Of a DNA stretch of 64,000 nucleotides, positions 1 to 64,000 are shown piece by piece. The position numbers were made by a program, and so were the translations under genes. A model generated the notes under the pieces. It was given only the letters and a program-made list of their open reading frames with translations. It was not told the DNA's origin and made no database searches. The first letter of the stretch is position 1, and every line of letters begins with the position of its first letter. Origin of the DNA: Caballeronia turbans (GTDB taxonomy: Bacteria; Pseudomonadota; Gammaproteobacteria; Burkholderiales; Burkholderiaceae); contig FCOD02000010.1 of NCBI GenBank assembly GCA_001544655.2, forward strand, positions 124,001 to 188,000. The letters run 5' to 3'.

Positions 1-1597
1 CATAACCGCCGCTGCCCGCGGGCTGCACCGTCACGCGATCGCCGCGATACACGACCGTCTGCCCGCCCTTCGCCGCAACCTTGTGTTCGCTGCCGTCGGC
101 GCGCTCGACGACGCACTGGAAGCGCGTGCCCGGCTGGCCGCCGAAGTGGCCTTCGGGCGCCGAACGTCCGCGTTCGCCGGAGACGGTGAAGGTGGCTTCG
201 TCATATTCGACGCGATACACGCGCCGCGATGTCAGCCCGCCGCGCCGGCGGCCCGCGCCGCCGCTGTCGGTGACGAGCGACCACTCCTCGACCATCAGCG
301 GCGACGTCGCTTCGATCATCTCGACCGACTGGCTGCCCGCGTTGCCCACGTAGACGCGCACGCCGCTCACGCCGTCCTTGCCCGCGCGCGCGCCCATGCC
401 GCCCGCGTGGACATCGTGCATGGTGACGAATTCCTGGCCGGTGCGGGCAACGCGCGCCGCATCGGTATCGCGTCCGCTGAAAATGCCCGCGCACGACGCG
501 CAGTTGCTTTGTCCGGTGATGCGCTCCGGCACCGCGGGCGCGAGCGCCTTGAGCAGCAGGTCGATCACGCGCGGCGAGGTCTCCGTGTTGCCCGACACCA
601 CCGACGCCGGATAGCGGCAGTTCAGCACGCTGCCTTCGGGCGCGATGATCGTCACCGGCCGATAGCAGCCCTGGTTGATCGGGATGCCCGGATCGGTCAG
701 CGCCTTCACGGTGAACCAGGTGCTGTTGCACGTCACCGATAGCGGACAGTTGATGCCGCCGCGTGCCTGCGGTCCGGTGCCGGTGTAGTCGAAAGTGATC
801 TGGTCGCCCGTCTTGGTGATTTTCACCTTGAGCAGCGGACGCTCCTGCTTCCAGCCCGGCGCTTCGATCGGATCGAGATACTCTTCCGCTTCGTAGACGC
901 CATCGGGAATGCGCGCGATCTCGGCGCGAATCAGCTTCTCCGAGTGATCGAGGCTCTGGCTCATCACGTCGCGCAACGCATCGGCGCCGTACTTCGCCAC
1001 CAGTTCGCCGATGCGCCGGTCGCCCACGAAGGTGCCCGCGTATTGCGCCTGGATGTCGAGCAGCAGTTCGTGCGCGTTACGGCTGTTTCTCGTGAGCAGG
1101 TTGAGCATGTCCTGCACCGGCTCGTCGTTGCGATAGAGAAACACCGGCGGAATGCGGATGCCTTCGGCGAACACGTCCCACGTCGTGACCGTATAGCTGC
1201 CCGGCGACTGTCCGCCGATGTCCGTCCAGTGGCCGCGCGTCATCACGAAGGCGACGATCCTGCCGTCCGCGAACACGGGCCGCGTGAATTGCACGTCGGG
1301 CTGATGATTGCCGCCGCCCACGTAGGCGTCGTTGCTGACGATGACGTCGCCGGGGCGCAGATTGTCGCGCCCGACCGCTTCCACCGACACGCGCGTCGAG
1401 ATGACGGCCGAGCCGAGCATCGTCGGAATGTCGTTGCCTTGCGCGACGAGTTGCATGTCCGCGTCGAAAATGGCGGCCGACGAATCGCCGCTCGCGTGCA
1501 TGAGCGGGCTGCCGGCGGTGCGCATCATCGCGATCTTCATTTCACGCGCGACCGCGAAGAGACTGCTGCGAATGATTTCGTAAGTAACGATGTCCAT
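1..1597 (-). CDS. hyuB: Hydantoinase B / oxoprolinase beta-type subunit (partial at left edge)
   Basis: HyuB-family subunit of an ATP-dependent hydantoinase/5-oxoprolinase or acetone-carboxylase-like enzyme that works with the HyuA subunit encoded just upstream. About 532 codons are visible. The N-terminus reads MDIVTYEIIRSSLFAVAREM and is followed by the family pattern of a metal/substrate site (NDAYVGGGNHQPDV, then RGHWTDIGG). The C-terminal end near position 1 (VQPAGSGGYG) is close to the normal end of a 560-580 residue protein, so little is missing. The ATG at 1597 lies 4 bases after the hyuA stop, so the two are one operon. The exact substrate (hydantoin, oxoproline, or a carboxylation substrate) cannot be told from sequence. 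The frame is open throughout. Confidence 0.9.
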   Translation of the reverse strand, partial: MDIVTYEIIRSSLFAVAREMKIAMMRTAGSPLMHASGDSSAAIFDADMQLVAQGNDIPTMLGSAVISTRVSVEAVGRDNLRPGDVIVSNDAYVGGGNHQPDVQFTRPVFADGRIVAFVMTRGHWTDIGGQSPGSYTVTTWDVFAEGIRIPPVFLYRNDEPVQDMLNLLTRNSRNAHELLLDIQAQYAGTFVGDRRIGELVAKYGADALRDVMSQSLDHSEKLIRAEIARIPDGVYEAEEYLDPIEAPGWKQERPLLKVKITKTGDQITFDYTGTGPQARGGINCPLSVTCNSTWFTVKALTDPGIPINQGCYRPVTIIAPEGSVLNCRYPASVVSGNTETSPRVIDLLLKALAPAVPERITGQSNCASCAGIFSGRDTDAARVARTGQEFVTMHDVHAGGMGARAGKDGVSGVRVYVGNAGSQSVEMIEATSPLMVEEWSLVTDSGGAGRRRGGLTSRRVYRVEYDEATFTVSGERGRSAPEGHFGGQPGTRFQCVVERADGSEHKVAAKGGQTVVYRGDRVTVQPAGSGGY

Positions 1598-1601
1598 GAA
1601 T

Positions 1602-3647
1602 TCAGGCTGCCAGTTCGATGACGAGGTTGAGATCGGGATCGACGCGCGCGACATGCGACGCCTTCAGCACGGCGCAACTGCTGTGCTCTTCGATGACCGC
1701 CGGCCCCTGGATGGTCGCGCCGACCGGGATCTGCGTGCGCGCGAATACCGGCAGGGTGCGCGCGCGGTCGTCGAAATAAACCTCCCGGGTGCGCACCGGC
1801 TTCGGCAGTTCGCCGCCATCCGCGCTCGCGACGCAGCCGCGCCAGCCGGTCGTCGCCACGAGTTGCAGGCGCACATTGGCGATCACCACCGGCTTGTCCT
1901 TGCTGACAAAGTTCCATTGCCGCAGATGCGCGTCCTCGAAGGCCTGCGCGAGCGCTGCGCGGATGCCCTGCGCCTCGCCCTGCACTTCGACGGTGATGAC
2001 ATCGGGCTGGCCCGCGTAGCGGCAATCGGCGAGGCGCACGACCTTCACGTTCTGCGCCTGCACGCCGTGACGCCGCAACTCGTCCATGCCTTGCGCGGTC
2101 AGTTCTTCGAGCGCGGTGTGCAGGGCCGCGTCGTCGAGCATCGCGAGATCGCTTTCGAGCGGACGCTGATAGTCGTATTGCTGATCCGCGACCGTCATGC
2201 CGAACGCGCTGAAGAGACCCGGCAGCGGCGGGATGACCACGCGGCGGATGCCCATTTCGTGCGCCAGATCGACCGCGTGCACGGGCCCCGCGCCGCCGTA
2301 GCAGATGTAGGAGAACTCGCGCGGATCGTAGCCGCGCTCGACCGTCATGATGCGGATGGCCTGAGCCATCAGCGCGTTGGCGACCGAGCGCACGACCTGC
2401 GCGGCTTCGGGCACGGAGACGCCGAGCGGCCTCGCGATGACTTCGTCGACGACGCGCCATGCCGCCTGCGCATCGAGCTTGAATTCGCCGCCGAGAAAAC
2501 TGTCGGGATCGATATAGCCGAGCACCAGATTGCAGTCCGTGACGGTCGGACGCGTGCCGCCGCGTCCGTAGCACGCGGGACCGGGGTCCGCGCCCGCGCT
2601 CTCCGGTCCGATGCGCACGCCGCCGCCCGCGTCGATCCACACGATCGAGCCGCCGCCCGCGCCGACCGAGTCGATGTCGATGCTGGGCGAACGCACGGTG
2701 TAGGTATGCAGCAGGCTCTTGTTGCGCAGTTCGGGGCGGAAGTCGCGGATCAGCGAGACGTCGAAGGTCGTGCCGCCCATGTCGCCGAGGATCGCGTTCT
2801 TCAGCTCGCTCTTCTCGCAGTTGCGGATCGCCGCGGAGACGCCGCCCGCCGGACCCGATTCGAGCAGCACGATGGGCTTGTCCGCGACCATCGCCGGACC
2901 CGCGAGACCGCCGTTCGACTGCATGAAAAGGAACTCGCCCGCGAAGCCGTGTTGCGCCAGCGCGCTGATGAGCCGCCCGATGTAGCGTCCGCAGACCGGG
3001 CCGAGCATCGCGTTGATGACCGTCGAGCTCGCGCGCTCGTATTCCATCGATTCGGGGTTCACCTCGTGCGATGCGCAGACGAAATGATCCGGCAACAGGC
3101 GGCGCAGCGCATCGACGGCTTCGCGTTCGTGCCGCGGATTGACGTGCGCATGCAGAAAGCACACGGCGACGGCCTCGACATCCGACGCGCGGATCTGATC
3201 GGCGAGCGCTTCGAGTTGCGCATGATCGAGCGGCGTTTCGACGCTGCCGTCATGGCGCAGGCGCTCGTTCACTTCGAGCCGCCAGCGGCGCTCGACGAGC
3301 GGACGCGGATTGTCGAACAGCAGATCGTAGAGATCGGCGCGATCGTGGCGCGACACGCGCCTCAGTTCGAGGATGTCGCGAAAGCCGCGCGTGGTGACGA
3401 GCGCCGTCTTCGCGCCGGTGCCCTCGACGACCATGTTGGTCGCCATGGTCGTGCCGTGCCCGAGAAACGAAACGTCGGCGCTGTCGGTGCCCGACAGTTC
3501 GAGAATCTTGCGGAAGCCTTCGATGGTGCCGATGACGCGATCCTTCGGCGTCGTCGGCACCTTGGTCGACCAGATGCGCCCTGTCTCATCGTCCACCATC
3601 ACGACATCGGTGAAGGTGCCGCCGACATCGAGTCCGATTCTTTTCAA
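1602..3647 (-). CDS. hyuA: Hydantoinase A / oxoprolinase alpha-type ATPase subunit
   Basis: ATP-binding subunit of the HyuA/HyuB family, using the actin/acetate-kinase-like fold to activate a cyclic amide or carboxylation substrate. The N-terminus KRIGLDVGGTFTDVV is the phosphate-1 loop of the family, and GDMGGTTFDVS in the middle is the second phosphate loop. I chose the TTG at 3647 because a strong ribosome-binding site (AGGAGAGAGG) sits just upstream and the family normally starts directly at KRIGLDVGG. An in-frame ATG at 3692 is the alternative. The length of 681 residues is normal for the family. It is the first gene of the hyuAB operon and is divergent from a LysR regulator, its likely controller. 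Confidence 0.92.
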   Translation of the reverse strand: MKRIGLDVGGTFTDVVMVDDETGRIWSTKVPTTPKDRVIGTIEGFRKILELSGTDSADVSFLGHGTTMATNMVVEGTGAKTALVTTRGFRDILELRRVSRHDRADLYDLLFDNPRPLVERRWRLEVNERLRHDGSVETPLDHAQLEALADQIRASDVEAVAVCFLHAHVNPRHEREAVDALRRLLPDHFVCASHEVNPESMEYERASSTVINAMLGPVCGRYIGRLISALAQHGFAGEFLFMQSNGGLAGPAMVADKPIVLLESGPAGGVSAAIRNCEKSELKNAILGDMGGTTFDVSLIRDFRPELRNKSLLHTYTVRSPSIDIDSVGAGGGSIVWIDAGGGVRIGPESAGADPGPACYGRGGTRPTVTDCNLVLGYIDPDSFLGGEFKLDAQAAWRVVDEVIARPLGVSVPEAAQVVRSVANALMAQAIRIMTVERGYDPREFSYICYGGAGPVHAVDLAHEMGIRRVVIPPLPGLFSAFGMTVADQQYDYQRPLESDLAMLDDAALHTALEELTAQGMDELRRHGVQAQNVKVVRLADCRYAGQPDVITVEVQGEAQGIRAALAQAFEDAHLRQWNFVSKDKPVVIANVRLQLVATTGWRGCVASADGGELPKPVRTREVYFDDRARTLPVFARTQIPVGATIQGPAVIEEHSSCAVLKASHVARVDPDLNLVIELAA

Positions 3648-3822
3648 TTTGCCTCTCTCCTGTGATGCGTGATTTCCGGTTCGCTTGCTCACGCCGCGTG
3701 TATTCCGGCATGATCGAGCCGCGCCGTCGAGCGCCGGGCTGCGACGAACATCGACGAAACCAGTTTAAAGAGGCATCGATGCGGCCAGATAATGAAACCT
3801 TCCGATCAGGTGAGACGTTGGA

Positions 3823-3839
3823 GTTATATCGGTGATAAC
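3823..3839 (+). promoter_or_regulatory. Candidate LysR operator (GTTAT-N7-ATAAC)
   Basis: A perfect 5-bp inverted repeat, GTTAT and ATAAC separated by 7 bases, matches the T-N11-A spacing typical of LysR boxes. It covers the ribosome-binding site and the GTG start of the LysR gene, so bound regulator could repress its own translation start region or act on the 184-base divergent hyuA promoter. Binding is inferred from pattern and position only. Confidence 0.35.
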
Positions 3840-4785
3840 CAGTATCGATGCGATATTGAGGCGGCTGCGCGGCAATCACGTCGCGCTTCTGATCGCGCTG
3901 GACGACCACGGCTCGCTGCGAAAGGCGGCCCAGCAGGTGTCGCTCTCGCAGCCCGCGACGACCAAGTCGCTGCGCGAAATCGAGGCGATGTTCGGCGCGG
4001 AGCTGTTCGCGCGATCGCCGCGAGGCATCGTGCCGAACGAACTCGGACGCTGCGTCATCCGTCATGCGCGCGCCGTGCGTTCCGAGATCGGCGCGCTGCG
4101 CGACGAGCTTGCAGCCATCATGCGCGGCGGCGGGGGCATGCTCGCCATCGGCGCCGTGATGGGCTCGATGCCCGAGTGGCTCGCGCCCATACTTCGCTCT
4201 TTGCGGGAAGTGCAGCCGGACGTGTCCGTCGAGGTCTGGGAGGACAATAGCGCCCGCCTGTTATCGATGCTCGATCAGCGTCTGCTCGATCTCGTCATCG
4301 GACGGCCGAGCATCAGCGTCCATCCGGAAGCCTACGATTTCATTCCGCTCGAGGTCGAGGAAGTGTGTCTGGTGGTGGACGGCGCCGATCCGCTCGCGAG
4401 CGTGCAGCGTCTGTCGCTCGCGGAGCTCGCCGACAACCCGTGGATCGTGCCGCAAGCCGCGCTGCCGATGCGCTCCCTGCTCGAACAGCTCTTCGACGAC
4501 GCCGAGGTTCCCTTCCCGCGTTACGCCATCGAGACGTCTTCGACATTTGCCACGTTGTCGTTGCTGCGAGCGAGCGAGGGCACCGTCGCATTGATGCCGT
4601 TGAAGGTCGCGCAATACTTCCAGGTGCACGGCATGATGGCGGTGCTGCCGATTCGCATAGAACGACGCGGCGCGCCATACGGCATCGCCACGCGTCGCGG
4701 GGCCACGGCGACCGCGCCGGTACAGAGGTTCATCGAGCTATGCAAGCAGAAGCGGGACGAGCAGCCTTGGCGCAATGACATTTGA
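3832..4785 (+). CDS. LysR-type transcriptional regulator
   Basis: LysR-family DNA-binding regulator of 317 residues. The N-terminal winged helix-turn-helix covers about residues 10-70 (GSLRKAAQQVSLSQPATTKS is the recognition region). The C-terminal effector domain starts near residue 100 and shows the usual IGAVMGSMPEWL to LVIGRP pattern. It starts with GTG at 3832, with a GGAG ribosome-binding site about 8 bases upstream. It is divergent from hyuA, so regulation of hyuAB is the natural inference; the ligand is unknown. The GxxMGSMPEWLAP stretch recalls the GbpR/CbsR-like subgroup, but I do not assign a name. The 3' end overlaps a short-chain dehydrogenase tail fragment. Confidence 0.92.
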   Translation: MITSIDAILRRLRGNHVALLIALDDHGSLRKAAQQVSLSQPATTKSLREIEAMFGAELFARSPRGIVPNELGRCVIRHARAVRSEIGALRDELAAIMRGGGGMLAIGAVMGSMPEWLAPILRSLREVQPDVSVEVWEDNSARLLSMLDQRLLDLVIGRPSISVHPEAYDFIPLEVEEVCLVVDGADPLASVQRLSLAELADNPWIVPQAALPMRSLLEQLFDDAEVPFPRYAIETSSTFATLSLLRASEGTVALMPLKVAQYFQVHGMMAVLPIRIERRGAPYGIATRRGATATAPVQRFIELCKQKRDEQPWRNDI

Positions 4786-4906
4786 ATCGAATCAGCCGCC
4801 GACGATCGCACCGATCAGCGCGGTGCTCAATGTGGCGAGCGAGGGCTCTGCATTCGTGACGGGGCAGATTCTCGCCGCCGATGGCGGCAAGACCGCGACC
4901 TTCTAA
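4775..4906 (+). pseudogene. C-terminal fragment of a short-chain dehydrogenase/reductase
   Basis: This 43-codon reading frame ends in ASEGSAFVTGQILAADGG followed by KTATF and a stop. That is the unmistakable C-terminus of a classical short-chain dehydrogenase (xxFVTGQxLxxDGG). The nucleotide-binding Gly motif and the Ser-Tyr-Lys catalytic residues are absent, so it cannot be an enzyme. It overlaps the end of the LysR gene by 11 bases. It is best read as the remnant of a dehydrogenase gene that once followed the regulator and was mostly deleted. Confidence 0.7.
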
Positions 4907-4958
4907 CACGGCGTTCTTGAGAGAAGCCGTCAACAGGCGGCCGAAGGCCAGACTACGA

Positions 4959-5396
4959 CTATCGACGCACGACGAAGCGCCAGAGCGCCATGCACTGCGC
5001 ATCGGTCATCCGATAGTGAGGCATCGACTTGCCAAGCAGGACGCCCGCCGGGTCGATGCCGTCTTTGACCGCCCGGCAGAAGGACGTCGCGTCATAGTGA
5101 CTGATCGGCCCGCCCCGGCGACTTGTCGCGCCGAGCAGGGCGTCGTGTGTCAGCGGCGGCGCGAAGGCCGAAGCCTTCGACGTGCCTGTGTGGCAATTGA
5201 CGCATCGGGTCGTCCAGGAAGGTAGCGGACGATCGTCGTCGCGCAAATGCGCGGACATCGGATGCTGCCCGCTGAAAATTGCACACCCGAGGTCGGCCCG
5301 ATCGCACGCGGCCTCGCCGCGGGCAAGCGGTGTCAGCGCGAGGAGCGCAAGGCCGATCGCGATGGCCTGTGTTGCAGAGTGGTATCGCCGCACCAT
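4959..5396 (-). CDS. Periplasmic monohaem c-type cytochrome
   Basis: A 145-residue exported cytochrome c. A signal peptide (about residues 1-27, ending TPLARGEA) is followed by a CVNCH haem-attachment motif at residues 65-69. A methionine in GKSMPHYRM (124 or 130) is the probable sixth haem ligand. Its ATG directly follows the stop codon of the copper radical oxidase gene, so the two are co-translated. The context makes it the likely electron carrier for, or partner of, that oxidase. Several extra cysteines (31, 38, 107, 135) could form disulfides. Confidence 0.85.
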   Translation of the reverse strand: MVRRYHSATQAIAIGLALLALTPLARGEAACDRADLGCAIFSGQHPMSAHLRDDDRPLPSWTTRCVNCHTGTSKASAFAPPLTHDALLGATSRRGGPISHYDATSFCRAVKDGIDPAGVLLGKSMPHYRMTDAQCMALWRFVVRR

Positions 5397-7361
5397 TCAA
5401 TGCACGCGCAATACGCGCGAGACGCTCGGCACCCCGTTCGAGTTCAGCGCGAACAGCATGTAATAGCCGGGGACGACGACGCCCGGATCGGAAGGAATGT
5501 TCAAATGAAATTCGCCCGCGGTACCCACGCTGAATGTCAGCGGCACGCGTCGCTGCTCGTTGTTGAGCGAATGCGTGGAAGACGAGGAGCGCATCAGTAC
5601 GAATGAGCGCACTGCCCTGCTGGCCGTCACCACGATCGTCGTGCCGAGCTGCGCGTCCGACGGAACGGACGAGAGGCTCGGCCGGGACGCGGCAGACCCG
5701 TCCGAATTCAGCAGATACGGGGGCGTCAATATCTCCACGTCGGTGTGATTGGTCGCGCATGATCCGCACAGTCCGCCGCCGCCGCTCAGCACGCGTCCGT
5801 CGTTCAGGAGCAGCGCCATGCTGTGATAAGTGCGCGGCACGGCCTGCGGGGCGAGCGGGGAAAACGAATTGGTCGCGGGGTCCCACAGCTCCGGGGTGAG
5901 CACCGCGTTGTCGTCCGAGAAAGGCGCAGCAAACGTCTGCCCGCCGACCACGACGACCTGTCCGTTCGGCAGCACGACGCTGTTGTTGAACGCGCGCCGG
6001 TAGCTCATCGGCGCAATGGTCCGCACTACGGCGTTTCCACTGCTGATGTCGATGAGCGTTGCATTGGCGGTGGCCGGCGATTGATCGTAGCTCGGCGCGC
6101 CACCGACGGTGAGAATCTTGCCGACGTCGTACATGACCGCGTTGCCGTTCATCGCATCGTTGTCGCTCCCGCGGTTGCCGGCCGCGGTCACGCTGCCGTT
6201 GCCGGCCGTATCGAACCAGTGCATGGCCCGGCTCGGTCCCGCGTGAAACACGCGTCCATCACCGACCGCGAACATCCATGCGTGATTGTCGGCGCGAAAC
6301 AGACCTCCGGCGTCGTTCGTGAGGATGTAGTCGTCCGTGATGGCGCCGTTGATCCGCCAGCCCGAACCCGCGGTCCAGGTTTCACCGCTCTTGCCTCCGA
6401 GCCCGCCGCTCCACGAGCCGCCCACGAGGAACACGTCGCCGTTGCTCAATGTCACGCTGCCCTGATAGCCGCGCGCGATGTTCATCTGATCGCTCGCGGT
6501 CCACGAATTAGTCGAAGGCGAATAAATGCTGGTCAGTTTCGCGGTCGATCCGCCGGTCACGAAAATCCGGCCATCAGGAAGGTTGACGATGCCCGGGCAG
6601 AACATGTCATGTCCGGTATTGGTCACGATCACTTGCTGGCTCCTGCCCGTCGACGGATTGAAGATTGCCGTATACGTCCTGCGCGGCGGGTTCGCCCCCG
6701 GGGTGAAGTCGAGCGCGCTGTCAGCCGACCAGACCAGCACGTTTCCATTGGGCAGATTGGCGGCCTGCAGCGGAACGAGCGGCAGCGTGATGGGCGCCGT
6801 CCACTTCGAAGGCAATGCGGTTTTCTGCGGCGGCAAGCCGCTCACCATCCACGTCTGTGTCGCACCTCCATTGCACGCCTGCTGCCTCAACTGGGCACCC
6901 TGGGAAGTCGTGCTCGCCGCGCTCACGCATAAGCCGCTATGCCCCGCGACGATTGCGTAGCCCGCGCCTTGCGGCATCAACGTGAAGGCCTGATTCAAGC
7001 CACCATTGCAGGTCCACTGGATGATGGGGCCGCCCGGACTCAGGCTTTGGCCCGACACGTCCATGCACAGGCCGCTGTTCTGGTTGACGAGGGTGTACCG
7101 GGCGCCGGTCGCAGACGGGAGCCATTGCTCGTTTGCGCCGCCCCAGCAAGTCCAGGCGATCACCGGTGCGCCCGGTGTCGTCGACTGGCCGCTGACGTCC
7201 GCGCACAGGTTGGTGCCGCTCACGGTGACGGGAGCCGCGGTTTGCGCGCGCACACTGAGCGATACGCCCGACAACGCGAGCGATAACGCGATCAGCAGCA
7301 AAAAGCGCATGCACCGGACGAGCAGGCTGGGCGCGTGTCCCGTCGAATGAATTTCTGGCAT
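5397..7361 (-). CDS. Galactose-oxidase-like copper radical oxidase with N-terminal ricin-type lectin domain
   Basis: Secreted mononuclear-copper radical oxidase that should oxidise a primary alcohol or aldehyde with O2, giving H2O2. Counting from the ATG at 7361 (654 residues), a signal peptide ends near residue 40. A ricin-B-type beta-trefoil with repeated QW motifs covers about 45-175. Kelch blades follow, then a C-terminal Ig-like domain from about 550. All galactose oxidase active-site residues have counterparts: Cys255 (DMFCPG) and Tyr299 (ARGYQGS) for the thioether cofactor, Trp317 (GGSWSGG), Tyr512-His513 (RTYHSMALLL) and His597 (THSLNNEQRR). The start is set by a GGGGAGC ribosome site. 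It sits between a Sco copper chaperone and a cytochrome c. The substrate is unknown, and the lectin domain suggests a glycan surface. Confidence 0.93.
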   Translation of the reverse strand: MPEIHSTGHAPSLLVRCMRFLLLIALSLALSGVSLSVRAQTAAPVTVSGTNLCADVSGQSTTPGAPVIAWTCWGGANEQWLPSATGARYTLVNQNSGLCMDVSGQSLSPGGPIIQWTCNGGLNQAFTLMPQGAGYAIVAGHSGLCVSAASTTSQGAQLRQQACNGGATQTWMVSGLPPQKTALPSKWTAPITLPLVPLQAANLPNGNVLVWSADSALDFTPGANPPRRTYTAIFNPSTGRSQQVIVTNTGHDMFCPGIVNLPDGRIFVTGGSTAKLTSIYSPSTNSWTASDQMNIARGYQGSVTLSNGDVFLVGGSWSGGLGGKSGETWTAGSGWRINGAITDDYILTNDAGGLFRADNHAWMFAVGDGRVFHAGPSRAMHWFDTAGNGSVTAAGNRGSDNDAMNGNAVMYDVGKILTVGGAPSYDQSPATANATLIDISSGNAVVRTIAPMSYRRAFNNSVVLPNGQVVVVGGQTFAAPFSDDNAVLTPELWDPATNSFSPLAPQAVPRTYHSMALLLNDGRVLSGGGGLCGSCATNHTDVEILTPPYLLNSDGSAASRPSLSSVPSDAQLGTTIVVTASRAVRSFVLMRSSSSTHSLNNEQRRVPLTFSVGTAGEFHLNIPSDPGVVVPGYYMLFALNSNGVPSVSRVLRVH

Positions 7362-7386
7362 GGTTGCTCCCCGTACATGAGGCTGG

Positions 7387-8046
7387 TTATGTACGTGCAA
7401 GCGCGCCGAGCACATCGCAGATGTCGTTGACGCGAGGAAGGTCGGCGCTTCGCCAGCGCAGCATCGCGTTGGCATCGAAGCAAAAGACCTGCGTGGAATG
7501 GTCCGCGATGTCGCCGAGGGGCGTCTTGCTGCCCGACAGCGCCACGCGCACCCGGTCTACATCTGAAAGTGCTGGCGTCGCTGCATTCCACGCGGGACCG
7601 GCCTGAAAACGCTCGAGCCAGGCGCGCAATGCGGAGGGTGAATCGGAAAGCGGATCGATTCCTATCGACAACAACTGCACGGGATGACGGGCGCGGATTC
7701 CCGGGATCCGTTCCTGCACCGTGCTGAAAAGCGCGCCTTGCAGCGGGCATACGGTGCCGCAACCGGTGTAGATCGTCTGCAGTGCGGTTACACCCTGGTG
7801 CAGCATGTCATTCAGCAGGCGCTTCTTGCCGGTCTGGTCGACGAGCCAGGCATCGTCGAGACGAAGCGGCGGCGTGACGAGTCCGAGGCCGCCATGTTGC
7901 GCGAATGCGATGGGACTTACCGCACCAAGAGCGAGCGCGGCCATGTCGCAAAGCATGGAACGGCGGGTCAGCGAAGGCGCACGCATCCCGGATTTCGCGC
8001 AGTCCGGCAGCTTGTCGCGGCTGACCTGCATCGTACACATCGGCAC
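7387..8046 (-). CDS. SCO1/SenC-type copper chaperone, thioredoxin fold
   Basis: Sco-family protein of 219 residues. It carries a CxxxC copper/redox motif (YTGCGTVCP) and the conserved distal histidine region (GDIADHSTQVF), which together form the Cu site of Sco proteins. The N-terminus holds a twin-arginine-like signal (LTRRSMLCDMAALALG), so it acts in the periplasm. I use the GTG at 8046 because GAGGG lies 8 bases upstream; an ATG at 7986 just before the signal is an alternative. It is the first gene of a three-gene operon, 25 bases ahead of the copper radical oxidase. It probably metallates that enzyme rather than cytochrome oxidase. Confidence 0.88.
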   Translation of the reverse strand: MPMCTMQVSRDKLPDCAKSGMRAPSLTRRSMLCDMAALALGAVSPIAFAQHGGLGLVTPPLRLDDAWLVDQTGKKRLLNDMLHQGVTALQTIYTGCGTVCPLQGALFSTVQERIPGIRARHPVQLLSIGIDPLSDSPSALRAWLERFQAGPAWNAATPALSDVDRVRVALSGSKTPLGDIADHSTQVFCFDANAMLRWRSADLPRVNDICDVLGALART

Positions 8047-8699
8047 TATGATGACCCTCGTTTCGAGCGCTCAGGGTGTGAACCGCACTGCGAACTTCCA
8101 GTAGGACGTGCCCGCGAAGACATGTCGCCGCCGCCCCGCCCTTTCGTATTGCGATGATCTTCGATCGAAGATTAGCAGCCCAAATCGGCGACAAAACTTC
8201 GTCTCATGAAATGAATAGATAAATATGTGCACTTGGACACATTCGTTTTTTAGAGCCGGAACAACTCGTCGAGCAGACCGATTTTTTCTATATAAGGATG
8301 GCTTACTGGCATTGCTCTTTGCAGGACCGGCGAAGGGCAATAATGGACTTTCGGGTTTCTGAAATGGCAACTGGCGATGCACGTCAGGGACGTAATGAAT
8401 CTTTCAAAACTTCCCGGAAAAATTTTTCGAACCCGCTCGCCAATATGGCGGGCCTGACCGAATCGTAATCTTTTTGATCAGCAAACGCCGCAAACATGGA
8501 GAACGGCCGCGTCGAACTTGCATCGTCGTGTCGAAAATAATTTTTCGCGGCCGCATTGATTCGCTCTGCGATCTGCGATAGCTTTCAAACGGTCGTCACC
8601 GTCGAATGCTGCTCTGCCCGGCCCGGCAACAACCTGTTTCGTGAATTCGACAAGCGCCTGCGATGAAGCAAGTCTGTCCGGAAGCTCCCGCGTGGCACG
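8047..8699. other. Gene-free region upstream of the copper oxidase operon
   Basis: About 650 bases between the sco gene and the fragment at 8700, with more AT-rich patches than its surroundings (for example 8200-8310). It must contain the promoter of the minus-strand operon. I found no convincing coding sequence, RNA gene or strong palindrome in it. Confidence 0.5.
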
Positions 8700-8840
8700 C
8701 TATGCACCGGAGTCCTTCAATAGTCGCCGACGCATTTCATCGTTCGCCATAAAGCCCGTCAAGATTACAAACGCGTTGTCGTGCCGCTGCACGATAGCTT
8801 TCTGATCAGTGAAGACCAGGCCTCTCACATTGCGCCCGAA
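8700..8840 (-). pseudogene. Possible remnant of a response-regulator receiver domain
   Basis: The minus strand encodes RGLVFTDQKAIVQRHDNAF, then VILTGFMANDEMRRRLL, then KDSGA and a stop. This resembles the beta3 (VFTD), beta4 (VILTG) and alpha4 (RRRALxxGA) parts of a CheY-like receiver. The helix-loop between beta3 and beta4 is shortened, and the frame ends just before the expected beta5 lysine. It has no start codon with a ribosome site and no partner kinase nearby. A chance match is possible. Confidence 0.28.
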
Positions 8841-9015
8841 CGTTCGGTGGCGAAAAGGTCGTCGTTGCTTCCGGTGTAAAAAGCGCTCAACGGGTCGCAG
8901 CGTCCGCCGCAAGACCGGGGCACTGCAATTGCTCTGACTGAAATTGCTCTGTTGCAGCACCGCCGTGGCGCGACAGCGCGGTGCCCGTGCCGGCTTTCGG
9001 AGAAGGAGAAAGCAA

Positions 9016-10686
9016 ATGAATGCGCGTTTTTCCGCTTATGCCGCCGCACTCGGCGCCGTGCTGATCACGGCAATCATCGGCGCGTGCAGCGGCGGTGACT
9101 CCGGCGGCGATTCGACATCGGCCGCCGCGGCCAGGACGCCATCGAGCGTGTCGAATGCAGCGGGCGCGGCCGCCGCGAACCCGATGGACGTCGTCACCTG
9201 GCACAACGACATCGCCCGCACCGGCCAGCAACTGGCGGAAACGATCCTCACGCCCGCGAACGTTCGTTCGAGTACCTTTGGCAAGCTCGCCGTCTATTCC
9301 GTCGATGGCGTCGTCGACGCCGAGCCGCTCTTTCTCGCCGGCGTGCCGATCGCGGGCGGCACGCACAACGTGGTCTACGTCGCGACGGAGAATGCCAGCG
9401 TCTACGCCTTCGATGCGGACAGCGGCGCCGTGCTCTGGAAGGTCTCGACCCTCGGCAACGGCGAGTCGCCGAGCGACGACCACAAGTGCACGCAGATCAC
9501 GCCGACCATCGGCGTCACGGCGACGCCGGTCATCGACCGCTCGCGCGGACCGAACGGTGCGATATATGTAGTCGGCATGTCGAAGGATGGCTCGGGCGGC
9601 TATCACCAGCGCATTCACGCGCTCGACATCACGACGGGCGCCGAACTCTTCAACGGTCCGACGGAGATCCGCGCGACCTATCCGGGCACTGGCGCGGGCA
9701 GTCAGAACGGCACGCTCACGTTCGATCCGGGCCAGTACGCCGAGCGCGCGGCGCTGCTTCTGCTGAACGGCGTCGTCTATACCGCGTGGACCTCGCATTG
9801 CGATTACATGCCGTACACCGGCTGGGTGATGGGCTACGACGCGAACACGCTGCAGCAGGCGAGCGTGCTGAATGTCACGCCGAACGGCCAGATGGGTTCC
9901 ATCTGGATGAGCGGCGCGGGCCTCGCGTCGGACGGCGAGGCGATCTATCTGCTCGACGCCAACGGCACCTTCGACCCGACGCAAAACGAGCACGAGATGC
10001 CGATCCACGACAACTACGGCAATGGTTTCCTGAGGCTCAACCTGGGGCCGCTCAGGGTGCAGGATTACTTTCAGCCGTCGAACACGGTGCAGGAGTCGAA
10101 TCAGGACGAAGACCTCGGCTCGGGCGGCGCAATGGTGTTGCCGAATTTTGCCGATGCAAACGGCAAGGTCTGGCATCTCGCGGTCGGCGCCGGCAAGAAC
10201 TCGACGATCTACGTCGTGAATCGCTTTTCGATGGGCAAGTTCGATTCGAACGCGGATCACATCTATCAGGAGCTCGTCGGCCAGATACGCGGACCGATGT
10301 TCGGGGCGCCCGCGTACTTCAACAACACGGTGTATTTCGGCGCGGTCGGCGACACCATCAAGGCGTTCAAGGTTTCGAACGCCGCGCTGTCGGGCACGCC
10401 GGCGAGTCAGACGCCGAACACATTCGGCTTCCCCGGTGCGACGCCGGGCATTTCCGCGAACGGCACGGCGAACGGCATTCTGTGGGCGGCGCAGAACGGC
10501 TCGATCGGCGTGCTGCGCGCTTACGACGCGAACAATCTGGCCAACGAGCTTTACAGCAGCGTCGATGCCGGCGGGCGAGACCAGTTCGGCCCGGGCAACA
10601 AGTTCGTCACGCCGATGATCGCGAACGGCAAGGTGTATGTGGGGACGAAGAGCGGCGTCGCCGTGTTCGGGTTGCTGTCGAAATAG
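9016..10686 (+). CDS. PQQ-like beta-propeller lipoprotein
   Basis: A 556-residue exported protein. An N-terminal signal ends in a lipobox (IIGAC), so it should be lipid-anchored. The body has repeated YVATENxxVYAFDADSGAVLWK-type strands typical of PQQ-dehydrogenase-like/BamB-like eight-bladed propellers. No calcium/PQQ ligand set can be confirmed by eye, so an enzymatic role is uncertain. The ATG at 9016 has a GAAGGAG ribosome site. It is divergent from the copper oxidase operon and could share its regulation, but there is no direct evidence of a common pathway. Confidence 0.85.
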   Translation: MNARFSAYAAALGAVLITAIIGACSGGDSGGDSTSAAAARTPSSVSNAAGAAAANPMDVVTWHNDIARTGQQLAETILTPANVRSSTFGKLAVYSVDGVVDAEPLFLAGVPIAGGTHNVVYVATENASVYAFDADSGAVLWKVSTLGNGESPSDDHKCTQITPTIGVTATPVIDRSRGPNGAIYVVGMSKDGSGGYHQRIHALDITTGAELFNGPTEIRATYPGTGAGSQNGTLTFDPGQYAERAALLLLNGVVYTAWTSHCDYMPYTGWVMGYDANTLQQASVLNVTPNGQMGSIWMSGAGLASDGEAIYLLDANGTFDPTQNEHEMPIHDNYGNGFLRLNLGPLRVQDYFQPSNTVQESNQDEDLGSGGAMVLPNFADANGKVWHLAVGAGKNSTIYVVNRFSMGKFDSNADHIYQELVGQIRGPMFGAPAYFNNTVYFGAVGDTIKAFKVSNAALSGTPASQTPNTFGFPGATPGISANGTANGILWAAQNGSIGVLRAYDANNLANELYSSVDAGGRDQFGPGNKFVTPMIANGKVYVGTKSGVAVFGLLSK

Positions 10687-11075
10687 CGAGAGCTCGCTCG
10701 CAGCGACCAGAACGAAACGTTCCCGCCGTCAGTATTGACGAAGCGAGCATCCGCAGGCGCGCCTCGACGATGTGCATGCGGATCGTCACACGTTCCGGCA
10801 TCGGCCCCGATGCCGGAACCATCAAACAGGCAAACACTCGACGTTCGGCTATTCAAATTGTCGAACTCGAGTTCGTCTTCCCTCCTGAATCTCCAAACAA
10901 AACCTTGCCTGGGCTCTCGCGCCAGCTCGCGAGGTAGTCCCGCAAGCTCGATCCGCATAGTCGAACGAGAACCCCGGCGGCGCGTGCGCGTCGGCGACCG
11001 AGGCCCCAGTCATGAAACTGGTCGCAAGCGCGTCGCAGGCTTGCGTTCGCAAATTTGCTCGAAGAGGTGATGGCG
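10687..11075. other. Intergenic region with a strong palindrome
   Basis: A 389-base gap between the propeller lipoprotein and a small secreted protein. Apart from the perfect 13-bp inverted repeat at 10792-10819 and the promoter presumed to lie in front of 11076, I see nothing coding here. Confidence 0.5.
10792..10819. repeat. Perfect 13-bp inverted repeat, 2-base centre
   Basis: GTTCCGGCATCGG and its exact complement CCGATGCCGGAAC are separated by only CC. No T-tract follows on either strand, so it is not a classical Rho-independent terminator. It could be a protein-binding site, a REP-like element or an mRNA-stabilising hairpin 105 bases downstream of the lipoprotein gene. Confidence 0.8.
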
Positions 11076-11342
11076 ATGAAATCAACGTTATTTCTGGCAC
11101 TTTCGGCTGCGAGTGTGTTCGCGATCGGCGCGGCACAGGCTCAGGACAGGCCGCCGGCGCAGGACGCGTCGATGCAACTGAACGCGAGAGGCGAGCCGTC
11201 GGCGGCGCCCAACGACACGGCTTATGGCGGTGCACGGCCCGCCAGCATGTCGGGCAATCCGTCATCGCGTGATGCGAGGGCGGCAGGCGCCGACAGGCCA
11301 TGCACGCCGGGGCTTGACTGCGACATCTATCGCGGTCAGTAG
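11076..11342 (+). CDS. Small secreted protein of unknown function
   Basis: An 88-residue protein with a clear Sec signal peptide (MKSTLFLALSAASVFAIG, cleavage after AQA). The mature part is hydrophilic and Pro/Ala/Gly-rich, with two cysteines near the C-terminus (CTPGLDCDIYRGQ). The ATG at 11076 is preferred over the one at 11070 because of its spacing from GAAGAGG. I do not recognise a family. The next gene encodes a similarly sized exported protein, suggesting two periplasmic proteins expressed under similar conditions. Confidence 0.65.
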   Translation: MKSTLFLALSAASVFAIGAAQAQDRPPAQDASMQLNARGEPSAAPNDTAYGGARPASMSGNPSSRDARAAGADRPCTPGLDCDIYRGQ

Positions 11343-11455
11343 ATCACGACTTCGTCGTTCGATGACGAAGCAAGGACAGGCGCGACGACGCGTGCGTCAT
11401 ACGTGCAGGTGCATCGGACCGTCGTGTCTGCGATGCACGAATCCAACGGAGATGA

Positions 11456-11776
11456 ATGATGAAGATGCTCTTTATTGCGGCAACGCTGTTTTCCACGGCG
11501 CTCGTTGCAACGACGGCGCAGGCGCAGACAGGCGAGCCGCTGACGCGCGCGCAGGTGCGTTCCGAACTGGTCGAACTGACGCACGCCGGCTATTCGCCGG
11601 CGTCGGAAGACGCGAGCTACCCGAGCAGCATTCAGAGCGCCGAAGCGCGCGTGGCGGTGCATGACGGCGCAAATGCGTCGGGTAGCGGATACGGCCCTTC
11701 GATCGCCGGCACGCGACAGTCCGGCGGTTCGGCGGGCACGGGCAGCCAGGGAAAGGATATTTTCTTTGGCCAGTGA
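11456..11776 (+). CDS. DUF4148 family small exported protein
   Basis: A 106-residue exported protein. The signal peptide (KMLFIAATLFSTALVATTAQA) is followed by GEPLTRAQVRSELVELTHAG and a YSPASED segment, the hallmark of DUF4148. This family is abundant in Burkholderia-group genomes and its function is unknown. Adjacent ATG codons at 11456 and 11459 are both possible starts. The C-terminal half is Gly/Ser-rich and probably disordered. Confidence 0.82.
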   Translation: MMKMLFIAATLFSTALVATTAQAQTGEPLTRAQVRSELVELTHAGYSPASEDASYPSSIQSAEARVAVHDGANASGSGYGPSIAGTRQSGGSAGTGSQGKDIFFGQ

Positions 11777-11933
11777 CCGCCCTCGCCGCCCTCGCCGCGC
11801 TCGCCACCGATGGCGGCGGGCGCAGGCATCCAGACGCGACGCGCGATCAGGTCGCCCATCCGAAAGGAATGCGCGGCTGGCTGTTGAATCGCCTCGATGG
11901 GACATCGAATACTTCGCGCGAAAAAGGACAGGC

Positions 11934-14900
11934 CTACGGCTTCGACAGAAAATCGAGCAGCGCCTTGCTCGGAATGAAGAAGTACCCGCCGCCGATCAGC
12001 TTCGTCAGATCCGGCAAATCGGGCAGGCGCACCGGTCCGTCCGACGTCGGAATGCTGAAGCTGCGGCCCGGGCCGCGCCCGACGATCGGATCGACTTCGT
12101 ATTCCATCGCCTGCAGGCTCGAATTGAGCAGCCACGTCTTCTGAACGAACTCGAATTGCCGCTCGATATCGCCGTTCACGCACATGAAGAACACGCCGAG
12201 CCGCTTGTTCTCGTCCAGTTGCCAGCACTTGTTCTTGTCGAGATCGCCGAAAACCCGGCTCACGCGCAACATGCGATGCCGGTTCACCGAGGCGATCTCC
12301 TCCTTCGATCCGGGAAAGCGCGTGTCGCGCGGATTGGCCCGGCGAATGTGGGCGCCAAACGGACAGCCATGCCCGGCCGGGTCTTCCTCGCCGCACATGA
12401 AATCGTTGTCGGGCGTTCTGCCGTGAGGGCCGCCCACGCGGGCCGGCGGCGTGCCGTGCCGCACGAGCGACGAGCCGTCTTTCCATCGGCCGAAAAACTT
12501 CCCGAAGAGCACGGTCTTGAGGTCGTCACGCGTTTTGACGTGGGAGAACGTCGGAATGGCCGCGGAAATCGGGAAGTCCGGCGTGCCCGGTGAAGGCACG
12601 GGCGACCCGGGATGGATGCGGATGCCCGTGCTCTCGTACCAGGTGTTGAAAGCGCGGAGGTCCTGTTCGTATTGCCGCACGACCAGAAATGTCCCGTTCA
12701 GGCCGAGGTCGCGTCGCCCCGACGACGCATAGCGTGCGAAGTCGGGACGCACGCGCGCCCGATCGACGCCCGCATCCGGAAGCAGATGATGCGGATCACA
12801 AGACGCTGGAATGGTGGGTCCGGGCGGAATCACGCCGAGGTTATCCGGATAGCCGAGGATCAGCTCGCCGGGTTCCACGAGATCGTTCTCGTCGTGCGCG
12901 CGGTTGCGCTGCGGCGCGCCGCGCATGACGGGCTGCGAGATGCCATCCATGAAGCCGAATGGCTCGCTGCCGCCGATCCCGCACGCCTTTTGACCGGAGC
13001 GGTCGCGCAATTGCGTCAGCGGTTGATGGTAGGCGCAGGTGTGGCCATTCGCCGAGATTGCCAGGCGCACGGTGGTCTCCAGCGTCATCAGATCCGACGG
13101 GTCCAAGCCATACGCGAGCACGAGCACATCCGGATTCGTGCGCGGGCCGCCCCACGCCCATTTCGTCGGCTCGTTGCCGTGGATGTCGCCAAGTTCCCGC
13201 GCGCGGTCCGGCGTGCTCATTCCCTGCTTGAACGCGAGCGGAAACGTTTCGATGGCCTCGCGCGGCAAGCCGAGCAGCTTCAACGCGCGCGCCGAGAAGC
13301 CGATCGCGAGCGCGGTGTTCATCTGCTTGTGAGCCGTGCCGTAGACGGCGAGATCGCGCAGTGCCGCGACGAATGCCTTGCAGTTCGCCTCGTTCTTCGA
13401 GAGCGACACCACGAAGGCGCTCGCACAGCGCATTCTCGACAGGCCGCCGAACGCGAGCGTCGATATCTGCGCGACCTGCAGCGAGGGCGCCGGCCGCGGC
13501 GTGGAGCCGAACAGCGCGAACCAGTCGATACTGTCCTGATTCGTTCCCGCAGTCGCGAAGCCCTCGTGAATCTGCGAATTGATGCGGATGCGCGATGCGC
13601 TCAGGTTGCGGTAGGCCGCGTACCAGAACGGCGTGGGAATCTGCTGCCGGCGCGCCCAGCGCACCGTGCGGTCGCCGTCGGTCGCGCCGGCGCTGATGAT
13701 GCCCCGCGTTCTCGGAAAGCCGATGCAGTTGCTCCAGATGCCCGTGACGCCCTCGGGCGCATCGGCGATGAAGTCGGCGACATACGACTCCCATGTGCCG
13801 TCGTAGTTCGACCAGAAGACGAGCTGATCGGTGCACGGAAGCCGCATCCAGCGCGCGGAATGGATGACCCCGTTCTTGCCGAGGAAGCCGAGCCTGTTCA
13901 CGTAGCCGGCGGCGCCCACGCCGATGAACGCGAGGCGCAACGTCAGGCAGCGCAGGATGCCGGGTTTGAGACGCGACACCGTCAACATATGATTCTGCTG
14001 CCCGAAATTCTCCTTCGCGAGCAGCAGTCCGCCCTGCCTCGCCGACACGATGCGCTCATCGACGAAATCGGTCGCGCCGAGCATGTTGAGCCGCCACAGC
14101 GAGAGACCGAGCACGAGCGCGAGCGTCAGAAGCACGAGGAACAGCGTGGTCGCGGTGCACATGACGGCCACGAAAGTCGGCAACTGGCGCGAGAAATAGA
14201 CGTTCGCGCCCATTCCAATGATCACGAGCGGCACCCAAAGCGGCCAGACCATGTTGTGGAAGCTCCGCAAGATCGCCTTGACCGCCTTAGGATTTCTTGG
14301 CAGTGATCCGACCTCTTCCTCGGCTTCCGTCGGCAAAGCCACTTCAGGCACGAACGCCCACTTCCAGGGGCGCCCCCTGGAGAGCCAGACCGTGCGGCGC
14401 ACGAGCGCGAGCTGCTCCAGCGGTGAGAGCGAATACCAGCCCGGCTTGTTCTGCTCCTGCCCGATGACCTCGCGCAGCTTCTTCGCGAGATCGCGCTCGC
14501 GCGCGATGCGATCGGCGGTCAGGCCCGGCGAACCGCTGAACACCTGGCCGAGCGCGCTGAACCGCCATTTCGCGCTGATCCTGACTTCGTACGAAAGCAG
14601 AAGATCGAGCATGCCGGCGCGCGAGAGAGAAGGCTCGGCCGCGTCGAGGACGGTTCTCAACGGCGCGCAAAAATGCTCGGCGAGCTCCGCGAGCACGACC
14701 CGCGATCCGTAGTCCGACGTGATTTCAATCACCAGATGCGCCGCCTTGTTCGTCGGCCGCGAGGGTTTGAGACTCGGGGCCACGTCGGATTCGGAAGGAC
14801 ACAGCGTGTCGATCACGCCGAGGCTCATGAAGTGCAGGCCTCGCACCTTCCTCAACAGTTTGCGGATGTCGCGCTTCGGATAGTTGCCCCGCGTTTCCTC

Positions 14901-14987
14901 CGTCAGCGACCGGATGGCCGCGTTGACGTTGTCGACGTTGAGCGGATCGAACGGAACGACAATGTTGATGAAAGCGGGCGAACTCAT
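11934..14987 (-). CDS. Very large DyP-type haem peroxidase with an N-terminal membrane-anchored domain
   Basis: A 1017-residue protein whose C-terminal half, from about residue 520, is a DyP (dye-decolourising) peroxidase. The domain start LQVAQISTLAFGGLSRMR is followed by the GFMDGIS form of the catalytic GxxDG motif (Asp681) and the proximal-haem motif AHIRRANPRD (His880). The first ~520 residues are unusual for the family. They comprise a ferredoxin-like segment beginning FINIVVPFDP, two transmembrane helices at about 246-265 and 272-297, and a linker. The ATG at 14987 overlaps the stop of the upstream P450 gene (ATGA), so translation is coupled. A role in peroxide-driven oxidation together with the P450 is inferred. 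Ordinary DyP proteins have 300-450 residues. Confidence 0.9.
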   Translation of the reverse strand: MSSPAFINIVVPFDPLNVDNVNAAIRSLTEETRGNYPKRDIRKLLRKVRGLHFMSLGVIDTLCPSESDVAPSLKPSRPTNKAAHLVIEITSDYGSRVVLAELAEHFCAPLRTVLDAAEPSLSRAGMLDLLLSYEVRISAKWRFSALGQVFSGSPGLTADRIARERDLAKKLREVIGQEQNKPGWYSLSPLEQLALVRRTVWLSRGRPWKWAFVPEVALPTEAEEEVGSLPRNPKAVKAILRSFHNMVWPLWVPLVIIGMGANVYFSRQLPTFVAVMCTATTLFLVLLTLALVLGLSLWRLNMLGATDFVDERIVSARQGGLLLAKENFGQQNHMLTVSRLKPGILRCLTLRLAFIGVGAAGYVNRLGFLGKNGVIHSARWMRLPCTDQLVFWSNYDGTWESYVADFIADAPEGVTGIWSNCIGFPRTRGIISAGATDGDRTVRWARRQQIPTPFWYAAYRNLSASRIRINSQIHEGFATAGTNQDSIDWFALFGSTPRPAPSLQVAQISTLAFGGLSRMRCASAFVVSLSKNEANCKAFVAALRDLAVYGTAHKQMNTALAIGFSARALKLLGLPREAIETFPLAFKQGMSTPDRARELGDIHGNEPTKWAWGGPRTNPDVLVLAYGLDPSDLMTLETTVRLAISANGHTCAYHQPLTQLRDRSGQKACGIGGSEPFGFMDGISQPVMRGAPQRNRAHDENDLVEPGELILGYPDNLGVIPPGPTIPASCDPHHLLPDAGVDRARVRPDFARYASSGRRDLGLNGTFLVVRQYEQDLRAFNTWYESTGIRIHPGSPVPSPGTPDFPISAAIPTFSHVKTRDDLKTVLFGKFFGRWKDGSSLVRHGTPPARVGGPHGRTPDNDFMCGEEDPAGHGCPFGAHIRRANPRDTRFPGSKEEIASVNRHRMLRVSRVFGDLDKNKCWQLDENKRLGVFFMCVNGDIERQFEFVQKTWLLNSSLQAMEYEVDPIVGRGPGRSFSIPTSDGPVRLPDLPDLTKLIGGGYFFIPSKALLDFLSKP

Positions 14988-16231
14988 GACGATTTCCCCG
15001 GAATCCGGACGACGAGGTGCCGAGGAAAGATCGACTTCGGCCACCGCTGGAGGCGGCCGGCGCATCCTTGCGCGCGTTCGAGACCGGGCTGCATCACGAG
15101 CGGCTTGAATGTCTGGACGAGCTGCGCCTGCGCGATGAACGCCCCGACGCACCAGTGAAGGCCCAGCCCGAATTGCAGCCGGTCCGCGGCAGGGCGCCCC
15201 GGCGTGAACACGTAGGGTTGCTTGACCCGGCTGCGATCGAACATGGCCGACATCGTGCAGGCGAGCACGAACGTGCCCTCGCGGATGCGCTTCCTGCGCC
15301 AGGAATTCGCGGCGACGACATAGTCCTTCTCGCACACGCGAAACGGACCGTAATTGATCGGCTTGTAGCGCAACGCCTCGAAGAGACATTGTCCGAGCAA
15401 GGTTTCGTCGCCCGACAGAGCCGCCGCGCGCGTCATTCTGAGCATCCCGCCCGTGCGCAACATCATCTCGAGGATATGACCGCCCGCGATGGTGGTCGTC
15501 GGCACGAAGCCGACGATCAACCCGAGCAGAAACGCGCGCACCTCGGTGTCACGGCTCTCCTCGCGCATGAGCCGGCCCATCACCGTCGTCGGTTTCGGGG
15601 GAACGCGCCGCGCGGCGCGGATCGCATCGTCGACCACCTCGCGCACGATGTCCGCCATCGCGTCCACATGCGGTTTCTGAACGATCGGCGGCGGCCCGAA
15701 CAGGTGTCCGCTCAGACAGACGAGCGCTTCGGTGAAAGACCGGCGGTCCCCGACCGGCACGCCGAGGTATTCGACGCAAATGTCGAGCGGAACGTCCGTG
15801 ATGAGCTTCTCGATCGCGTCGAGCTCGCCGCCCGTCGCCGCGCCGACGGTCCTGCTCGCGTGCCGCCGCGCGATCTCGCCGACGGTCTCCACATCGTCGA
15901 GTCTGAATACATGCATCAGCCGGACGAGCTGCTCGTCGTGAGCGCTCTTGTCGTCCGTGCCGAGGATGAACGGCGTGCCGGGCCACGATCCGTCCGCGAG
16001 CCGCGTCATCTCCCCGGCGAACGGCACCTTGAAGATGTCCGGGCGCGAGAGCACTTCTTCCACGTCCTCGCGCAACAGGACGGCCGCATAGCGGAACAAA
16101 CCCGGGATCGGCCAGAGGTAGCGCAGCACGCCCAACAGATACTGCAGCGGCGGAACGTAACGCACCGGCGCGGGGCGCCGCGACGAGAGCCTCGGGCTCC
16201 TTTCGCCGGACTCGAAATCGACGTGGGGCAT
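14984..16231 (-). CDS. Cytochrome P450
   Basis: Soluble cytochrome P450 of 415 residues. The haem-thiolate loop FGLGLHWCVG places the axial ligand at Cys361, and the K-helix ExxR appears as EALR. The I-helix segment reads GFVPTTTIAGG: where most P450s have an acid-Thr pair for O2 activation, this one has Pro-Thr. That suggests altered proton delivery or peroxide use. The ATG at 16231 follows an AAGGAAGG ribosome site. The stop overlaps the start of the DyP peroxidase gene. No ferredoxin or ferredoxin reductase gene is nearby. Substrate unknown. Confidence 0.92.
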   Translation of the reverse strand: MPHVDFESGERSPRLSSRRPAPVRYVPPLQYLLGVLRYLWPIPGLFRYAAVLLREDVEEVLSRPDIFKVPFAGEMTRLADGSWPGTPFILGTDDKSAHDEQLVRLMHVFRLDDVETVGEIARRHASRTVGAATGGELDAIEKLITDVPLDICVEYLGVPVGDRRSFTEALVCLSGHLFGPPPIVQKPHVDAMADIVREVVDDAIRAARRVPPKPTTVMGRLMREESRDTEVRAFLLGLIVGFVPTTTIAGGHILEMMLRTGGMLRMTRAAALSGDETLLGQCLFEALRYKPINYGPFRVCEKDYVVAANSWRRKRIREGTFVLACTMSAMFDRSRVKQPYVFTPGRPAADRLQFGLGLHWCVGAFIAQAQLVQTFKPLVMQPGLERAQGCAGRLQRWPKSIFPRHLVVRIPGKSS

Positions 16232-16303
16232 GTTGCCTTCCTTCTTGTTGCAAACGACGTCCAAACGCGAGCGCCATCATGCGCCGCCCGCTCCCGTCAT
16301 CGA

Positions 16304-19300
16304 TCACAGATTGGCGATGTGGCACGCACCTCCGACACGGGTCTCCAGAATCGCGCGGGCGCGGCGCAGGTCGGGAAGGTCATGAGCGTCGTCGAACGAG
16401 GCGGCGAGCAGCCTCAACTGATCTGCCGCGTCGGTCGTGGCGTCCGGTGCGCACGCGCCCTGCTCCATCAGCTCGCAACGGGCGCGCAGCTCCCACAGCT
16501 TCGCGCCTTGCCCCACCGCCACCGCGCAGGCGCGCCGGAACGCCTCGAGCGCGGCGGCTTCGTCGCCACGCGCGCGCAGCAGCACGCCATGCACGCGATG
16601 AAGCTCCGCTTCGTCCCAGCGCTGGCCGGTCGCCCGCGTGATCGCGAAGGCCTCGTCGAGCAGACGCAACGCCGTGTCGGTTTCGCCGACCCAGCCATGC
16701 GCCTGCGCCGACATTCGCAGGAAGCCCGACAGATACAGCACGGTCTCGGTCGCGCGATAGGCGTCCATGCCCCGCGTCAACGCCGCGAGCGCATCGTCGC
16801 GCGCGCCGATCGCGGCGAGACAGTAGCCCCGGAAGATCGCCTCGACCGCGTGGTAATACGCGATGCCGCTGTCCGCGATCGCGGTAGCGAGCTCGTCCAG
16901 CCGCTGCAGGCCGGCCTGCGGCGAGATCACGGTCAGCGCGACGAACGATGCGCCCACCAGCGCGTGCGCGAGCGTATAGACATGCCCGATGCGCCGCCCC
17001 TGCGCGACCGCCTCGCCGCTGGTGCGGATCGCCTCGGCGAGCCTGCCCGCGCACATCTGCGACCACGACATGTACGTCAGCATCACGACGCGCGGATCGT
17101 CGACCGTCATCGACGCATAAAGCGCCTGCTGCGCCGGGTCGTAGAGCGCGATGCCGGTTTCGAGCTGGCGAATGGCGTCGCCGAAATGGCCCATCGGATG
17201 ACAGGTCACGCCGCTGAACCGATAGCCCATGAGGCGCCACAGCGGATCCTGCCGCGCCTCGCCGCGCGCGAGAATTTCCGCGGCCTGAGCCCGCGCCGAC
17301 GCGAAGTCGGCGCGCATGAGCGCATGAGTCCACAGGCCGTGCAGCACGGCGAGCAGCGGCGGCGGATCGCCGAGCATCTCGCACAGGGCGCGCGCGCGGG
17401 CAAACGTCTCTCCGGTGCCGGCGGCGGCATAGCCCTGCGTGGCGATCTGCGCCATGCCGATGCAGATGGTCAGCGCGAGTTCGTTCTGCAATCGCCACGG
17501 CGAGCGCTCCATCGTCGAGACGAGCAGGATGCCGCGATTCAGATGCTCCAGCGCTTCCACCATCGCCGAGCGGCGCAGCGCGCTGCGGCCCGCCGCGAGC
17601 CACTGGACGACCGCCTTCTCGACGATACGCGCCTCCGTGTAATGCCACGCGAGGATTTCGGGCTGGTTGGCGACCGCATCCGCGAAATGCGCTTCCAGCG
17701 CGCCGGCGATGCGCTCATGCAGCGCGCGGCGCGTATCGCGGCCGATGATCTCGTAGGCCGCGTCGCGGATCAGCGCGTGCTTGAACGTGTATGCGGGCTC
17801 GGACGCCGCGCGTCGCAGCACGATGCCGAAGTCCACCAGCCGGTCGAGCGCCGGGCCGAGATCCTTGCCGGGCTTGACGACGAGTTCGAGCAGATGCACC
17901 GGGAAGTCGCGTCCGATCACGGCTGCCGCTTCGAGCACTTCGCGCGCGGCGCCCAGCCGGTTGAGCCGCGATTGCAGCGACGCGCGCAGCAGCATCGGCA
18001 GGGGCTTGCCTTCGAGACTGCCGACGGCGGCATCCGGCCGGGCCGCGCCCTCGACGGTCGCGCGGGTCAGTTCTTCCAGGAACAGCGGAATGCCGTCGGT
18101 GCGCAGCACGATGTTCCTGACCGTTTCGGCGGGCAGCGCCTGGTCGGCCGCGACGTGACGCACCAGCGCGGCGCTGAGCAACGCAGGCAAGGGACCGAGA
18201 AAGAGGCGCGTGACACCCGGAACGCTGTCGAAGTCGGTGAAGCTGCCGGGGCGCATCAGCACGAGCAACATGACCGGCATGCGCGGCACCATGTCCGCGA
18301 CCATCAGCACGAGTTCGCGCGAGGTATCGTCGATCCACTGCACGTCCTCGAACACGATGAGCGCCGGCAGATTCGTCGCCGAGCGCCGGAGCCATGCCAC
18401 GAGCGCCTGCATGGTCCGGCGGCGCTTCGCGCTCGGGCTGAGCGACCTGGTGCCGGCGACCTCGCGCCCCGGCAGATTCAGCAGGTCCGCGATCAATGCG
18501 CGATCCTCCACGGGCAGGTCCGTGAGCACCGCGTCGAACTTCGCGAGCTTGTCATCGACGGAATCGGACGCGGCGAAACCGGCGGCGTGTTCGATCTGCT
18601 GGATGCATGGACGCAGCGGCGAGCCCTGCCGGTAAGGCGAGCAAAAATAACGATAGATGCCCGACGGCTCCGCGCGGGCTTCGTCGAGCAACGCCGCGGC
18701 GAGACGCGACTTGCCGATGCCCGCATCGCCCGTGACGACTGCGATTTGCCCGTGCCCCGCGCGCGCCTGCTGCCAGAGCCGCAACAGTGTGCGGTGCTCG
18801 TCGTCGCGGCCGAGCATCGGCGAGAGCTTCGGGTTGCCGCGCGCCTCGAAGCGGCTCGCGACGGCAATCGCGCCGGCCACGCGCCAGGCGCGCATCGGTG
18901 CGGCGAGACCCTTTATCGCGAGCGGGCCGAGATCGCGGAAATCGAAGAGATCGCCCGCCAGGCGCCGGGTGGCGTCGTCGACGATCACGGAATTCGCCTG
19001 GGCCTGGCCCTGCAACCGCGACGCGATGTTGGGCGCGTCGCCCATCGCCGCCGGCCCCTCCGACTCCTCCGCTTCCGCGACGACCACGAGCCCGGTCGAT
19101 ACGCCGAGGCGCACGCCGAGCTGAGGCAGGCCCGCGAAACTGATCGCGCAGACCGCTTCGACCGTTTTGAGCGCGGCGTGCACGGCGCGTTCGGCATCGT
19201 CCTCGTGCGCTTCCGGATAGCCGAAATAGACGAGCGTGCCGTCGCCCCGGTAGCGCTCCACGCGCCCGCCGAACTGCGTCATGCTCCGGTTGACGGCGCC

Positions 19301-19585
19301 GCGATACGCCAGCAGCACTTGTCGGTAGTCCTCGGGATCGAGCTCATCCGACAGCGCCGTGGACCCGATCAGGTCACAGAAGACGAAGGTGATCTGGCGA
19401 CGCTCGACGCAGGCGTCCGACACCGTGCCGGCGCCATAGCTCGCGCCGCATTGCGGACAGAAGCGGGCCTGGCGCGGGCGCGCCGCGCCACAGCACGCGC
19501 AATGCGCGCGCGCCGTGCGACGCGACGCGGCGGTGCAATTGCAGCCGACCGCGGTCACGGCGCCGCCGCACCAGGCGCATCTCAC
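16304..19585 (-). CDS. Class III adenylate/guanylate cyclase fused to AAA ATPase and TPR-like repeats
   Basis: A 1093-residue signalling protein. Residues 1-47 contain Cys pairs (CAWC, CACC, CPQC) likely to bind zinc. A class III cyclase domain spans about 60-235 with metal-binding Asp71 (FCDLIGST) and Asp115 (RGDG), and transition-state Asn186/Arg190 (GDAPNIASR). Arg111 occupies the usual purine-selecting Lys position. An AAA/STAND-type NTPase follows, with Walker A GDAGIGKS at 286-293 and Walker B-like LIVFEDVQWID. The C-terminal ~500 residues are alpha-helical TPR/MalT-like repeats. It is encoded just upstream of the P450-peroxidase pair and probably senses or regulates it through cyclic nucleotide. 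A cNMP-binding LuxR regulator lies 5 kb away. Confidence 0.88.
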   Translation of the reverse strand: MRCAWCGGAVTAVGCNCTAASRRTARAHCACCGAARPRQARFCPQCGASYGAGTVSDACVERRQITFVFCDLIGSTALSDELDPEDYRQVLLAYRGAVNRSMTQFGGRVERYRGDGTLVYFGYPEAHEDDAERAVHAALKTVEAVCAISFAGLPQLGVRLGVSTGLVVVAEAEESEGPAAMGDAPNIASRLQGQAQANSVIVDDATRRLAGDLFDFRDLGPLAIKGLAAPMRAWRVAGAIAVASRFEARGNPKLSPMLGRDDEHRTLLRLWQQARAGHGQIAVVTGDAGIGKSRLAAALLDEARAEPSGIYRYFCSPYRQGSPLRPCIQQIEHAAGFAASDSVDDKLAKFDAVLTDLPVEDRALIADLLNLPGREVAGTRSLSPSAKRRRTMQALVAWLRRSATNLPALIVFEDVQWIDDTSRELVLMVADMVPRMPVMLLVLMRPGSFTDFDSVPGVTRLFLGPLPALLSAALVRHVAADQALPAETVRNIVLRTDGIPLFLEELTRATVEGAARPDAAVGSLEGKPLPMLLRASLQSRLNRLGAAREVLEAAAVIGRDFPVHLLELVVKPGKDLGPALDRLVDFGIVLRRAASEPAYTFKHALIRDAAYEIIGRDTRRALHERIAGALEAHFADAVANQPEILAWHYTEARIVEKAVVQWLAAGRSALRRSAMVEALEHLNRGILLVSTMERSPWRLQNELALTICIGMAQIATQGYAAAGTGETFARARALCEMLGDPPPLLAVLHGLWTHALMRADFASARAQAAEILARGEARQDPLWRLMGYRFSGVTCHPMGHFGDAIRQLETGIALYDPAQQALYASMTVDDPRVVMLTYMSWSQMCAGRLAEAIRTSGEAVAQGRRIGHVYTLAHALVGASFVALTVISPQAGLQRLDELATAIADSGIAYYHAVEAIFRGYCLAAIGARDDALAALTRGMDAYRATETVLYLSGFLRMSAQAHGWVGETDTALRLLDEAFAITRATGQRWDEAELHRVHGVLLRARGDEAAALEAFRRACAVAVGQGAKLWELRARCELMEQGACAPDATTDAADQLRLLAASFDDAHDLPDLRRARAILETRVGGACHIANL

Positions 19586-19817
19586 GGAGACTCCCCTTCG
19601 GGCGCGACGCGCTTGCCGCCGCGCGCCTTCAGACGCACGTCATCGTACGACGCAGGCATGATTCGATCAGCGCGCAAGGAGGCCTCCATTCTGGTGAACG
19701 AGACTCGTGAACCCTTCTGAAAACCGGGATCAGCGTGCGCCGATTCTTCTCATCGTCTGTTTCAGATTATTACAAAGCTGCGAACAAGACAATCTGCCAA
19801 GGTCTGCGTGAGGCCCC

Positions 19818-20543
19818 TCAAAACCGGTATCCGACGCGCAGATACGTGATGATCGGATTGAGCGTGATCTTCGCCTCGGCCTTGCGCGTCAGCGTGCCGA
19901 CAGGCGTCTGCGACTGCGTGGTGAACGTGCCCGTCGTGCTTTGCGGGATGAATGAAACCGAAAAGCCGGCGAACCAGTGGTCCGAAAACGCATACGTGGC
20001 GCCGACGTTGAATACCGGCGACCAGACCGTGCTTGCTTCCGCCGTCGTCGGGCCACCGAGCGCGCGGGCCTCGAAATCGCCGTTCGTGATCTTCGCGTTG
20101 CTGAAGGACGTGCGCGTCACGCCGATGCCGACATACGGCCTGAATTTCGATTGCGGCGCGAGAAAAAAGTACTTGAAAAGGAGCGCCGGGCTCCACTCGC
20201 GGACGGTGCCGAGCTTGCCGTATCTCGACAGCGCGCCGGTGCCGTTCACGTCGAACTCCGGCGGCACGCCGAACTCGAATTCCGCCGCGATGTGGTCGGT
20301 AATGAAGTAGCCGACGGTGAAGCCGGCGGTATCGGCGCTCGACACGCCCGCGCCGGTATTGGGCACGGTGATGTTGACCGGATTGCCGCCGACCGACGTG
20401 ATCTTGAGCGGGTCGCTGCTGTCCTGCGGCGCGAGGTGGAACCAGCCCGCCGTGGCGAAGAAGCTTCCCGCCGACTGCGCATGACTCGCGGTGGCAAGGC
20501 ACAGGGCCGTGGCGGCCGCGCCGGCCGTTCGAATTCCATTCAC
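19818..20543 (-). CDS. ompW: OmpW family outer membrane protein
   Basis: A 241-residue outer membrane beta-barrel precursor. A signal peptide ends near SHAQSAG. The body follows the OmpW eight-strand pattern (GWFHLAPQDSSDPL, FRPYVGIGV, FSDHWFAGFSVSFIP) and ends in an aromatic residue (LRVGYRF), as required for barrel assembly. OmpW-family proteins admit small hydrophobic molecules. The start is supported by an AGGAGGAG ribosome site. It lies in a same-strand block with the hydrolase, cyclase, P450 and peroxidase genes, which would suit import or export of a hydrophobic substrate or product. Confidence 0.93.
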   Translation of the reverse strand: MNGIRTAGAAATALCLATASHAQSAGSFFATAGWFHLAPQDSSDPLKITSVGGNPVNITVPNTGAGVSSADTAGFTVGYFITDHIAAEFEFGVPPEFDVNGTGALSRYGKLGTVREWSPALLFKYFFLAPQSKFRPYVGIGVTRTSFSNAKITNGDFEARALGGPTTAEASTVWSPVFNVGATYAFSDHWFAGFSVSFIPQSTTGTFTTQSQTPVGTLTRKAEAKITLNPIITYLRVGYRF

Positions 20544-20634
20544 TTTGCACTCCTCCTAAAGCCACATCGACCGAAAAGGACGTCGTACTGTTCGCCCGCG
20601 CGGGCGTGGTGCGAAAGCGGCCGCCGCCTGCTGT

Positions 20635-22617
20635 TCACGTGCGAGATCGGAACATGCGCCAGCGGCGTGGCGCGGCGTCGTGCCTGCCGCGCCACGCGTG
20701 CATCGCCTTAAGCGCCACTGCATGGCGAATGTAGCGATGCCAGATGAAAGCCAGATCGAACACCAGCACGCCGAGCCGCCATACATACACAAAGAAGAAG
20801 CCCGCGAGCACCAGCGGCCAGATCGGCTTTTGCGGGGGCGCCTCCATGAAACGCCAGACGATGCCGGCGGCGAGCAGGACCGTTGCGCTGCCGACCAGCA
20901 TCCAGCCGCCGAGCACCGGCCTGCGCGGCGCGATCCAGCCCGACAGGCTGACCAGCGCCGCGATCGCCACGAGCAGGAGGTTGCCTTCGGGCGCATGCAG
21001 ACTGCCCGCGAGAAGCGCGAACTCGCGGCCGATCCAGAACCCCGAGACCGGTTCGACGAGAAAGTTCGACACCTTCGGGTCCAGGTAATACAGGCACGGC
21101 CACGCGCCGCACAGAAACGCGACCAGCGCGAGCGCCCACCATCGCGGGTGCGTCCATTTGACGAGACGCGGCAGCCGGCCCGACACGGTGACGCCCGCCA
21201 GAAGCAGGCTCAGGCACAGCACGGAGCGCACGATGCCCCGATAGGCGGCGGCGTCCACGAACTCGAATGACGCGAGCGTCGCCTTGAAGAGCAGGAAGAC
21301 GGCGAGCACGTGCGTCAGGTAGGCGACCACATAGGGAATGGCCGTGCTGACGATGCCGACGATGCGCCTCGTCGGCGGCGGCGGTGCCTTGCGCGCCGAC
21401 GCGGGACGCGCCTCGGGCAGCACGACGTCATCGATGAAATGCGCGAACACGGCGTCGTCGCTCCAATAGCCGACGTGCGCGGCGCCCGGCACCCAGTAGC
21501 GGCTGAATCCGAAGTCGTCGTACTTCGTGAACTGGAATGCGCCGCACCGGTGCTCTTTCAGATACTCGCGCGCCGTGTCCAGTTCGAAGCCGACCGGATC
21601 GCCGTAATCGTAGTAGTTTCGCCACTTGATCGGCTTCGGCAGCACGAGCGGATGATTGCGTTGCGAGCCGAGCATGGAGACCTGCGCGTCCGGGCGCTGC
21701 TGCCTGAAATTGTCGGAGGCGAGGTCCAGCGGGTCCCAGAGCTTCGGCCACAGCAGGATGTGCTTGTCGATCGGCGAGCCGAACGTCATGAAGCCGCGCA
21801 CGCAGGTGATCCAGTCCGTGGGGACCGTCGTCGCTTGCGGGCCGGGACTTTTCGCGTCGCTGGACGAGAGCGCCTGAAGCAGCGCCAGAAACGCGATGAT
21901 GCTGCCCTCGCTATGCGCGACGATATGAATCTCGGGATCGCGGCTGATGCCGGGATACGCGGCGTGGAACCATTCGATGATCGTCTGCATCGCCTTGTGA
22001 AAGCGAAAGAGGATCACCTGGCGGTAGTACTGGAATTCGGCGATGAGCTGAACGTCGCTGTAGTAGTCGCGCAGCAGCTCGGGCAGCTTGAAATCGAGCA
22101 GGCCGAGTTGCGACGGGAGATACAGCAGCTTTTCCAGCACGGCGAAGGTCCCGATCTCCTCTTCGACGATGCCCGCGACCTGCGAGAAATCCTTCGGGGT
22201 GAGTTGGGCCTTCCAGCCCGAACGCTTCGCTTCCTGTTCGACGCGCGTGTAGAGCGCGCGCACGCGGCTGAGGACGGTCCGGCCCCAGGCCTTGCTTTCC
22301 TCGAGCGTATCGTCCTGCTTCACGAGATCGCGCGGCACATCGGCCCAATACACTTCGGCGAAGCCGATGCGCGCGAGCGGGTCCTTGTTGGGCACGTCGA
22401 GGCGGCTCACGCACACTTCCCCGACGCTGCCGAGATTGAAGTAGCCGAGCGACAGCACCGGCAACGGCGGCTTGTCGAGCGCGCCGAAGCGATGGACGGC
22501 CGCGCGGATGGATTCGCTTCGCAGAGCGGGCCCGATGCCGTGGACGGCCACGACGATCTTGTCCATCACTGGAGCAGGGGCGGCGCCAAGCGGGGCAAGG
22601 CCAGGTTGAATCTGCAT
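20635..22617 (-). CDS. Membrane-anchored alpha/beta hydrolase
   Basis: A 660-residue protein. The N-terminal half is an alpha/beta hydrolase: the oxyanion-region strand VVAVHGIG is followed by a nucleophile elbow AHSEGS with Ser236 (first Gly replaced by Ala, as in some lipases). The C-terminal part from about residue 415 has five or six hydrophobic segments (for example LLLVAIAALVSLSGWIA), so the enzyme is held in the inner membrane. Specificity cannot be read; lipid or ester hydrolysis is most likely. It is the first gene of the minus-strand block that ends with the P450 and DyP peroxidase and may feed them a fatty substrate. An internal ATG (MDKIVVAV) at 22566 is an alternative start. Confidence 0.82.
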   Translation of the reverse strand: MQIQPGLAPLGAAPAPVMDKIVVAVHGIGPALRSESIRAAVHRFGALDKPPLPVLSLGYFNLGSVGEVCVSRLDVPNKDPLARIGFAEVYWADVPRDLVKQDDTLEESKAWGRTVLSRVRALYTRVEQEAKRSGWKAQLTPKDFSQVAGIVEEEIGTFAVLEKLLYLPSQLGLLDFKLPELLRDYYSDVQLIAEFQYYRQVILFRFHKAMQTIIEWFHAAYPGISRDPEIHIVAHSEGSIIAFLALLQALSSSDAKSPGPQATTVPTDWITCVRGFMTFGSPIDKHILLWPKLWDPLDLASDNFRQQRPDAQVSMLGSQRNHPLVLPKPIKWRNYYDYGDPVGFELDTAREYLKEHRCGAFQFTKYDDFGFSRYWVPGAAHVGYWSDDAVFAHFIDDVVLPEARPASARKAPPPPTRRIVGIVSTAIPYVVAYLTHVLAVFLLFKATLASFEFVDAAAYRGIVRSVLCLSLLLAGVTVSGRLPRLVKWTHPRWWALALVAFLCGAWPCLYYLDPKVSNFLVEPVSGFWIGREFALLAGSLHAPEGNLLLVAIAALVSLSGWIAPRRPVLGGWMLVGSATVLLAAGIVWRFMEAPPQKPIWPLVLAGFFFVYVWRLGVLVFDLAFIWHRYIRHAVALKAMHAWRGRHDAAPRRWRMFRSRT

Positions 22618-22931
22618 CTGTTATTCACTTGTCTGCGCAGGCCCGATGGACTTTGATAATCCGGCGGAATCCGCCATCGAGCTTCGCTTTCAACCTGCAC
22701 GGACGCTTTTTTTAAAAGCGCCACCCGGAGTAATACGGATATCTAAACTCCTCTCGCGATAATATGCAGCGCCGGTGTTCGGTGAAAAAAATCCGGTGGG
22801 GGTTTTATGCTTGCTTTAACGTAGGTTGTGGGTGGGTGAAAGTCAAGATGGGCCTCCGTACCGCGCGAAGGAGCGTCGAACCATGAAAACGGCCGATCGT
22901 GCGGAGCCGGGAAAAGACCCGAGAAACCCGT
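22618..22931. other. Upstream region of the hydrolase gene
   Basis: Non-coding, with an AT-richer stretch around 22700-22820 that presumably carries the promoter of the minus-strand block. It holds a perfect 7-bp inverted repeat, CGCTTTT and AAAAGCG around TTT at 22704-22720. Otherwise I see nothing. Confidence 0.45.
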
Positions 22932-23111
22932 TCACTTGGGTTTGAATCTATCCAGAAACCGGTCGGCCAGAGTCTTTGAATTAAGTAACCTGGCCGAATA
23001 ATTCTCGACTTCCCAACTCCGCTGATCGTCCGAAATGGAGATCAACAGGGTGATATCGCGCGGGCCCGTGTTCAGAGAAAACAAACCTTCCTTGTCCAAA
23101 CTGGGGACGCT
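22932..23111 (-). pseudogene. C-terminal fragment of an unrecognised protein
   Basis: The minus strand reads FSVPSLDKEGLFSLNTGPR, then DITLLISISDDQRSWEVENY, then SARLLNSKTLADRFLDRF and KPK before a stop. This is a plausible folded protein tail, but an in-frame TAG sits directly upstream and no start is available. It lies beside tssK fragments, so it may be another piece of a lost secretion or effector locus. Family not recognised. Confidence 0.4.
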
Positions 23112-23129
23112 GAACTACATCCTGCGCGA

Positions 23130-23480
23130 TAAGGGTCTCGATTCAGGAAGCTTGCCGTTTGTATAAGCCGATCGCGCGCGTGCGCAAACGTGGCGCGGAG
23201 CGGCCCGTCGCGCTCGACGAGCACCACCAGATCGTACTCGACGAATCACTGGCCGAATGCTTCGGATGACTGATGACGACGCTTGCGCGCGCGCAGATGT
23301 CGTCCGAAGCGTTGCGCGTGCGCTTTCCGGCGCAGGTGAAAGTGGGGGCCGCCGACCGGGTGCAGGGGCTCGTCACGCTCGCGCTGCCGGGCATCGTGCT
23401 TCGGCCGCTGCCGGTCGTGCCGCCGCAGATTCCGGTTCACGCGGGCTACGACTACTTCGGGCTCGAACCGGGCGGCGAAC
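23130..23480 (+). pseudogene. tssK: Broken remnants of type VI secretion baseplate gene tssK
   Basis: Two pieces in different frames. The first (about 23152-23269) reads LYKPIARVRKRGAERPVALDE, similar to the PIARVxE...V.LD segment of TssK, and ends in a stop. The second (from 23273) reads RFPAQVKVGAADRVQGLV, ALPGIVLRPLPVVPPQIP, then HAGYDYFGLEPGG. This is the C-terminal TssK region (RFPxQxKxG...LPGIxLRPLPVxPxQIPxHAxxxYFxL). The bulk of the ~450-residue gene and the last ~30 residues are missing, so it is dead. No other tss gene is present in the window. Confidence 0.65.
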
Positions 23481-23816
23481 GCACTGATCGCGCCGCGCTC
23501 CTTCTGCGCCGATTCCGCTCGACCGGGCGCGCGCCGGTGCGGCGCACGCGCCTTCGCCCACGACCACGAGGCCCTCTACGACTTTCGATGTAGGTCGTCC
23601 GGCCGATTTTGCCGTGCCCCGCCTCTGACTACTTTTGAAGCGCAGGCCCGAGGCACCGGCGCTTTTCGCCGAAGTCCCCGGGCCGCACCGCCGCCGCACC
23701 TTGGCGGCGGCGTTTCGAAGCCGTCTGGAGAGGACCATGATCCCGCATCCCGGATCGGCGGCGGCCGGCGCGCCGTCTGCACCCAGCCATTTCAGAACCG
23801 CCTCGGGAGCACCGTC
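23481..23816. other. Gene-free scar region
   Basis: About 335 bases between the tssK remnant and the sigma-like gene. The end holds the GGGAG ribosome site of the gene at 23817. No gene is recognised; the DNA may be further decayed secretion-locus sequence. Confidence 0.4.
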
Positions 23817-24587
23817 ATGGTCGCGTTGATGACGTGTGATGCGGGCGCCCATGCCCACGACACGCAGAGGCTCGCCGACCTCTGGCACCGTCGCGCCGCG
23901 CTCAGCGAAATGGAGATGGCGCAGATCTACGGCATCGTGCTGCATGCGCTGCGGGCGTACTATCCGGCCGAGTTGCGCGGCCTGCCCGAAGACAAGGAAG
24001 AGTTGATCGCGCAGTTTTTTTACTCGCGCGTGCTACGACTCGACTTCGATCAGCGCGTGTCGCACGCATCGGCGGAAAGCGCGCCGTCCACCGCGTATGC
24101 GCTGTGCGCGTATTTCAGGCGCTTTCTGATCGACTGCCTGCGCAGCGCAAGCGTGCAGCGCAATCTGTCCATCGAAGTGGACGGCGTGCAGGCCGAAGTG
24201 GATGCGCGTCCCCACGCCCCCGACGATCCCGTGGAGACGGCGCTCGCCGAACACGGCCTCGGCGAGCGGCGCGTGCGGGAACTCGCCCGCGCGTTCATCG
24301 CGTCGCTCGATCCGTCCGATCGCATCATCCTCGCGGGCAGCCTCGGCGCGTCGCACGACCGCAAGGGCGGACTCAAGGGCGTGGCGCATGAGAACGAGGT
24401 GCCGTCGTATCACTATCGCGCGTGCAAGCTCGGCGTCACCATGAAAAAAGACGCGACGCCCGGATGCTTCGCCGTGACCAGGATCGGACGCTGGATCGAG
24501 AACACGCTGGGCATCGAAATCGCGCTCGAGAACCGCGAGGTGATCCTCGTCGTACTGAGCCTGCTCGCGCTGGAGGCGCATGAATGA
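23817..24587 (+). CDS. Sigma-70-like (ECF-type) transcription factor, divergent
   Basis: A 256-residue protein resembling an ECF sigma factor. A helical region (about residues 55-105, ELIAQFFYSRVLRLDF then YALCAYFRRFLIDCLRS) looks like sigma region 2. The segment ARAFIASLDPSDRIIL followed by GLKGVAHENEVPSYHYRACK resembles region 4 with its helix-turn-helix. The middle is variable. The start is supported by GGGAG 8 bases upstream. It sits between tssK remnants and a convergent LuxR-cNMP regulator, which suggests it once belonged to a secretion locus. The call rests on pattern rather than a clear motif. Confidence 0.6.
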   Translation: MVALMTCDAGAHAHDTQRLADLWHRRAALSEMEMAQIYGIVLHALRAYYPAELRGLPEDKEELIAQFFYSRVLRLDFDQRVSHASAESAPSTAYALCAYFRRFLIDCLRSASVQRNLSIEVDGVQAEVDARPHAPDDPVETALAEHGLGERRVRELARAFIASLDPSDRIILAGSLGASHDRKGGLKGVAHENEVPSYHYRACKLGVTMKKDATPGCFAVTRIGRWIENTLGIEIALENREVILVVLSLLALEAHE

Positions 24588-24631
24588 ACGCGCGAGGAGC
24601 GATGCTCGCCGGCGCTTCGGCTGCCGTGCCA

Positions 24632-25672
24632 TCAACCTTCGCGCAGCTTGTCGGCCTGCAGCCGCCCCACGATGAGCCGGAGCAGATGCAGCGCGAATTC
24701 CGGCTCCTGATAGTAGAGCCGGATCGCATCGGCGGCGCAGACCGTGCGCATCTCGCATTCGGTCTTGCACACGGCGGTCGACGTACGTCGATGCCCCGGC
24801 GAGAACAGCCCGATTTCGCCGAGCACGCTGCCCGCGCCCAGTTCGATCCCGATCTCGCTCAGTGTCACCGTGCCCTTTTCGACGTAGAAGAGTTCGCCGC
24901 TCGCATCGCCCTTGCGGAACAGGACCTCGCCCGCGCGATACCGCTGGCTCTCCATGTTGGCGAGCAGCCTGCCGAGCGATACCTGGCCGTCGATCGCGCG
25001 CGCGACCTGCGTCTCGCGCACGCGCTCCATGCGCGCGGCGGCCGCGCTCGCCTCGCCGCGGCTCGCGACGTTGAGCGCCTTGAAGATCGTCGTGAGATGC
25101 GTCTTGACCGTGGCCTCGGCGCAGTCGAGCTCGCGCGCGATCATCTTGTTCGAGCGGCCGCGCGCGAGCAGCGCGAGCACTTCGATCTGTCGCGGCGTGA
25201 GGCGCGCGTGGGCATCGGCGTTCGGAGATGCTTCGCCGCGATGCGCGGGCGTGGCACGAATGGAGGATGGCACGGGGGCGACGGGGTTCCCGGCGAGGAA
25301 TGCGCGCGGAAAGTACACGCCGCCCGCGAGCGCGACCCGCAACGCGCCGAACAACATGTCGGCCGACGCGGATTTTTCGACGCAGCCAGCAACGCCGTCG
25401 GCGATCAGGCCGTCGATGTCGGCCTTCTGCGCGGCGCCAAGCAGCACGACCAGCGGTATCGCGCGCGCCTGTTCGCGCAGTGCTCCGTGCTCGGCGGCTG
25501 ACTGGCGCAGCGCGTCGCCGTCCATTACGATGCAGTCGGGCTTCGGGTCATCGGAGATCGAGCCAGCGAGACCGTCGCGCACGCACACCTCGACATCCGC
25601 GGCGTAAAGGCGCAAGAGCGACGCGACGCCTTCGCGAAACAGTCCTGCCGGTCCGGTGAGCAAGAGCTTCAT
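24632..25672 (-). CDS. Response-regulator-like LuxR protein with C-terminal cyclic-nucleotide-binding domain
   Basis: A 346-residue regulator with three parts. A NarL-type receiver covers about 1-120: Asp51 in IVMDGDAL is a possible phosphoacceptor and Lys100 is present, but the N-terminal acidic pocket is lost, so it may be non-phosphorylated. A LuxR helix-turn-helix covers about 156-205 (LTPRQIEVLALLARGRSNKM). A Crp-like cNMP-binding barrel covers about 230-346, with a phosphate-cassette-like GEIGLFSP...RRTSTA. This order, receiver-HTH-cNMP, is unusual because Crp proteins carry the HTH last. The ATG at 25672 was chosen because it begins the receiver fold (MKLLLTG). A class III cyclase is encoded 5 kb away. 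Confidence 0.85.
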   Translation of the reverse strand: MKLLLTGPAGLFREGVASLLRLYAADVEVCVRDGLAGSISDDPKPDCIVMDGDALRQSAAEHGALREQARAIPLVVLLGAAQKADIDGLIADGVAGCVEKSASADMLFGALRVALAGGVYFPRAFLAGNPVAPVPSSIRATPAHRGEASPNADAHARLTPRQIEVLALLARGRSNKMIARELDCAEATVKTHLTTIFKALNVASRGEASAAAARMERVRETQVARAIDGQVSLGRLLANMESQRYRAGEVLFRKGDASGELFYVEKGTVTLSEIGIELGAGSVLGEIGLFSPGHRRTSTAVCKTECEMRTVCAADAIRLYYQEPEFALHLLRLIVGRLQADKLREG

Positions 25673-25750
25673 GACGTTCGCTTCGCACGGAAAGTTCGGA
25701 CTCTGGCAGGCAGTGAGGCGTGCGCTGCGCACGCGCTCTGGAAGAACATC

Positions 25751-26878
25751 CTAAAGAATGGTGTCCAACGCGTTGGCGAACCTGGCGACCGTGCCCTCGA
25801 CGTCATGCAGCTTATCGAGGCCGAATAACCCGATGCGGAAGGTCCTGAAATCTTCTGGCTCGTCGCATTGAAGCGGGACGCCGGGCGCGATCTGCAAGCC
25901 GGCGTCGGCGAATTTCTTCCCCGATCGTATGCCGTCGTCGTCCGTGTAGCAAACCACGACGCCCGGAGCCTGGAAGCCTTCGGCCGCCACGCTTTTGAAA
26001 CCGGCGCCAGTCAGGCGTGCGCGTATGCGCTCGCCGAGTTCGAGCTGCTCCGCTCTCACCTTGTCGAAGCCGTATGCCTCCGTTTCCTTCATGACATCGC
26101 GCAGCGTCGCGAGACTGTCCGTGGGCATCGTGGCGTGGTACGCGAATCCGCCACTCTCGTAGGCTTCCATGATCTGCAGCCATTTGCGAAGATCGCAGGC
26201 GAAACTGGTGCTGGTTGTCGAGTCGATTCTTTCGCGGGCGAGCGGGCTCAGCATGACCAGACCGCAGCACGGTGGCGCGCTCCATCCCTTTTGCGGCGCG
26301 CTGATCAGGACATCGACGCCGCTCGCCTGCATATCCACCCAGATCGCACCGGAGGCGATGCAATCCAGTACGAACATGCCACCGACGGCATGAACGGCGT
26401 CAGAGACGGCGCGCAGGTAGGCATCGGGCAACATCATCCCGGATGCGGTTTCGACATGCGGCGCAAACACCAGATCCGGCTTGTTTTCTTCGATCGCAGC
26501 GATCACTTCTTCGATCGGCGGCGGTACATAGGCGGCCTGTCTTCCTTGTTCGACTGGACGTGCCTTCAACACCACCGATTCAGACGGGATGCTGCCCATG
26601 TCGAAAATCTGCGACCAGCGGAAACTGAACCAGCCATTGCGGATAACCAGACATTTTTTGTTCGTCGCGAACTGCCGTGCAACGGCTTCCATGCCGAAAG
26701 TCCCGCTGCCTGGGACGATAACGACCGACTTCGCGTTGTAGACACGTTTCAGGGCGGCGGAAATATCGTGCATGACTCCCTGAAAGAGTCGCGACATATG
26801 ATTGATGGATCGGTCGGTGTAGACGACGGAATATTCGAGGAGGCCCTCGCGGTCGACATCGGGGAGTAGTCCTGGCAC
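25751..26878 (-). CDS. Class V pyridoxal-phosphate aminotransferase
   Basis: A 375-residue fold-type I PLP enzyme of the alanine-glyoxylate/serine-pyruvate aminotransferase group. The Schiff-base lysine is Lys197 in SAPQKGWSAPP, the pyridine-nitrogen Asp is Asp172 (VLDCIASG), and the phosphate-binding PGSGTFGMEA is at about 56-65. It starts with GTG at 26878, behind a GGAGG site 6-7 bases upstream. It is divergent from a LysR gene at 27063, which probably controls it. The amino donor is unknown. A link to the neighbouring oxalomesaconate pathway, which yields pyruvate and oxaloacetate, is possible but unproven. Confidence 0.9.
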   Translation of the reverse strand: MPGLLPDVDREGLLEYSVVYTDRSINHMSRLFQGVMHDISAALKRVYNAKSVVIVPGSGTFGMEAVARQFATNKKCLVIRNGWFSFRWSQIFDMGSIPSESVVLKARPVEQGRQAAYVPPPIEEVIAAIEENKPDLVFAPHVETASGMMLPDAYLRAVSDAVHAVGGMFVLDCIASGAIWVDMQASGVDVLISAPQKGWSAPPCCGLVMLSPLARERIDSTTSTSFACDLRKWLQIMEAYESGGFAYHATMPTDSLATLRDVMKETEAYGFDKVRAEQLELGERIRARLTGAGFKSVAAEGFQAPGVVVCYTDDDGIRSGKKFADAGLQIAPGVPLQCDEPEDFRTFRIGLFGLDKLHDVEGTVARFANALDTIL

Positions 26879-27062
26879 GTTCGCCTCCGGTAATGGACGA
26901 ATGAACGAATCGAAAGCTCATTCTAACGAAAGCCGCCCGGAGCGGCATCGGCCGGGGCCATCTCACGTATGACATCATGAGTCCCCGAACCGCAAGGGGA
27001 GAGCCCTCCCCGCTCTCGCAAGATATGACCCGCGTTGCCCACCGATTCCCAGGAACGTCGAC

Positions 27063-27962
27063 ATGAATTTCAGATCCTTGCAGTGCTTCGTCATTCTTGC
27101 CGAGGAACTGAACTTCAGCCGCGCGGCCGAGCGCCTGCATATTGCGCAACCGGCACTGAGCCAGCAAATCCGGCTGCTGGAAGAGCGGCTCGGCACTCAG
27201 CTCGTCGATCGCGCCAGGCGGCCGCTGCGGCTTACCGAAGCGGGTCATTACCTCTGCACCGAAGCGCGTCAGATTCTGGGATCCTGGGAACAGGCGAGTC
27301 TCGGTGCGCAGGAAATCGGCATCGGGCGGCGCGGCTGGCTGTCGATCGGCTTCACGCGATCCGCGATGTACAGCATCCTGCCGCCCGCGCTGAAGGCGTT
27401 CCATCACTCGTATCCGGAAGTCGAACTCAAGCTGTTCGAGATGTTGACCGAGGAACAGACCGATGCGCTGCGTGATCTGCGCATTCACATCGGGATCGGG
27501 CGCCAGCCGCTCGACATCCCCGGCTGCACGTCTTATCCGCTGCTGCGCGAACATATCGTGGCCGTGCTCTCGCCAGATCATCCGCTGGCGAGGAAAAAGA
27601 AAGTGCGCATCGCCGAACTCGAAGATACCCCGCTGATCCTGTATCCCAAGCATCAGAATGCGCAGTTCAAGCGCACCGTGCAGTCGTTATATCGCGATGC
27701 AGGCGTGACGCCGTTCGTCGCGCATCAGGCGTACGAGATCCAGACCGCGATCGCGCTCGTCGCGGCGGGCCTCGGCGTGACCTTCGTCGGGGAGTCGGTT
27801 GCGCGGCACGGTCGCACGGACGTCGTGTTTCGTGCGCTCGCGGGCCCGGGCGCGACGCTATGGTCCACGCTCGCCGCAACCTTCCGCACCGACGACGACT
27901 CCGCTCATCTGCGCGCCTTTCTCCGCTGCCTTCCGGCACCTCTCAAAGACGCCGCACTATAA
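27063..27962 (+). CDS. LysR-type transcriptional regulator
   Basis: A 299-residue LysR regulator of the CatR/BenM-like style. The N-terminal HTH is NFSRAAERLHIAQPALSQQI at about 17-36. The effector domain has IGFTRSAMYSILPPALKAF. It lies between the divergent aminotransferase gene and the co-directional MFS-ligJ-ligK genes, so it may control either or both. Its stop codon falls inside a 7-bp inverted repeat, listed separately, that could be its operator for the downstream operon. Confidence 0.92.
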   Translation: MNFRSLQCFVILAEELNFSRAAERLHIAQPALSQQIRLLEERLGTQLVDRARRPLRLTEAGHYLCTEARQILGSWEQASLGAQEIGIGRRGWLSIGFTRSAMYSILPPALKAFHHSYPEVELKLFEMLTEEQTDALRDLRIHIGIGRQPLDIPGCTSYPLLREHIVAVLSPDHPLARKKKVRIAELEDTPLILYPKHQNAQFKRTVQSLYRDAGVTPFVAHQAYEIQTAIALVAAGLGVTFVGESVARHGRTDVVFRALAGPGATLWSTLAATFRTDDDSAHLRAFLRCLPAPLKDAAL

Positions 27963-27976
27963 GCAACGCCTTATAG
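27957..27976 (+). promoter_or_regulatory. Inverted repeat CTATAAG-N6-CTTATAG, candidate LysR operator
   Basis: Perfect 7-bp inverted repeat overlapping the lysR stop codon, 170 bases before the MFS transporter gene. Its AT-rich arms and spacing fit a LysR recognition half-site pair. No T-run follows, which argues against a terminator. Function is inferred. Confidence 0.4.
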
Positions 27977-28146
27977 AAGAATAAGGAACGCGTCTTGGAC
28001 GCGGGCAGCCACGCTTCTTATCATCGGCTCTAGTGATCTGGACCGGGACGCCCCTGCGCGCCCGGCCTGCGCACACAGACGGCGAAGGCCGTTTGTAAAG
28101 CAGGGCCGCAGAGCCCTCGCATTCTCGAAAGAAACGCGGAGACGGC

Positions 28147-29469
28147 ATGACCCCATTCAACGAAGCGGCAACCATGCGAAAGGTGTACGGGCGGCTCATG
28201 CCCCTGCTCTTCGCGATGATGTTCTTCAACTATCTCGACCGCATCAACATCGGCTTCGCGGCGCTCGACATGAATCGCGCGCTCGGCTTCTCGCCCGCCG
28301 TGTTCGGCTTCGCGGGCAGCATCTTTTTCGTCGGCTACATGGTGCTCGAAGTGCCGAGCAACCTGCTGCTGCATCGCGTGGGTGCGCGCCGCTGGATCGC
28401 CCGCATCCTGCTCACGTGGGGGGCGGTCGCGGCCGCCACGGCGTTCGTCTTCGACGACAAGAGCTTCTACGTGCTGCGCTTTCTGCTCGGCGTGATGGAA
28501 GCGGGCTTCCTGCCGGGCGTCGCGGTCTATCTGACGAAGTGGTTTCCGGTGCGCTACCGGGCGCGCGCCGTGGGCGGCTACATCATCGCGGGGTCGTTTT
28601 CCGCGGTGCTCGGCGGCCCGATCTCGACCGCGCTGATGACCTACGCGAACGGCATGCTGGGCTTGCAGGGATGGCAATGGATGTTCATCCTCGAAGGCAT
28701 CCCGGCGATGCTCCTCGGCCTGCTCACGCTGCGCATCATGACGGAGCGCCCGGCCGACGCCGACTGGCTCGCCGATGACGAAAAGCAATGGCTCGAAACG
28801 ACGCTCGCGGCCGAGCGCGAAGCCTTAGGCGGCAACACGCATTTTCCGCTGCTGCGCGTGGCGGGCGACATCCGCGTGTGGAGTCTCGCGTGTCTGTTCG
28901 GCTGCGCGCTGGTCGGCATCTACGGCCTCTTTCTGTGGCTGCCGCAGATCGTCAAGAGTCTCGGTCATCTGAGCAATATCGAAGTGGGCTTCCTTTCGGC
29001 GGCGCCGCCGCTCCTGGGCGTGCTGGGCACGTTCATCATCAGCCGCAGCTCGGACCGCACCGGCGACCGCAAGAAGCATCTCGCGTTTGTCTATGGCATG
29101 AGCGCCGTCGCGATCGCGGGCAGCGCGTATGCGCCGAATCCCGTCATCGCTTACGCGCTGCTGTGCGTGACGGGTCTCTTCATCTACGCGGGCAATCCGC
29201 TGTTCTGGAGCCTCGCTTCGTCGTTCAGGACCGGCGCGGCGGGCGCGGCGACGATCGCGCTCATCAATACCATCGCGCAGTTCGGCGGGCTCGTCGGGCC
29301 GTGGAGCATCGGCCTCGTGCGCAGCGCAACGGGAAACTTCAAGCTCGCCCTGCTGACGATTGCGGCGTTTCTCGTCATCGCGACGGTCATCGCGCTCGTG
29401 ATGCGCGTCAAGCCCGCCGACGACGAAGCCGACGCGCTGCCGTCAGCGGACCCCGCCGCGCGCACCTGA
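28147..29469 (+). CDS. MFS transporter, anion:cation symporter (ACS) family
   Basis: A 440-residue, 12-helix major facilitator. The first helix ends NYLDRINIGFAALDMN, diagnostic of the ACS family (phthalate, tartrate, glucarate and similar organic anions). The loop 2-3 signature LLLHRVGARRWIARI is present, as is a cytoplasmic SRSSDRTGDRKKH loop between helices 8 and 9. It is followed after 30 bases by ligJ and ligK, so it probably imports the carboxylic acid that these enzymes process, such as protocatechuate, gallate or 4-oxalomesaconate-like acids. Confidence 0.93.
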   Translation: MTPFNEAATMRKVYGRLMPLLFAMMFFNYLDRINIGFAALDMNRALGFSPAVFGFAGSIFFVGYMVLEVPSNLLLHRVGARRWIARILLTWGAVAAATAFVFDDKSFYVLRFLLGVMEAGFLPGVAVYLTKWFPVRYRARAVGGYIIAGSFSAVLGGPISTALMTYANGMLGLQGWQWMFILEGIPAMLLGLLTLRIMTERPADADWLADDEKQWLETTLAAEREALGGNTHFPLLRVAGDIRVWSLACLFGCALVGIYGLFLWLPQIVKSLGHLSNIEVGFLSAAPPLLGVLGTFIISRSSDRTGDRKKHLAFVYGMSAVAIAGSAYAPNPVIAYALLCVTGLFIYAGNPLFWSLASSFRTGAAGAATIALINTIAQFGGLVGPWSIGLVRSATGNFKLALLTIAAFLVIATVIALVMRVKPADDEADALPSADPAART

Positions 29470-29499
29470 ATCCCGCCCTCAACGATACGGAAGTCACGC

Positions 29500-30540
29500 A
29501 TGATCATCGATTGTCACGGCCACTACACGACCTCGCCGCCCCAGCACGAAGCGTGGCGCATGCAGCAGATCGCCGCGCTGAAGGACGGCGCCGCGCCGCC
29601 GCCGCGCCCCGCCATTTCCGACGATGAGATCCGCGAGAGCATCGAGGGCGGGCAGTTGCGCATTCAGCGCGAGCGCGGCACCGATCTCACGATCTTCTCG
29701 CCGCGCGCCGCCGGCATGGGCCATCACCTCGCCACCGCCGACGCCAACGCAGTCTGGTCGGCCGAATGCAACGACCTCGTGCATCGCGTGTGCGCGCTCT
29801 TTCCGCGCAACTTCGTCGGCGTCTGCCAGTTGCCCCAGGCGCCGGGCGTGGCGCCGGAGAACTGCATCGCCGAGTTGCGGCGCTGCGTCGAAGAACTCGG
29901 TTTCATCGGCTGCAATCTGAATCCGGATCCGTCGGGCGGCCACTGGTCCGGGCTGCCGCTCACCGACCGCTCGTGGTATCCGCTCTACGAAGCGATGGTC
30001 GAGCTCGACGTGCCCGCGATGATCCACGTTTCGTCGTCGTGCAATCCCAACTTCCATGCGACCGGCGCGCATTACATCAACGGCGACACCTCCGCGTTCA
30101 TGCAGTTGCTGCAGGCGGATCTGTTCGCCGATTTCCCGACGCTCAAGTTCATCATCCCGCACGGCGGCGGCGCGGTGCCTTATCACTGGGGACGTTATCG
30201 CGGGCTCGCGCAGGACATGAAGCGGCCGCTGCTCACCGAGTATCTGCTGAAGAATGTTTTCTTCGATACCTGCGTGTATCACCAGCCGGGCGCCGAACTG
30301 CTCGCGAAGGTGATCCCGGCGAAGAACATCCTGTTCGCATCGGAGACGATCGGCGCGGTGCAGGGCGTCGATCCCGAAACCGGCCATTACTTCGACGACA
30401 CGCGCCGCTATATCGACGCGATCGAATGGCTCAGCGACGCGGATCGCCAACTTATCTATGAGGACAACGCGCGCGCCGTCTACGGGCGCCTGTCCGCGCA
30501 ACTCGCACGACAACACTCGACTGAAGGAGCGACGACATGA
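29500..30540 (+). CDS. ligJ: 4-oxalomesaconate hydratase (amidohydrolase superfamily)
   Basis: A zinc-dependent hydratase of 346 residues that adds water to 4-oxalomesaconate to give 4-carboxy-4-hydroxy-2-oxoadipate, in the protocatechuate 4,5-cleavage and gallate pathways. The sequence follows the sphingomonad LigJ pattern closely from memory: MIIDCHGHYTT with metal-binding His6 and His8, NLNPDPSGGHW, PAMIHVSSSCN, FIIPHGGGAVPYHWGR and LFASETIGAV. Its stop overlaps the start of the aldolase gene (ATGA), and the transporter precedes it. No ring-cleavage dioxygenase (ligAB or galA) is in the window, so the upper pathway must lie elsewhere. Confidence 0.9.
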   Translation: MIIDCHGHYTTSPPQHEAWRMQQIAALKDGAAPPPRPAISDDEIRESIEGGQLRIQRERGTDLTIFSPRAAGMGHHLATADANAVWSAECNDLVHRVCALFPRNFVGVCQLPQAPGVAPENCIAELRRCVEELGFIGCNLNPDPSGGHWSGLPLTDRSWYPLYEAMVELDVPAMIHVSSSCNPNFHATGAHYINGDTSAFMQLLQADLFADFPTLKFIIPHGGGAVPYHWGRYRGLAQDMKRPLLTEYLLKNVFFDTCVYHQPGAELLAKVIPAKNILFASETIGAVQGVDPETGHYFDDTRRYIDAIEWLSDADRQLIYEDNARAVYGRLSAQLARQHSTEGATT

Positions 30541-31205
30541 ATCCGGCCGGATGGCGCGAATACGAATCCGCGCCCCAGGCGAGCGCCGCGACGCTCGCCG
30601 CCTTGCGCGAACTCGCGGTATCGCTTCTGAGCGACAACATGGCCCGCGTGAGCGGCACGACTGGCCTGCGGCCGTTTCATCGGCCGAAGCCGATGGCGGG
30701 AACCGCGGTCACCGTGCGCACGCGCGGCGGCGACAATCTCGCGATTCATCGCGCGTTCGACTATTGCCGTCCGGGCGACGTGCTCGTCATCGACGGCGCG
30801 GGAGAGCTCACGCAGGCGCTGATGGGCGACATCATGGCGAGCTTCGCCGAAAGCATCGGCGTGCAGGGCCTCGTGATCGACGGCGCGATCCGCGATGTCG
30901 GTGAGTTGAGTCAGCGCGATTTCCCGGTGTACGCGCGCGGCGTGACGCATCGCGGGCCGTACAAGCATGGACCGGGAGAGATCAACGTGCCGGTGACGGT
31001 CGGCGCAATGGTGGTGCATCCGGGCGATATCGTCGTCGGCGATGAAGACGGCGTTCTCGCCATCGCGCCGGCGGATGTCGAAGCGGTGATCGAGGGTGCG
31101 CGCAAGCAGGCGGCAAAGGAAGCGGCGGCGCTGAAGTCCATCGCGGAAGGCCGTTTCGATCGTTCGTGGGTCGCGCCTCAGCGCGATCGCATGATGAACG
31201 GTTGA
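30537..31205 (+). CDS. ligK: 4-carboxy-4-hydroxy-2-oxoadipate aldolase / oxaloacetate decarboxylase (RraA-like fold)
   Basis: A class II, metal-dependent HMG/CHA aldolase of 222 residues. It should split the LigJ product into pyruvate and oxaloacetate and decarboxylate the latter. The RraA-like fold shows GDVLVIDGAGE, the metal-binding VIDGAIRDVGEL (Arg119-Asp120), and the late GDIVVGDEDGVLAI strand typical of LigK/ProA/GalC-type enzymes rather than of the RNase E inhibitor RraA. The four-base overlap with ligJ supports consecutive steps. The symbol follows function; galC is an equivalent name. Confidence 0.87.
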   Translation: MNPAGWREYESAPQASAATLAALRELAVSLLSDNMARVSGTTGLRPFHRPKPMAGTAVTVRTRGGDNLAIHRAFDYCRPGDVLVIDGAGELTQALMGDIMASFAESIGVQGLVIDGAIRDVGELSQRDFPVYARGVTHRGPYKHGPGEINVPVTVGAMVVHPGDIVVGDEDGVLAIAPADVEAVIEGARKQAAKEAAALKSIAEGRFDRSWVAPQRDRMMNG

Positions 31206-31267
31206 CGGCTTGCTGAACCGTTGCGGATGCGCGCATGATGGCGCGTCCGCCTTCGACTACATCGCCC

Positions 31268-31660
31268 ATGCCCGACTATCTCGACTCCGCCGCACTGATC
31301 GCGCTCGCACGGCACGCGGATGCCGAGGCTCCCGGCGCTTGCACGTGCACGAAAACGCCGCTCGACGGCTGGCAATCGCAGCCGCTTTCCCTCGACGAAG
31401 CGCAGTTCCGCGAGATCGGCACGCTGGTTTCGGAGCACGATCCGGAGCCCACGTTTGCCGAATATCTGCCCGGCAAGATCAATTACTGGTCGGCCGATGC
31501 GCCCATTGCGCCACGCTATTTTCCGTATAACCGCTGCGGCGTGTGGGCATGTTCATCGTGTGGGCGACTTTATCTGCGCTACACGGAAGGTGGCGGCTAT
31601 TTCGTCGATCGCAGGATTCGTGCGGTGCGTTGGAATTTGATCGAAGACGTCTCGCTGTGA
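31268..31660 (+). CDS. Conserved hypothetical protein with paired Cys motifs
   Basis: A protein of about 130 residues starting MPDYLDSAALIALARHADA. It has two Cys pairs, CTC near residue 27 and CSSCGRLYLRY near residue 93, likely to hold zinc in a ribbon. Aromatic patches (PRYFPYNRCGVWAC, EGGGYFVDRRIRA) surround the second pair. I recall similar proteins in Burkholderia-group genomes but know no function. The start is uncertain; an in-frame ATG at 31235 also exists. Confidence 0.7.
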   Translation: MPDYLDSAALIALARHADAEAPGACTCTKTPLDGWQSQPLSLDEAQFREIGTLVSEHDPEPTFAEYLPGKINYWSADAPIAPRYFPYNRCGVWACSSCGRLYLRYTEGGGYFVDRRIRAVRWNLIEDVSL

Positions 31661-31732
31661 GCGTCGATTGCTTTTCGTCGAAAGTCGCGGGTCTCGTTAC
31701 ACGAGCAGAAGCGACCCAGACCGTAGCCGCTG

Positions 31733-31981
31733 TCAAATTGAATATCGATTCTGCGGGCCACGCACATATTTCTTTTTCGCGATTTCAAGCAGCGCTTCGC
31801 GAAACTCGTCGAATGCGACGAGATACGCCCGCTCGTCGGAACCCAGCGCGGGTTGAAAACTCTTGAGCGTTGCGCTGCCGACCTCGAACATGATTTCGCG
31901 CGATTCGTCATGGCCCCAGAAGAACACGCAATGCCGCGCGGCATCGTAGCTTCGGCTCGGATTCGGAAAATGGAGGGCCAT
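31733..31981 (-). CDS. DUF1488 family protein
   Basis: An 82-residue protein matching the DUF1488 pattern: HFPNPSRSYDAARHCVFFWG, then REIMFEVGSATL, then FDEFREALLEIAKKKYVRG. The family is short, cytoplasmic and of unknown function, and often duplicated in Burkholderia-group genomes. It lies just downstream of a 60-residue reading frame on the same strand, so the two may be co-transcribed. Confidence 0.8.
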   Translation of the reverse strand: MALHFPNPSRSYDAARHCVFFWGHDESREIMFEVGSATLKSFQPALGSDERAYLVAFDEFREALLEIAKKKYVRGPQNRYSI

Positions 31982-31990
31982 GATGAGTCT

Positions 31991-32173
31991 TTACGGCGTG
32001 GGCGGAAATCGCCACTTGCTGGCGGTGGAATCGATGAGCGAGTAGCTGATGCGCCTTTGATCCGCCCGGTTAGCGTCCTCAGTCCTGAGAAGAAGCAGCC
32101 GTGCCCGACGATCCCGGTTGTAAGCAGTCTCATCTGCCGCAGGCGGGATAGCTTTCTTGATATCTGATCGCAT
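31991..32173 (-). CDS. Small hypothetical basic protein
   Basis: A 60-residue frame starting MRSDIKKAIPPAADETAYNR. It is rich in Arg and Asp with no membrane segment or signal. The start at 32173 has AGAGG 6 bases upstream, and the gene ends 9 bases before the DUF1488 gene. Family not recognised; support comes from the ribosome site and the gene spacing only. Confidence 0.45.
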   Translation of the reverse strand: MRSDIKKAIPPAADETAYNRDRRARLLLLRTEDANRADQRRISYSLIDSTASKWRFPPTP

Positions 32174-32324
32174 GACTACCTCTGAAAGACCGGTCCACAT
32201 AGTGAGGGCGGTCTAATCACTATATACCCTTCCCGCCGCACGAACTCTCTTTATTACGCCATGTCATCGGGCGATCGAAGTTCTGGTCCGTAGCGGCCCG
32301 AATAGTCCTCGACCAACAACGCTC

Positions 32325-33671
32325 CTACGCGACAGCCGCCTGCCTCGCGTAACGCCCGTCCGGCACTCCAAGCCCCAGATGACTGCGCAACGTCTTGCCC
32401 TCATATGCGCGACGGAAAATGCCTCGCTGCTGAAGAATCGGCACGACACCCTCCGTAAAGGCTTCGAGACCATCGGGCAGAACGTCCGGCATCAGATTGA
32501 AGCCATCGGCGGCGCCGTTTTTGAACCAGTGCTCGATGTCATCGGCGACCTGCTCAGGCGTGCCTACGATCACGCGATGCCCGCCGCCGCCCGCCAGCGC
32601 ACGAATCAGCTCGCGCACTGTGTAGCCATGCGTGCGCGCCTGCGCGAGCGTCGCGTTGAAGAAGGTGTGATTGCCGTTGCCGCCGTTCGGCGGCGCCAGA
32701 TCGTCGGGCAAGCGCGCGTCGAGGGAAAGCGAATCGACTGGAACGCCGAGCGTCCCCGCAATCCGGTTCAGGCTGTATTGCAGCGGAATCAGATCGACGA
32801 GTTCATCGCGGCGGCGCAGCGCCTCGCTTTGCGTCGATCCGATGATCGTCGTCAGTCCCGCGAGCACTTTCACCGCGTTCGGGCCGCGTCCGTAACGCGC
32901 GGCGCGTGCGTTCAGGCCTTCGCGATAGGCACGCGATTCATCGAATGATTGAGATGCTGAAAACACCGCTTCCGCATGACGCGCGGCAAGTTCGCGCCCA
33001 TCGCCCGATGCGCCCGCTTGCACCAGCACCGGGTGACCCTGTGCGGAACGCGGCACATTCAGCGCGCCCCGGACATTGAAGAATCGCCCGCGATGATCCG
33101 CCGGATGCACCTTGTCGAGATCGACGAAACGGCCACTCGCCTTCTGCGCGACGAACGCATCATCCTCCCAGCTATTCCATAACGTCTTGACGAGCGTCGC
33201 GAACTCGTCCGCGCGTGCATAGCGTGTCGCGTGATCGGGCACCGCATCGAGACCGAAGTTGCGCGCAGACGGCAAGTCCGCCGTCGTGACGATGTTCCAG
33301 CCCGCGCGTCCCCCACTGATCAGATCGAGCGTCGCAAACCGGCGCGCGATGTTATAGGGCTCGTTGTAACTCGTCGATGCAGTCGCGATCAGCCCGATAT
33401 GCGTGGTCGCCGCCGCGACGCTCGTGAGCAGCAACGTCGGTTCGAGGGCCGTGATGGGACGCATGTCGAGTTGATCGGAGATCGCGGCGTTATCGGCAAG
33501 AAAAATTGCATCCAGACACGCGCGTTCGGCGATTTGCGCCAGGCGCACATAGTGATTCACGTCGAGAAAGACGTTCGGATCCGACGACGGCAAACGCCAG
33601 GCCGACGGCACGAATCCCGAATGAAGTGCGTTGATGTTCAGATGCAACTGGCGCGGGGCCTCGCCGCTCAT
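32325..33671 (-). CDS. Luciferase-like flavin monooxygenase (NtaA/SnaA/DszA family)
   Basis: A 448-residue FMNH2-dependent monooxygenase with the bacterial-luciferase TIM barrel. Family motifs include HLNINALHSGFVPSAWR, LDAIFLADNAA, RFATLDLISGGRAGWNIVTT, the substrate-side FFNVRGALNVPRSAQGHPVL and VQAGASGDGRELAARHAEAVF. This subfamily oxidises chelators, nitrilotriacetate and sulfur compounds, so it needs a separate flavin reductase, which is not in the window. The start at 33671 has GGAG 7 bases upstream. A DszC-like monooxygenase and a peptide-type ABC importer lie 3-10 kb further on the same strand and may be functionally linked. Confidence 0.9.
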   Translation of the reverse strand: MSGEAPRQLHLNINALHSGFVPSAWRLPSSDPNVFLDVNHYVRLAQIAERACLDAIFLADNAAISDQLDMRPITALEPTLLLTSVAAATTHIGLIATASTSYNEPYNIARRFATLDLISGGRAGWNIVTTADLPSARNFGLDAVPDHATRYARADEFATLVKTLWNSWEDDAFVAQKASGRFVDLDKVHPADHRGRFFNVRGALNVPRSAQGHPVLVQAGASGDGRELAARHAEAVFSASQSFDESRAYREGLNARAARYGRGPNAVKVLAGLTTIIGSTQSEALRRRDELVDLIPLQYSLNRIAGTLGVPVDSLSLDARLPDDLAPPNGGNGNHTFFNATLAQARTHGYTVRELIRALAGGGGHRVIVGTPEQVADDIEHWFKNGAADGFNLMPDVLPDGLEAFTEGVVPILQQRGIFRRAYEGKTLRSHLGLGVPDGRYARQAAVA

Positions 33672-33753
33672 GGAAAGCTCCAGGTGAAAAACACAACGTT
33701 TGATTCTGGAGCAGGAGGCCCTAGCGACGCCACGAACGATTTCGAGGAAGCAT

Positions 33754-33870
33754 ATGAACCGCAGCGCTAAACGGGGCACCGTCCGGGGGCGGCGCGCGAC
33801 CGAATTCAGCGATGCGGCACAGCCATTGCTGCGTAAGGAGCGTACTCGTCGCTTCCTGGCTACCGGTTAG
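33754..33870 (+). CDS. Possible 38-residue basic small protein
   Basis: A short frame, MNRSAKRGTVRGRRATEFSD with an Arg-rich tail ending RRFLATG, sits behind a good GAGGAAGC ribosome site in the 348-base gap between divergent genes. There is no family and no other support. Confidence 0.25.
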   Translation: MNRSAKRGTVRGRRATEFSDAAQPLLRKERTRRFLATG

Positions 33871-34019
33871 CGCGTTCGATGCGGCCCTCATACCGCGACG
33901 AAGCGCCTGGCGCCCGAGCCACCATTACCGCACCCTTACCACGGAGAAGACGACGATCGACTAAGTACACTGGGCAATCACGGCGCCTATTGCAGCTTAC
34001 GCGAGTCCAAGTCTGCACA

Positions 34020-34577
34020 ATGAACAACGCCGAATCGAACCCGTCTCAACCTCAGCAGAAAACGCAACAGGCCACGAGCCCCGGCACCACGCCGGCCACG
34101 GAGACCGCCCGCATCGATCCGCAAACGGCCGCCGCCGAACTCGATCCGGCATACGTACGGAAGACACCCGCGCCGCCTTCCGACGACCCGTCCCCGCTTC
34201 CCTCCATCGACGATAACCGGTCCACGGCATCGAGCGGCGATCCGGTCGTGCGCGCAAGCTCACGCATCGTCTCGACTGACAATGCGAACATGGAAGCCAC
34301 GGACGATACGGTCGATACCGATCGCAAGAATCTCGATGCGAAACGCGATCTGTCGCCGATGCATGACAACGTCGTTGGCTCGAACGCGACGCTCGATGAC
34401 AGCGTCGCGACGCCGGCGTTCGGGCTTGGTGGAATCGACAGCCGCTCGGACGGAAACCGGCCGTCGATCGCCTTGCGACCCGGATGGACGATGCGTCATG
34501 AAGGAACCATGCACTTGCCCACCAGCAACGGTGGCCGCACGGAGCACATCATCTTCATCGATCGGACTTCGAACTGA
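34020..34577 (+). CDS. Hypothetical low-complexity protein
   Basis: A 185-residue hydrophilic, probably disordered protein rich in Ser, Thr, Pro, Asp and Asn, with no signal peptide or membrane helix. Only the C-terminal part (IALRPGWTMRHEGTMHLPTS and TEHIIFIDRTSN) looks able to fold. The gene is followed after about 50 bases by the alpha/beta hydrolase gene, and a second small acidic protein follows that. The trio resembles stress-associated gene sets, which is inference. The start at 34020 lacks an obvious Shine-Dalgarno. Confidence 0.55.
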   Translation: MNNAESNPSQPQQKTQQATSPGTTPATETARIDPQTAAAELDPAYVRKTPAPPSDDPSPLPSIDDNRSTASSGDPVVRASSRIVSTDNANMEATDDTVDTDRKNLDAKRDLSPMHDNVVGSNATLDDSVATPAFGLGGIDSRSDGNRPSIALRPGWTMRHEGTMHLPTSNGGRTEHIIFIDRTSN

Positions 34578-34631
34578 TCGATTCTTTCCTTACCGATACT
34601 CATCCGCCATTTAACTCTCAGCGAGAAAGCC

Positions 34632-35663
34632 ATGCCCCGTCTCAGTGCCAAACCCGAAGCCTTGCCGCCCGCGTTAGGCGTGCTTGCCCTTGCGGCTGCC
34701 GCAGCAGCGGCTGCTGCTCTATGGAATCGCCATAAGGCCAAACAAGCCGAGCGAGCGAACCCGCCGATCGGCCGATTCGTCGAGATCGACGGCGTCCGCC
34801 TGCACTACACCGACACGGGTCACGGCCCGTGCGCGGTGGTACTGCACGGCAACACTGTGCCGCTACAGGACTTCGAAGCGAGCGGTGTGATCGACCGGCT
34901 GGCGGAAAATCATCGCGTGATTGCTTTCGATCGACCGGGTTTCGGGTATAGCGACCGTCCGCGCAATCGGATGTGGACGGCGCAGGCTCAGGCAGCGCTG
35001 CTGCAGCGCGCGCTGCTTGACCTCGGCATCGAGAAGCCGACCGTGATCGGACATTCATGGGGTACGCTGGTCGCGCTCGCGCTTGCCGTCGATTTTCCCG
35101 AGCAGGTGCGCGGCCTCGTGCTTATTTCGGGCTATTACTTTCCGTCCGCGCGTCTCGATGTGGCCATGACGGCGCCAGCCGCCGTGCCGGTGCTCGGCGA
35201 TGTCCTTCGATACACCGTTTCGCCCTTCATGGGCCGTTTAATGCTGAAGCAGACGGTAAAAGCGATGTTCGCACCGGCAACCATGCCCGATGATTTCTTC
35301 GACGCCATGCCTCGCGAGATGCTGTTGCGCCCGAGCGAGATTCGCGCGACATCGGAGGACGCGGCGTTCATGATTCCGGCGGCGGCGCGATTGCGTGCCC
35401 ACTATCCTTCGATCGACGTTCCCGTGCGTATCTTCGCGGGTGTCGGCGACAAGATCGTCGATCCGGAATCGCAGTCCGCGCGCTTGCACGGCGTCTTGCC
35501 GAACAGCACGCTCGAAGTCGAACTGGATGCCGGCCATATGGTGCATTACAAGATTGCGGGCTTGGTCTGTGCCTCGGTCGCTGACATTGAAACACAGACG
35601 GGGCGCGCCGTAACCGATGGCGCTTCCGACGCCGCGCACACGGACGCCATCGCGGTATCGTGA
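34632..35663 (+). CDS. Alpha/beta hydrolase with N-terminal membrane anchor
   Basis: A 343-residue hydrolase. A hydrophobic Ala-rich segment (about residues 16-34, LGVLALAAAAAAAAAL) anchors or exports it. The catalytic domain has the oxyanion-region VVLHGNTVPL, FDRPGFGYSDRP, nucleophile elbow GHSWGT with Ser about 142, and the catalytic His in DAGHMVHY. The pattern is that of epoxide hydrolase/haloperoxidase-like enzymes. The substrate cannot be inferred. It is followed by a small acidic protein gene. Confidence 0.88.
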   Translation: MPRLSAKPEALPPALGVLALAAAAAAAAALWNRHKAKQAERANPPIGRFVEIDGVRLHYTDTGHGPCAVVLHGNTVPLQDFEASGVIDRLAENHRVIAFDRPGFGYSDRPRNRMWTAQAQAALLQRALLDLGIEKPTVIGHSWGTLVALALAVDFPEQVRGLVLISGYYFPSARLDVAMTAPAAVPVLGDVLRYTVSPFMGRLMLKQTVKAMFAPATMPDDFFDAMPREMLLRPSEIRATSEDAAFMIPAAARLRAHYPSIDVPVRIFAGVGDKIVDPESQSARLHGVLPNSTLEVELDAGHMVHYKIAGLVCASVADIETQTGRAVTDGASDAAHTDAIAVS

Positions 35664-35730
35664 GCGATGCCTGAGCACAACCTGCCGGCACCCGCGTCGA
35701 CGGCGTGCCGGCCTGATTAAAGGAACGATC

Positions 35731-35952
35731 ATGACAGACGAACATACGCCCGATGTCGGCGAAGGCCGGAAGAAGTCTGGCGACGCCATCGAGGATGCCG
35801 ATATCCGCCAAAAGCTGGATGACGGCGATAGCGAGAAGATCGATGCGGTGCTCGAGGATCTCCGCGTGACGAAGCACGGCGACGACGCCGGAAAGCCGGA
35901 TACCGAAGGATCGAACTCGTCGAGCAAGAATCTCGACGATGAGAAATCCTGA
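35731..35952 (+). CDS. Small acidic hypothetical protein
   Basis: A 73-residue, highly charged protein (MTDEHTPDVGEGRKKSGDAI with a Ser-rich tail), probably disordered. The ATG has AGGAACG just upstream. It follows the alpha/beta hydrolase gene by 67 bases. Short acidic proteins of this kind are common near stress genes in the group. Function unknown. Confidence 0.55.
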   Translation: MTDEHTPDVGEGRKKSGDAIEDADIRQKLDDGDSEKIDAVLEDLRVTKHGDDAGKPDTEGSNSSSKNLDDEKS

Positions 35953-36094
35953 TGCAGCCGTTCGCAATGGCAGCGGCTGTCTGATGCTTGCCGATACCTC
36001 AGCAGACGGATTTGCTCGCTTTACGCGCGGCTCGGCGGTGACGCGCTGTTCGCAGCGCGAAGCTCGCTTCGCTGTCGCCGCACACTTCGGTACC

Positions 36095-36655
36095 TCAGAA
36101 ACGATGCGTCATTCCGAGCGCCACCATACTTTGCGACGACCCGAGCTCGGTCACTGACACCGCGGGCCAACTCATCGTCGAACTGCCGTGGTTCTTGATG
36201 TAGCCGGCGCGCGCATAAAACTGCGTTCGCTTCGAAATGCTGTGATCGATACCGAGTTCCACGCCCTCCGCGTGATCATCCGCGCCGCGCGCGTCGCGCC
36301 TGATCCCGGCGATTTCAATCGTGTCCGCCGGCGTTGCCTGGATCGTCGCGCCGATCTCCGCGAAGCTGTACGAATGCGCAGCACCGAGGCGCGCGGCCAG
36401 TGAGCCGGCGGGCGCGTCCTTCGAGCGGTTGTACGTGTAGTTCGCCTGCAGGTTCACAATGCCGATCCGATATGCAACGGCACCCGTGAAGCGCTCGGTG
36501 CCGAGCAGGTTCAAAGCGGCAGGCAACGCTGGCAGGTTCTCGGAACCGCCATGCTGATTCTGGTAGGCAAGTCCGACGAACAGGGCGTATCCGCTGTAAG
36601 TCATGGATATTGCTCGAGCATCGCCGTACGCTGTTCGGCTTGATGTAGGGCACAT
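36095..36655 (-). pseudogene. Truncated Gram-negative porin, C-terminal half only
   Basis: The minus strand encodes about 186 residues of a trimeric OmpC-type porin of the Burkholderia kind: MTYSGYALFVGLAYQNQHGG, FTGAVAYRIGIVNLQANYTY, ELGIDHSISKRTQFYARAGY, and a final strand MVALGMTHRF with the terminal Phe. Full-length relatives have 350-400 residues with a signal peptide; the N-terminal half, including the signal, is missing. It therefore cannot be exported. It marks a recombination or decay point next to the monooxygenase/ABC transporter locus. Confidence 0.75.
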
Positions 36656-36995
36656 GCCAAGCGATGAAAGGCGGCAGCACGGTCATGCTGCAAGACGACT
36701 GCCTGCGACATCGAATGGGTATGCCTCAGGAGTCTAGGATCGACGATGGCCGCGCCCCCCTTCCTTTTCGGACGGGGACGCGCGGCACTTGTCCGTGAAA
36801 TGCACCGCTGCGAGCGACTGCTTGACCTGATCGCGCTCAATTTTTGTGACGAGAAATTGTGCGACTTGAAACGGGATCGAGGCTCGAGTCCGGCCCGCGC
36901 GGTAGCGCGCTCATGCCCGGACTTTGCAGCGTCATGGCGCCGGCTATCGCGCAGCGGGCTATCGCATCAGCGTCATCGACGCAAGGCGTCACGCA
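36656..36995. other. Non-coding scar region after the porin remnant
   Basis: About 340 bases without a supportable gene. A minus-strand stretch (KIERDQVKQSLAAVHF) around 36800-36850 looks protein-like but has no start and no recognisable family. Confidence 0.4.
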
Positions 36996-38198
36996 TCAGA
37001 ACACGCGCCCTTCGGTCAGATGCGTCGTCACGCCGTTCAGCGCGTAATCGCCTATCACGCGCGCCTTGTGCAGCAGCGGGTTGTGACTGAAGATCGTGCG
37101 CAGATTGCGCCAGTGGCGGTCGAAGTTGTGCGCCCGCGATGTCGCCGATGCGCCGCCCGCCTCGAACATGCGCTCCGCCGCACTCAATGCGAGCTTGCTG
37201 ACAACGATCTGCGTCCTGGCGGTCGCGAGCGCGCCTTCGAGCACGAGCGCGTCGGCGTTCGCATCGCCGTTGCGGATCGCTTGCGACGATCGTTCGAGCA
37301 CGCGCGCGTTGTCGCGCACGAGCGCGTCGATCGCGTGGCTGTTCGCCGTGAGCTCGCCGACGACCTGCTGAATGAACGCATCCTCGCGCGCCGACGGCGC
37401 CGCGCTGTGCAGCACCGGACGCCCGTGCTTCAGCACATAGCGCTGCGCATCCGCGACGACATTGCGCACGATGCCCGCCGCCACCGCCACCAGATGCAAC
37501 TGGCGCAATGCGCCGCCGTGGCGCCCCGCGAGCGTCGTCTGCACGCGCGGCGTGACTTCGTCGGCGTACACGATGAGATCGTCGAACTCGAGGCTGCCGC
37601 TCGCGGTCATGCGCTGCCCCATGCCATCCCAGTCGTCGAGCACGCTCAGACCCTCGCGTCGAACCGGCACGACCGCAATCGCCGCTTCGCCGTGTTCGTC
37701 CTGCACGTTCAGGCGCGCGTAGTCGGAAAACGCCGTGCCCGTTGCGTAATACTTGCGCCCGGTAAGACGAAAGTGATCGCCTTCGCGCCGCAGTTGCGTC
37801 GTGATTTCGCCGGGACGCGAGGTGCCCGCTTCCGTCGATGCGCCGCCGAAAATCGCGCCTTCCGCCACGCGCCTGATCTGCAATTCGTTGAACGGCGTGC
37901 GCGGCGAGAGCAGCAACGCTTCGGTCTGGTCGTAGTGGATGCGCAGTGCGTGCGCGACGTTGCTTTCGTGCGCGGCGAGCGTCGCGATCACCTCGAAAAC
38001 GTCTTCGAGCGAGCCGCCGAGCCCGCCCCACTCCAGCGGGAAACGCAGCTTGCCCAAGCCCGATCGACGAAAGAGCGCGAACGCCTCGAAGGGCAGTTCA
38101 CGACGCGTCTCGCGCGCGGCGGCGTCTTCGCCGATGGCCTTTGCCAGCTCGGGCAATGCGGCGAGCGCGGCTTCGAGGTTCTGATTTCTGTTCGACAT
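36996..38198 (-). CDS. Acyl-CoA-dehydrogenase-fold flavin monooxygenase (DszC/SfnB-like)
   Basis: A 400-residue member of the acyl-CoA dehydrogenase superfamily in its FMNH2-monooxygenase branch (DszC, SfnB, TdsC-like). Typical segments are LRFPLEWGGLGGSLEDVFEV, AEGAIFGGASTEAG, the DYARLNVQDEHG strand and RHWRNLRTIFSHNPLLHKAR near the C-terminus. The usual acyl-CoA dehydrogenase catalytic Glu region is not evident. The start at 38198 has AGGAAA upstream. It follows the ABC transporter genes closely on the same strand (35 bases), so it is part of that operon and should oxidise the imported compound, probably an organosulfur compound. It needs an external flavin reductase. Confidence 0.85.
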   Translation of the reverse strand: MSNRNQNLEAALAALPELAKAIGEDAAARETRRELPFEAFALFRRSGLGKLRFPLEWGGLGGSLEDVFEVIATLAAHESNVAHALRIHYDQTEALLLSPRTPFNELQIRRVAEGAIFGGASTEAGTSRPGEITTQLRREGDHFRLTGRKYYATGTAFSDYARLNVQDEHGEAAIAVVPVRREGLSVLDDWDGMGQRMTASGSLEFDDLIVYADEVTPRVQTTLAGRHGGALRQLHLVAVAAGIVRNVVADAQRYVLKHGRPVLHSAAPSAREDAFIQQVVGELTANSHAIDALVRDNARVLERSSQAIRNGDANADALVLEGALATARTQIVVSKLALSAAERMFEAGGASATSRAHNFDRHWRNLRTIFSHNPLLHKARVIGDYALNGVTTHLTEGRVF

Positions 38199-38232
38199 GT
38201 GACGTGAATTTCCTGTTGTCCTGATGCGGGTT

Positions 38233-39930
38233 CTAAGCGGCCTGCGCATCGAAGCGCTTCCCGGGGATCGCATCGAGCAGCGTGCGCGTGTAGGCATGCT
38301 GCGGCGCGCGCCATATTTCGCGATGATCTCCGCTCTCGACGATGCGCCCGCCGTGCATCACATGCACGCGATCGGCGATATAGCGCACCACCGAAAGATC
38401 GTGCGATATGAAGAGATAGGCGAGCCCGAGATCGCGCTTGAGCTCGACGAGCAGATTGAGTATTTGCGCCTGAATCGACACGTCGAGGGCGGACACGGGC
38501 TCGTCGCAAATCAGCAGCGACGGTTCGAGCACGAGCGCACGCGCAATGCCGATGCGTTGCCGCTGTCCGCCCGAAAACTCGTGCGGAAAGCGCTTGAGCG
38601 CAATGCTCGGCAGGCCGACGCGATCGAGCATCGTCGCGGCGCGCGTGCGTCTTTGATGCGCGTCGCCGATACCGTTCACGGCCATCACCGTCTCCAGAAT
38701 CTCACCGACGGTGCGTCGCGGGTTCAGCGATGCATACGGGTCCTGAAACACCATCTGCACCTGACGGCGCAGCGGCCGCAATGCGCGCTCCGACAGCGGC
38801 ACGAGATCGGCACCGCGCAAGCGTATCGCGCCGTGCGTTGCAGGCACGAGTCGCAGGATCGCTTTCGACAGCGTCGATTTTCCGCAGCCGGACTCACCGA
38901 CGAGGCCGACGGTCTCGCCTCGCGCGATATCGAACGACACCCCATCCACCGCACGCAATGCGCCCTTGCCGTGCCGATGCGCGTACTCAACCGTCAGATC
39001 CTGCAGCGAAAGCAACGGCGCGCTTTCATCGTGCACGACGCCGTCCGCGCGCGCGGCGCTCACAGGCGCGAGCGGCGTGACATTGAACGCGGGCGCGCCG
39101 TCGTCGCTGCGCACGTGCCGGATCTCCGGCAGCTTCCAGTCGCGGTAATGCAGATCCGTCGATACATTGAGCGATGCGCCCAGCAGACCGCGCGTGTAAG
39201 CGTGCGACGGCCGCTCGAAAAGCTGCGCGACGGGCGCTTCCTCGACTTTCTCGCCCGCGAGCATTACCGCAACGCGGTCCGCGTGCTCGGCCACGACACC
39301 GAGATCGTGCGTGATGAGCAGCAGCGACATCGACAGATCGCGCCGCAACTCGGCGAGCAAGTCGAGAATGCGCGCCTGAATCGTGACATCGAGCGCGGTG
39401 GTCGGCTCATCGGCGATCAAAAGACGCGGACGACAGGCCACGGCCATCGCGATCATCACGCGCTGCCGCTGACCGCCTGACAGCTCATGCGGATAGTCGG
39501 CCACGCGCCGGTGCGGCTCCGGGATATGCACGCGATCGAGCAGTTCGATCGCGCGCCGCGCCGCCGCTTCCTTCGACAGCGATTCATGCCGTCGCAAGGT
39601 CTCGACGATTTGCGCGCCGATGGACAGCACCGGGTTCAGCGACGTCATCGGCTCCTGAAAGATCATCGAAATCTGACTGCCGCGCACATCGCGCATCTCA
39701 CGCGGCGTCCGGGCGAGCACGTCGCGTCCGTCGAAACGCACGCTGCCCGTCACGCGGCCGGGCTCGGGCACGAGCCGCATCAGCGAGAGCGCCGTCGCGG
39801 ACTTGCCGCAGCCCGATTCGCCGACGAGCGCAAGCGTCTCCCCTTCGGCCAGGTCGAGGTCGATGCCGCGCACCGCGCGATGCGCGCCGAAACTCACACG
39901 CAAATCGCGCACTTCAAGAAGATTCGCCAA
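38233..39930 (-). CDS. Peptide/nickel-type ABC transporter, fused double ATPase
   Basis: A 565-residue protein with two DppD/DppF-like ATPase domains in one chain. Domain 1 has Walker A GESGCGKS at 37-44, signature LSGGQRQ at 150-156 and Walker B LLIADEP. Domain 2 has Walker A at 345-352, signature FSGGQRQ at 452-458 and Walker B LLICDEP. Both carry the oligopeptide-type C-terminal HAYTR motif. The frame has no nearby ATG; the TTG at 39930 (ANLLEVRDL) with GAGG about 8 bases upstream is the best start, overlapping nothing and 14 bases after the permease stop. It energises the two permeases encoded upstream. Confidence 0.92.
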
Positions 39931-39944
39931 TGTATCGGCCTCGG

Positions 39945-40898
39945 TCAGGAACGTTCGCGCATGCGCGGATTGAGTGCGTCGTTGAGGCCGTCGCCGAGCA
40001 GATTGAGCGCGAGCACCGCGAGCACGATCGCCGCGCCCGGGAGCGCAGTCAGATACCACGCGGTACGCAACGAATCGCGCCCCGCGCCGATCATGCCGCC
40101 CCACGTGACGACGTTCGGGTCGCCCATGCCGAGAAACGACAGCGACGATTCGATGAGAATCGCGCTCGCGACCATCACCGATGCGGTGACGATCACCGGC
40201 GGCAGCGCGTTCGGCAGGATCTCGCCGAAGATGAGGCGCGCGTCGGAAAAGCCCTGACTGCGCGCGGCGAGCACAAAGTCCGCCTGGCGCAGCGTGCGGA
40301 ATTCGGCGCGCACGATACGCGCGACCGTCGGCCATGATGCAACGCCGATGGCGAGCGCGATCACCGTCACGCTCGGCCGTCCGATGGCGACGATCACGAT
40401 CACGAGCAGAAACGACGGCACAGTCTGAAACAGCTCCGTGATGCGCACGAGAAGATCGTCGATCACGCCGCCGAAGAAGCCGGCAATCGCGCCGACGAGC
40501 GTGCCGATGACGAGCCCGATCGCCGCCGCCGATGCCCCGATCAGCAGCGATACGCGCGTGCCGTGCGCGATGCCCGCGGCGACGTCGCGGCCGAGCGAAT
40601 CGGTGCCGAGCCGGTAGAGCGGATCGCTGCCGGGCCATTCGAAAGGCGCCGCGACCATGTCGAGCGGATCGCCGGGAAAAAGATGGGGCGCGGCGAGCGC
40701 GAGCGCAATGAACGCCGTCAGCAGGACGATGCCCGCGAGCGCCGAAGGATTGCCGAGCAGCGCACGCCAGACGCCCCGCGAGGCGTGCGCGGACGGCACG
40801 CCCCGAGCGCTTCGCGCGCCGAAGAGCGCGCCCGCGAGTTGTCGCCGCCATGCCGAGCCATGAGCGGATGAAGCAAGTTCGGTGGAATCGGAAGCCAT
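39945..40898 (-). CDS. Peptide/nickel-type ABC transporter permease (DppC-like)
   Basis: A 317-residue inner-membrane permease of the DppC/OppC family. The N-terminal helix ([19 protein letters not shown]) is followed by the DppC signature ([20 protein letters not shown]), five more helices, and the EAA-type loop [19 protein letters not shown] that contacts the ATPase. It lies between the DppB-like permease and the ATPase genes on the same strand. Confidence 0.93.
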
Positions 40899-40917
40899 GC
40901 GTATTCGAGTTGACGAG

Positions 40918-41898
40918 TCAGGCGATGCGCGGATCGAGCCACGCCTGCAACAGATCGACTGCCACGTTGGCGACGATCACGAGCAGCGACGAGAGCAGCA
41001 GCACGCCGAGCAGCACGCTGAAATCGCGGGCCATGACGGCATCCAGTGCGAGACGCCCGAGGCCCGGCCAGCTGAAGACGGTCTCGGTGACAGCCGCGCC
41101 GCCGAGCAGCGTGCCGAAATGAATGCCGATCATGGTCGTGAGCGGCATCAGCGCGTTGCGCAGCACGTGGCGCACCGTGACGCGCAATGGATGCAGTCCT
41201 TTCGCATGGGCGGTGCGCACGAAATCCTGGCGCTGGACTTCGAGCATCGCGGCGCGTGTGAGACGCGCGTAGATGGCGACGAAGAACGTCGCGAGCGTCA
41301 CGGCGGGCAGCAGCACATGCCTCGCCACATCGGCGAACCGGGCGAAACCGTGCAGTTGCGCGCCGATGGTCACATCGCCGCCGCTCGGCAGCCAGCCGAG
41401 ATGCACCGAAAACAGCACGATGGCGAGCAGCCCGATCCAGAAGCCCGGCGTCGAATAGAGCAGCAGCGCGAGCACGGACAACACGCGATCCGGCCACTTG
41501 CCCGCCCAATGCGCCATGACCGCGCCCAGCACGACACCCGCGACGAGCGCAAGCCCGAGCGCCGTTCCCATCAGCAGCAAGGTGTTCGGCAGGCGCGAAA
41601 GGATCAGTTGCAGCACGGGCGCGTCGTAGCGCGGCGAATAGCCGAGACTGCCGTGCGCGAGATGCGAAAGATACGCGCCGAGCTGATGCAGCACCGGCTG
41701 ATCGAGGCCGAACTTCGCGCGCAATGCCTGGAGCGTTTCGGCGGTGGCGGAACCCGCTTCGCCGGCAAGCACGTCGGCGGCGTCGCCGGGCATCAGCTTC
41801 AGAAGGAAGAAGTTCAGGATCACGATGGCGAGCACCGTCGGCAGAGCCTGCCATGCGGTGCGTCGCGCGATTGCGGCGAAGCGCGTGCGTCGGTTCAT
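40918..41898 (-). CDS. Peptide/nickel-type ABC transporter permease (DppB-like)
   Basis: A 326-residue inner-membrane permease of the DppB/OppB family. It has the N-terminal FFLLKLMPGDAADVLAG pattern, KFGLDQPVLHQLGAYL, helices in the middle, and an EAA loop (DFVRTAHAKGLHPLRVTVRH) followed by TETVFSWPGLGRL. A TTG at 41907 is an alternative start. The gene begins about 12 bases after the binding-protein stop. Confidence 0.93.
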   Translation of the reverse strand: MNRRTRFAAIARRTAWQALPTVLAIVILNFFLLKLMPGDAADVLAGEAGSATAETLQALRAKFGLDQPVLHQLGAYLSHLAHGSLGYSPRYDAPVLQLILSRLPNTLLLMGTALGLALVAGVVLGAVMAHWAGKWPDRVLSVLALLLYSTPGFWIGLLAIVLFSVHLGWLPSGGDVTIGAQLHGFARFADVARHVLLPAVTLATFFVAIYARLTRAAMLEVQRQDFVRTAHAKGLHPLRVTVRHVLRNALMPLTTMIGIHFGTLLGGAAVTETVFSWPGLGRLALDAVMARDFSVLLGVLLLSSLLVIVANVAVDLLQAWLDPRIA

Positions 41899-41910
41899 CG
41901 CTCGCAATCC

Positions 41911-43509
41911 TCAGGCGCTCAGATAGACATCGGCGAGATTGCCTTCGAGCCCCTGCGCCGACACCGTGTGATTGCGCACCCGCCGGTTCGCGACCGTGAC
42001 CATGCGCGGCGCGACGAGATTGAGAATCGGCAGATCGCGATAGACGATCTGCTGAAACTGCTGGTACAGCGCCACGCGCTTTGTCTCGTCGGTTTCGATC
42101 GACGCCGATTCGAGCAGCGCATCCACTTGCGCGTTGCTGTAATGCGGCGCGTTCGAGAACGGCACGCCGGGCCGAATATTCTTCGACCAGTAGAGGCGCT
42201 GCACGCCGACACTCGGATCGAACAACGTATTCACTCCGATGCTCGTGAAATCGAACTGCCGGTCCGCATACACGCGTTTGAGGAACGAGGGCAAATCCTG
42301 CGAGCGCACGGTCACGTCGATGCCCACGCGCGCGAGCGCCGATTTCACGTAATCGGCCTGACGGCGGTACATATCGCCGTAGGGCAGAAAATCGTGCGTC
42401 AACTGAAAGCGCGGGCCGCCGTTCTTGCGGGGATAACCTGCGGCGTCGAGCAGCTTTTCCGCGTTCGCGGTATCGAACGGATAAGGCGCGAGCTTTGCAT
42501 CGTGGTAGGGCGATGCGGGCGTGATCGGCGTCGGCGAGATATCCGCATAGCCGTAGGCGATCGTCTTCTGCACGACTTGCGGATTGATCGCATGCGCGAT
42601 CGCCTGGCGCACGCGGACATCTTTCAGGATCGGATGATCGAGATTGAAGTCGATCTCCGAAAGCGGCTCCAGGAAGCGATAACCGCGCGTTTCCACGGCG
42701 AGTTGCGGCAATTGCGTAAGACGCGGCAAATCCGAGAGCGGCACGGGATTTTCACCGCCGAGGTCGAGCGCGCCGGTTTCGAACGCGGCGGACCGCGCGG
42801 CGGCATCGGGAATCACCTTGAACACGAGCGAATCGATGTAGGGCTTGCCCGCGTCCCAGTAATCCGGATTGCGCTCGTAGACGATGCTCGCGCCGCGCGC
42901 CCATGACTTGAAGCGGAACGGCCCGGTGCCGATGGGCGCATTGTTGTGCGGGTTGGTTAGCGGATCACCGTTCGCATACAGATGTTTCGGCACGATCGGC
43001 GATTCGCCGGCGGACAGCGCCTTCAGCAGATACGGCGCGGGCTTCGACAATTCGATGATCGCGGTGCGCGCATCGGGCGTCGATACGCGCGTCACGTTGG
43101 CGAAGGTGCTGCGTCCGCGCGGATGAATCGATTTCAACAGTTCGATGGAGAACGCGACATCCGCCGACGTGAACGGCTCACCATCGTGCCACTTCACGTT
43201 CTGACGCAGCGTGAACGTGTATTTCAGGCCGTCCGGGCTCGCGTTCCATGCGGTCGCGAGTTGCGGCTTCGGTTTGAGATCGAAGTCATAGGCGAGGAGG
43301 CCTTCGAGCACCTTGGAACTTGCGACGAGCGCGGGTCCTGTCGTCTGAAAGATGGAGACGAGCACGGGCGGCTCGGGGTTGATCAGCATGTTGAGCGTGC
43401 CGCCACGTTTGGGCGTTGCGTCTTGCGCGTATGCGAGTGGAGACAGGCCGGCGGACGCGAGCGCCACGCCCGATGAAACCAGAAAATCGCGTCGGTTGAA
43501 GCCTGCCAT
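41911..43509 (-). CDS. ABC transporter substrate-binding protein, family 5 (peptide/opine/nickel type)
   Basis: A 532-residue periplasmic binding protein. A Tat-like signal (NRRDFLVSSGVALASAGL) precedes a family 5 fold with GGTLNMLINPEPP, LRQNVKWHDGEPFTSADVAF, IGTGPFRFKSW and RVRQAIAHAINPQ. Family 5 proteins bind peptides, nickel-chelates, glutathione and various small molecules. The neighbouring flavin monooxygenase suggests the ligand is an oxidisable small organic or organosulfur compound rather than a peptide. It is the first gene of the five-gene operon that ends with the DszC-like enzyme. Confidence 0.92.
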   Translation of the reverse strand: MAGFNRRDFLVSSGVALASAGLSPLAYAQDATPKRGGTLNMLINPEPPVLVSIFQTTGPALVASSKVLEGLLAYDFDLKPKPQLATAWNASPDGLKYTFTLRQNVKWHDGEPFTSADVAFSIELLKSIHPRGRSTFANVTRVSTPDARTAIIELSKPAPYLLKALSAGESPIVPKHLYANGDPLTNPHNNAPIGTGPFRFKSWARGASIVYERNPDYWDAGKPYIDSLVFKVIPDAAARSAAFETGALDLGGENPVPLSDLPRLTQLPQLAVETRGYRFLEPLSEIDFNLDHPILKDVRVRQAIAHAINPQVVQKTIAYGYADISPTPITPASPYHDAKLAPYPFDTANAEKLLDAAGYPRKNGGPRFQLTHDFLPYGDMYRRQADYVKSALARVGIDVTVRSQDLPSFLKRVYADRQFDFTSIGVNTLFDPSVGVQRLYWSKNIRPGVPFSNAPHYSNAQVDALLESASIETDETKRVALYQQFQQIVYRDLPILNLVAPRMVTVANRRVRNHTVSAQGLEGNLADVYLSA

Positions 43510-43685
43510 GTCTTGCCGTTCCTATTTGTTCGTTGTTCGACGACGGCCTGTGATGCGCCGCAGCGAGCACGATAAAACGGCGGCGCGCGCGAGTGAACGA
43601 ACGGTTACGCATAAGAAAAGCATGACGCTTCGAAAAGCATGTGACGCTGTAAGCGATAACGAATCGCAACGATAAGAACGGCGCC

Positions 43686-44030
43686 TCAGCAGCCCTGGAT
43701 GATGCGGGTCAGGCCGACGTCGGTTACTGGCTTGGTGACGTAACCGTCGAATTCCGCGATTTCGTCTTCTTCGAGATCGACTCTACCCGTTACCGCGACG
43801 ATGCAGGCGTGCGTCGAGCTTCCTGCCGAACGGATGTATTTACACAGGGTGAGACCGTCGATATCGGGCAGGCCGATGTCCATGAAAATGGCGTCGTATC
43901 GGGTTTCGGCGGCGAGGCGCAGCGCGACGCCGCCGTCATGAGCGAGGTGCGATTGATGACCGAGAGAACCGGCAAGCGCTGCAAACGCCTCGGCCGAGCC
44001 GACGTCATCCTCGACGAATAGAAATAGCAT
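43686..44030 (-). CDS. Stand-alone CheY-like receiver protein
   Basis: A 114-residue single-domain response regulator. The acidic pocket is Glu7-Asp8-Asp9, the phosphoacceptor is Asp51 (IFMDIGLPDIDG), and the conserved Thr81 and Lys100 (TKP) are present, so it should be phosphorylatable. No histidine kinase or output domain is encoded nearby, so it either acts by protein contact or relays phosphate to a distant partner. Confidence 0.88.
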   Translation of the reverse strand: MLFLFVEDDVGSAEAFAALAGSLGHQSHLAHDGGVALRLAAETRYDAIFMDIGLPDIDGLTLCKYIRSAGSSTHACIVAVTGRVDLEEDEIAEFDGYVTKPVTDVGLTRIIQGC

Positions 44031-44542
44031 GTCGTCCTCGAAAAATGATCGTAGCTTGTCTGTAAAGGGCGTTGCGCCTGAATCGTCATCGCTGATGGTT
44101 CGCGTGATGTCGACGCCGGCGCGTCAGGCCGGTGCAAAACTTCCGAGCATGGGCCGTGCCCGCGTCATCTTTGGCTCGCTCGGCTGACGGCGGCGGCAGA
44201 GGATGTTCATTGGTCTGCGGGTCCTTTCGTCCGCTGCCGCGATGCTGCCAAGCGTTTACCGCTTATTTTCGCGGCTTGCAGCGTGTGAATCTCGCTTAGT
44301 GCGAGTCAGCGTACTTATCCATCAATTTTGGGTACGACGGTTGCGTTCAATATAGCGAGCGCCGCGTGCTCTCCGCGTTGGACGGGCTCATGCACGCAAT
44401 CGGTGATAACGGGTCAATTTCGCAATCGCTCCATGCCACCCGATGACAGGCGTGCTCCGACCCGCCGCCGTATCAGAACGCCTTGTCGATCCCGACGCAC
44501 TCGCGGGATCTCTTTTTATCCGGTAGCAGGAGCGTCGGTTCC
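44031..44542. other. Divergent intergenic region
   Basis: About 510 bases between the receiver gene and the transglutaminase-like gene, and the likely site of both promoters. A small hairpin (CTCGC and GCGAG around TTAGT) lies at 44291-44305. No coding or RNA gene is seen. Confidence 0.45.
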
Positions 44543-45352
44543 ATGAAACTTCGTGTTGGCTTCCAGTTGACCTATGCCTGCACACAGGCGACGCCTGCTG
44601 TGCTGATGATGAACACGCACCCATCGATGGCGCAAAACGTGTTGGAGGCCGATCGCATTTCATTCGATCCGCCATTGTCTTTCACGCACTACTACGATGC
44701 ATTCGATAACCTTTGCACACGCATCGTCACGCCCTCGCAGGGTCCGCTCATCGTGGCAACCGAAGGGGTGCTCGACGTGCCGGATATGCAGGAGACTTAT
44801 CCCGCGGACGGCAGTCAGCATCCGGTGGAGTCTTTGCCGGTCGATTGCCTTCAGTTTCTTCTCGGCAGTCGCTACTGCGAAACGGATCTGCTCTCGGACA
44901 CGGCCTGGAGGCTGTTTAGCGGCGTTCCCGCCGGTCGCGCCCGGGTGCTCGCCATCTGCGATTACGTGCATGGTCATATCAAGTTCGACTATCGCTTCGC
45001 CCGACCCACCAGAACGGCATTCGAAGCCCACAGCGAAGGAATCGGCGTTTGCCGGGACTACGCGCATCTGGCTATCGCGCTGTGCCGCGCCATGAATATT
45101 CCCGCCCGGTATTGCACGGGCTACATCAGCGATGTCAATCTCCCGCCGCCCTACGCGGATCAGGATTTCTGCGCATGGTTCGACGCCTACCTCGGCGGCA
45201 CATGGCAAACCTTCGATCCGCGCAACAACGCACCGCGCACGGGCCGGGTGCTCATGGCGCGTGGCCGTGACGCGGCCGACGTGCCGATCAGCATGACTTT
45301 CGGAGACGCCGATCTGATCAAGTTCAAGGTCATTTGTGAGCCGCATGAATAA
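44543..45352 (+). CDS. Transglutaminase-like superfamily protein
   Basis: A 269-residue protein. The N-terminal half is a beta-rich domain common to bacterial transglutaminase-like proteins (FDPPLSFTHYYDAFDNLCTR). The second half is the papain-like core: nucleophile Cys170 in GVCRDYAHLAIALCR, Asp225 in TWQTFDPRNN, and PARYCTGYI between them. At the position of the usual catalytic His the sequence is DFCAW, so Cys210 replaces it; I recall that this subgroup often has a small residue there. Activity is therefore uncertain. The ATG follows GCAGGAGC at about 12 bases. Confidence 0.85.
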   Translation: MKLRVGFQLTYACTQATPAVLMMNTHPSMAQNVLEADRISFDPPLSFTHYYDAFDNLCTRIVTPSQGPLIVATEGVLDVPDMQETYPADGSQHPVESLPVDCLQFLLGSRYCETDLLSDTAWRLFSGVPAGRARVLAICDYVHGHIKFDYRFARPTRTAFEAHSEGIGVCRDYAHLAIALCRAMNIPARYCTGYISDVNLPPPYADQDFCAWFDAYLGGTWQTFDPRNNAPRTGRVLMARGRDAADVPISMTFGDADLIKFKVICEPHE

Positions 45353-45394
45353 TCCCCGGGCTTGTCGCGCCGCTTCAATCTTTCCAGGCCCACA

Positions 45395-46453
45395 ATGAAG
45401 ACCTTCCACTGCACCGCTTGCGGGCATCTGATCTTCTTTGAAAACGTTCAATGCGAACGCTGCGGCATGTTGCTCGGTTTTATCCCTGAATCAGGTGAGA
45501 TGAGCGCGTTCGTCAAGGAAAGCGCGGGTCGTTGGAGGGCACAGCTCACGGGCGACGGTGCGCTTTACAGGCCGTGTCATAACTACGCCGTCGAGAAGGT
45601 ATGCAACTGGATGATCCCGGTTGAATCCGACAATCGGTTCTGTCAGTCGTGCCGCCTCACCTCCGTCATTCCGAATCTCAGAGCGCGTCGACGTAAAGGT
45701 TATTGGTCGAGATTGGAAGCCGCGAAGCGCCGCTTGCTCTACACGCTGGCCGTCCTGGGACTGCGGATCGAGACGCGCGAACAAAATCCCGAAACGGGTC
45801 TGCAATTCGAGTTTCGCGAGAGTCTTCGTGATTCAAAGGTCACGACGGGCCACGACAACGGTCTTATCACGATGAACATCGCCGAGGCCGACGATCTTCG
45901 ACGGGAGCGAGTGCGCATTGCGTTAGGGGAACCGTATCGGACTTTGCTCGGGCACTTCAGGCACGAGATAGGACACTACTATTTCGACCGGCTGGTGGCG
46001 GGCACGAAGCATTTGCGAACGTTCAGGGCGCTGTTCGGCGATGAGCGCATCGACTATCGCGATGCGCTGAAAACGCACTATCGGAACGGCGCGCCGGCGG
46101 ATTGGGGAAAGGCGCACGTCAGCGCTTATGCCACCATGCACCCCTGGGAGGATTGGGCCGAGACATGGGCACATTATCTACATATGGTGGACACGGTCGG
46201 CACGGCTCGGGCATGCGGGATCAGTATCGATCCCGAGAATTTAAGCGAGCCCGACACAGTGGATCGAGCGAAGTCCTCTTCGCCGTCCTTCGATGAGCTC
46301 ATCAAACAGTGGTGTCCCCTCACCTATGCGATGAACAGCCTGAATCGAAGTCTGGGCATGCCCGACCCTTATCCGTTCACGCTCGCACCGGTAGCCGTTC
46401 AGAAACTCGAATTTGTACATCGCGTAATCGATGCACAAAGGACGGCTGTATAA
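45395..46453 (+). CDS. Putative zinc-binding metallopeptidase with N-terminal zinc ribbon
   Basis: A 352-residue protein. Residues 1-30 form a zinc ribbon (Cys6, Cys9, Cys20, Cys23), and four more cysteines (61, 70, 83, 86) follow. A zincin catalytic motif HEIGHYYF (His190, Glu191, His194) starts the peptidase core, and HPWEDWAETWAHYLH supplies the probable further ligand. This matches the bacterial family often listed as DUF2248. Substrate unknown. It follows the transglutaminase-like gene by about 40 bases on the same strand and is probably co-transcribed. Confidence 0.85.
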   Translation: MKTFHCTACGHLIFFENVQCERCGMLLGFIPESGEMSAFVKESAGRWRAQLTGDGALYRPCHNYAVEKVCNWMIPVESDNRFCQSCRLTSVIPNLRARRRKGYWSRLEAAKRRLLYTLAVLGLRIETREQNPETGLQFEFRESLRDSKVTTGHDNGLITMNIAEADDLRRERVRIALGEPYRTLLGHFRHEIGHYYFDRLVAGTKHLRTFRALFGDERIDYRDALKTHYRNGAPADWGKAHVSAYATMHPWEDWAETWAHYLHMVDTVGTARACGISIDPENLSEPDTVDRAKSSSPSFDELIKQWCPLTYAMNSLNRSLGMPDPYPFTLAPVAVQKLEFVHRVIDAQRTAV

Positions 46454-46574
46454 GCGGATAGTTTGGAGAGGCGAAACCGGCGGACAGCGCCGGCATCGAA
46501 CCAGCAGCCGGATGCGTGCCCGCGGTGGCCCGAGTCCTGTCGACCGAGCCCTTTAAAGCAGCGAGACTGAACGG

Positions 46575-46715
46575 CTACTTCTTCTTTTGAGCACTCGTCA
46601 AACCCGTGGTCCTGGGAACGGGGACCTTGAAGGGATCGGCGACTGGAGAAGAGATTTTCTTCGGTTGCTTGGGCTTTTTCGCCTCGCGATTACCACGTAA
46701 TTGACCCTTTGCCAT
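46575..46715 (-). CDS. Small basic conserved protein (MAKGQxRxNREAKKPK type)
   Basis: A 46-residue, very basic protein beginning MAKGQLRGNREAKKPKQPKK, a pattern I recall as conserved among proteobacteria; function unknown. GGGGTGG lies just upstream of the ATG. Three alternating copies of a 7-bp element, listed separately, lie immediately upstream, suggesting control at transcription or by mRNA structure. Confidence 0.7.
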   Translation of the reverse strand: MAKGQLRGNREAKKPKQPKKISSPVADPFKVPVPRTTGLTSAQKKK

Positions 46716-46724
46716 TTTTCCACC

Positions 46725-46776
46725 CCTGTTCGGCGACCATGAACAGGTCGCTCTATCGGGCATTTTGGACCTGTTC
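46725..46776. promoter_or_regulatory. Three alternating copies of CCTGTTC / GAACAGG
   Basis: CCTGTTC at 46725-46731, GAACAGG at 46741-46747 and CCTGTTC at 46770-46776. The first pair makes an inverted repeat with 9-base spacing. The second pair extends to a 9-bp perfect repeat (GAACAGGTC at 46741-46749, GACCTGTTC at 46768-46776). The set begins 10 bases upstream of the small basic protein's start codon. It could be an operator array or two mutually exclusive RNA hairpins. Confidence 0.5.
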
Positions 46777-47046
46777 GCGGTTGCTGTCGCGATCTATTTC
46801 GAGAGTTGGCCGCATACCGTGCAAACGCGGCCTTTACATGAACGATCCGACGATTGTCCTTGCTTTGTCGGTTCATTCGGCGCACCCTTGCGCGGCGGGC
46901 CGCATCGCTGCGAGTGAATGAAGTTGCGTGGGCGGTCGACATCATGTCCAGGAAATCCGCGTAGGACGCTGCGCGCGAAAGGGCGCCTGACGCCCCTTTT
47001 TCTTTTTCGTCGTCATCGAAGCCTCTGTGTCAACGACCTCCTTCTT
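46777..47046. other. Gap containing an orphan terminator
   Basis: About 270 bases with no supportable protein gene. A plus-strand Rho-independent-type terminator is present at 46978-47006 although no plus-strand gene ends here, so an unannotated small RNA or leader is possible. Confidence 0.4.
46978..47006 (+). terminator. Rho-independent-type terminator
   Basis: AAAGGGCG and CGCCCCTTT pair around the loop CCTGA (one bulged C), followed by a T-rich run TTTTTCTTTTTC. This is the clearest terminator-like hairpin in the window. Nothing coding on the plus strand ends within 500 bases upstream. Confidence 0.6.
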
Positions 47047-47244
47047 ATGGGCATCAATATGCAAAAGCAACCCTCGGTCTACCCCGCTACGCAGTTCAGA
47101 AAGCCGGAAGTTTCGATAACCCAGAAAGCGCGAGCCGAGTCCTTGCGGCAAGCGGATTTGGATCGCGCCGAAAAGCGGCTTCGGGACGATGCGCGCATCG
47201 ATGTCAACGCTGCGAAATGGCGTTACGTCTGTACGGGCAGTTAG
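47047..47244 (+). CDS. Small hypothetical protein
   Basis: A 65-residue hydrophilic protein (MGINMQKQPSVYPATQFRKP, then a helical ARAESLRQADLDRAEKRLRD segment). An ATG at 47059 is an alternative start. The charged helix is protein-like, but no family is recognised and the ribosome site is weak. Confidence 0.4.
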   Translation: MGINMQKQPSVYPATQFRKPEVSITQKARAESLRQADLDRAEKRLRDDARIDVNAAKWRYVCTGS

Positions 47245-47526
47245 GCGAGAAAAAGAATAGAAGTTGGCTCAGCCGATACCGAGCCGATTCATCGTACCAA
47301 TCGGTTGCTCTTTCGGTCGTCGACGTCAACATTGATGCGCCGCAAATTGGCCGCAACAAGCAGTATTCAGCCACGCGCGATATCAGAACGCTCACCTGAC
47401 AATACCGCGCAGATCGGCGTATCTTTACTTCCCAGCGCACTTCCCCGGGCTTGCCGCCGTCCGCGTGCGAGGGCAATGTCCATCGTCCAGTGCGTTTGAA
47501 CAACCTCGTCAAAAGGGAGATTCACA

Positions 47527-47892
47527 ATGAATGCACGAAAACCACTCGCCGTGGCGGCCAGCATCCTCGTGATCGCCGCATCGTTCAACTTGGGAATCGT
47601 GAGCGCCTACGCCCAGAGCAGCGACGCCGCATCGGCGGCACCGGCCGCGCCGAGCGCGAAATCGACCAAAGCGGCCAACAGGCAGCTCGCCAAGGATGTG
47701 CGCAAGAGCCTCACCAAGGTAAAGGGTTTGAGTACATCGAACATATCGGTTCGTGCGAACGGCGGCGCTGTGACGCTCGCGGGCACCGTCCCCGATGCCG
47801 CGCAAATCGACCAGGCAACCGAAGCGGCCAAGGCGACGGCCGGGGTGACGTCCGTCAGGAACGCGCTGACGATCCGCGAAATCGGGCAATAA
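47527..47892 (+). CDS. Periplasmic BON-domain protein
   Basis: A 121-residue exported protein. A signal peptide ends near AYAQSSD. An Ala/Ser-rich linker leads to one BON domain (about 52-118): LAKDVRKSLTKVKGLSTSNI, GGAVTLAGTVPDAAQID, then AKATAGVTSVRNAL. BON domains bind phospholipid or peptidoglycan-associated surfaces, as in OsmY, and are usually stress-induced. AAGGGAG lies upstream of the ATG. Confidence 0.88.
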   Translation: MNARKPLAVAASILVIAASFNLGIVSAYAQSSDAASAAPAAPSAKSTKAANRQLAKDVRKSLTKVKGLSTSNISVRANGGAVTLAGTVPDAAQIDQATEAAKATAGVTSVRNALTIREIGQ

Positions 47893-48112
47893 GGCAGGCC
47901 TGCTTCGCCACGTGGATCGGCAACGAGAATTCATGCCGGTCCACGGCGGATAACGATGCGGCATGTCTCTGCGGAGCTTGATGTCGCTGGGCGTATCAAT
48001 GCCTTCCGAAACATGTCTTGAACCGGGAACGTTGGCGATATAGTGACTCGCAAAGCGGCAGACTCGCTGTACTGGCTCGACCGCGTGACATTCCTCCAAC
48101 GAGTGCCCTGTC

Positions 48113-49249
48113 ATGAAAACGATCCTTTCCCTTCTCGCGGCGACCGCGCTCTGCATCGCCCCGCTCGTAGCCAGTGCGCAGCAAAACGTTCGTATCGGTG
48201 TTTCCGCGCCGCTTACGGGCATGGGCGCGGCCAATGGCAAGGACATCGAAAACGGCGTGCGTCTGGCTGTGGAAGAGGCGAACGCTCAACACATGAACAT
48301 CGGGGGACAGCCGGTTCAGTTCGAGCTTGCTTCCGTCGATGATCAGGGCGATCCGCGCATCGGCGTTCAGGTGGCGCAGAAGCTCGTCGACGACGGCGTC
48401 GTGGCCGTGGTCGGCTACTACAACTCAGGCGTGGCACTTCCTTCCTCGCCGATATTCGCGCGCGCGGGCATTCCGCTGATCGATCCGGCGGCAACGAATC
48501 CGGCCATCACACGGCAGGGATTGAACAATGTGTTTCGCATCATCGCGACCGACACGCAGAACTCCGGCAACGCCGGCACGTATGCCGTCAACGTGACGAA
48601 AGCGAAGCGCATCGCCGTGATGGACGACCGGACCGCCTTCGGACAAGGCGCGGTCGAGGAATTCAAGAAGGCCGTGAAAGCGGCCGGCGGCCAGATCGTA
48701 TCGGAGGAATACACCAACGACAAAGCCGTCGAATTCAACGCGCAACTCACGAACATCAAAGCGGCCAACGCCGATCTTCTGTATTTCGGCGGGCTCGACG
48801 CGCAGGCGGGCCTGATCGCCAAGCGCATGAAGCAGCTCGGCATACGCGCACAGTTTGTCGGAAGCGGCGGGATCGCCGATAGCGTCTTCATCAGTTCCGC
48901 GGGAAGCGCGGCGGAAGGCGCAATGGCCTGGGAATACGGCCGGCCCGTCGATTCCTTACCCGAAGGCCGCGCGTTCGCCGAGAAATTCAAGAAACGCTTC
49001 GGCGCGGAAACGCTGACCTATGCGCCATTCGCCTATGACTGCGCGTGGCTTGCCATTACCGCGATGAAACAGGCGAATTCCGTGAAGCCTGCCGTGTTCA
49101 TGCAGACTCTCCGTACGATGCAATACAACGGTATCACCGGACATATTTCATTCGATAAATACGGAGATCTGAATAACCCGACATCGACGCTTTATCAGGT
49201 GAAGTCGATGAAATGGCAACCGGTGACGACCATCGGCGCGGAGAAGTAA
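48113..49249 (+). CDS. Branched-chain amino acid-type ABC transporter substrate-binding protein
   Basis: A 378-residue LivJ/LivK-family periplasmic binding protein. The signal peptide MKTILSLLAATALCIAPLVA is followed by VRIGVSAPLTGMGAANGKDI, VVGYYNSGVALPSSPIFARA, FRIIATDTQNSGNAG and QFVGSGGIADSVF. No permease or ATPase gene adjoins it, so it is an orphan receptor that must use a transporter encoded elsewhere. It converges on bluB across a DnaA-box palindrome. Confidence 0.92.
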   Translation: MKTILSLLAATALCIAPLVASAQQNVRIGVSAPLTGMGAANGKDIENGVRLAVEEANAQHMNIGGQPVQFELASVDDQGDPRIGVQVAQKLVDDGVVAVVGYYNSGVALPSSPIFARAGIPLIDPAATNPAITRQGLNNVFRIIATDTQNSGNAGTYAVNVTKAKRIAVMDDRTAFGQGAVEEFKKAVKAAGGQIVSEEYTNDKAVEFNAQLTNIKAANADLLYFGGLDAQAGLIAKRMKQLGIRAQFVGSGGIADSVFISSAGSAAEGAMAWEYGRPVDSLPEGRAFAEKFKKRFGAETLTYAPFAYDCAWLAITAMKQANSVKPAVFMQTLRTMQYNGITGHISFDKYGDLNNPTSTLYQVKSMKWQPVTTIGAEK

Positions 49250-49303
49250 AGAAGGTCGCCGCATGTAGCAGTTTTATCGACCTTCGACGACCGGTATGCA
49301 CAG

Positions 49304-49330
49304 CTTTATCCACAGAATCTGTGGATAAAG
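49304..49330. repeat. Perfect 12-bp palindrome containing two inverted DnaA boxes
   Basis: CTTTATCCACAG and CTGTGGATAAAG flank AAT. Each arm contains a perfect DnaA box: TTATCCACA at 49306-49314 and TGTGGATAA at 49320-49328. It lies between convergent genes, where a bidirectional hairpin would also make sense. There is no T-run longer than three, so terminator function is weak. Confidence 0.85.
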
Positions 49331-49356
49331 TCGTTGTCATTAGACGGCCGCGCTGC

Positions 49357-50007
49357 CTAATCCTTCGCTGACGGCCATTCGTTCTCGAAGACGCATTCTT
49401 CGATGGAACGGCGCTTCGCCCAATGCTCGGTCTCGAGCATCGGTGCATCGTAGAAGTGTTCGACATGTCCCACGCAGAGAATCGCGATGGGTCTCGCGCC
49501 CACGGGCATACTCAACAACGCGCCGACTTCCTGCGGATCGAACAGGGAAACCCAGCCCATTCCGAGTCCTTCCGCGCGTGCGGCGAGCCACATGTTCTGG
49601 ATCGCGCAGGCTACCGAAGCGAGGTCCATTTCGGGAAGTGTGCGCCGTCCGAATACATGGTTCTCGCGGCCGTCCATCAGGGCCATGACGAGCACCTCGG
49701 CACAGTCACGCAGGCCCTCCACCTTGAGTCGCATGAACGAATCGCGCCGCTCGCCGAGGGCATCGGCTGTGAGCAGGCGTTCTCGTTCGACAGCGTCCCG
49801 CAACTGCGCACGACGGTGCGCACACGTGATGCGCACGATGCGCCAAGGCTGCATGAAGCCGACGCTCGGCGCATGCAGCGCCGCGTCGATGAGCCGCTGC
49901 ATGACCGGCGGCGCGATGGGGTCGCTCACGAAGTGACGCATGTCGCGACGCTCGTGAATTGCGCGGTAGACCGCTTCGCGATCCGCCTCGCTGAATGCTT
50001 TTTCCAT
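49357..50007 (-). CDS. bluB: 5,6-dimethylbenzimidazole synthase
   Basis: A flavin-destructase of 216 residues that converts FMNH2 and O2 into 5,6-dimethylbenzimidazole, the lower ligand of cobalamin. The nitroreductase-like fold shows the BluB pattern: AIHERRDMRHFVSDPI, HAPSVGFMQPWRIVRI, FGRRTLPEMDLASVACAIQN, AEGLGMGWVSLFDP and GHVEHFYDAPMLE. No other cobalamin gene is in the window. The start at 50007 fits family length. Confidence 0.93.
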   Translation of the reverse strand: MEKAFSEADREAVYRAIHERRDMRHFVSDPIAPPVMQRLIDAALHAPSVGFMQPWRIVRITCAHRRAQLRDAVERERLLTADALGERRDSFMRLKVEGLRDCAEVLVMALMDGRENHVFGRRTLPEMDLASVACAIQNMWLAARAEGLGMGWVSLFDPQEVGALLSMPVGARPIAILCVGHVEHFYDAPMLETEHWAKRRSIEECVFENEWPSAKD

Positions 50008-50219
50008 GGATTTCGGCGAAGGTTCAACTCGTGGACAAGCATGATACTGCGGGGGCTTTGGAACTCGCCCGAAAAGCCTTCCCACGCGGTGTGGCACTCA
50101 ACCTGCTTGTCCTACAAAAGCCGCCAAATCGCAGCCGAACATTGATTCGCCCCGCTATTAGCGATACCTTTACATCCATCCTGGTCGTCGAATCCCGTCA
50201 ACGCGTGGAGAACCGTTTC

Positions 50220-50675
50220 GTGAAGAAAGCGTGGGTTTTCTGCTGCATCGTTGCCTCGAGCGCGATTGTCGGCGGATGCGGCAAAGGGGGATCGCAAAAC
50301 GCTACGGAAGCTTCGGGCGCATCCGCGAGCCAGGCGCCGGTCCAGCCGGCGCAGGGCGCGAGCGATATACCCTCCGCATCCGGTGCGCTGGGCGCTATCG
50401 CCAAGGCGCAGCTACCCGGCGAAGCAGCGGAGACACTGCGGCTGATCAAGGCGGGCGGCCCGTATCCTTTTAGCGAGGACGGCGTGGTGTTCCGCAACAG
50501 TGCGCTCTTGCTGCCGAAGCATCCGCGCGGCTACTACCACGCATACACGGTCCGCACGCCCGGCTCGACCGATCGCGGACAGCGCCGGATCGTATGCGGC
50601 GGACCGCGCAGGCAAACCGGCGAGTGCTATTACACCGACGATTACTACGTCAGCTTCAAGCGCATTGGGGAATGA
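50220..50675 (+). CDS. RNase T1/N1-fold lipoprotein lacking the catalytic residues
   Basis: A 151-residue lipoprotein (lipobox IVGGC, Cys20). A Ser/Ala-rich linker leads to a microbial guanyl-ribonuclease domain (about 63-150): AETLRLIKAGGPYPF, FRNSALLLP, GYYHAYTV, RGQRRIVCGG and YYTDDYYVSF. In active barnase/RNase Sa relatives these read HEYTV and DDHY. Here the general-base Glu is Ala108 and the general-acid His is Tyr132, while the Arg pair (122, 123) remains. It should bind but not cleave RNA. GTG start at 50220. Confidence 0.8.
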   Translation: MKKAWVFCCIVASSAIVGGCGKGGSQNATEASGASASQAPVQPAQGASDIPSASGALGAIAKAQLPGEAAETLRLIKAGGPYPFSEDGVVFRNSALLLPKHPRGYYHAYTVRTPGSTDRGQRRIVCGGPRRQTGECYYTDDYYVSFKRIGE

Positions 50676-50785
50676 GGACTAGCGGGCGCGGCAAACCGCG
50701 GACCGTGCCAACACACTTCCGCGGCGCGCCGCCGATCGAGAACCCTCGTTCGTCCGCCGAAGCCGATCATCGCTCCACAGGCCCG

Positions 50786-52015
50786 TCACTCGCGTCGCGT
50801 GCATACCTCATGCAAGGTGTTCAACCGCCGCACCGGCTCGACGACATAAGGATTCGTCTCATCCCACGCGTAGCCGGCCAGCACCGCGCTGATCATTCGG
50901 CGTATCGCCGGCGTCTGCTCGCGCGCAAAGATGATGTCCTGCAGCTTCCCTGTGTACCAGTTCTCGACGAAGGCGCGAAACGTGTCGATGCCCTTGCGCA
51001 GCGGCCAGTCGTATTGCGCCTGCCAATCGACGACCTCGCCGTTCAACTGACGCTTCAGCGTCTCGACGGCGAGATGCGCCGATCGCAACGCGATCGTCAC
51101 GCCCGACGAAAACACGGGGTCCAGAAACTCGCCCGCATTGCCGAGCAGCGCGTAGCCGGGACCATGCAGCCGCTCTACGTTCGCCGAATATCCGCCGATA
51201 TGACGCACGGGCATTAGAAAAGGCGCATCGCCGATCAGACGATTCAGCGTCGGTTCGCTGCGGATCAACGCACGGAGCTTCGCCTCGCGCTGCGCTTCGG
51301 GCACGTCGAGAAACGCCGCTTCCGCCACGCATCCGACGGAGGAACGTCCGTTCGCCAGCGGAATCATCCAGTACCACACGTCACGATGCTCGGGATGCAC
51401 GGCGACGGTGATCTTGCTGCGATCGTGCGCATCGACAGGAATGCCGTCACGCACGTGCGTGAAGATCGCGGCGCGCGTCGGCATGCGCGTGGGCGCTTCG
51501 AGGTTCAAGAGACGCGGCAGCACGCGGCCGAAACCGCTCGCATCGAGCACGAAGCGCGCGTGCACCTGGTATCGCGTGCCCGCCTCGTCGGCAACTTCGA
51601 GCACGGGGGCGTTCCCGGTTTTCATCTCGAGCACCGTATGGCCGAAACGCACTTCGGCGCCCTGCTTCGCCGCGCGACGGATCAGCAGATCGTCGCACAC
51701 CGCGCGCTCGACCTGGAATGTCGTGCCCCAGCCGTCTGAATGCTTGTCGCGGAAATCATAAGCCGACGCCTGATTGCGATGGACGAAGTGCGCCCCGTTC
51801 TTGTACTGAAAGCCGGCTTCCACGATGTCCTGCAACATGCCGGCCTCTTCGAGATACGCCATGCTTTGCGGCAAGAGACTCTCGCCGATCGAAAAGCGCG
51901 GAAAGTGCTGCCGTTCGAGCACGAGCACCGAACGCCCCGCTTTTCGCAGCAATGCCGCGGCGACCGCGCCCGAAGGGCCGGCTCCGATGATGGCGACATC
52001 GACGGAGGCATTCAT
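50786..52015 (-). CDS. FAD-dependent oxidoreductase (halogenase / geranylgeranyl-reductase-like)
   Basis: A 409-residue flavoprotein. The FAD dinucleotide fold is at the N-terminus (VAIIGAGPSGAVAAALL). FPRFSIGESLLPQSM is the conserved GESLLP region of the tryptophan-halogenase/reductase family, and the second FAD motif is GNAGEFLDPVFSSGVTIAL. The halogenase WxWxIP motif is represented only by WYWMIPL, and the catalytic Lys cannot be confirmed by eye. Such proteins are regular members of aryl-polyene clusters, where they may modify the aryl head. Divergent from the methyltransferase gene. Confidence 0.87.
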   Translation of the reverse strand: MNASVDVAIIGAGPSGAVAAALLRKAGRSVLVLERQHFPRFSIGESLLPQSMAYLEEAGMLQDIVEAGFQYKNGAHFVHRNQASAYDFRDKHSDGWGTTFQVERAVCDDLLIRRAAKQGAEVRFGHTVLEMKTGNAPVLEVADEAGTRYQVHARFVLDASGFGRVLPRLLNLEAPTRMPTRAAIFTHVRDGIPVDAHDRSKITVAVHPEHRDVWYWMIPLANGRSSVGCVAEAAFLDVPEAQREAKLRALIRSEPTLNRLIGDAPFLMPVRHIGGYSANVERLHGPGYALLGNAGEFLDPVFSSGVTIALRSAHLAVETLKRQLNGEVVDWQAQYDWPLRKGIDTFRAFVENWYTGKLQDIIFAREQTPAIRRMISAVLAGYAWDETNPYVVEPVRRLNTLHEVCTRRE

Positions 52016-52158
52016 CGAACATTCCTTATTCATTGCTATTCCCTTGAAGCGGACTTCGAACCGTAGGGCAAATACGACGTTTGCGCGACGAATCAGCGAT
52101 TACAATCGAGCCGCCTCGTATCAAAGATTCAACTTCTACTTCATTACCGGATTCAATT

Positions 52159-52899
52159 GTGCAGAACACCGAATCATCCAGCGTGCCGTTCGTTTCTGAA
52201 ACGGCGTTCGGCGTCTGGTTCCTGCGCACGCATACGTGGGAACATCATGTGCTGCGCGTCGCCATCAACGACCTCAAAGGCCTGATCGACGGCCCGCTGC
52301 CCGTTCGTCCCACGATCGTCGATGTCGGCTGCGGCCAGGGCATTTCATTTCGCCTGCTTGCAAAAGCGTTCACACCGCGACGGATCGTCGGCATCGATTT
52401 CCACGAGCCATCTCTCGCGCTCGCCGCGAAAGCCGCGCAAGCCTGCGAAGACAATGCCGACACCGCCGCCACACGCATCGAAGTGCTGCATGGCGACTGC
52501 GCGAATCTGCCGCTAGGCGATGCCAGCGCGGATATCGTCTTCTGCCATCAAACGTTTCATCATCTCGTCGAGCAGGAACGCGCGCTCGCCGAGTTCCGCC
52601 GCGTGCTCAAGCCCGGCGGCGTACTACTTTTCGCCGAATCCACGGACGCGTACATCAAGTCCTGGGTCATCCGGCTGCTATTCCGTCATCCGATGCACGT
52701 GCAAAAGAGCGCGGACGGCTATCTCGACATGATCCGCAACGGCGGCTTCAGCTTCGATTCCCGCAACGTGTCGCTGCCCTACTTGTGGTGGAGCCGCGCG
52801 AAGGACTTCGGACTGCTGGAGCGCATCGGCCTCTATACGCCGAAGCCCGGCAAGCGGCGCGAGACGCTTGTCAATGTCGCGGCCGTCAAGAGCGGCTGA
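52159..52899 (+). CDS. SAM-dependent class I methyltransferase
   Basis: A methyltransferase of about 246 residues. Motif I is VDVGCGQGISFRLL, motif II is GIDFHEPSLALA, and a post-motif GDCANLPLGDASADIVFCHQ is followed by FRRVLKPGGVLLFAES, the UbiE/Methyltransf_11 pattern. GTG at 52159 is taken as start; an in-frame ATG at 52081 lacks a ribosome site. It is the only plus-strand gene in the aryl-polyene region and shares a 143-base divergent promoter region with the FAD oxidoreductase. It probably O- or C-methylates the aryl ring. Confidence 0.85.
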   Translation: MQNTESSSVPFVSETAFGVWFLRTHTWEHHVLRVAINDLKGLIDGPLPVRPTIVDVGCGQGISFRLLAKAFTPRRIVGIDFHEPSLALAAKAAQACEDNADTAATRIEVLHGDCANLPLGDASADIVFCHQTFHHLVEQERALAEFRRVLKPGGVLLFAESTDAYIKSWVIRLLFRHPMHVQKSADGYLDMIRNGGFSFDSRNVSLPYLWWSRAKDFGLLERIGLYTPKPGKRRETLVNVAAVKSG

Positions 52900-52950
52900 G
52901 TGCGAAGCGCGGCGCGCCATTCGACGTGCGCGCCGCACCCCGGTCCCGCG

Positions 52951-53385
52951 TTACTTCTTCAGCGTCACTACTTCGCCCTTCAGCGCGACGCCTGCGACAA
53001 TCGCACCCGCGCCGCAAGTGAACTCCGTCGCGCTTTCGCGCTCGACGTTGCGGTAGTTGCTCCTGATGTTGATGACCGCATTGCCGCCTTCCTTGCGCAC
53101 GCGGTCCTGCAACTCCAGCACCGCCGACAAAAACACGTGCTGGCACGCCGTCTCATCGCTCTTGCCGAACGCGTTGGTCTTCTTGTTCGTTGCGAATTCA
53201 CCGAACGATTTCGCGACGCCGGGATGCGGCTGTCCCGCGAAATACAGCGGTATGTCCTGATCGACCTTGCCGCCTTCGCTCTTCAGTGCGGAGTCGACGG
53301 AATAGTTCGCGACCGAATCGCGCGCGAACGCGTGCGACGACAGCAAGCACGCGAATACCGTCGCGCAGATCATCTGACGCTTCAT
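52951..53385 (-). CDS. Small secreted protein, paralogue A
   Basis: A 144-residue exported protein. The signal peptide (ICATVFACLLSSHAFA) is followed by DIPLYFAGQPHPGVAKSFGE, a Cys in DETACQHVFLSAVLELQDRV, then GGNAVINIRSNYRNVE and the Cys in ATEFTCGAGAI. The two cysteines may bond. It is clearly related to the next gene, with the same order of motifs (LYF, C, NAV.N, EFTCGA). AGGAGG supports the start. Function unknown; both sit inside the aryl-polyene cluster and are probably envelope-located. Confidence 0.78.
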   Translation of the reverse strand: MKRQMICATVFACLLSSHAFARDSVANYSVDSALKSEGGKVDQDIPLYFAGQPHPGVAKSFGEFATNKKTNAFGKSDETACQHVFLSAVLELQDRVRKEGGNAVINIRSNYRNVERESATEFTCGAGAIVAGVALKGEVVTLKK

Positions 53386-53410
53386 GATGTTGATCCTCCT
53401 GGTTATGTAC

Positions 53411-53836
53411 TTATTGGGCGTCGAGCTGCACGACATCGCCGCGCACGGCGAGCGTCGAGCCGTTGTTGCTCGCCCCGCACGTGAACTCCTTCGATGACGA
53501 CGTTTCCGTGTGCTGGAAGCGCGTCGTCACGTTGACGACTGCGTTCGCCTGGTGCGCGCCCGCATAGTCGCGCAACTGCTGAAACGCCTTGCCGAGCGCC
53601 ATGTTGCACGTCGCTTCCTGACCGCTCATCTCGCGCGGCAGACGCACGCGCACTTCCTTGGTTTCGATCAGCTTCTTCACGTTCGCATGGGACTCGTCGC
53701 TGAAATACAGCGCCACGCCCTGCTTGTTTTGCGCGAGCACGTCGGCAGGCATCGGCAGCGAGCGGATCTGCGTCGTGCATCCGGCTTGCGATATCACGAT
53801 GCCGGCCATCACGCCGAGGACGATTCTGGTTCTCAT
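53411..53836 (-). CDS. Small lipoprotein, paralogue B
   Basis: A 141-residue lipoprotein (lipobox SQAGC) with the same architecture as its neighbour: GVALYFSDESHANVKKLIET, ATCNMALGKAFQQLRD, ANAVVNVTTRFQHTET and KEFTCGASN. It ends 25 bases before paralogue A starts, so the pair is a tandem duplication in one transcript. It lies directly downstream of the ketosynthase genes. A role in moving or anchoring the aryl-polyene lipid is possible but not shown. Confidence 0.78.
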   Translation of the reverse strand: MRTRIVLGVMAGIVISQAGCTTQIRSLPMPADVLAQNKQGVALYFSDESHANVKKLIETKEVRVRLPREMSGQEATCNMALGKAFQQLRDYAGAHQANAVVNVTTRFQHTETSSSKEFTCGASNNGSTLAVRGDVVQLDAQ

Positions 53837-53895
53837 TCTTGGGTCACTCTTGGTTGCTTTTGAATCACGCCCGTCATTGCACCGACGGGCACCGG

Positions 53896-55131
53896 TCAAA
53901 CATTCCTGAAGACCACGGCCGCGCAGCTTCCGCCAAAGCCGAAGGACACCGACATCGCGCGGTCGATGCGCGCCTCGCGCGTGGTCTGAATGAGCGGCAT
54001 ATCGCGCACGAGCGGGTCCGGCGACTCGACTATCCCCGTTCCCGCGATGAAACCATCGCGCATCATCAGCAGCGTGTAGATCGCTTCGTGCGCGCCGCAC
54101 GCGCCGAGCGGATGCCCCGTCATCGCCTTGGTCGACGAGAACGGCGGCACCTGCGCGCCGAACACGTCGCGCAACGCGCGCAGTTCTTCGGCATCGCCGA
54201 GCGGCGTGGACGGTGCCTGCGTATTGATGTACTCGGGCCATTCGTCGATGTCGCCCGCTTCACCGAGCGCCATGCGCAATGCCCGCGCGATGCCGCCGCT
54301 GTGCGGCGACACCATGCCCGCACAGTCGGTGGCCTCGCCGAAGCCCGCCAGTTCCGCGTAGATGCGCGCGCCGCGCGCCCGCGCATGATCGAGCGATTCG
54401 AGCACCAGCACGCCCGCGCCGGAGCCCATCACGAAGCCATCGCGCGCCGCGTCGTAAGGACGCGAGGCGCGCGCCGGGGTGTCATTGAAGCCGCGCGAGA
54501 GCGCATGCATCGCATCGAACATCAGCGTCATGTTGTCGTGCAGCGCCTCGCTGCCGCCCGCGAGCACCACGTGCTGCCTTCCGGTCTGGATGAGCTGCAT
54601 CGCCTGCCCGATCGCCAGAGCGGACGTCGTGCACGCCGACGAAGGCGAATACGCGATGCCCTCGATGCCGAAGGTCTGCACGACGTTCGCCGACGCGGTG
54701 CTGCTCATCGCGCGCGGCACCGTGTACGGCGGCGTTCTGTCCATGCCGTGCGCCCGCACCGCGGCGATCGCCGCGTCATATTCCGCCATCGCGCCGACGC
54801 CCGAGCCGATAACCGCGCCCGTCTTCGGCGAGCGCAGCGTGGCGTCGTCGAGCCGCGCATCGTCGATGGCCTTCTTCGTCGCGTGACACGCGAAGCGCGC
54901 CGTGTCGCCCATGAAGCGCTCCAGCTTGCGGTCGAACGGCGGCTCGTGAGCGACCGACGCCACCGCCGCGACCTGCGAATGAAAGCCGCGCTCGCGCCAC
55001 GCGTCGATGCGCGTCACGCCGCTTTTACCTTCGCGCAATGCCTGGCTCACCGCATCGAGCGAATTGCCGAGACACGAGACGATGCCCATGCCCGTCACGA
55101 CGACGCGCCGCATGACCCGCGTCCCGCTCAT
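53896..55131 (-). CDS. Beta-ketoacyl-ACP synthase (aryl-polyene type), first catalytic His replaced
   Basis: A FabF-like ketosynthase, 406 residues counted from MRRVVVTGMG at 55113 (the upstream ATG at 55131 overlaps the previous stop and adds six residues). The active-site Cys is Cys161 (SSACTTSAL), and Lys329 and His334 (KAMTGHPLGACG) are present. The first His of the usual NAHGTST motif is absent: the sequence is NTQAPST, so Gln299 stands there. The Cys-His-His triad is thus incomplete, and it may act as a priming or chain-length partner of the neighbouring ketosynthase. It is the last of the three ketosynthases in the operon. Confidence 0.9.
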   Translation of the reverse strand: MSGTRVMRRVVVTGMGIVSCLGNSLDAVSQALREGKSGVTRIDAWRERGFHSQVAAVASVAHEPPFDRKLERFMGDTARFACHATKKAIDDARLDDATLRSPKTGAVIGSGVGAMAEYDAAIAAVRAHGMDRTPPYTVPRAMSSTASANVVQTFGIEGIAYSPSSACTTSALAIGQAMQLIQTGRQHVVLAGGSEALHDNMTLMFDAMHALSRGFNDTPARASRPYDAARDGFVMGSGAGVLVLESLDHARARGARIYAELAGFGEATDCAGMVSPHSGGIARALRMALGEAGDIDEWPEYINTQAPSTPLGDAEELRALRDVFGAQVPPFSSTKAMTGHPLGACGAHEAIYTLLMMRDGFIAGTGIVESPDPLVRDMPLIQTTREARIDRAMSVSFGFGGSCAAVVFRNV

Positions 55132-56354
55132 CGAACGCGCCGGAAAATCAACGACGTATTGATGCCGCCGAACGCGAAGTTGTTGCTCATCACGTATTCC
55201 GCGTCGATCGCCCGTGCTTCGCCCCTGATGTAATCGAGCGGCGCGCACGCGGGATCTATCTCGGTGAGATTGAGCGTCGGCGCGTACCAGTTGCGCTTCA
55301 TCATCTCGATGGTCCACCACGCCTCGATTGCACCGCACGCGCCGAGGGTGTGCCCGACATAGCTCTTGAGCGAACTGATCGGCATGCGCTCGCCGAAAAT
55401 CTGTGCGGTCGCCTGGCTTTCCGCGACATCGCCGCGATCAGTCGATGTGCCGTGCGCGTTCACGTAGGCGATCGCCTGCGCGTCGAGCCGCGCGTCTTCC
55501 AGTGCGAGTCGCATCGCGTGCGCCATCGTGCTCGCGGTCGGCTGCGTAATGTGCGCGCCGTCCGAGTTGCAACCGAAGCCGACGATCTCCGCGTGAATCG
55601 TCGCGCCGCGCGCCTTCGCGTGTTCGTATTCTTCCAGCACGAGCGTCGCCGCGCCCTCGCCGACCACGAGACCGTCGCGTTTCGCATCGAACGGGCGCGG
55701 CGTGAGCTGCGGCTCATCGTTGCGCGTGCTCGTCGCGTAGAGCGTGTCGAACACGGCGACAGCCGGCCCCGAGAGTTCTTCCGCGCCGCCCGCGAGCATC
55801 ATCGTCTGCTTGCCCGTCGCGATGGTTTCGTACGCAAAGCCGAGCGCCTGGCTGCCCGACGCGCACGCCGACGACGCCGGGATGACACGTCCCTTCAGAT
55901 CCCAGAACAGGCTCACGTTGACGGCGGTCGTGTGCGGCATCATCTGCACGTAGCTGTTCGACGTGACGTCGGTCATCGAGCCGGTGTTGAGCATCGTGCC
56001 GAACGCGCGGATCGGCGCGACCGAGCCGGACGACGAACCGTATGCCACGCCCATGCGCCCGTCGCCGATCGACGCGTCGCCGGCAAGGCCCGCGTCCGCG
56101 AGCGCGAGTTCGCTCGCGCGCACCGCATACATGGACACGAGACCCATCGAACGCGTCTTCTTGCGCGGCCAGTCGGCGGGCTGCGCGAACGCGGGCAGCG
56201 GACACGCGAGACGCGTATGCAGCGCTTCGAAGAAGTCCCATTCGTCGATGCGGCGCACCGCGTTGCGGCCCGCCTTCAGCCCGCACTCGACATCGCTCCA
56301 GCAATCGCCCAGCGCGGTGACGCCGCCCATGCCCGTAATGACGACTCGTTTCAT
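55128..56354 (-). CDS. Beta-ketoacyl-ACP synthase (aryl-polyene type), complete triad
   Basis: A FabF-like elongating ketosynthase of 408 residues with the full catalytic set: Cys164 (SSACASGSQAL), His301 (VNAHGTSTDRGD), Lys330 and His335 (VGHTLGACGAIEAW). The C-terminal NNFAFGGINTSLIF completes the thiolase fold. It should extend the aryl-primed chain with malonyl-ACP units. Its ATG shares one base with the ketoreductase stop (TGATG), and its stop overlaps the next ketosynthase start, so translation is coupled. Likely the functional ApeO counterpart. Confidence 0.93.
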   Translation of the reverse strand: MKRVVITGMGGVTALGDCWSDVECGLKAGRNAVRRIDEWDFFEALHTRLACPLPAFAQPADWPRKKTRSMGLVSMYAVRASELALADAGLAGDASIGDGRMGVAYGSSSGSVAPIRAFGTMLNTGSMTDVTSNSYVQMMPHTTAVNVSLFWDLKGRVIPASSACASGSQALGFAYETIATGKQTMMLAGGAEELSGPAVAVFDTLYATSTRNDEPQLTPRPFDAKRDGLVVGEGAATLVLEEYEHAKARGATIHAEIVGFGCNSDGAHITQPTASTMAHAMRLALEDARLDAQAIAYVNAHGTSTDRGDVAESQATAQIFGERMPISSLKSYVGHTLGACGAIEAWWTIEMMKRNWYAPTLNLTEIDPACAPLDYIRGEARAIDAEYVMSNNFAFGGINTSLIFRRVR

Positions 56355-57079
56355 CAGATCATCCCGCCGTTCACGCCGATCACCTGGCGCGTCACATACG
56401 ACGCCGCATCCGACATCAGGAAGCCGACCACGGCCGCCACCTCGCCCGGCTGGCCGACGCGGTTCATCGGCACTGTCTTCAGTACCTGCTCGACCGGCAC
56501 GTCGTCCAGCATGCCGGTCTCGATCAGCCCCGGCGCCACGCAATTCACCGTGACCCTGCGCGACGCGAGCTCGACGGCGAGCGCCTTGGTCGCGCCGATC
56601 AGCCCGGCCTTCGCGGCGCTGTAGTTGACCTGGCCGCGATTGCCGATCACGCCCGACACCGATGCGATCGTCACGATGCGGCCGCCCTGCTTCGCGCGGA
56701 CCATCGGCATCGTCAGCGGATGGATCACGTTGTAGAACGCGTCGAGACCGGTTTCGATCACGACGTCCCAGTCTTCCCCGGTGAGCGCGGGGAACGCGGC
56801 GTCGCGCGTCACGCCCGCGCTGCACACGATGCCGTAGTACGGGCCGTGGGCGGCGACGTCTGCTTCGAGCGCCGCGCGGCAGGCGGCGCGGTCGCGCACG
56901 TCGAACTGCATGACGCGCGCCGAGCCGCCCTGCGCGGCGATGCCCGCGGTCACCGCCTCGGCTTCGGCGCGGCCCGTGCGGCAATGCACGGAAACGGCGA
57001 ACCCGTCCGCGGCCAGTTGATAAGCAACGGCGCGGCCGATACCGCGGCTTGCGCCCGTTACGAGAACTCGACGGCTCAT
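56354..57079 (-). CDS. 3-oxoacyl-ACP reductase (FabG-like)
   Basis: A 241-residue short-chain reductase: cofactor loop TGASRGIG, catalytic Ser and Tyr-Lys in IASVSGVIGNRGQVNYSAAK, and VNCVAPGLIETGM. It reduces the beta-keto group in each aryl-polyene elongation round (ApeQ role). The start overlaps the dehydratase stop (ATGA). Confidence 0.93.
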   Translation of the reverse strand: MSRRVLVTGASRGIGRAVAYQLAADGFAVSVHCRTGRAEAEAVTAGIAAQGGSARVMQFDVRDRAACRAALEADVAAHGPYYGIVCSAGVTRDAAFPALTGEDWDVVIETGLDAFYNVIHPLTMPMVRAKQGGRIVTIASVSGVIGNRGQVNYSAAKAGLIGATKALAVELASRRVTVNCVAPGLIETGMLDDVPVEQVLKTVPMNRVGQPGEVAAVVGFLMSDAASYVTRQVIGVNGGMI

Positions 57080-57558
57080 GCGCTCACGCTCCCTTCGATG
57101 AACGTCTGAAAATCATGCGGCTGAAATACTTTGATGACGGCATCGGCATAACGCTCGCCGTCATGCTCGATCGTGCATTCATACGCACCGTGGCCTTCCT
57201 CGCTGCGCAGCACTTCGCGCACGCGGATCACAAGCTGCGCGCCGCGCGCGAACGCGCTCGCGTGCGCCTGATAGCTGCGCGTACCCAGCAGCACGCCGGG
57301 GCGCGCGCGCCCGCCCGCTTGCATCGCGCACAGCGAAACGTGCGCGGCCACGCTCTGCGCCATCAGTTCGATGCCGATCCACGCGGGCATCGCGCCGCGC
57401 TCGTCCGCATACCATGCGTCGGGCCGCACGCTCGCGTGCGCCGTCAGCGTCTCGTCGCCGTACGACGTGACGGCCTCTATCAGCAGCATCGTGCCGCGAT
57501 GAGGAATGATCGATTCGATCGGCGGAAAGGTCGTGTTGTTCGTGTCGCTGATAGTCAT
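57076..57558 (-). CDS. Hotdog-fold 3-hydroxyacyl-ACP dehydratase (ApeP-like)
   Basis: A 160-residue hotdog protein of the aryl-polyene dehydratase type. IIPHRGTMLLIEAV holds the catalytic His loop, and IGIELMAQSVAAHVSL is the central helix with its Glu. It removes water after ketoreduction to leave the conjugated double bond. A TTG at 57567 would overlap the ketosynthase stop; I take the ATG at 57558. The gene order ketosynthase-dehydratase-reductase-ketosynthase is typical of these clusters. Confidence 0.88.
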   Translation of the reverse strand: MTISDTNNTTFPPIESIIPHRGTMLLIEAVTSYGDETLTAHASVRPDAWYADERGAMPAWIGIELMAQSVAAHVSLCAMQAGGRARPGVLLGTRSYQAHASAFARGAQLVIRVREVLRSEEGHGAYECTIEHDGERYADAVIKVFQPHDFQTFIEGSVSA

Positions 57559-57563
57559 GATCG

Positions 57564-58745
57564 TCAACCCGCCAGAACCAGGCTGACATTGCTGCCGCCG
57601 AATGCGAACGAATTGCTCATCACATGGCGCGTGCCCGGCGGGGCGAGGCGGCGCTCCGTCTCGACGAGGTCGAGAACGGGCAACGCGGCATCGGCTTCGC
57701 CGTCCCAGCGATGCAGCGGCAACGTCACGTCATCGCGCGCGAGCGTGAGCCACGCGAAGCCGAGCTCCGTCGCGCCCGCCGCCCCGAGCAGATGGCCCGT
57801 GAACGGTTTGGTGCCGCTCGCAGGCACGCCGTCCGGAAACACGCGCGCCATCAGATGCGCTTCCATTTCGTCGTTCTTGCGCGTGGCCGTCGCGTGCATG
57901 TTCACGTAACCAATGTCGGCGGGCGTCACGCCCGCATCCGCCAGCGCCGTTCGCAGCGCCGTTTCGCCGCCGACGCCTTGCGGATCGGGCGCCGATACGT
58001 GATACGCGTCGCTCGATTCGCCGACGCCGGCAAGACGCACGGCGCCTTCGTCGCGCGTCATGAGAAACACCGCCGCACCTTCGCCGACGTTGATGCCGTT
58101 GCGGTTGCGGCTCATCGGATTGGTGCGCGCGAGGCTGACCGAATCGAGCGACGCGAAGCCCTGCACGGTGAGCTCGCACAGCGTGTCGACGCCGCCGACG
58201 ATCAGCGCGTCGCACAGATTCAGTTGCAGCAGACGGCGCGCGGCCGCGAACGCCTTCGCGCTCGACGTGCACGCGGTCGATACCGTGAACGCCGGACCTT
58301 GCACGTTCAGCGCGGCCGCCGCGAACGGCGCGGCCGTGCCGATTTCCATCTGCCGATAGTCGAAGTTGTCAGGAAAAGCGCCCGTCTTCGTGCGATGCGC
58401 GAATGCGTCTTCCGCCGCGCCGACGCCCGACGTGCTCGTGCCGAGCACCACGCCGATGCGCGCGGAGCCGTAACGCTCGCGCGCCGCTTCGATCTCGGCG
58501 CGGATGCGTTCCAGCGCCGCGAGCAGCAGGCGGTTGTTGCGGCAATCGAAGCGTTCGAGTGCCGCGGGCGGCGCGATGTCGAGCGGCGCGAGTACGCGGC
58601 CGACGAACGCGTCACCGGTTCTCATGGGCATCGGTCCCATGCCCGGCGATTGTGATGCGGCGAGCGCGGACACGATCGCATCGGTGTCGTTGCCGAGCGC
58701 GTTGATCATGCCGAGCGCATGCAGATACACAGACGGCAGCGTCAT
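57564..58745 (-). CDS. Beta-ketoacyl-ACP synthase, third aryl-polyene ketosynthase
   Basis: A 393-residue, more divergent ketosynthase: Cys159 (STACTSSAK), His284 in VNMHATATRKND, Lys313 and His318 in TKPFTGHLLGAAGATE. The triad is complete although the usual NAHGTST is altered to NMHATAT. Its start overlaps the MMPL exporter stop (ATGA). It may start chains on the aryl group or partner one of the other two synthases, comparable to ApeC in enterobacterial clusters; the assignment is tentative. Confidence 0.88.
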   Translation of the reverse strand: MTLPSVYLHALGMINALGNDTDAIVSALAASQSPGMGPMPMRTGDAFVGRVLAPLDIAPPAALERFDCRNNRLLLAALERIRAEIEAARERYGSARIGVVLGTSTSGVGAAEDAFAHRTKTGAFPDNFDYRQMEIGTAAPFAAAALNVQGPAFTVSTACTSSAKAFAAARRLLQLNLCDALIVGGVDTLCELTVQGFASLDSVSLARTNPMSRNRNGINVGEGAAVFLMTRDEGAVRLAGVGESSDAYHVSAPDPQGVGGETALRTALADAGVTPADIGYVNMHATATRKNDEMEAHLMARVFPDGVPASGTKPFTGHLLGAAGATELGFAWLTLARDDVTLPLHRWDGEADAALPVLDLVETERRLAPPGTRHVMSNSFAFGGSNVSLVLAG

Positions 58746-61171
58746 GCGTGTTTTCTCCCTTCGGTCGGCATGCCCATCGGCGCGAGCAGCACCGCCACCA
58801 GAATGCCGAGCGTGAGGGTGACGCCGAAGCTCTTCAGCGCGGGCATGGCGCTCATGCCGAGCATGCCGAACGACAGCAGCGTCGTCGCGGCCGAAAGCAG
58901 CACGCCGGTCCAGACCGCGCCGAGGTCGGCACCGTCACGCAGGCACCCTTCGCGCAGAAACACCGCGTAATTCGCGCCGACGCCGAGCACCAGCATCAGC
59001 GCGAGGCAGTTGAACAGATTAAGCGGCACGTGCGCATAGCCGAATGCTGCGAGCGTGACGCCGACGGCGAGCAGCACGGGCAGGATGATCGCGATGCCGC
59101 CGCGCAGGCGATAGCGCGCGATCACCAGCACGAGCACGAGCAGCAGCGCGCCGCCGAGCCACATGCCGCTATCGACGCGATATTCGCCGAACAGCTTCGA
59201 CACGCTCGCGGCCTTGTCGACGAACGCGACGCCTTCCATCGCGTGCGCGGTCGCGATCAGCGCGGGCAGATTCTGCGGCGTCACGCGGCGCGGCATCACG
59301 ATGGCCGCGTAGCCGCGCTGCCCGTTTGCATCGACCGCGCCAAGCCACAAATGGGCGAAGGGCCTGGACCAGCGCGCCGCGAGCCAGCGCTCGACGGTCA
59401 GCGGATGCCCGTCCGATTCCGCGAAGGAGCCGATCCATGCGTCTGCGACGTCGTCGCGAAAGCCAGCCTGCAGCAGCGTCGCGCGCATGGCGGCGGGATC
59501 GGCGAAGACGTGTCGGGCGAGCAGCGCGCGGTCTTCGCCCTGACGCCGCGCCGACGGCACGAACTGCGTGACCGAGCGCCAGCCATCCACCGACTGATCG
59601 CCCGGCAGCGCGTCGAGCTTCGCACCCAGCGCTTCCGCGCGTTCCAGCACGCTGTCCTGCGTGGCGCCCTGCACCACGAAGAACTGCGCGGTGTTGTCGA
59701 TGCCGACCGCGTCGCGCACCTGATTTTCCTGCGCGACGAGGGCCGGATCGCGCTGGATCAGCAGATGGATATCGTCGTCGCTCGTGAGCATCAGCCAGCC
59801 CGGCGCGCAGACGGCAACGAGCACGATGGCGACGGCCCACGAACCCTTCCCGCCGATCGCGCGCTGCCAGCGCGCGAGCAGCACTTCCGCGCGCGCGAAA
59901 AGACGCCGCTGCGCGGCCTTCGGCCCCTTTCGAATCGATGCGGGCAGCAGGGTGGGCAGAAGCCACATGACCGAGGCGAACGCGACGCAGATGCCCGTCA
60001 TCGCGAAACAGGCGATCTGCTTGAGCGCGGGAAACGGCGCCCACGCGAGGATCGCGTAGCCGAGCAGGCTGGTGGCGAGCGCCACGGAGAGCGCGGGCCG
60101 CACCGAGCGCGCGCCGCGCTTCGCATCCCAGTCGCGCGGCGCACCCAGATAGACGACGAAGTACTGGATCGAATAATCGACGGCCTCGCCGATCAGGCTC
60201 GCGCCGAACACCAGCGTCAGCAGATGCAGCTTGCCGAACACGGCCAGCGTGAGGGCCAGCGCGCAGGCGACGCCGAGCGCGGTGGACAGGAAGCCGAGCA
60301 GCAGCAGACGCGGCGAGCGGAACACCCACAGCATCAGCAGCGCGATGCCGCACGCGGACGCGATGCCGATCAGATGCACCTCGCGCTCCGAAGCGCGCCG
60401 CGCCGACTCCGCATGGAACACGGCGCCCGCCCGCGCGACGGACGCGTCGGGCCATGCGGACCGCAATGACGCCTGAGCCTGCGACACCGCGGACAGCACC
60501 GAGCGCTGCACGCGCGACTCGTATGCGGAGCCGTGCAGCGTCGTGACGACGAGCACGCTCGTCGTGTCGCCGCGATGTGCGACCAGCATGTTGTCTTCGA
60601 GATCGAGATTCGATGTCGCGAGCGGCAGATCCGACAGCCAGTGCTCGAGCCAGCCGAACGGATCGTCGGCGAGTTGCGTCGCGAGCGGGCCGCGCACGGG
60701 GTTGTAGATGCGCTGCATCAGCGCGTCGCGCAGCGATGCCGCTCCGCCGGACGAGTGCGCGAGCGCGTCGCGGTCGTCGCGCGTCAGCAGGCCGAAGCGA
60801 TACGGCGCGTAGAGCGCCCCGATTTGCGCGATATCGAACGGCGGCAGCTCCGCCGTCACGGACGCGAACGCGCCGCTCTCCTGCAGCGTCGCGCCGAGCC
60901 GCCTGGCGGCGGCCTTCGCGTGATCCGCGTCACGACTCGACACGAGAAACACCGTGCGGTCCCCGAGCGCGTTCGCGAGCTGATCGACTGCCCTTTCGGC
61001 GACGGGATTCGCTTCCGTCGCGGGCAGCAGCACGAGCAGGTTGGTCTCCAGCGGGGACGGCCCGCTGAAACGATGCGCGCAATACAGCACCGCGACGAGC
61101 GTAAGCGCGAGCCATGCGGCGCGAACGCGCCACAGCGAGGTCGCCGGGCGTTGGAAGAGCCGGGATGTCAC
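58742..61171 (-). CDS. MMPL/RND-type lipid exporter
   Basis: An 809-residue inner-membrane transporter with two sets of a first helix, a large periplasmic loop and five further helices, as in the MMPL/RND superfamily. Helix regions include LIGIASACGIALLMLWVF, VFGASLIGEAVDYSIQYFVV (helix with acidic Glu/Asp for proton relay) and LNLFNCLALMLVLGVGANYA. In aryl-polyene clusters this protein moves the pigment lipid across or out of the inner membrane, with the LolA-like partner encoded next to it. Overlaps both neighbours by four bases. Confidence 0.92.
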   Translation of the reverse strand: MTSRLFQRPATSLWRVRAAWLALTLVAVLYCAHRFSGPSPLETNLLVLLPATEANPVAERAVDQLANALGDRTVFLVSSRDADHAKAAARRLGATLQESGAFASVTAELPPFDIAQIGALYAPYRFGLLTRDDRDALAHSSGGAASLRDALMQRIYNPVRGPLATQLADDPFGWLEHWLSDLPLATSNLDLEDNMLVAHRGDTTSVLVVTTLHGSAYESRVQRSVLSAVSQAQASLRSAWPDASVARAGAVFHAESARRASEREVHLIGIASACGIALLMLWVFRSPRLLLLGFLSTALGVACALALTLAVFGKLHLLTLVFGASLIGEAVDYSIQYFVVYLGAPRDWDAKRGARSVRPALSVALATSLLGYAILAWAPFPALKQIACFAMTGICVAFASVMWLLPTLLPASIRKGPKAAQRRLFARAEVLLARWQRAIGGKGSWAVAIVLVAVCAPGWLMLTSDDDIHLLIQRDPALVAQENQVRDAVGIDNTAQFFVVQGATQDSVLERAEALGAKLDALPGDQSVDGWRSVTQFVPSARRQGEDRALLARHVFADPAAMRATLLQAGFRDDVADAWIGSFAESDGHPLTVERWLAARWSRPFAHLWLGAVDANGQRGYAAIVMPRRVTPQNLPALIATAHAMEGVAFVDKAASVSKLFGEYRVDSGMWLGGALLLVLVLVIARYRLRGGIAIILPVLLAVGVTLAAFGYAHVPLNLFNCLALMLVLGVGANYAVFLREGCLRDGADLGAVWTGVLLSAATTLLSFGMLGMSAMPALKSFGVTLTLGILVAVLLAPMGMPTEGRKHA

Positions 61172-61803
61172 GGCGCGCTCAGCAAGGTACGTTCCGCGGG
61201 CGGCAGATCGTCGGCCGCTTCGCTCTTCGTGAACTCGATGCGCGTGACGTCGCCATTCGCGAGATCGATTCGCAGGCTGCGCAAAAACGCGCCGCCCGTC
61301 ATGTGCAGGCCCTTGATCGCCTGCGCGAGTTGCGGCTGGTTCGGCTTCAGGCCGAGCGTCCAGTCCGACGCCGAGCCTTCAGCATCGACATCGAACTGCG
61401 AGTAGAGCGCGGACAGATCGCCGCCGAGCATCGCGCGCATCATCTTCGATACCTGCGCGACGCCGCGCACGCCTTGCGCGCTTTTCGTGCGGATGCGACG
61501 GCCGTTCGCATCGACCTCGGCGACGCCTGCGTCCGTGATGACGTAGGTCGCTGCGTAAGGCGTGTCCACGCGCCAGATCACCCCGCGATCGCGCTGGAAC
61601 ACGAGCATGCCCGTGCTGACGAGCGGCTGTTTCATCGCGGAGAGCGTCTGTGTCTGTGTGAATTGCGCGCGGACGCCCTTCATCTGCGCAAGGCGGGACG
61701 TCACTTGCGAGACGAGCGCGGAATTGCCGTTCGCGGCCTGCGCGGGCGCTGCGGCGACCAGCAGCGCGACGAGCAGCGCGCGGAATATCGTCAACGCGCC
61801 CAT
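61168..61803 (-). CDS. LolA-like outer membrane lipid carrier protein
   Basis: A 211-residue periplasmic protein. A signal peptide ends near APAQAANG. The body is LolA-like: LAQMKGVRAQFTQTQTLSAM, GMLVFQRDRGVIWRVDTPY, and ITDAGVAEVDANG. It should shuttle the aryl-polyene lipid or a lipoprotein from the MMPL exporter to the outer membrane. The ATG lies inside the thioesterase gene end (13-base overlap). Confidence 0.88.
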   Translation of the reverse strand: MGALTIFRALLVALLVAAAPAQAANGNSALVSQVTSRLAQMKGVRAQFTQTQTLSAMKQPLVSTGMLVFQRDRGVIWRVDTPYAATYVITDAGVAEVDANGRRIRTKSAQGVRGVAQVSKMMRAMLGGDLSALYSQFDVDAEGSASDWTLGLKPNQPQLAQAIKGLHMTGGAFLRSLRIDLANGDVTRIEFTKSEAADDLPPAERTLLSAP

Positions 61804-62228
61804 ACGCGCTCCAGCTTCTCGAACACCACGGGCGGCGAGACGAACTGCAATTCCTGCGTGGCTGCATCGACGGCGACCTGGATCGTGTAGCCCTTGGTCA
61901 GCCGCTGGCCGGTCTCGCAATCGACGAGTTCATAGCCGATCTTCAGCCGGTTCTCGTATTCGAGCAGTTCCGCGCGCACTTCGATGCGCTGCCCGTAGGT
62001 CGCGGGACGCACGTATTTCAGATGCGCCTCGACGACCGGCCACACATAACCCGACGCCTGCATCTCGCGATAGTCGTAATCGAACGCGCGTTGCAGCGCC
62101 GAACGTGCCGCTTCGAAATACTTGAGATAGTGGCCGTGCCAGCACACGTTCATCGCATCGACGTCGTGAAACTGCACTTCGACGATCGCGCTCGCCTTGA
62201 GCGTGCGGGTTTGCATCATCTCAGCCAT
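61791..62228 (-). CDS. Acyl-CoA thioesterase, 4HBT hotdog family
   Basis: A 145-residue YbgC/FadM-type thioesterase: VEVQFHDVDAMNVCWHGHYL contains the catalytic Asp, followed by YFEAARSALQRAF and YVRPATYGQRIEVRAELL. It probably releases or edits the polyene acyl chain. Start at 62228, overlapping the ammonia-lyase stop by eight bases. Confidence 0.9.
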   Translation of the reverse strand: MAEMMQTRTLKASAIVEVQFHDVDAMNVCWHGHYLKYFEAARSALQRAFDYDYREMQASGYVWPVVEAHLKYVRPATYGQRIEVRAELLEYENRLKIGYELVDCETGQRLTKGYTIQVAVDAATQELQFVSPPVVFEKLERVWAR

Positions 62229-63801
62229 GACGCGGCTCCTCTGCACTGACATCGACCAGCGCGCACGCTGCGATGCGTGCCGTCAACGCGCGCAGATCGT
62301 GCTCGAGCGCGCGGTCTTCGGCGACGAACGGCGAAATCGATGCGATCGTTGCCGCGAATTCGCGCAGCGGCGCGGGCACCGGCGTTTCAGAATCGAGACG
62401 CAGACGCAGGTTCAACGCCTGGACGGCGGCTAGCGTATGCGCGGCGGCGACCTGCTCCGTCAGTTCGAGCACGCGCAGGCAGTCGCGCGCGGCAATCGTG
62501 CCCATGCTGACCTTGTCCTGGTTGTGCGCTTCGGTCGAGCGTGAGAACACGCTCGCGGGCATCGTGTGCTTGAGCGCCTCGGCCGTCCACGCGGACGCCG
62601 ATATCTGCACGGCCTTGAAGCCGTGATTGATCGGCGCGCGCGCGTGCGTCGCGCCCGTCAGATTACGCGGCAGGCCGTTGTTGAACTTGTCGTCGACGAT
62701 CAATGCGAGCTGGCGGTCCATCAGGTCCGCGAGATTGGCGACGGCTGTCTTCAGCGCGTCCATCGCGAAGGCGATATGCCCGCCGTAGAAGTTGCCGCCG
62801 TGCAGCACGCGCTCTTCGTCCGGGTCGATCAGCGGGTTGTCGTTCGCGCTGTTCAGTTCGTTCTCGATGTCGCGGCGCATCCACGTGAGCGCGTCGGCCG
62901 CCACGCCGATCACGTGCGGCGCGCAGCGAATCGAATAGCGGTCCTGCAGGCGATGGCCCGGCGTGTCGTCGCGGCCCGCGAGATCGGCGCGGATCCATGC
63001 GGCGGCTTCGGCCTGGCCCGCGTGCGGTTTCACCGCAAAGATCGTCGCATCGAAGTGCGCGGCGCGGCCGTCGAGCGCCAGCGTCGACAGCGCCGTGAGA
63101 CGCGCGGCAAGACGTGCGAGATGACGCGCGCGCGCGAATGCGAGACACGCGAGGCCGGTCATCACCGCGGTGCCGTTCATCAGTGCGAGCCCTTCCTTCG
63201 GCGCGAGTGCGAGCGGCGTCACGCCGAGCGCGGACCACACGCCCGCGGCATCGCGCAAGGCGCCGCCGAACATCACGTCGCGCTCGCCGACGAGCGCCGC
63301 CGCGACATACGACAGCGGCGTCAGATCGCCGCTCGCGCCGACCGAACCTTCCGACGGAATGCGCGGCAACACGCGATGATTGATGAGGTCGGCGAGCCGT
63401 TCGAGCAGCACGAGACGCACGCCGGAGAACCCGTACGCCAGCGAATTGAGTCGCGCGGCGATCACGGCAAGCGTCGCTTCATCGTCGAGATATGCGCCCA
63501 TGCCGCAACCGTGATAGCGCGTGAGCTGCAGCGGCAGCGCTTCGACGAGCGCCATCGGCACATCGACGACGCACGCGTCGCCGTAGCCGGTGTTCACGCC
63601 GTACACGGTCTTGCCGGCCGCGAGATGACGGCGCAGGAACGCCGCGCCGCGCTCGATGCGCGCGCGCCAGGCGGGATCGCGATTCAGTGCGACCGGCGTG
63701 CGGCGCGTGGCGATCGAGACCACTTCTTCGATCGTCAGGCGTCGGCCGCCGAAAGTCACCGTCTGCACGCGCAGGCCGTCGATCAGATCATGCTCGGACA
63801 T
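62221..63801 (-). CDS. Aromatic amino acid (His/Tyr/Phe) ammonia-lyase
   Basis: A MIO-dependent lyase of 526 residues. The autocatalytic Ala156-Ser157-Gly158 triad lies in EGSVGASGDLTPLS, and the catalytic Tyr67 in VYGVNTGYG. The substrate-selectivity pair is Tyr96-His97 (TRYHGCGMG), neither the Ser-His of classical histidine ammonia-lyase nor the His/Phe-Leu of plant-type enzymes. In aryl-polyene clusters this enzyme makes the cinnamate or 4-coumarate starter from Phe or Tyr. There are no hut genes here, so a catabolic histidase role is unlikely. Confidence 0.9.
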   Translation of the reverse strand: MSEHDLIDGLRVQTVTFGGRRLTIEEVVSIATRRTPVALNRDPAWRARIERGAAFLRRHLAAGKTVYGVNTGYGDACVVDVPMALVEALPLQLTRYHGCGMGAYLDDEATLAVIAARLNSLAYGFSGVRLVLLERLADLINHRVLPRIPSEGSVGASGDLTPLSYVAAALVGERDVMFGGALRDAAGVWSALGVTPLALAPKEGLALMNGTAVMTGLACLAFARARHLARLAARLTALSTLALDGRAAHFDATIFAVKPHAGQAEAAAWIRADLAGRDDTPGHRLQDRYSIRCAPHVIGVAADALTWMRRDIENELNSANDNPLIDPDEERVLHGGNFYGGHIAFAMDALKTAVANLADLMDRQLALIVDDKFNNGLPRNLTGATHARAPINHGFKAVQISASAWTAEALKHTMPASVFSRSTEAHNQDKVSMGTIAARDCLRVLELTEQVAAAHTLAAVQALNLRLRLDSETPVPAPLREFAATIASISPFVAEDRALEHDLRALTARIAACALVDVSAEEPRHG

Positions 63802-64000
63802 CGTTCCCTCCGGGCGCTGCGCCTTGCGTCATCGTCTTGCCGGGGCGCGCCCAGAAATCGAAGAAATTGAACCATTGATAGGGTGCCTTGCGGCAATAGT
63901 GTTCGAGACGCGACGCATAGCGCTGCGCCCACGCCGCGATGTGCTGGCTGCGCTCGCGGCGCGGCAACGCGATGCGCTCCGCGAACGGCTCGAAGTACAG
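63788..64000 (-). CDS. LpxL/HtrB-type lysophospholipid acyltransferase (partial at right edge)
   Basis: Only the last ~70 residues are present. They read FEPFAERIALPRRERSQHIA, WAQRYASRLEHYCRKAPYQW and FNFFDFWARPGK. The PYQWFNFFDFW signature is typical of the acyltransferases in aryl-polyene clusters and of lipid A acyltransferase relatives. It probably attaches the polyene to its lipid anchor. The stop lies 14 bases inside the ammonia-lyase gene. Confidence 0.82.
   Translation of the reverse strand: MYFEPFAERIALPRRERSQHIAAWAQRYASRLEHYCRKAPYQWFNFFDFWARPGKTMTQGAAPGGNDVRA

Follow-up and report, generated by a model that had tools for sequence, protein, structure and literature searches.

What might a bacterium do with a long DyP-type peroxidase whose gene overlaps that of a cytochrome P450, in a row with genes for a hydrolase, an OmpW-like porin and a nucleotide cyclase? 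This question is raised by a locus of Caballeronia turbans, at positions 11934..22617 of the 64-kb stretch of DNA that we analyzed (hereafter, the window). A sequence-only reading had described five same-strand genes in this interval and proposed a scheme in which a lipid released by the hydrolase is oxidized by a peroxidase and P450 acting as a functional pair, in the manner of fungal enzymes, and then moved through OmpW. Open reading frame analysis found all five genes at these coordinates, on the minus strand, and the ATGA in which the stop of the P450 gene overlaps the start of the DyP gene was located as described (14984..14987, minus strand).

The five-gene block

The outermost gene of the block, HYD (20635..22617, minus strand), encodes a 660-aa membrane protein with an HGIG motif at residue 26, an AHSEGS motif (HSEGS at 235) and hydrophobic segments between residues 419 and 627. 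Judging from these features, HYD is probably an alpha/beta hydrolase residing in the membrane, as had been proposed; comparison with Pfam, NCBIfam and solved structures returned nothing above chance. The next gene (19818..20543, minus strand; GTG start behind GGAGGAG) encodes a 241-aa outer-membrane beta-barrel protein whose predicted membership in the OmpW family is confirmed by Pfam (PF03922, 5.5e-23). It is followed by the gene for a 1093-aa protein (16304..19585, minus strand; GTG start behind GGGGAG), for which Pfam likewise supports the suggested combination of a class III nucleotidyl cyclase (Guanylate_cyc), an AAA_16 ATPase and TPR repeats, with TPR_12 scoring under its cut-off. The TOMM kinase/cyclase model (TIGR03903) was considered for this protein and rejected, given a score of 427.7 of the 705.75 bits and the lack of a match to model positions 1-271.

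Comparison of the 64-kb window with the corresponding contig of Caballeronia megalochromosomata (L034) by blastn identified a common stretch at 11445..22788, in pieces with 82, 90 and 91% identity, and no match beyond it; L034 extends past this stretch by 7.9 kb on the upstream side and 0.8 kb on the downstream side. Upstream of HYD lie two promoter-like sites that overlap each other (22759..22788, minus strand), and their outer end coincides with that of the shared cassette; the signal is weak, with 3 such sites found on both strands against 1.5 expected in shuffled sequences. Because the five genes also stand together in another genome, their arrangement is more than a chance association. 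The full cassette was seen only in these two genomes of one genus, and two further genomes of the genus with DyP-end matches (G1072 and G1082) stand outside this count. This speaks against the five-gene scheme, and neither the hydrolase nor OmpW is a general part of the system. HYD-family hydrolases are present in 21 of the 58 genomes of the genus, and 19 of these 21 lack the long DyP.

A DyP domain behind two copies of an undescribed domain

The last gene of the block (11934..14987, minus strand) encodes a 1017-aa protein that we denote U-U-DyP, after a domain, U, that matches nothing in Pfam or the PDB above chance. The first U copy (approximately residues 21-235; 14283..14927, minus strand) is degenerate and was recognized through a profile match to stand-alone U proteins with a probability of 96.4%. 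A hydrophobic segment or hairpin follows (residues 268-305; 14073..14186, minus strand) that, by its hydrophobicity, is predicted to lie in the membrane; one or more hydrophobic segments are present in the U region of all 14 aligned proteins. The second U copy (approximately residues 320-500; 13488..14030, minus strand), with the motif IHSARW...FWSNYDGTWESYVADF, matches stand-alone U with a probability of 99.7%.

The DyP domain proper occupies residues 526-1008 (11964..13412, minus strand) and matches TIGR01413 with 69.5 of 100.5 bits (E 3e-19), under the curated cut-off of the model. A Pfam search of the long protein returned no DyP match, and a search of the genome with PF04261 identified another gene but not this one; the protein does match solved DyPs, the best being 8re3 ('Peroxidase, putative'). 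The Asp of GFMDG, the His of GAHIRRANPRD and the Arg of RMLRV are all present in the window protein and invariant in our alignment (A1), the last of these being the distal Arg of the DyP site. A distal Asp and Arg and a proximal His are described for DyPs (PMC4420034). By these comparisons, we class the long DyP as a divergent DyP-domain protein rather than a standard member of the family. In a tree of 53 rows, a branch with support of 100/98 separates the 46 DyPs of the module from the other 7 rows, which are ordinary DyPs of the genus.

The impression of a peroxidase three times the usual size has to be revised: the protein is about twice that size, and its extra 500 residues are not peroxidase. 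The 1151-aa open reading frame is misleading in this respect because it runs back into the P450 gene. By sequence comparison, then, what made the DyP look giant is a pair of U copies and a membrane segment placed ahead of an otherwise ordinary DyP domain. The notion that U is itself a copy of a DyP half was left unsupported, with profile probabilities of 0.11 to 0.34%; the same method yields only 1.2% for the two U copies of the window protein and 0.13% when one DyP half is compared with the other, so that it is a blunt instrument that leaves room for a distant kinship of U and DyP. An AlphaFold model of the N-terminal 530 residues had a mean pLDDT of 40.5 and was set aside.

P450s without the oxygen-activating pair

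The P450 gene (14984..16231, minus strand; ATG start behind AAGGAAGG) encodes a 415-aa protein with a Pfam P450 match of 2.5e-5 and the Cys ligand in FGLGLHWCVG. P450s typically use an acid-Thr pair in the I helix for O2 activation; in the window protein, this pair is replaced by GFVPTTT. The loss is general: the pair is absent from 29/29 rows of DyP-linked P450s and kept in 10/10 comparison rows, and Pro stands at the place of the Thr in 27/29 DyP-linked rows versus 0/10 others, near-copies being included in the counts of both sets. P450 peroxygenases also lack the pair, CYP152 enzymes such as OleT and P450BSbeta among them (PMC10988616), and (V/A)PxT or TPxG occupies the I-helix site in fungal 9-AOS P450 domains (PMC13049297).

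Assignment of these proteins to CYP152 was rejected. The CYP152s carry Arg-Pro at the I-helix site (Arg245 in OleT), with the Arg binding the substrate carboxylate, whereas the residue before the Pro in the 27 Pro rows is V, A, G, L, I or P and never Arg. No protein named CYP152 appears among the 60 listed of 586 solved sequences. In the P450 tree, a neighboring branch includes two P450s encoded beside YRWH heme peroxidases, which are cyclooxygenase-like, and a third such pair was also found. The P450s adjoining YRWH peroxidases retain ETM at this site, so that the Pro motif is no mark of that pairing.

Recurrent pairing, fusion and replacement of the P450

We gathered 37 DyP loci, all of which were opened, and kept the 27 that encode U; left out were two loci at contig ends (L046 and L025, the latter with DyP and P450) and 8 DyPs without U (L026-L033). 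Three of the four DyP locus searches were run at E 1e-20 with at most two candidates scored per genome, so that weaker relatives were missed, and one scan of genome contigs from a single query sequence returned one locus. A P450 is present in 16 of the 27 U-DyP loci, in 6 of these as one fused frame, and from the P450 side, a DyP is found in the same row or fused in 15 of 18 genomes, in accord with the adjacency expected from the sequence-only reading. Within the collection of viral contigs, a P450 accompanies U-DyP in 4/4 loci. Fused P450-DyP proteins make up 10 of the 53 rows in the tree of DyPs, and in L090, L091 and L092 the annotation gives each fusion as one gene. The P450 and DyP core is a conserved unit, and the pairing recurs widely in the phylum; of the proposed fungal-like system, the peroxidase-P450 pair is thus favored by pairing and fusion, and the five-gene scheme is not.

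Plasmids harbor the same association. A DyP match was present in 66 plasmid records; of the 10 that were opened, 4 contained a P450, 3 a catalase-like protein and 3 (L089, L109 and L111) neither. Conversely, the 18 plasmid records with a P450 match include 11 with an adjoining DyP match, as read from match coordinates, three with a heme peroxidase and four in which no partner was seen; five of the 18 were opened by way of the P450 match, and two of the four without a partner were not opened. We found no report of a DyP-P450 pair or fusion in the open-access literature, to which the search was largely confined, most subscription papers being outside its scope. A P450 and a DyP of Caballeronia zhejiangensis are listed on different contigs in PMC13210998.

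The loci without a P450 typically encode a different partner. A catalase-like protein is found in 8 of the 27, neither partner in 3, and both in none, that is, the P450 and the catalase-like protein are mutually exclusive in this set. The hypergeometric probability of finding no locus with both is 7e-5, ignoring kinship; the tree shows only 3 to 5 switches of partner, and a test on independent pairs for P450 versus catalase-like had too few pairs to reach significance. The profile of 12 catalase-like sequences matched 3e4w (4.4e-9) and 1u5u (1.5e-8), with catalases following from 5.4e-8, the best matches thus being 3e4w and an allene oxide synthase-lipoxygenase. The proximal Tyr is present in all 10 aligned sequences, in agreement with the catalase fold. 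The distal His, His67 in cAOS (PMC5617202), is replaced in 7 of these 10, by Asn in six and Gln in one, and is kept in 5 of the 12 catalase-like proteins.

The wider neighborhood offers hints of lipid metabolism and of regulation. The row U-U-DyP-patatin-P450-FadL is found in one other lineage, represented by two genomes of one genus, and an oleate hydratase adjoins the catalase-U-DyP form. Of 230 neighboring open reading frames listed, 76 from 27 loci were scanned, a few of them with annotated coordinates, and some were viewed singly; most of the scanned neighbors are unrelated to lipids. The patatin-type phospholipase and the FadL-type channel would embody the idea of lipid release and transport with different components; the lipid context is indirect and comes from few lineages. 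By raw count, a cyclase is encoded within 6 kb in 11/27 U-DyP loci, so that the cyclase of the window may follow a theme, and 8/8 fusion loci scanned have a TPR or cyclase-TPR gene ahead of the fusion.

Possible functions of the system

We propose that the core is a membrane-anchored, two-heme oxidative enzyme assembled from the products of two overlapping genes, or of one gene in some relatives, and that its task is to form a lipid peroxide, to rearrange one, or both; for this reading, we consider the balance about even. The U-U-DyP half would use peroxide and/or O2 to convert a hydrophobic substrate, in all probability a fatty-acyl one, into a peroxide or radical product, and the P450 half would split and rearrange the O-O bond, or act as a peroxygenase on the same peroxide, with no need of a redox partner. 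The cassette hydrolase might free the substrate, OmpW might carry substrate or product across the outer membrane, and control of the system, via a cyclic nucleotide, might fall to the cyclase/ATPase/TPR protein. A more specific form, a new class of bacterial two-heme oxylipin synthases in which U-U-DyP is a membrane-bound fatty acid oxygenase that channels its peroxide to a self-sufficient P450 or, in sister lineages, to the catalase-like protein under cyclic-nucleotide control, we advance only tentatively. No DyP is known to us to act as a dioxygenase, and a DyP forming hydroperoxides would be a new activity; for most DyPs, we know of no physiological substrate.

An intact DyP site and a P450 that, like the P450 peroxygenases, has no acid-Thr pair would also fit two H2O2-driven enzymes working side by side, a peroxygenase P450 and a DyP that performs one-electron oxidation of hydrophobic or aromatic compounds, with peroxide as the common feature and no lipid hydroperoxide intermediate. 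That a catalase-like protein, its distal His changed to Asn in 6/10 aligned cases, can stand in place of the P450 would be odd for an obligate peroxygenase, and a phospholipase, FadL and an oleate hydratase lie near a few loci; we regard this explanation as rather unlikely. Alternatively, the DyP together with the P450 or the catalase-like protein could destroy lipid peroxides that arise from other sources, in line with the action of P450s and catalase-related proteins on fatty acid hydroperoxides elsewhere (PMC13049297, PMC10813956, PMC5617202). A single peroxidase would suffice for such detoxification, whereas fusion suggests channeling, and a search of the window genome, run without a positive control, found no lipoxygenase or animal-type heme peroxidase, so that we consider this role improbable.

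The combination of AAA, TPR and cyclase domains brings to mind a regulated effector of conflict or self-damage, in which the cyclase/AAA/TPR protein would sense a threat and unleash oxidation against the membrane of the cell itself or of a rival. PycC matches, limited to the cyclase domain, are weak (best 1.2e-9), and no Pycsar effector was matched among the four window proteins scanned; on Rhizobium plasmids, U-DyP without a P450 lies beside peptidase- and nuclease-type genes, a TIR gene is located near L073, and a subtilase adjoins the L136 fusion. PADLOC returned no match for the DyP, P450 or HYD, however, and the TPR gene ahead of the fusion is a signaling arrangement that requires no toxin, which leaves this scenario quite improbable.

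The proposed lipid-peroxide enzyme appears to be the bacterial equivalent of the two-heme enzymes by which fungi produce lipid signals. The fungal dioxygenase-P450 fusions (linoleate diol synthases, PpoA and DOX-AOS) likewise join a heme peroxidase to a P450, one with an HxC ligand and without the usual O2 pair (PMC13049297), comparable to FGLGLHWC and GFVPTT in the window. Here, in contrast, the peroxidase is a DyP, of the chlorite-dismutase superfamily, rather than a protein of the cyclooxygenase fold, and PF03098, the model of that fold, has no match in the window protein; the P450 precedes the peroxidase and is separated from it by two U domains and a membrane segment, the host is bacterial, and the two genes overlap in the window and are one in some relatives. 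The alternation of P450 and catalase-like partners mirrors the catalase-related AOS and hydroperoxide lyase systems, where, as in coral AOS-LOX and in Nostoc 10S-DOX with its catalase-related lyase, a catalase-fold protein takes the role of the P450 (PMC13049297), although the first enzyme here is U-DyP and not LOX or DOX. With the DyP-type peroxidases of TIGR01413, the system shares the DyP domain and its three catalytic residues and differs in the additional U-U and membrane part and in its score under the model cut-off.

A DyP-fold peroxidase is thus joined to a P450, and the partner P450s lack the usual oxygen-activating residues, while the U domain constitutes a family yet to be described. 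One clade of DyPs is hereby tied to a definite partner and, in a few lineages, to lipid-handling genes, which makes its function testable. If the proposed activity is real, soil, plant-associated and marine bacteria would make oxylipin-like products outside the lipoxygenase and cyclooxygenase routes, and the coupling of a peroxide-making enzyme to a P450 or catalase partner would have arisen independently for a third time, after the systems based on lipoxygenase and on the cyclooxygenase fold.

Organization of the five-gene block

The five genes proposed in the sequence-only reading to form an oxidative system are present in one row on the minus strand: HYD, a 660-residue membrane protein that is probably an alpha/beta hydrolase (22617–20635), OmpW (20543–19818), a cyclase/AAA/TPR protein (19585–16304), a P450 (16231–14984) and a DyP peroxidase (14987–11934), the last two joined by an ATGA overlap. 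The DyP had originally been made too long, by extending its open reading frame back into the P450 gene; counted from the ATGA, it comprises 1017 residues. A purine-rich ribosome site precedes three of the five starts, and a fourth start overlaps the preceding gene. Two overlapping promoter-like sites ahead of HYD (22788–22759) are the only ones on the minus strand in this region, a weak prediction (3 sites found vs 1.5 expected, both strands counted).

Conservation of the DyP-P450 pair

Using the DyP as the query against overlapping sets of 61, 399, 369 and 299 genomes, we obtained 37 DyP loci, 27 of which combine DyP with a new domain, denoted U. In 16 of these 27 loci, a P450 is encoded on the same strand within the module, in 6 cases in one reading frame with U-U-DyP; in L085 and L143, a single patatin gene separates the P450 from the other module genes. 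A catalase-like gene replaces the P450 in 8 of the 27 loci, 3 have neither partner, and none has both. The plasmid locus L110, which lies outside this set, combines the catalase-like gene with that of an ordinary P450, accompanied by genes for ferredoxin and reductase. A search of 398 genomes from across the phylum with the P450 found relatives in 18, of which 15 have DyP in the same row or fused; the P450s of the other 3 genomes are low scoring and come from a neighboring tree branch. On plasmids, DyP adjoins the P450, judged by coordinates, in 11 of 18 P450-bearing records, and all four loci found among viral contigs, which we took for bacterial DNA, are ordered U-U, DyP, P450. Fusions are annotated as one gene in Pararhizobium, Novosphingobium and Sulfitobacter. 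The adjacency of the two genes on which the original proposal was to be judged is thus borne out from both sides, and the pair is almost certainly a functional unit.

In the tree of 53 DyPs, a starred branch (100/98) separates 46 module DyPs from 7 ordinary DyPs of the genus, and the window DyP belongs to a starred clade of 16, 10 of which are fused. Partner swaps happened a few times, given that the catalase-like partner requires 5 changes on the best DyP tree, or 3 if the starred branches alone count, and fusion 2 and 1, respectively, counts that are too small for a kinship-aware test. Text searches of open-access papers turned up no report of a DyP-P450 pair or fusion; excerpts of a review of the heme peroxidase superfamilies mention P450 fusion for linoleate diol synthases and none for DyPs (PMC4420034).

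The long DyP and the U domain

The DyP domain (residues 526–1008) aligns to solved DyPs, and the site is intact, with the Asp, His and Arg present in the window protein and invariant among 14 aligned relatives. The first 500 residues accommodate two U copies of about 150 residues each, separated by a hydrophobic segment (residues 268–305); the U motif is IHFARW ... LVFxSNYxGSWESYLEDFI. In other loci, stand-alone U genes of about 200 codons adjoin DyP genes. Profile comparison, a blunt method, linked the two copies to these separate U proteins (96.4 and 99.7%), with no direct link between the copies (only 1.2%) or between U and either DyP half. Pfam and PDB sequences yielded only chance-level matches to U, and because the AlphaFold model is poor, we propose no fold.

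Residue losses in the P450

All 29 DyP-linked P450s retain the Cys ligand and lack the I-helix acid-Thr pair (Asp/Glu-Thr) by which P450s activate O2; Pro occupies the Thr place in 27 (GFVPTTT in the window P450). Each of the 10 comparison P450s (2 beside heme peroxidases, 6 others, of which 2 are identical, and 2 from the window's own genome) has ETT or ETM. The acid-Thr pair is likewise absent from P450 peroxygenases (PMC10988616), and in fungal 9-DOX-AOS, this site of the P450 domain, a hydroperoxide isomerase, reads (V/A)PxT or TPxG (PMC13049297). The incomplete gene tables of four loci (L090, L091, L092 and L094) list no ferredoxin or ferredoxin reductase near the P450. We infer that this P450 acts on peroxides and not via the O2/NAD(P)H cycle; its use of peroxide is probable.

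In the neighboring branch of the P450 tree, the P450s of Sinorhizobium medicae and Rhizobium etli are directly followed by an animal-type heme peroxidase with YRWH, a pair also present in R. gallicum. In these rhizobial plasmid loci (L105, L108 and L151), the P450 and the cyclooxygenase-like YRWH heme peroxidase after it match the pairing in fungal PpoA as two bacterial genes. We take YRWH to be the dioxygenase Tyr/proximal His motif. Tyr385 and His388 of COX are conserved among the dioxygenases (PMC13049297).

The catalase-like partner

The catalase-like partner is barely detected by Pfam (0.0016 and 0.00084 in two of three proteins scanned, no match in the third). A profile of 12 such proteins best matched 3e4w, a Mycobacterium avium minicatalase acting on organic peroxides, followed by 1u5u, an allene oxide synthase-lipoxygenase, and by true catalases, with small gaps between the E-values. 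Among 10 aligned proteins, the proximal Tyr is invariant and the distal His position is occupied by Asn in 6, Gln in 1 and His in 3; the proteins of L110 and L112 also have His, which makes five of 12.

Closely similar catalase-like/U/DyP cassettes, perhaps a mobile unit, are present on plasmids of different genera, Sphingobium (L093) and Roseomonas (L112), near transposase genes; on both, an oleate hydratase operon faces the cassette. Another locus (L074:7523-16284, genome G784) encodes, on one strand, an animal-type heme peroxidase (YRLH), a catalase-like protein (Gln), U-U, DyP and a second catalase-like protein (Asn), that is, four heme-protein-type genes in one apparent operon.

Accessory genes and genomic context

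Within the genus, the long DyP is found at full length in 2 of 58 genomes, the window genome and that of C. megalochromosomata, which have all five cassette genes in common on shared DNA from 11445 to 22788. The rest of the 64-kb window has no match in the C. megalochromosomata locus, where 7.9 kb upstream and only 0.8 kb downstream are available. HYD relatives occur in 21 of the 58 genomes, 19 of which lack the long DyP; both cassette-bearing genomes have a second HYD, 49% identical. This family of membrane proteins, with frames of about 650–800 residues, has two copies in the window genome (for example, G000:C54:345260-347170). The five genes recur as a block, but one seen only in these two genomes, which counts against the proposed five-gene system as a general scheme; HYD and OmpW thus belong to the cassette yet are not obligatory parts.

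Of the 27 loci, 11 encode a cyclase no more than 6 kb from the module, 2 of them on the opposite strand (a raw count without a base rate). In each of the eight scanned fusion loci, the fusion gene comes after a gene for a related TPR protein, in which a cyclase domain is recognized in some cases and not in others; five loci have CRP-type cyclic-nucleotide regulators nearby. In the window, 2 kb upstream of the block and beyond the DNA that C. megalochromosomata shares, a LuxR-type helix-turn-helix is fused to a cyclic-nucleotide-binding domain (24632–25732, minus strand); this regulator could respond to the cyclase of the cassette.

Some neighbors suggest a link to lipid oxidation: besides the YRWH and YRLH heme peroxidases and the oleate hydratase operons described above, two genomes of one genus have the order U, U, DyP, patatin phospholipase, P450, FadL, and in L137, a Tle1-like phospholipase adjoins the module on the opposite strand. 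The majority of the scanned module neighbors, however, are unrelated to lipids, which counts against this link. Also against it, in two Rhizobium plasmid loci (L089 and L111), U-U-DyP without a P450 is accompanied by peptidase- and nuclease-type genes (annotated or scored), and the peroxidase looks to be put to a different use.

Proposed mechanism

The likeness to fungal oxylipin synthases put forward at the outset holds in that the DyP-P450 pair is conserved, and fused in relatives; the fold of the first partner differs, as that reading already noted. The pair is proposed to work in the manner of the fungal DOX-P450 enzymes, the peroxidase product being handed to the P450; because its first partner has a different fold, we do not class it among them. 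In the scheme we envisage, to which we assign even chances as a whole, the DyP would oxidize a hydrophobic substrate, and a peroxide or radical product would pass to the P450, which would rearrange it, while the hydrolase would free, and OmpW would move, the substrate or product, and the cyclase would set the level of the system.
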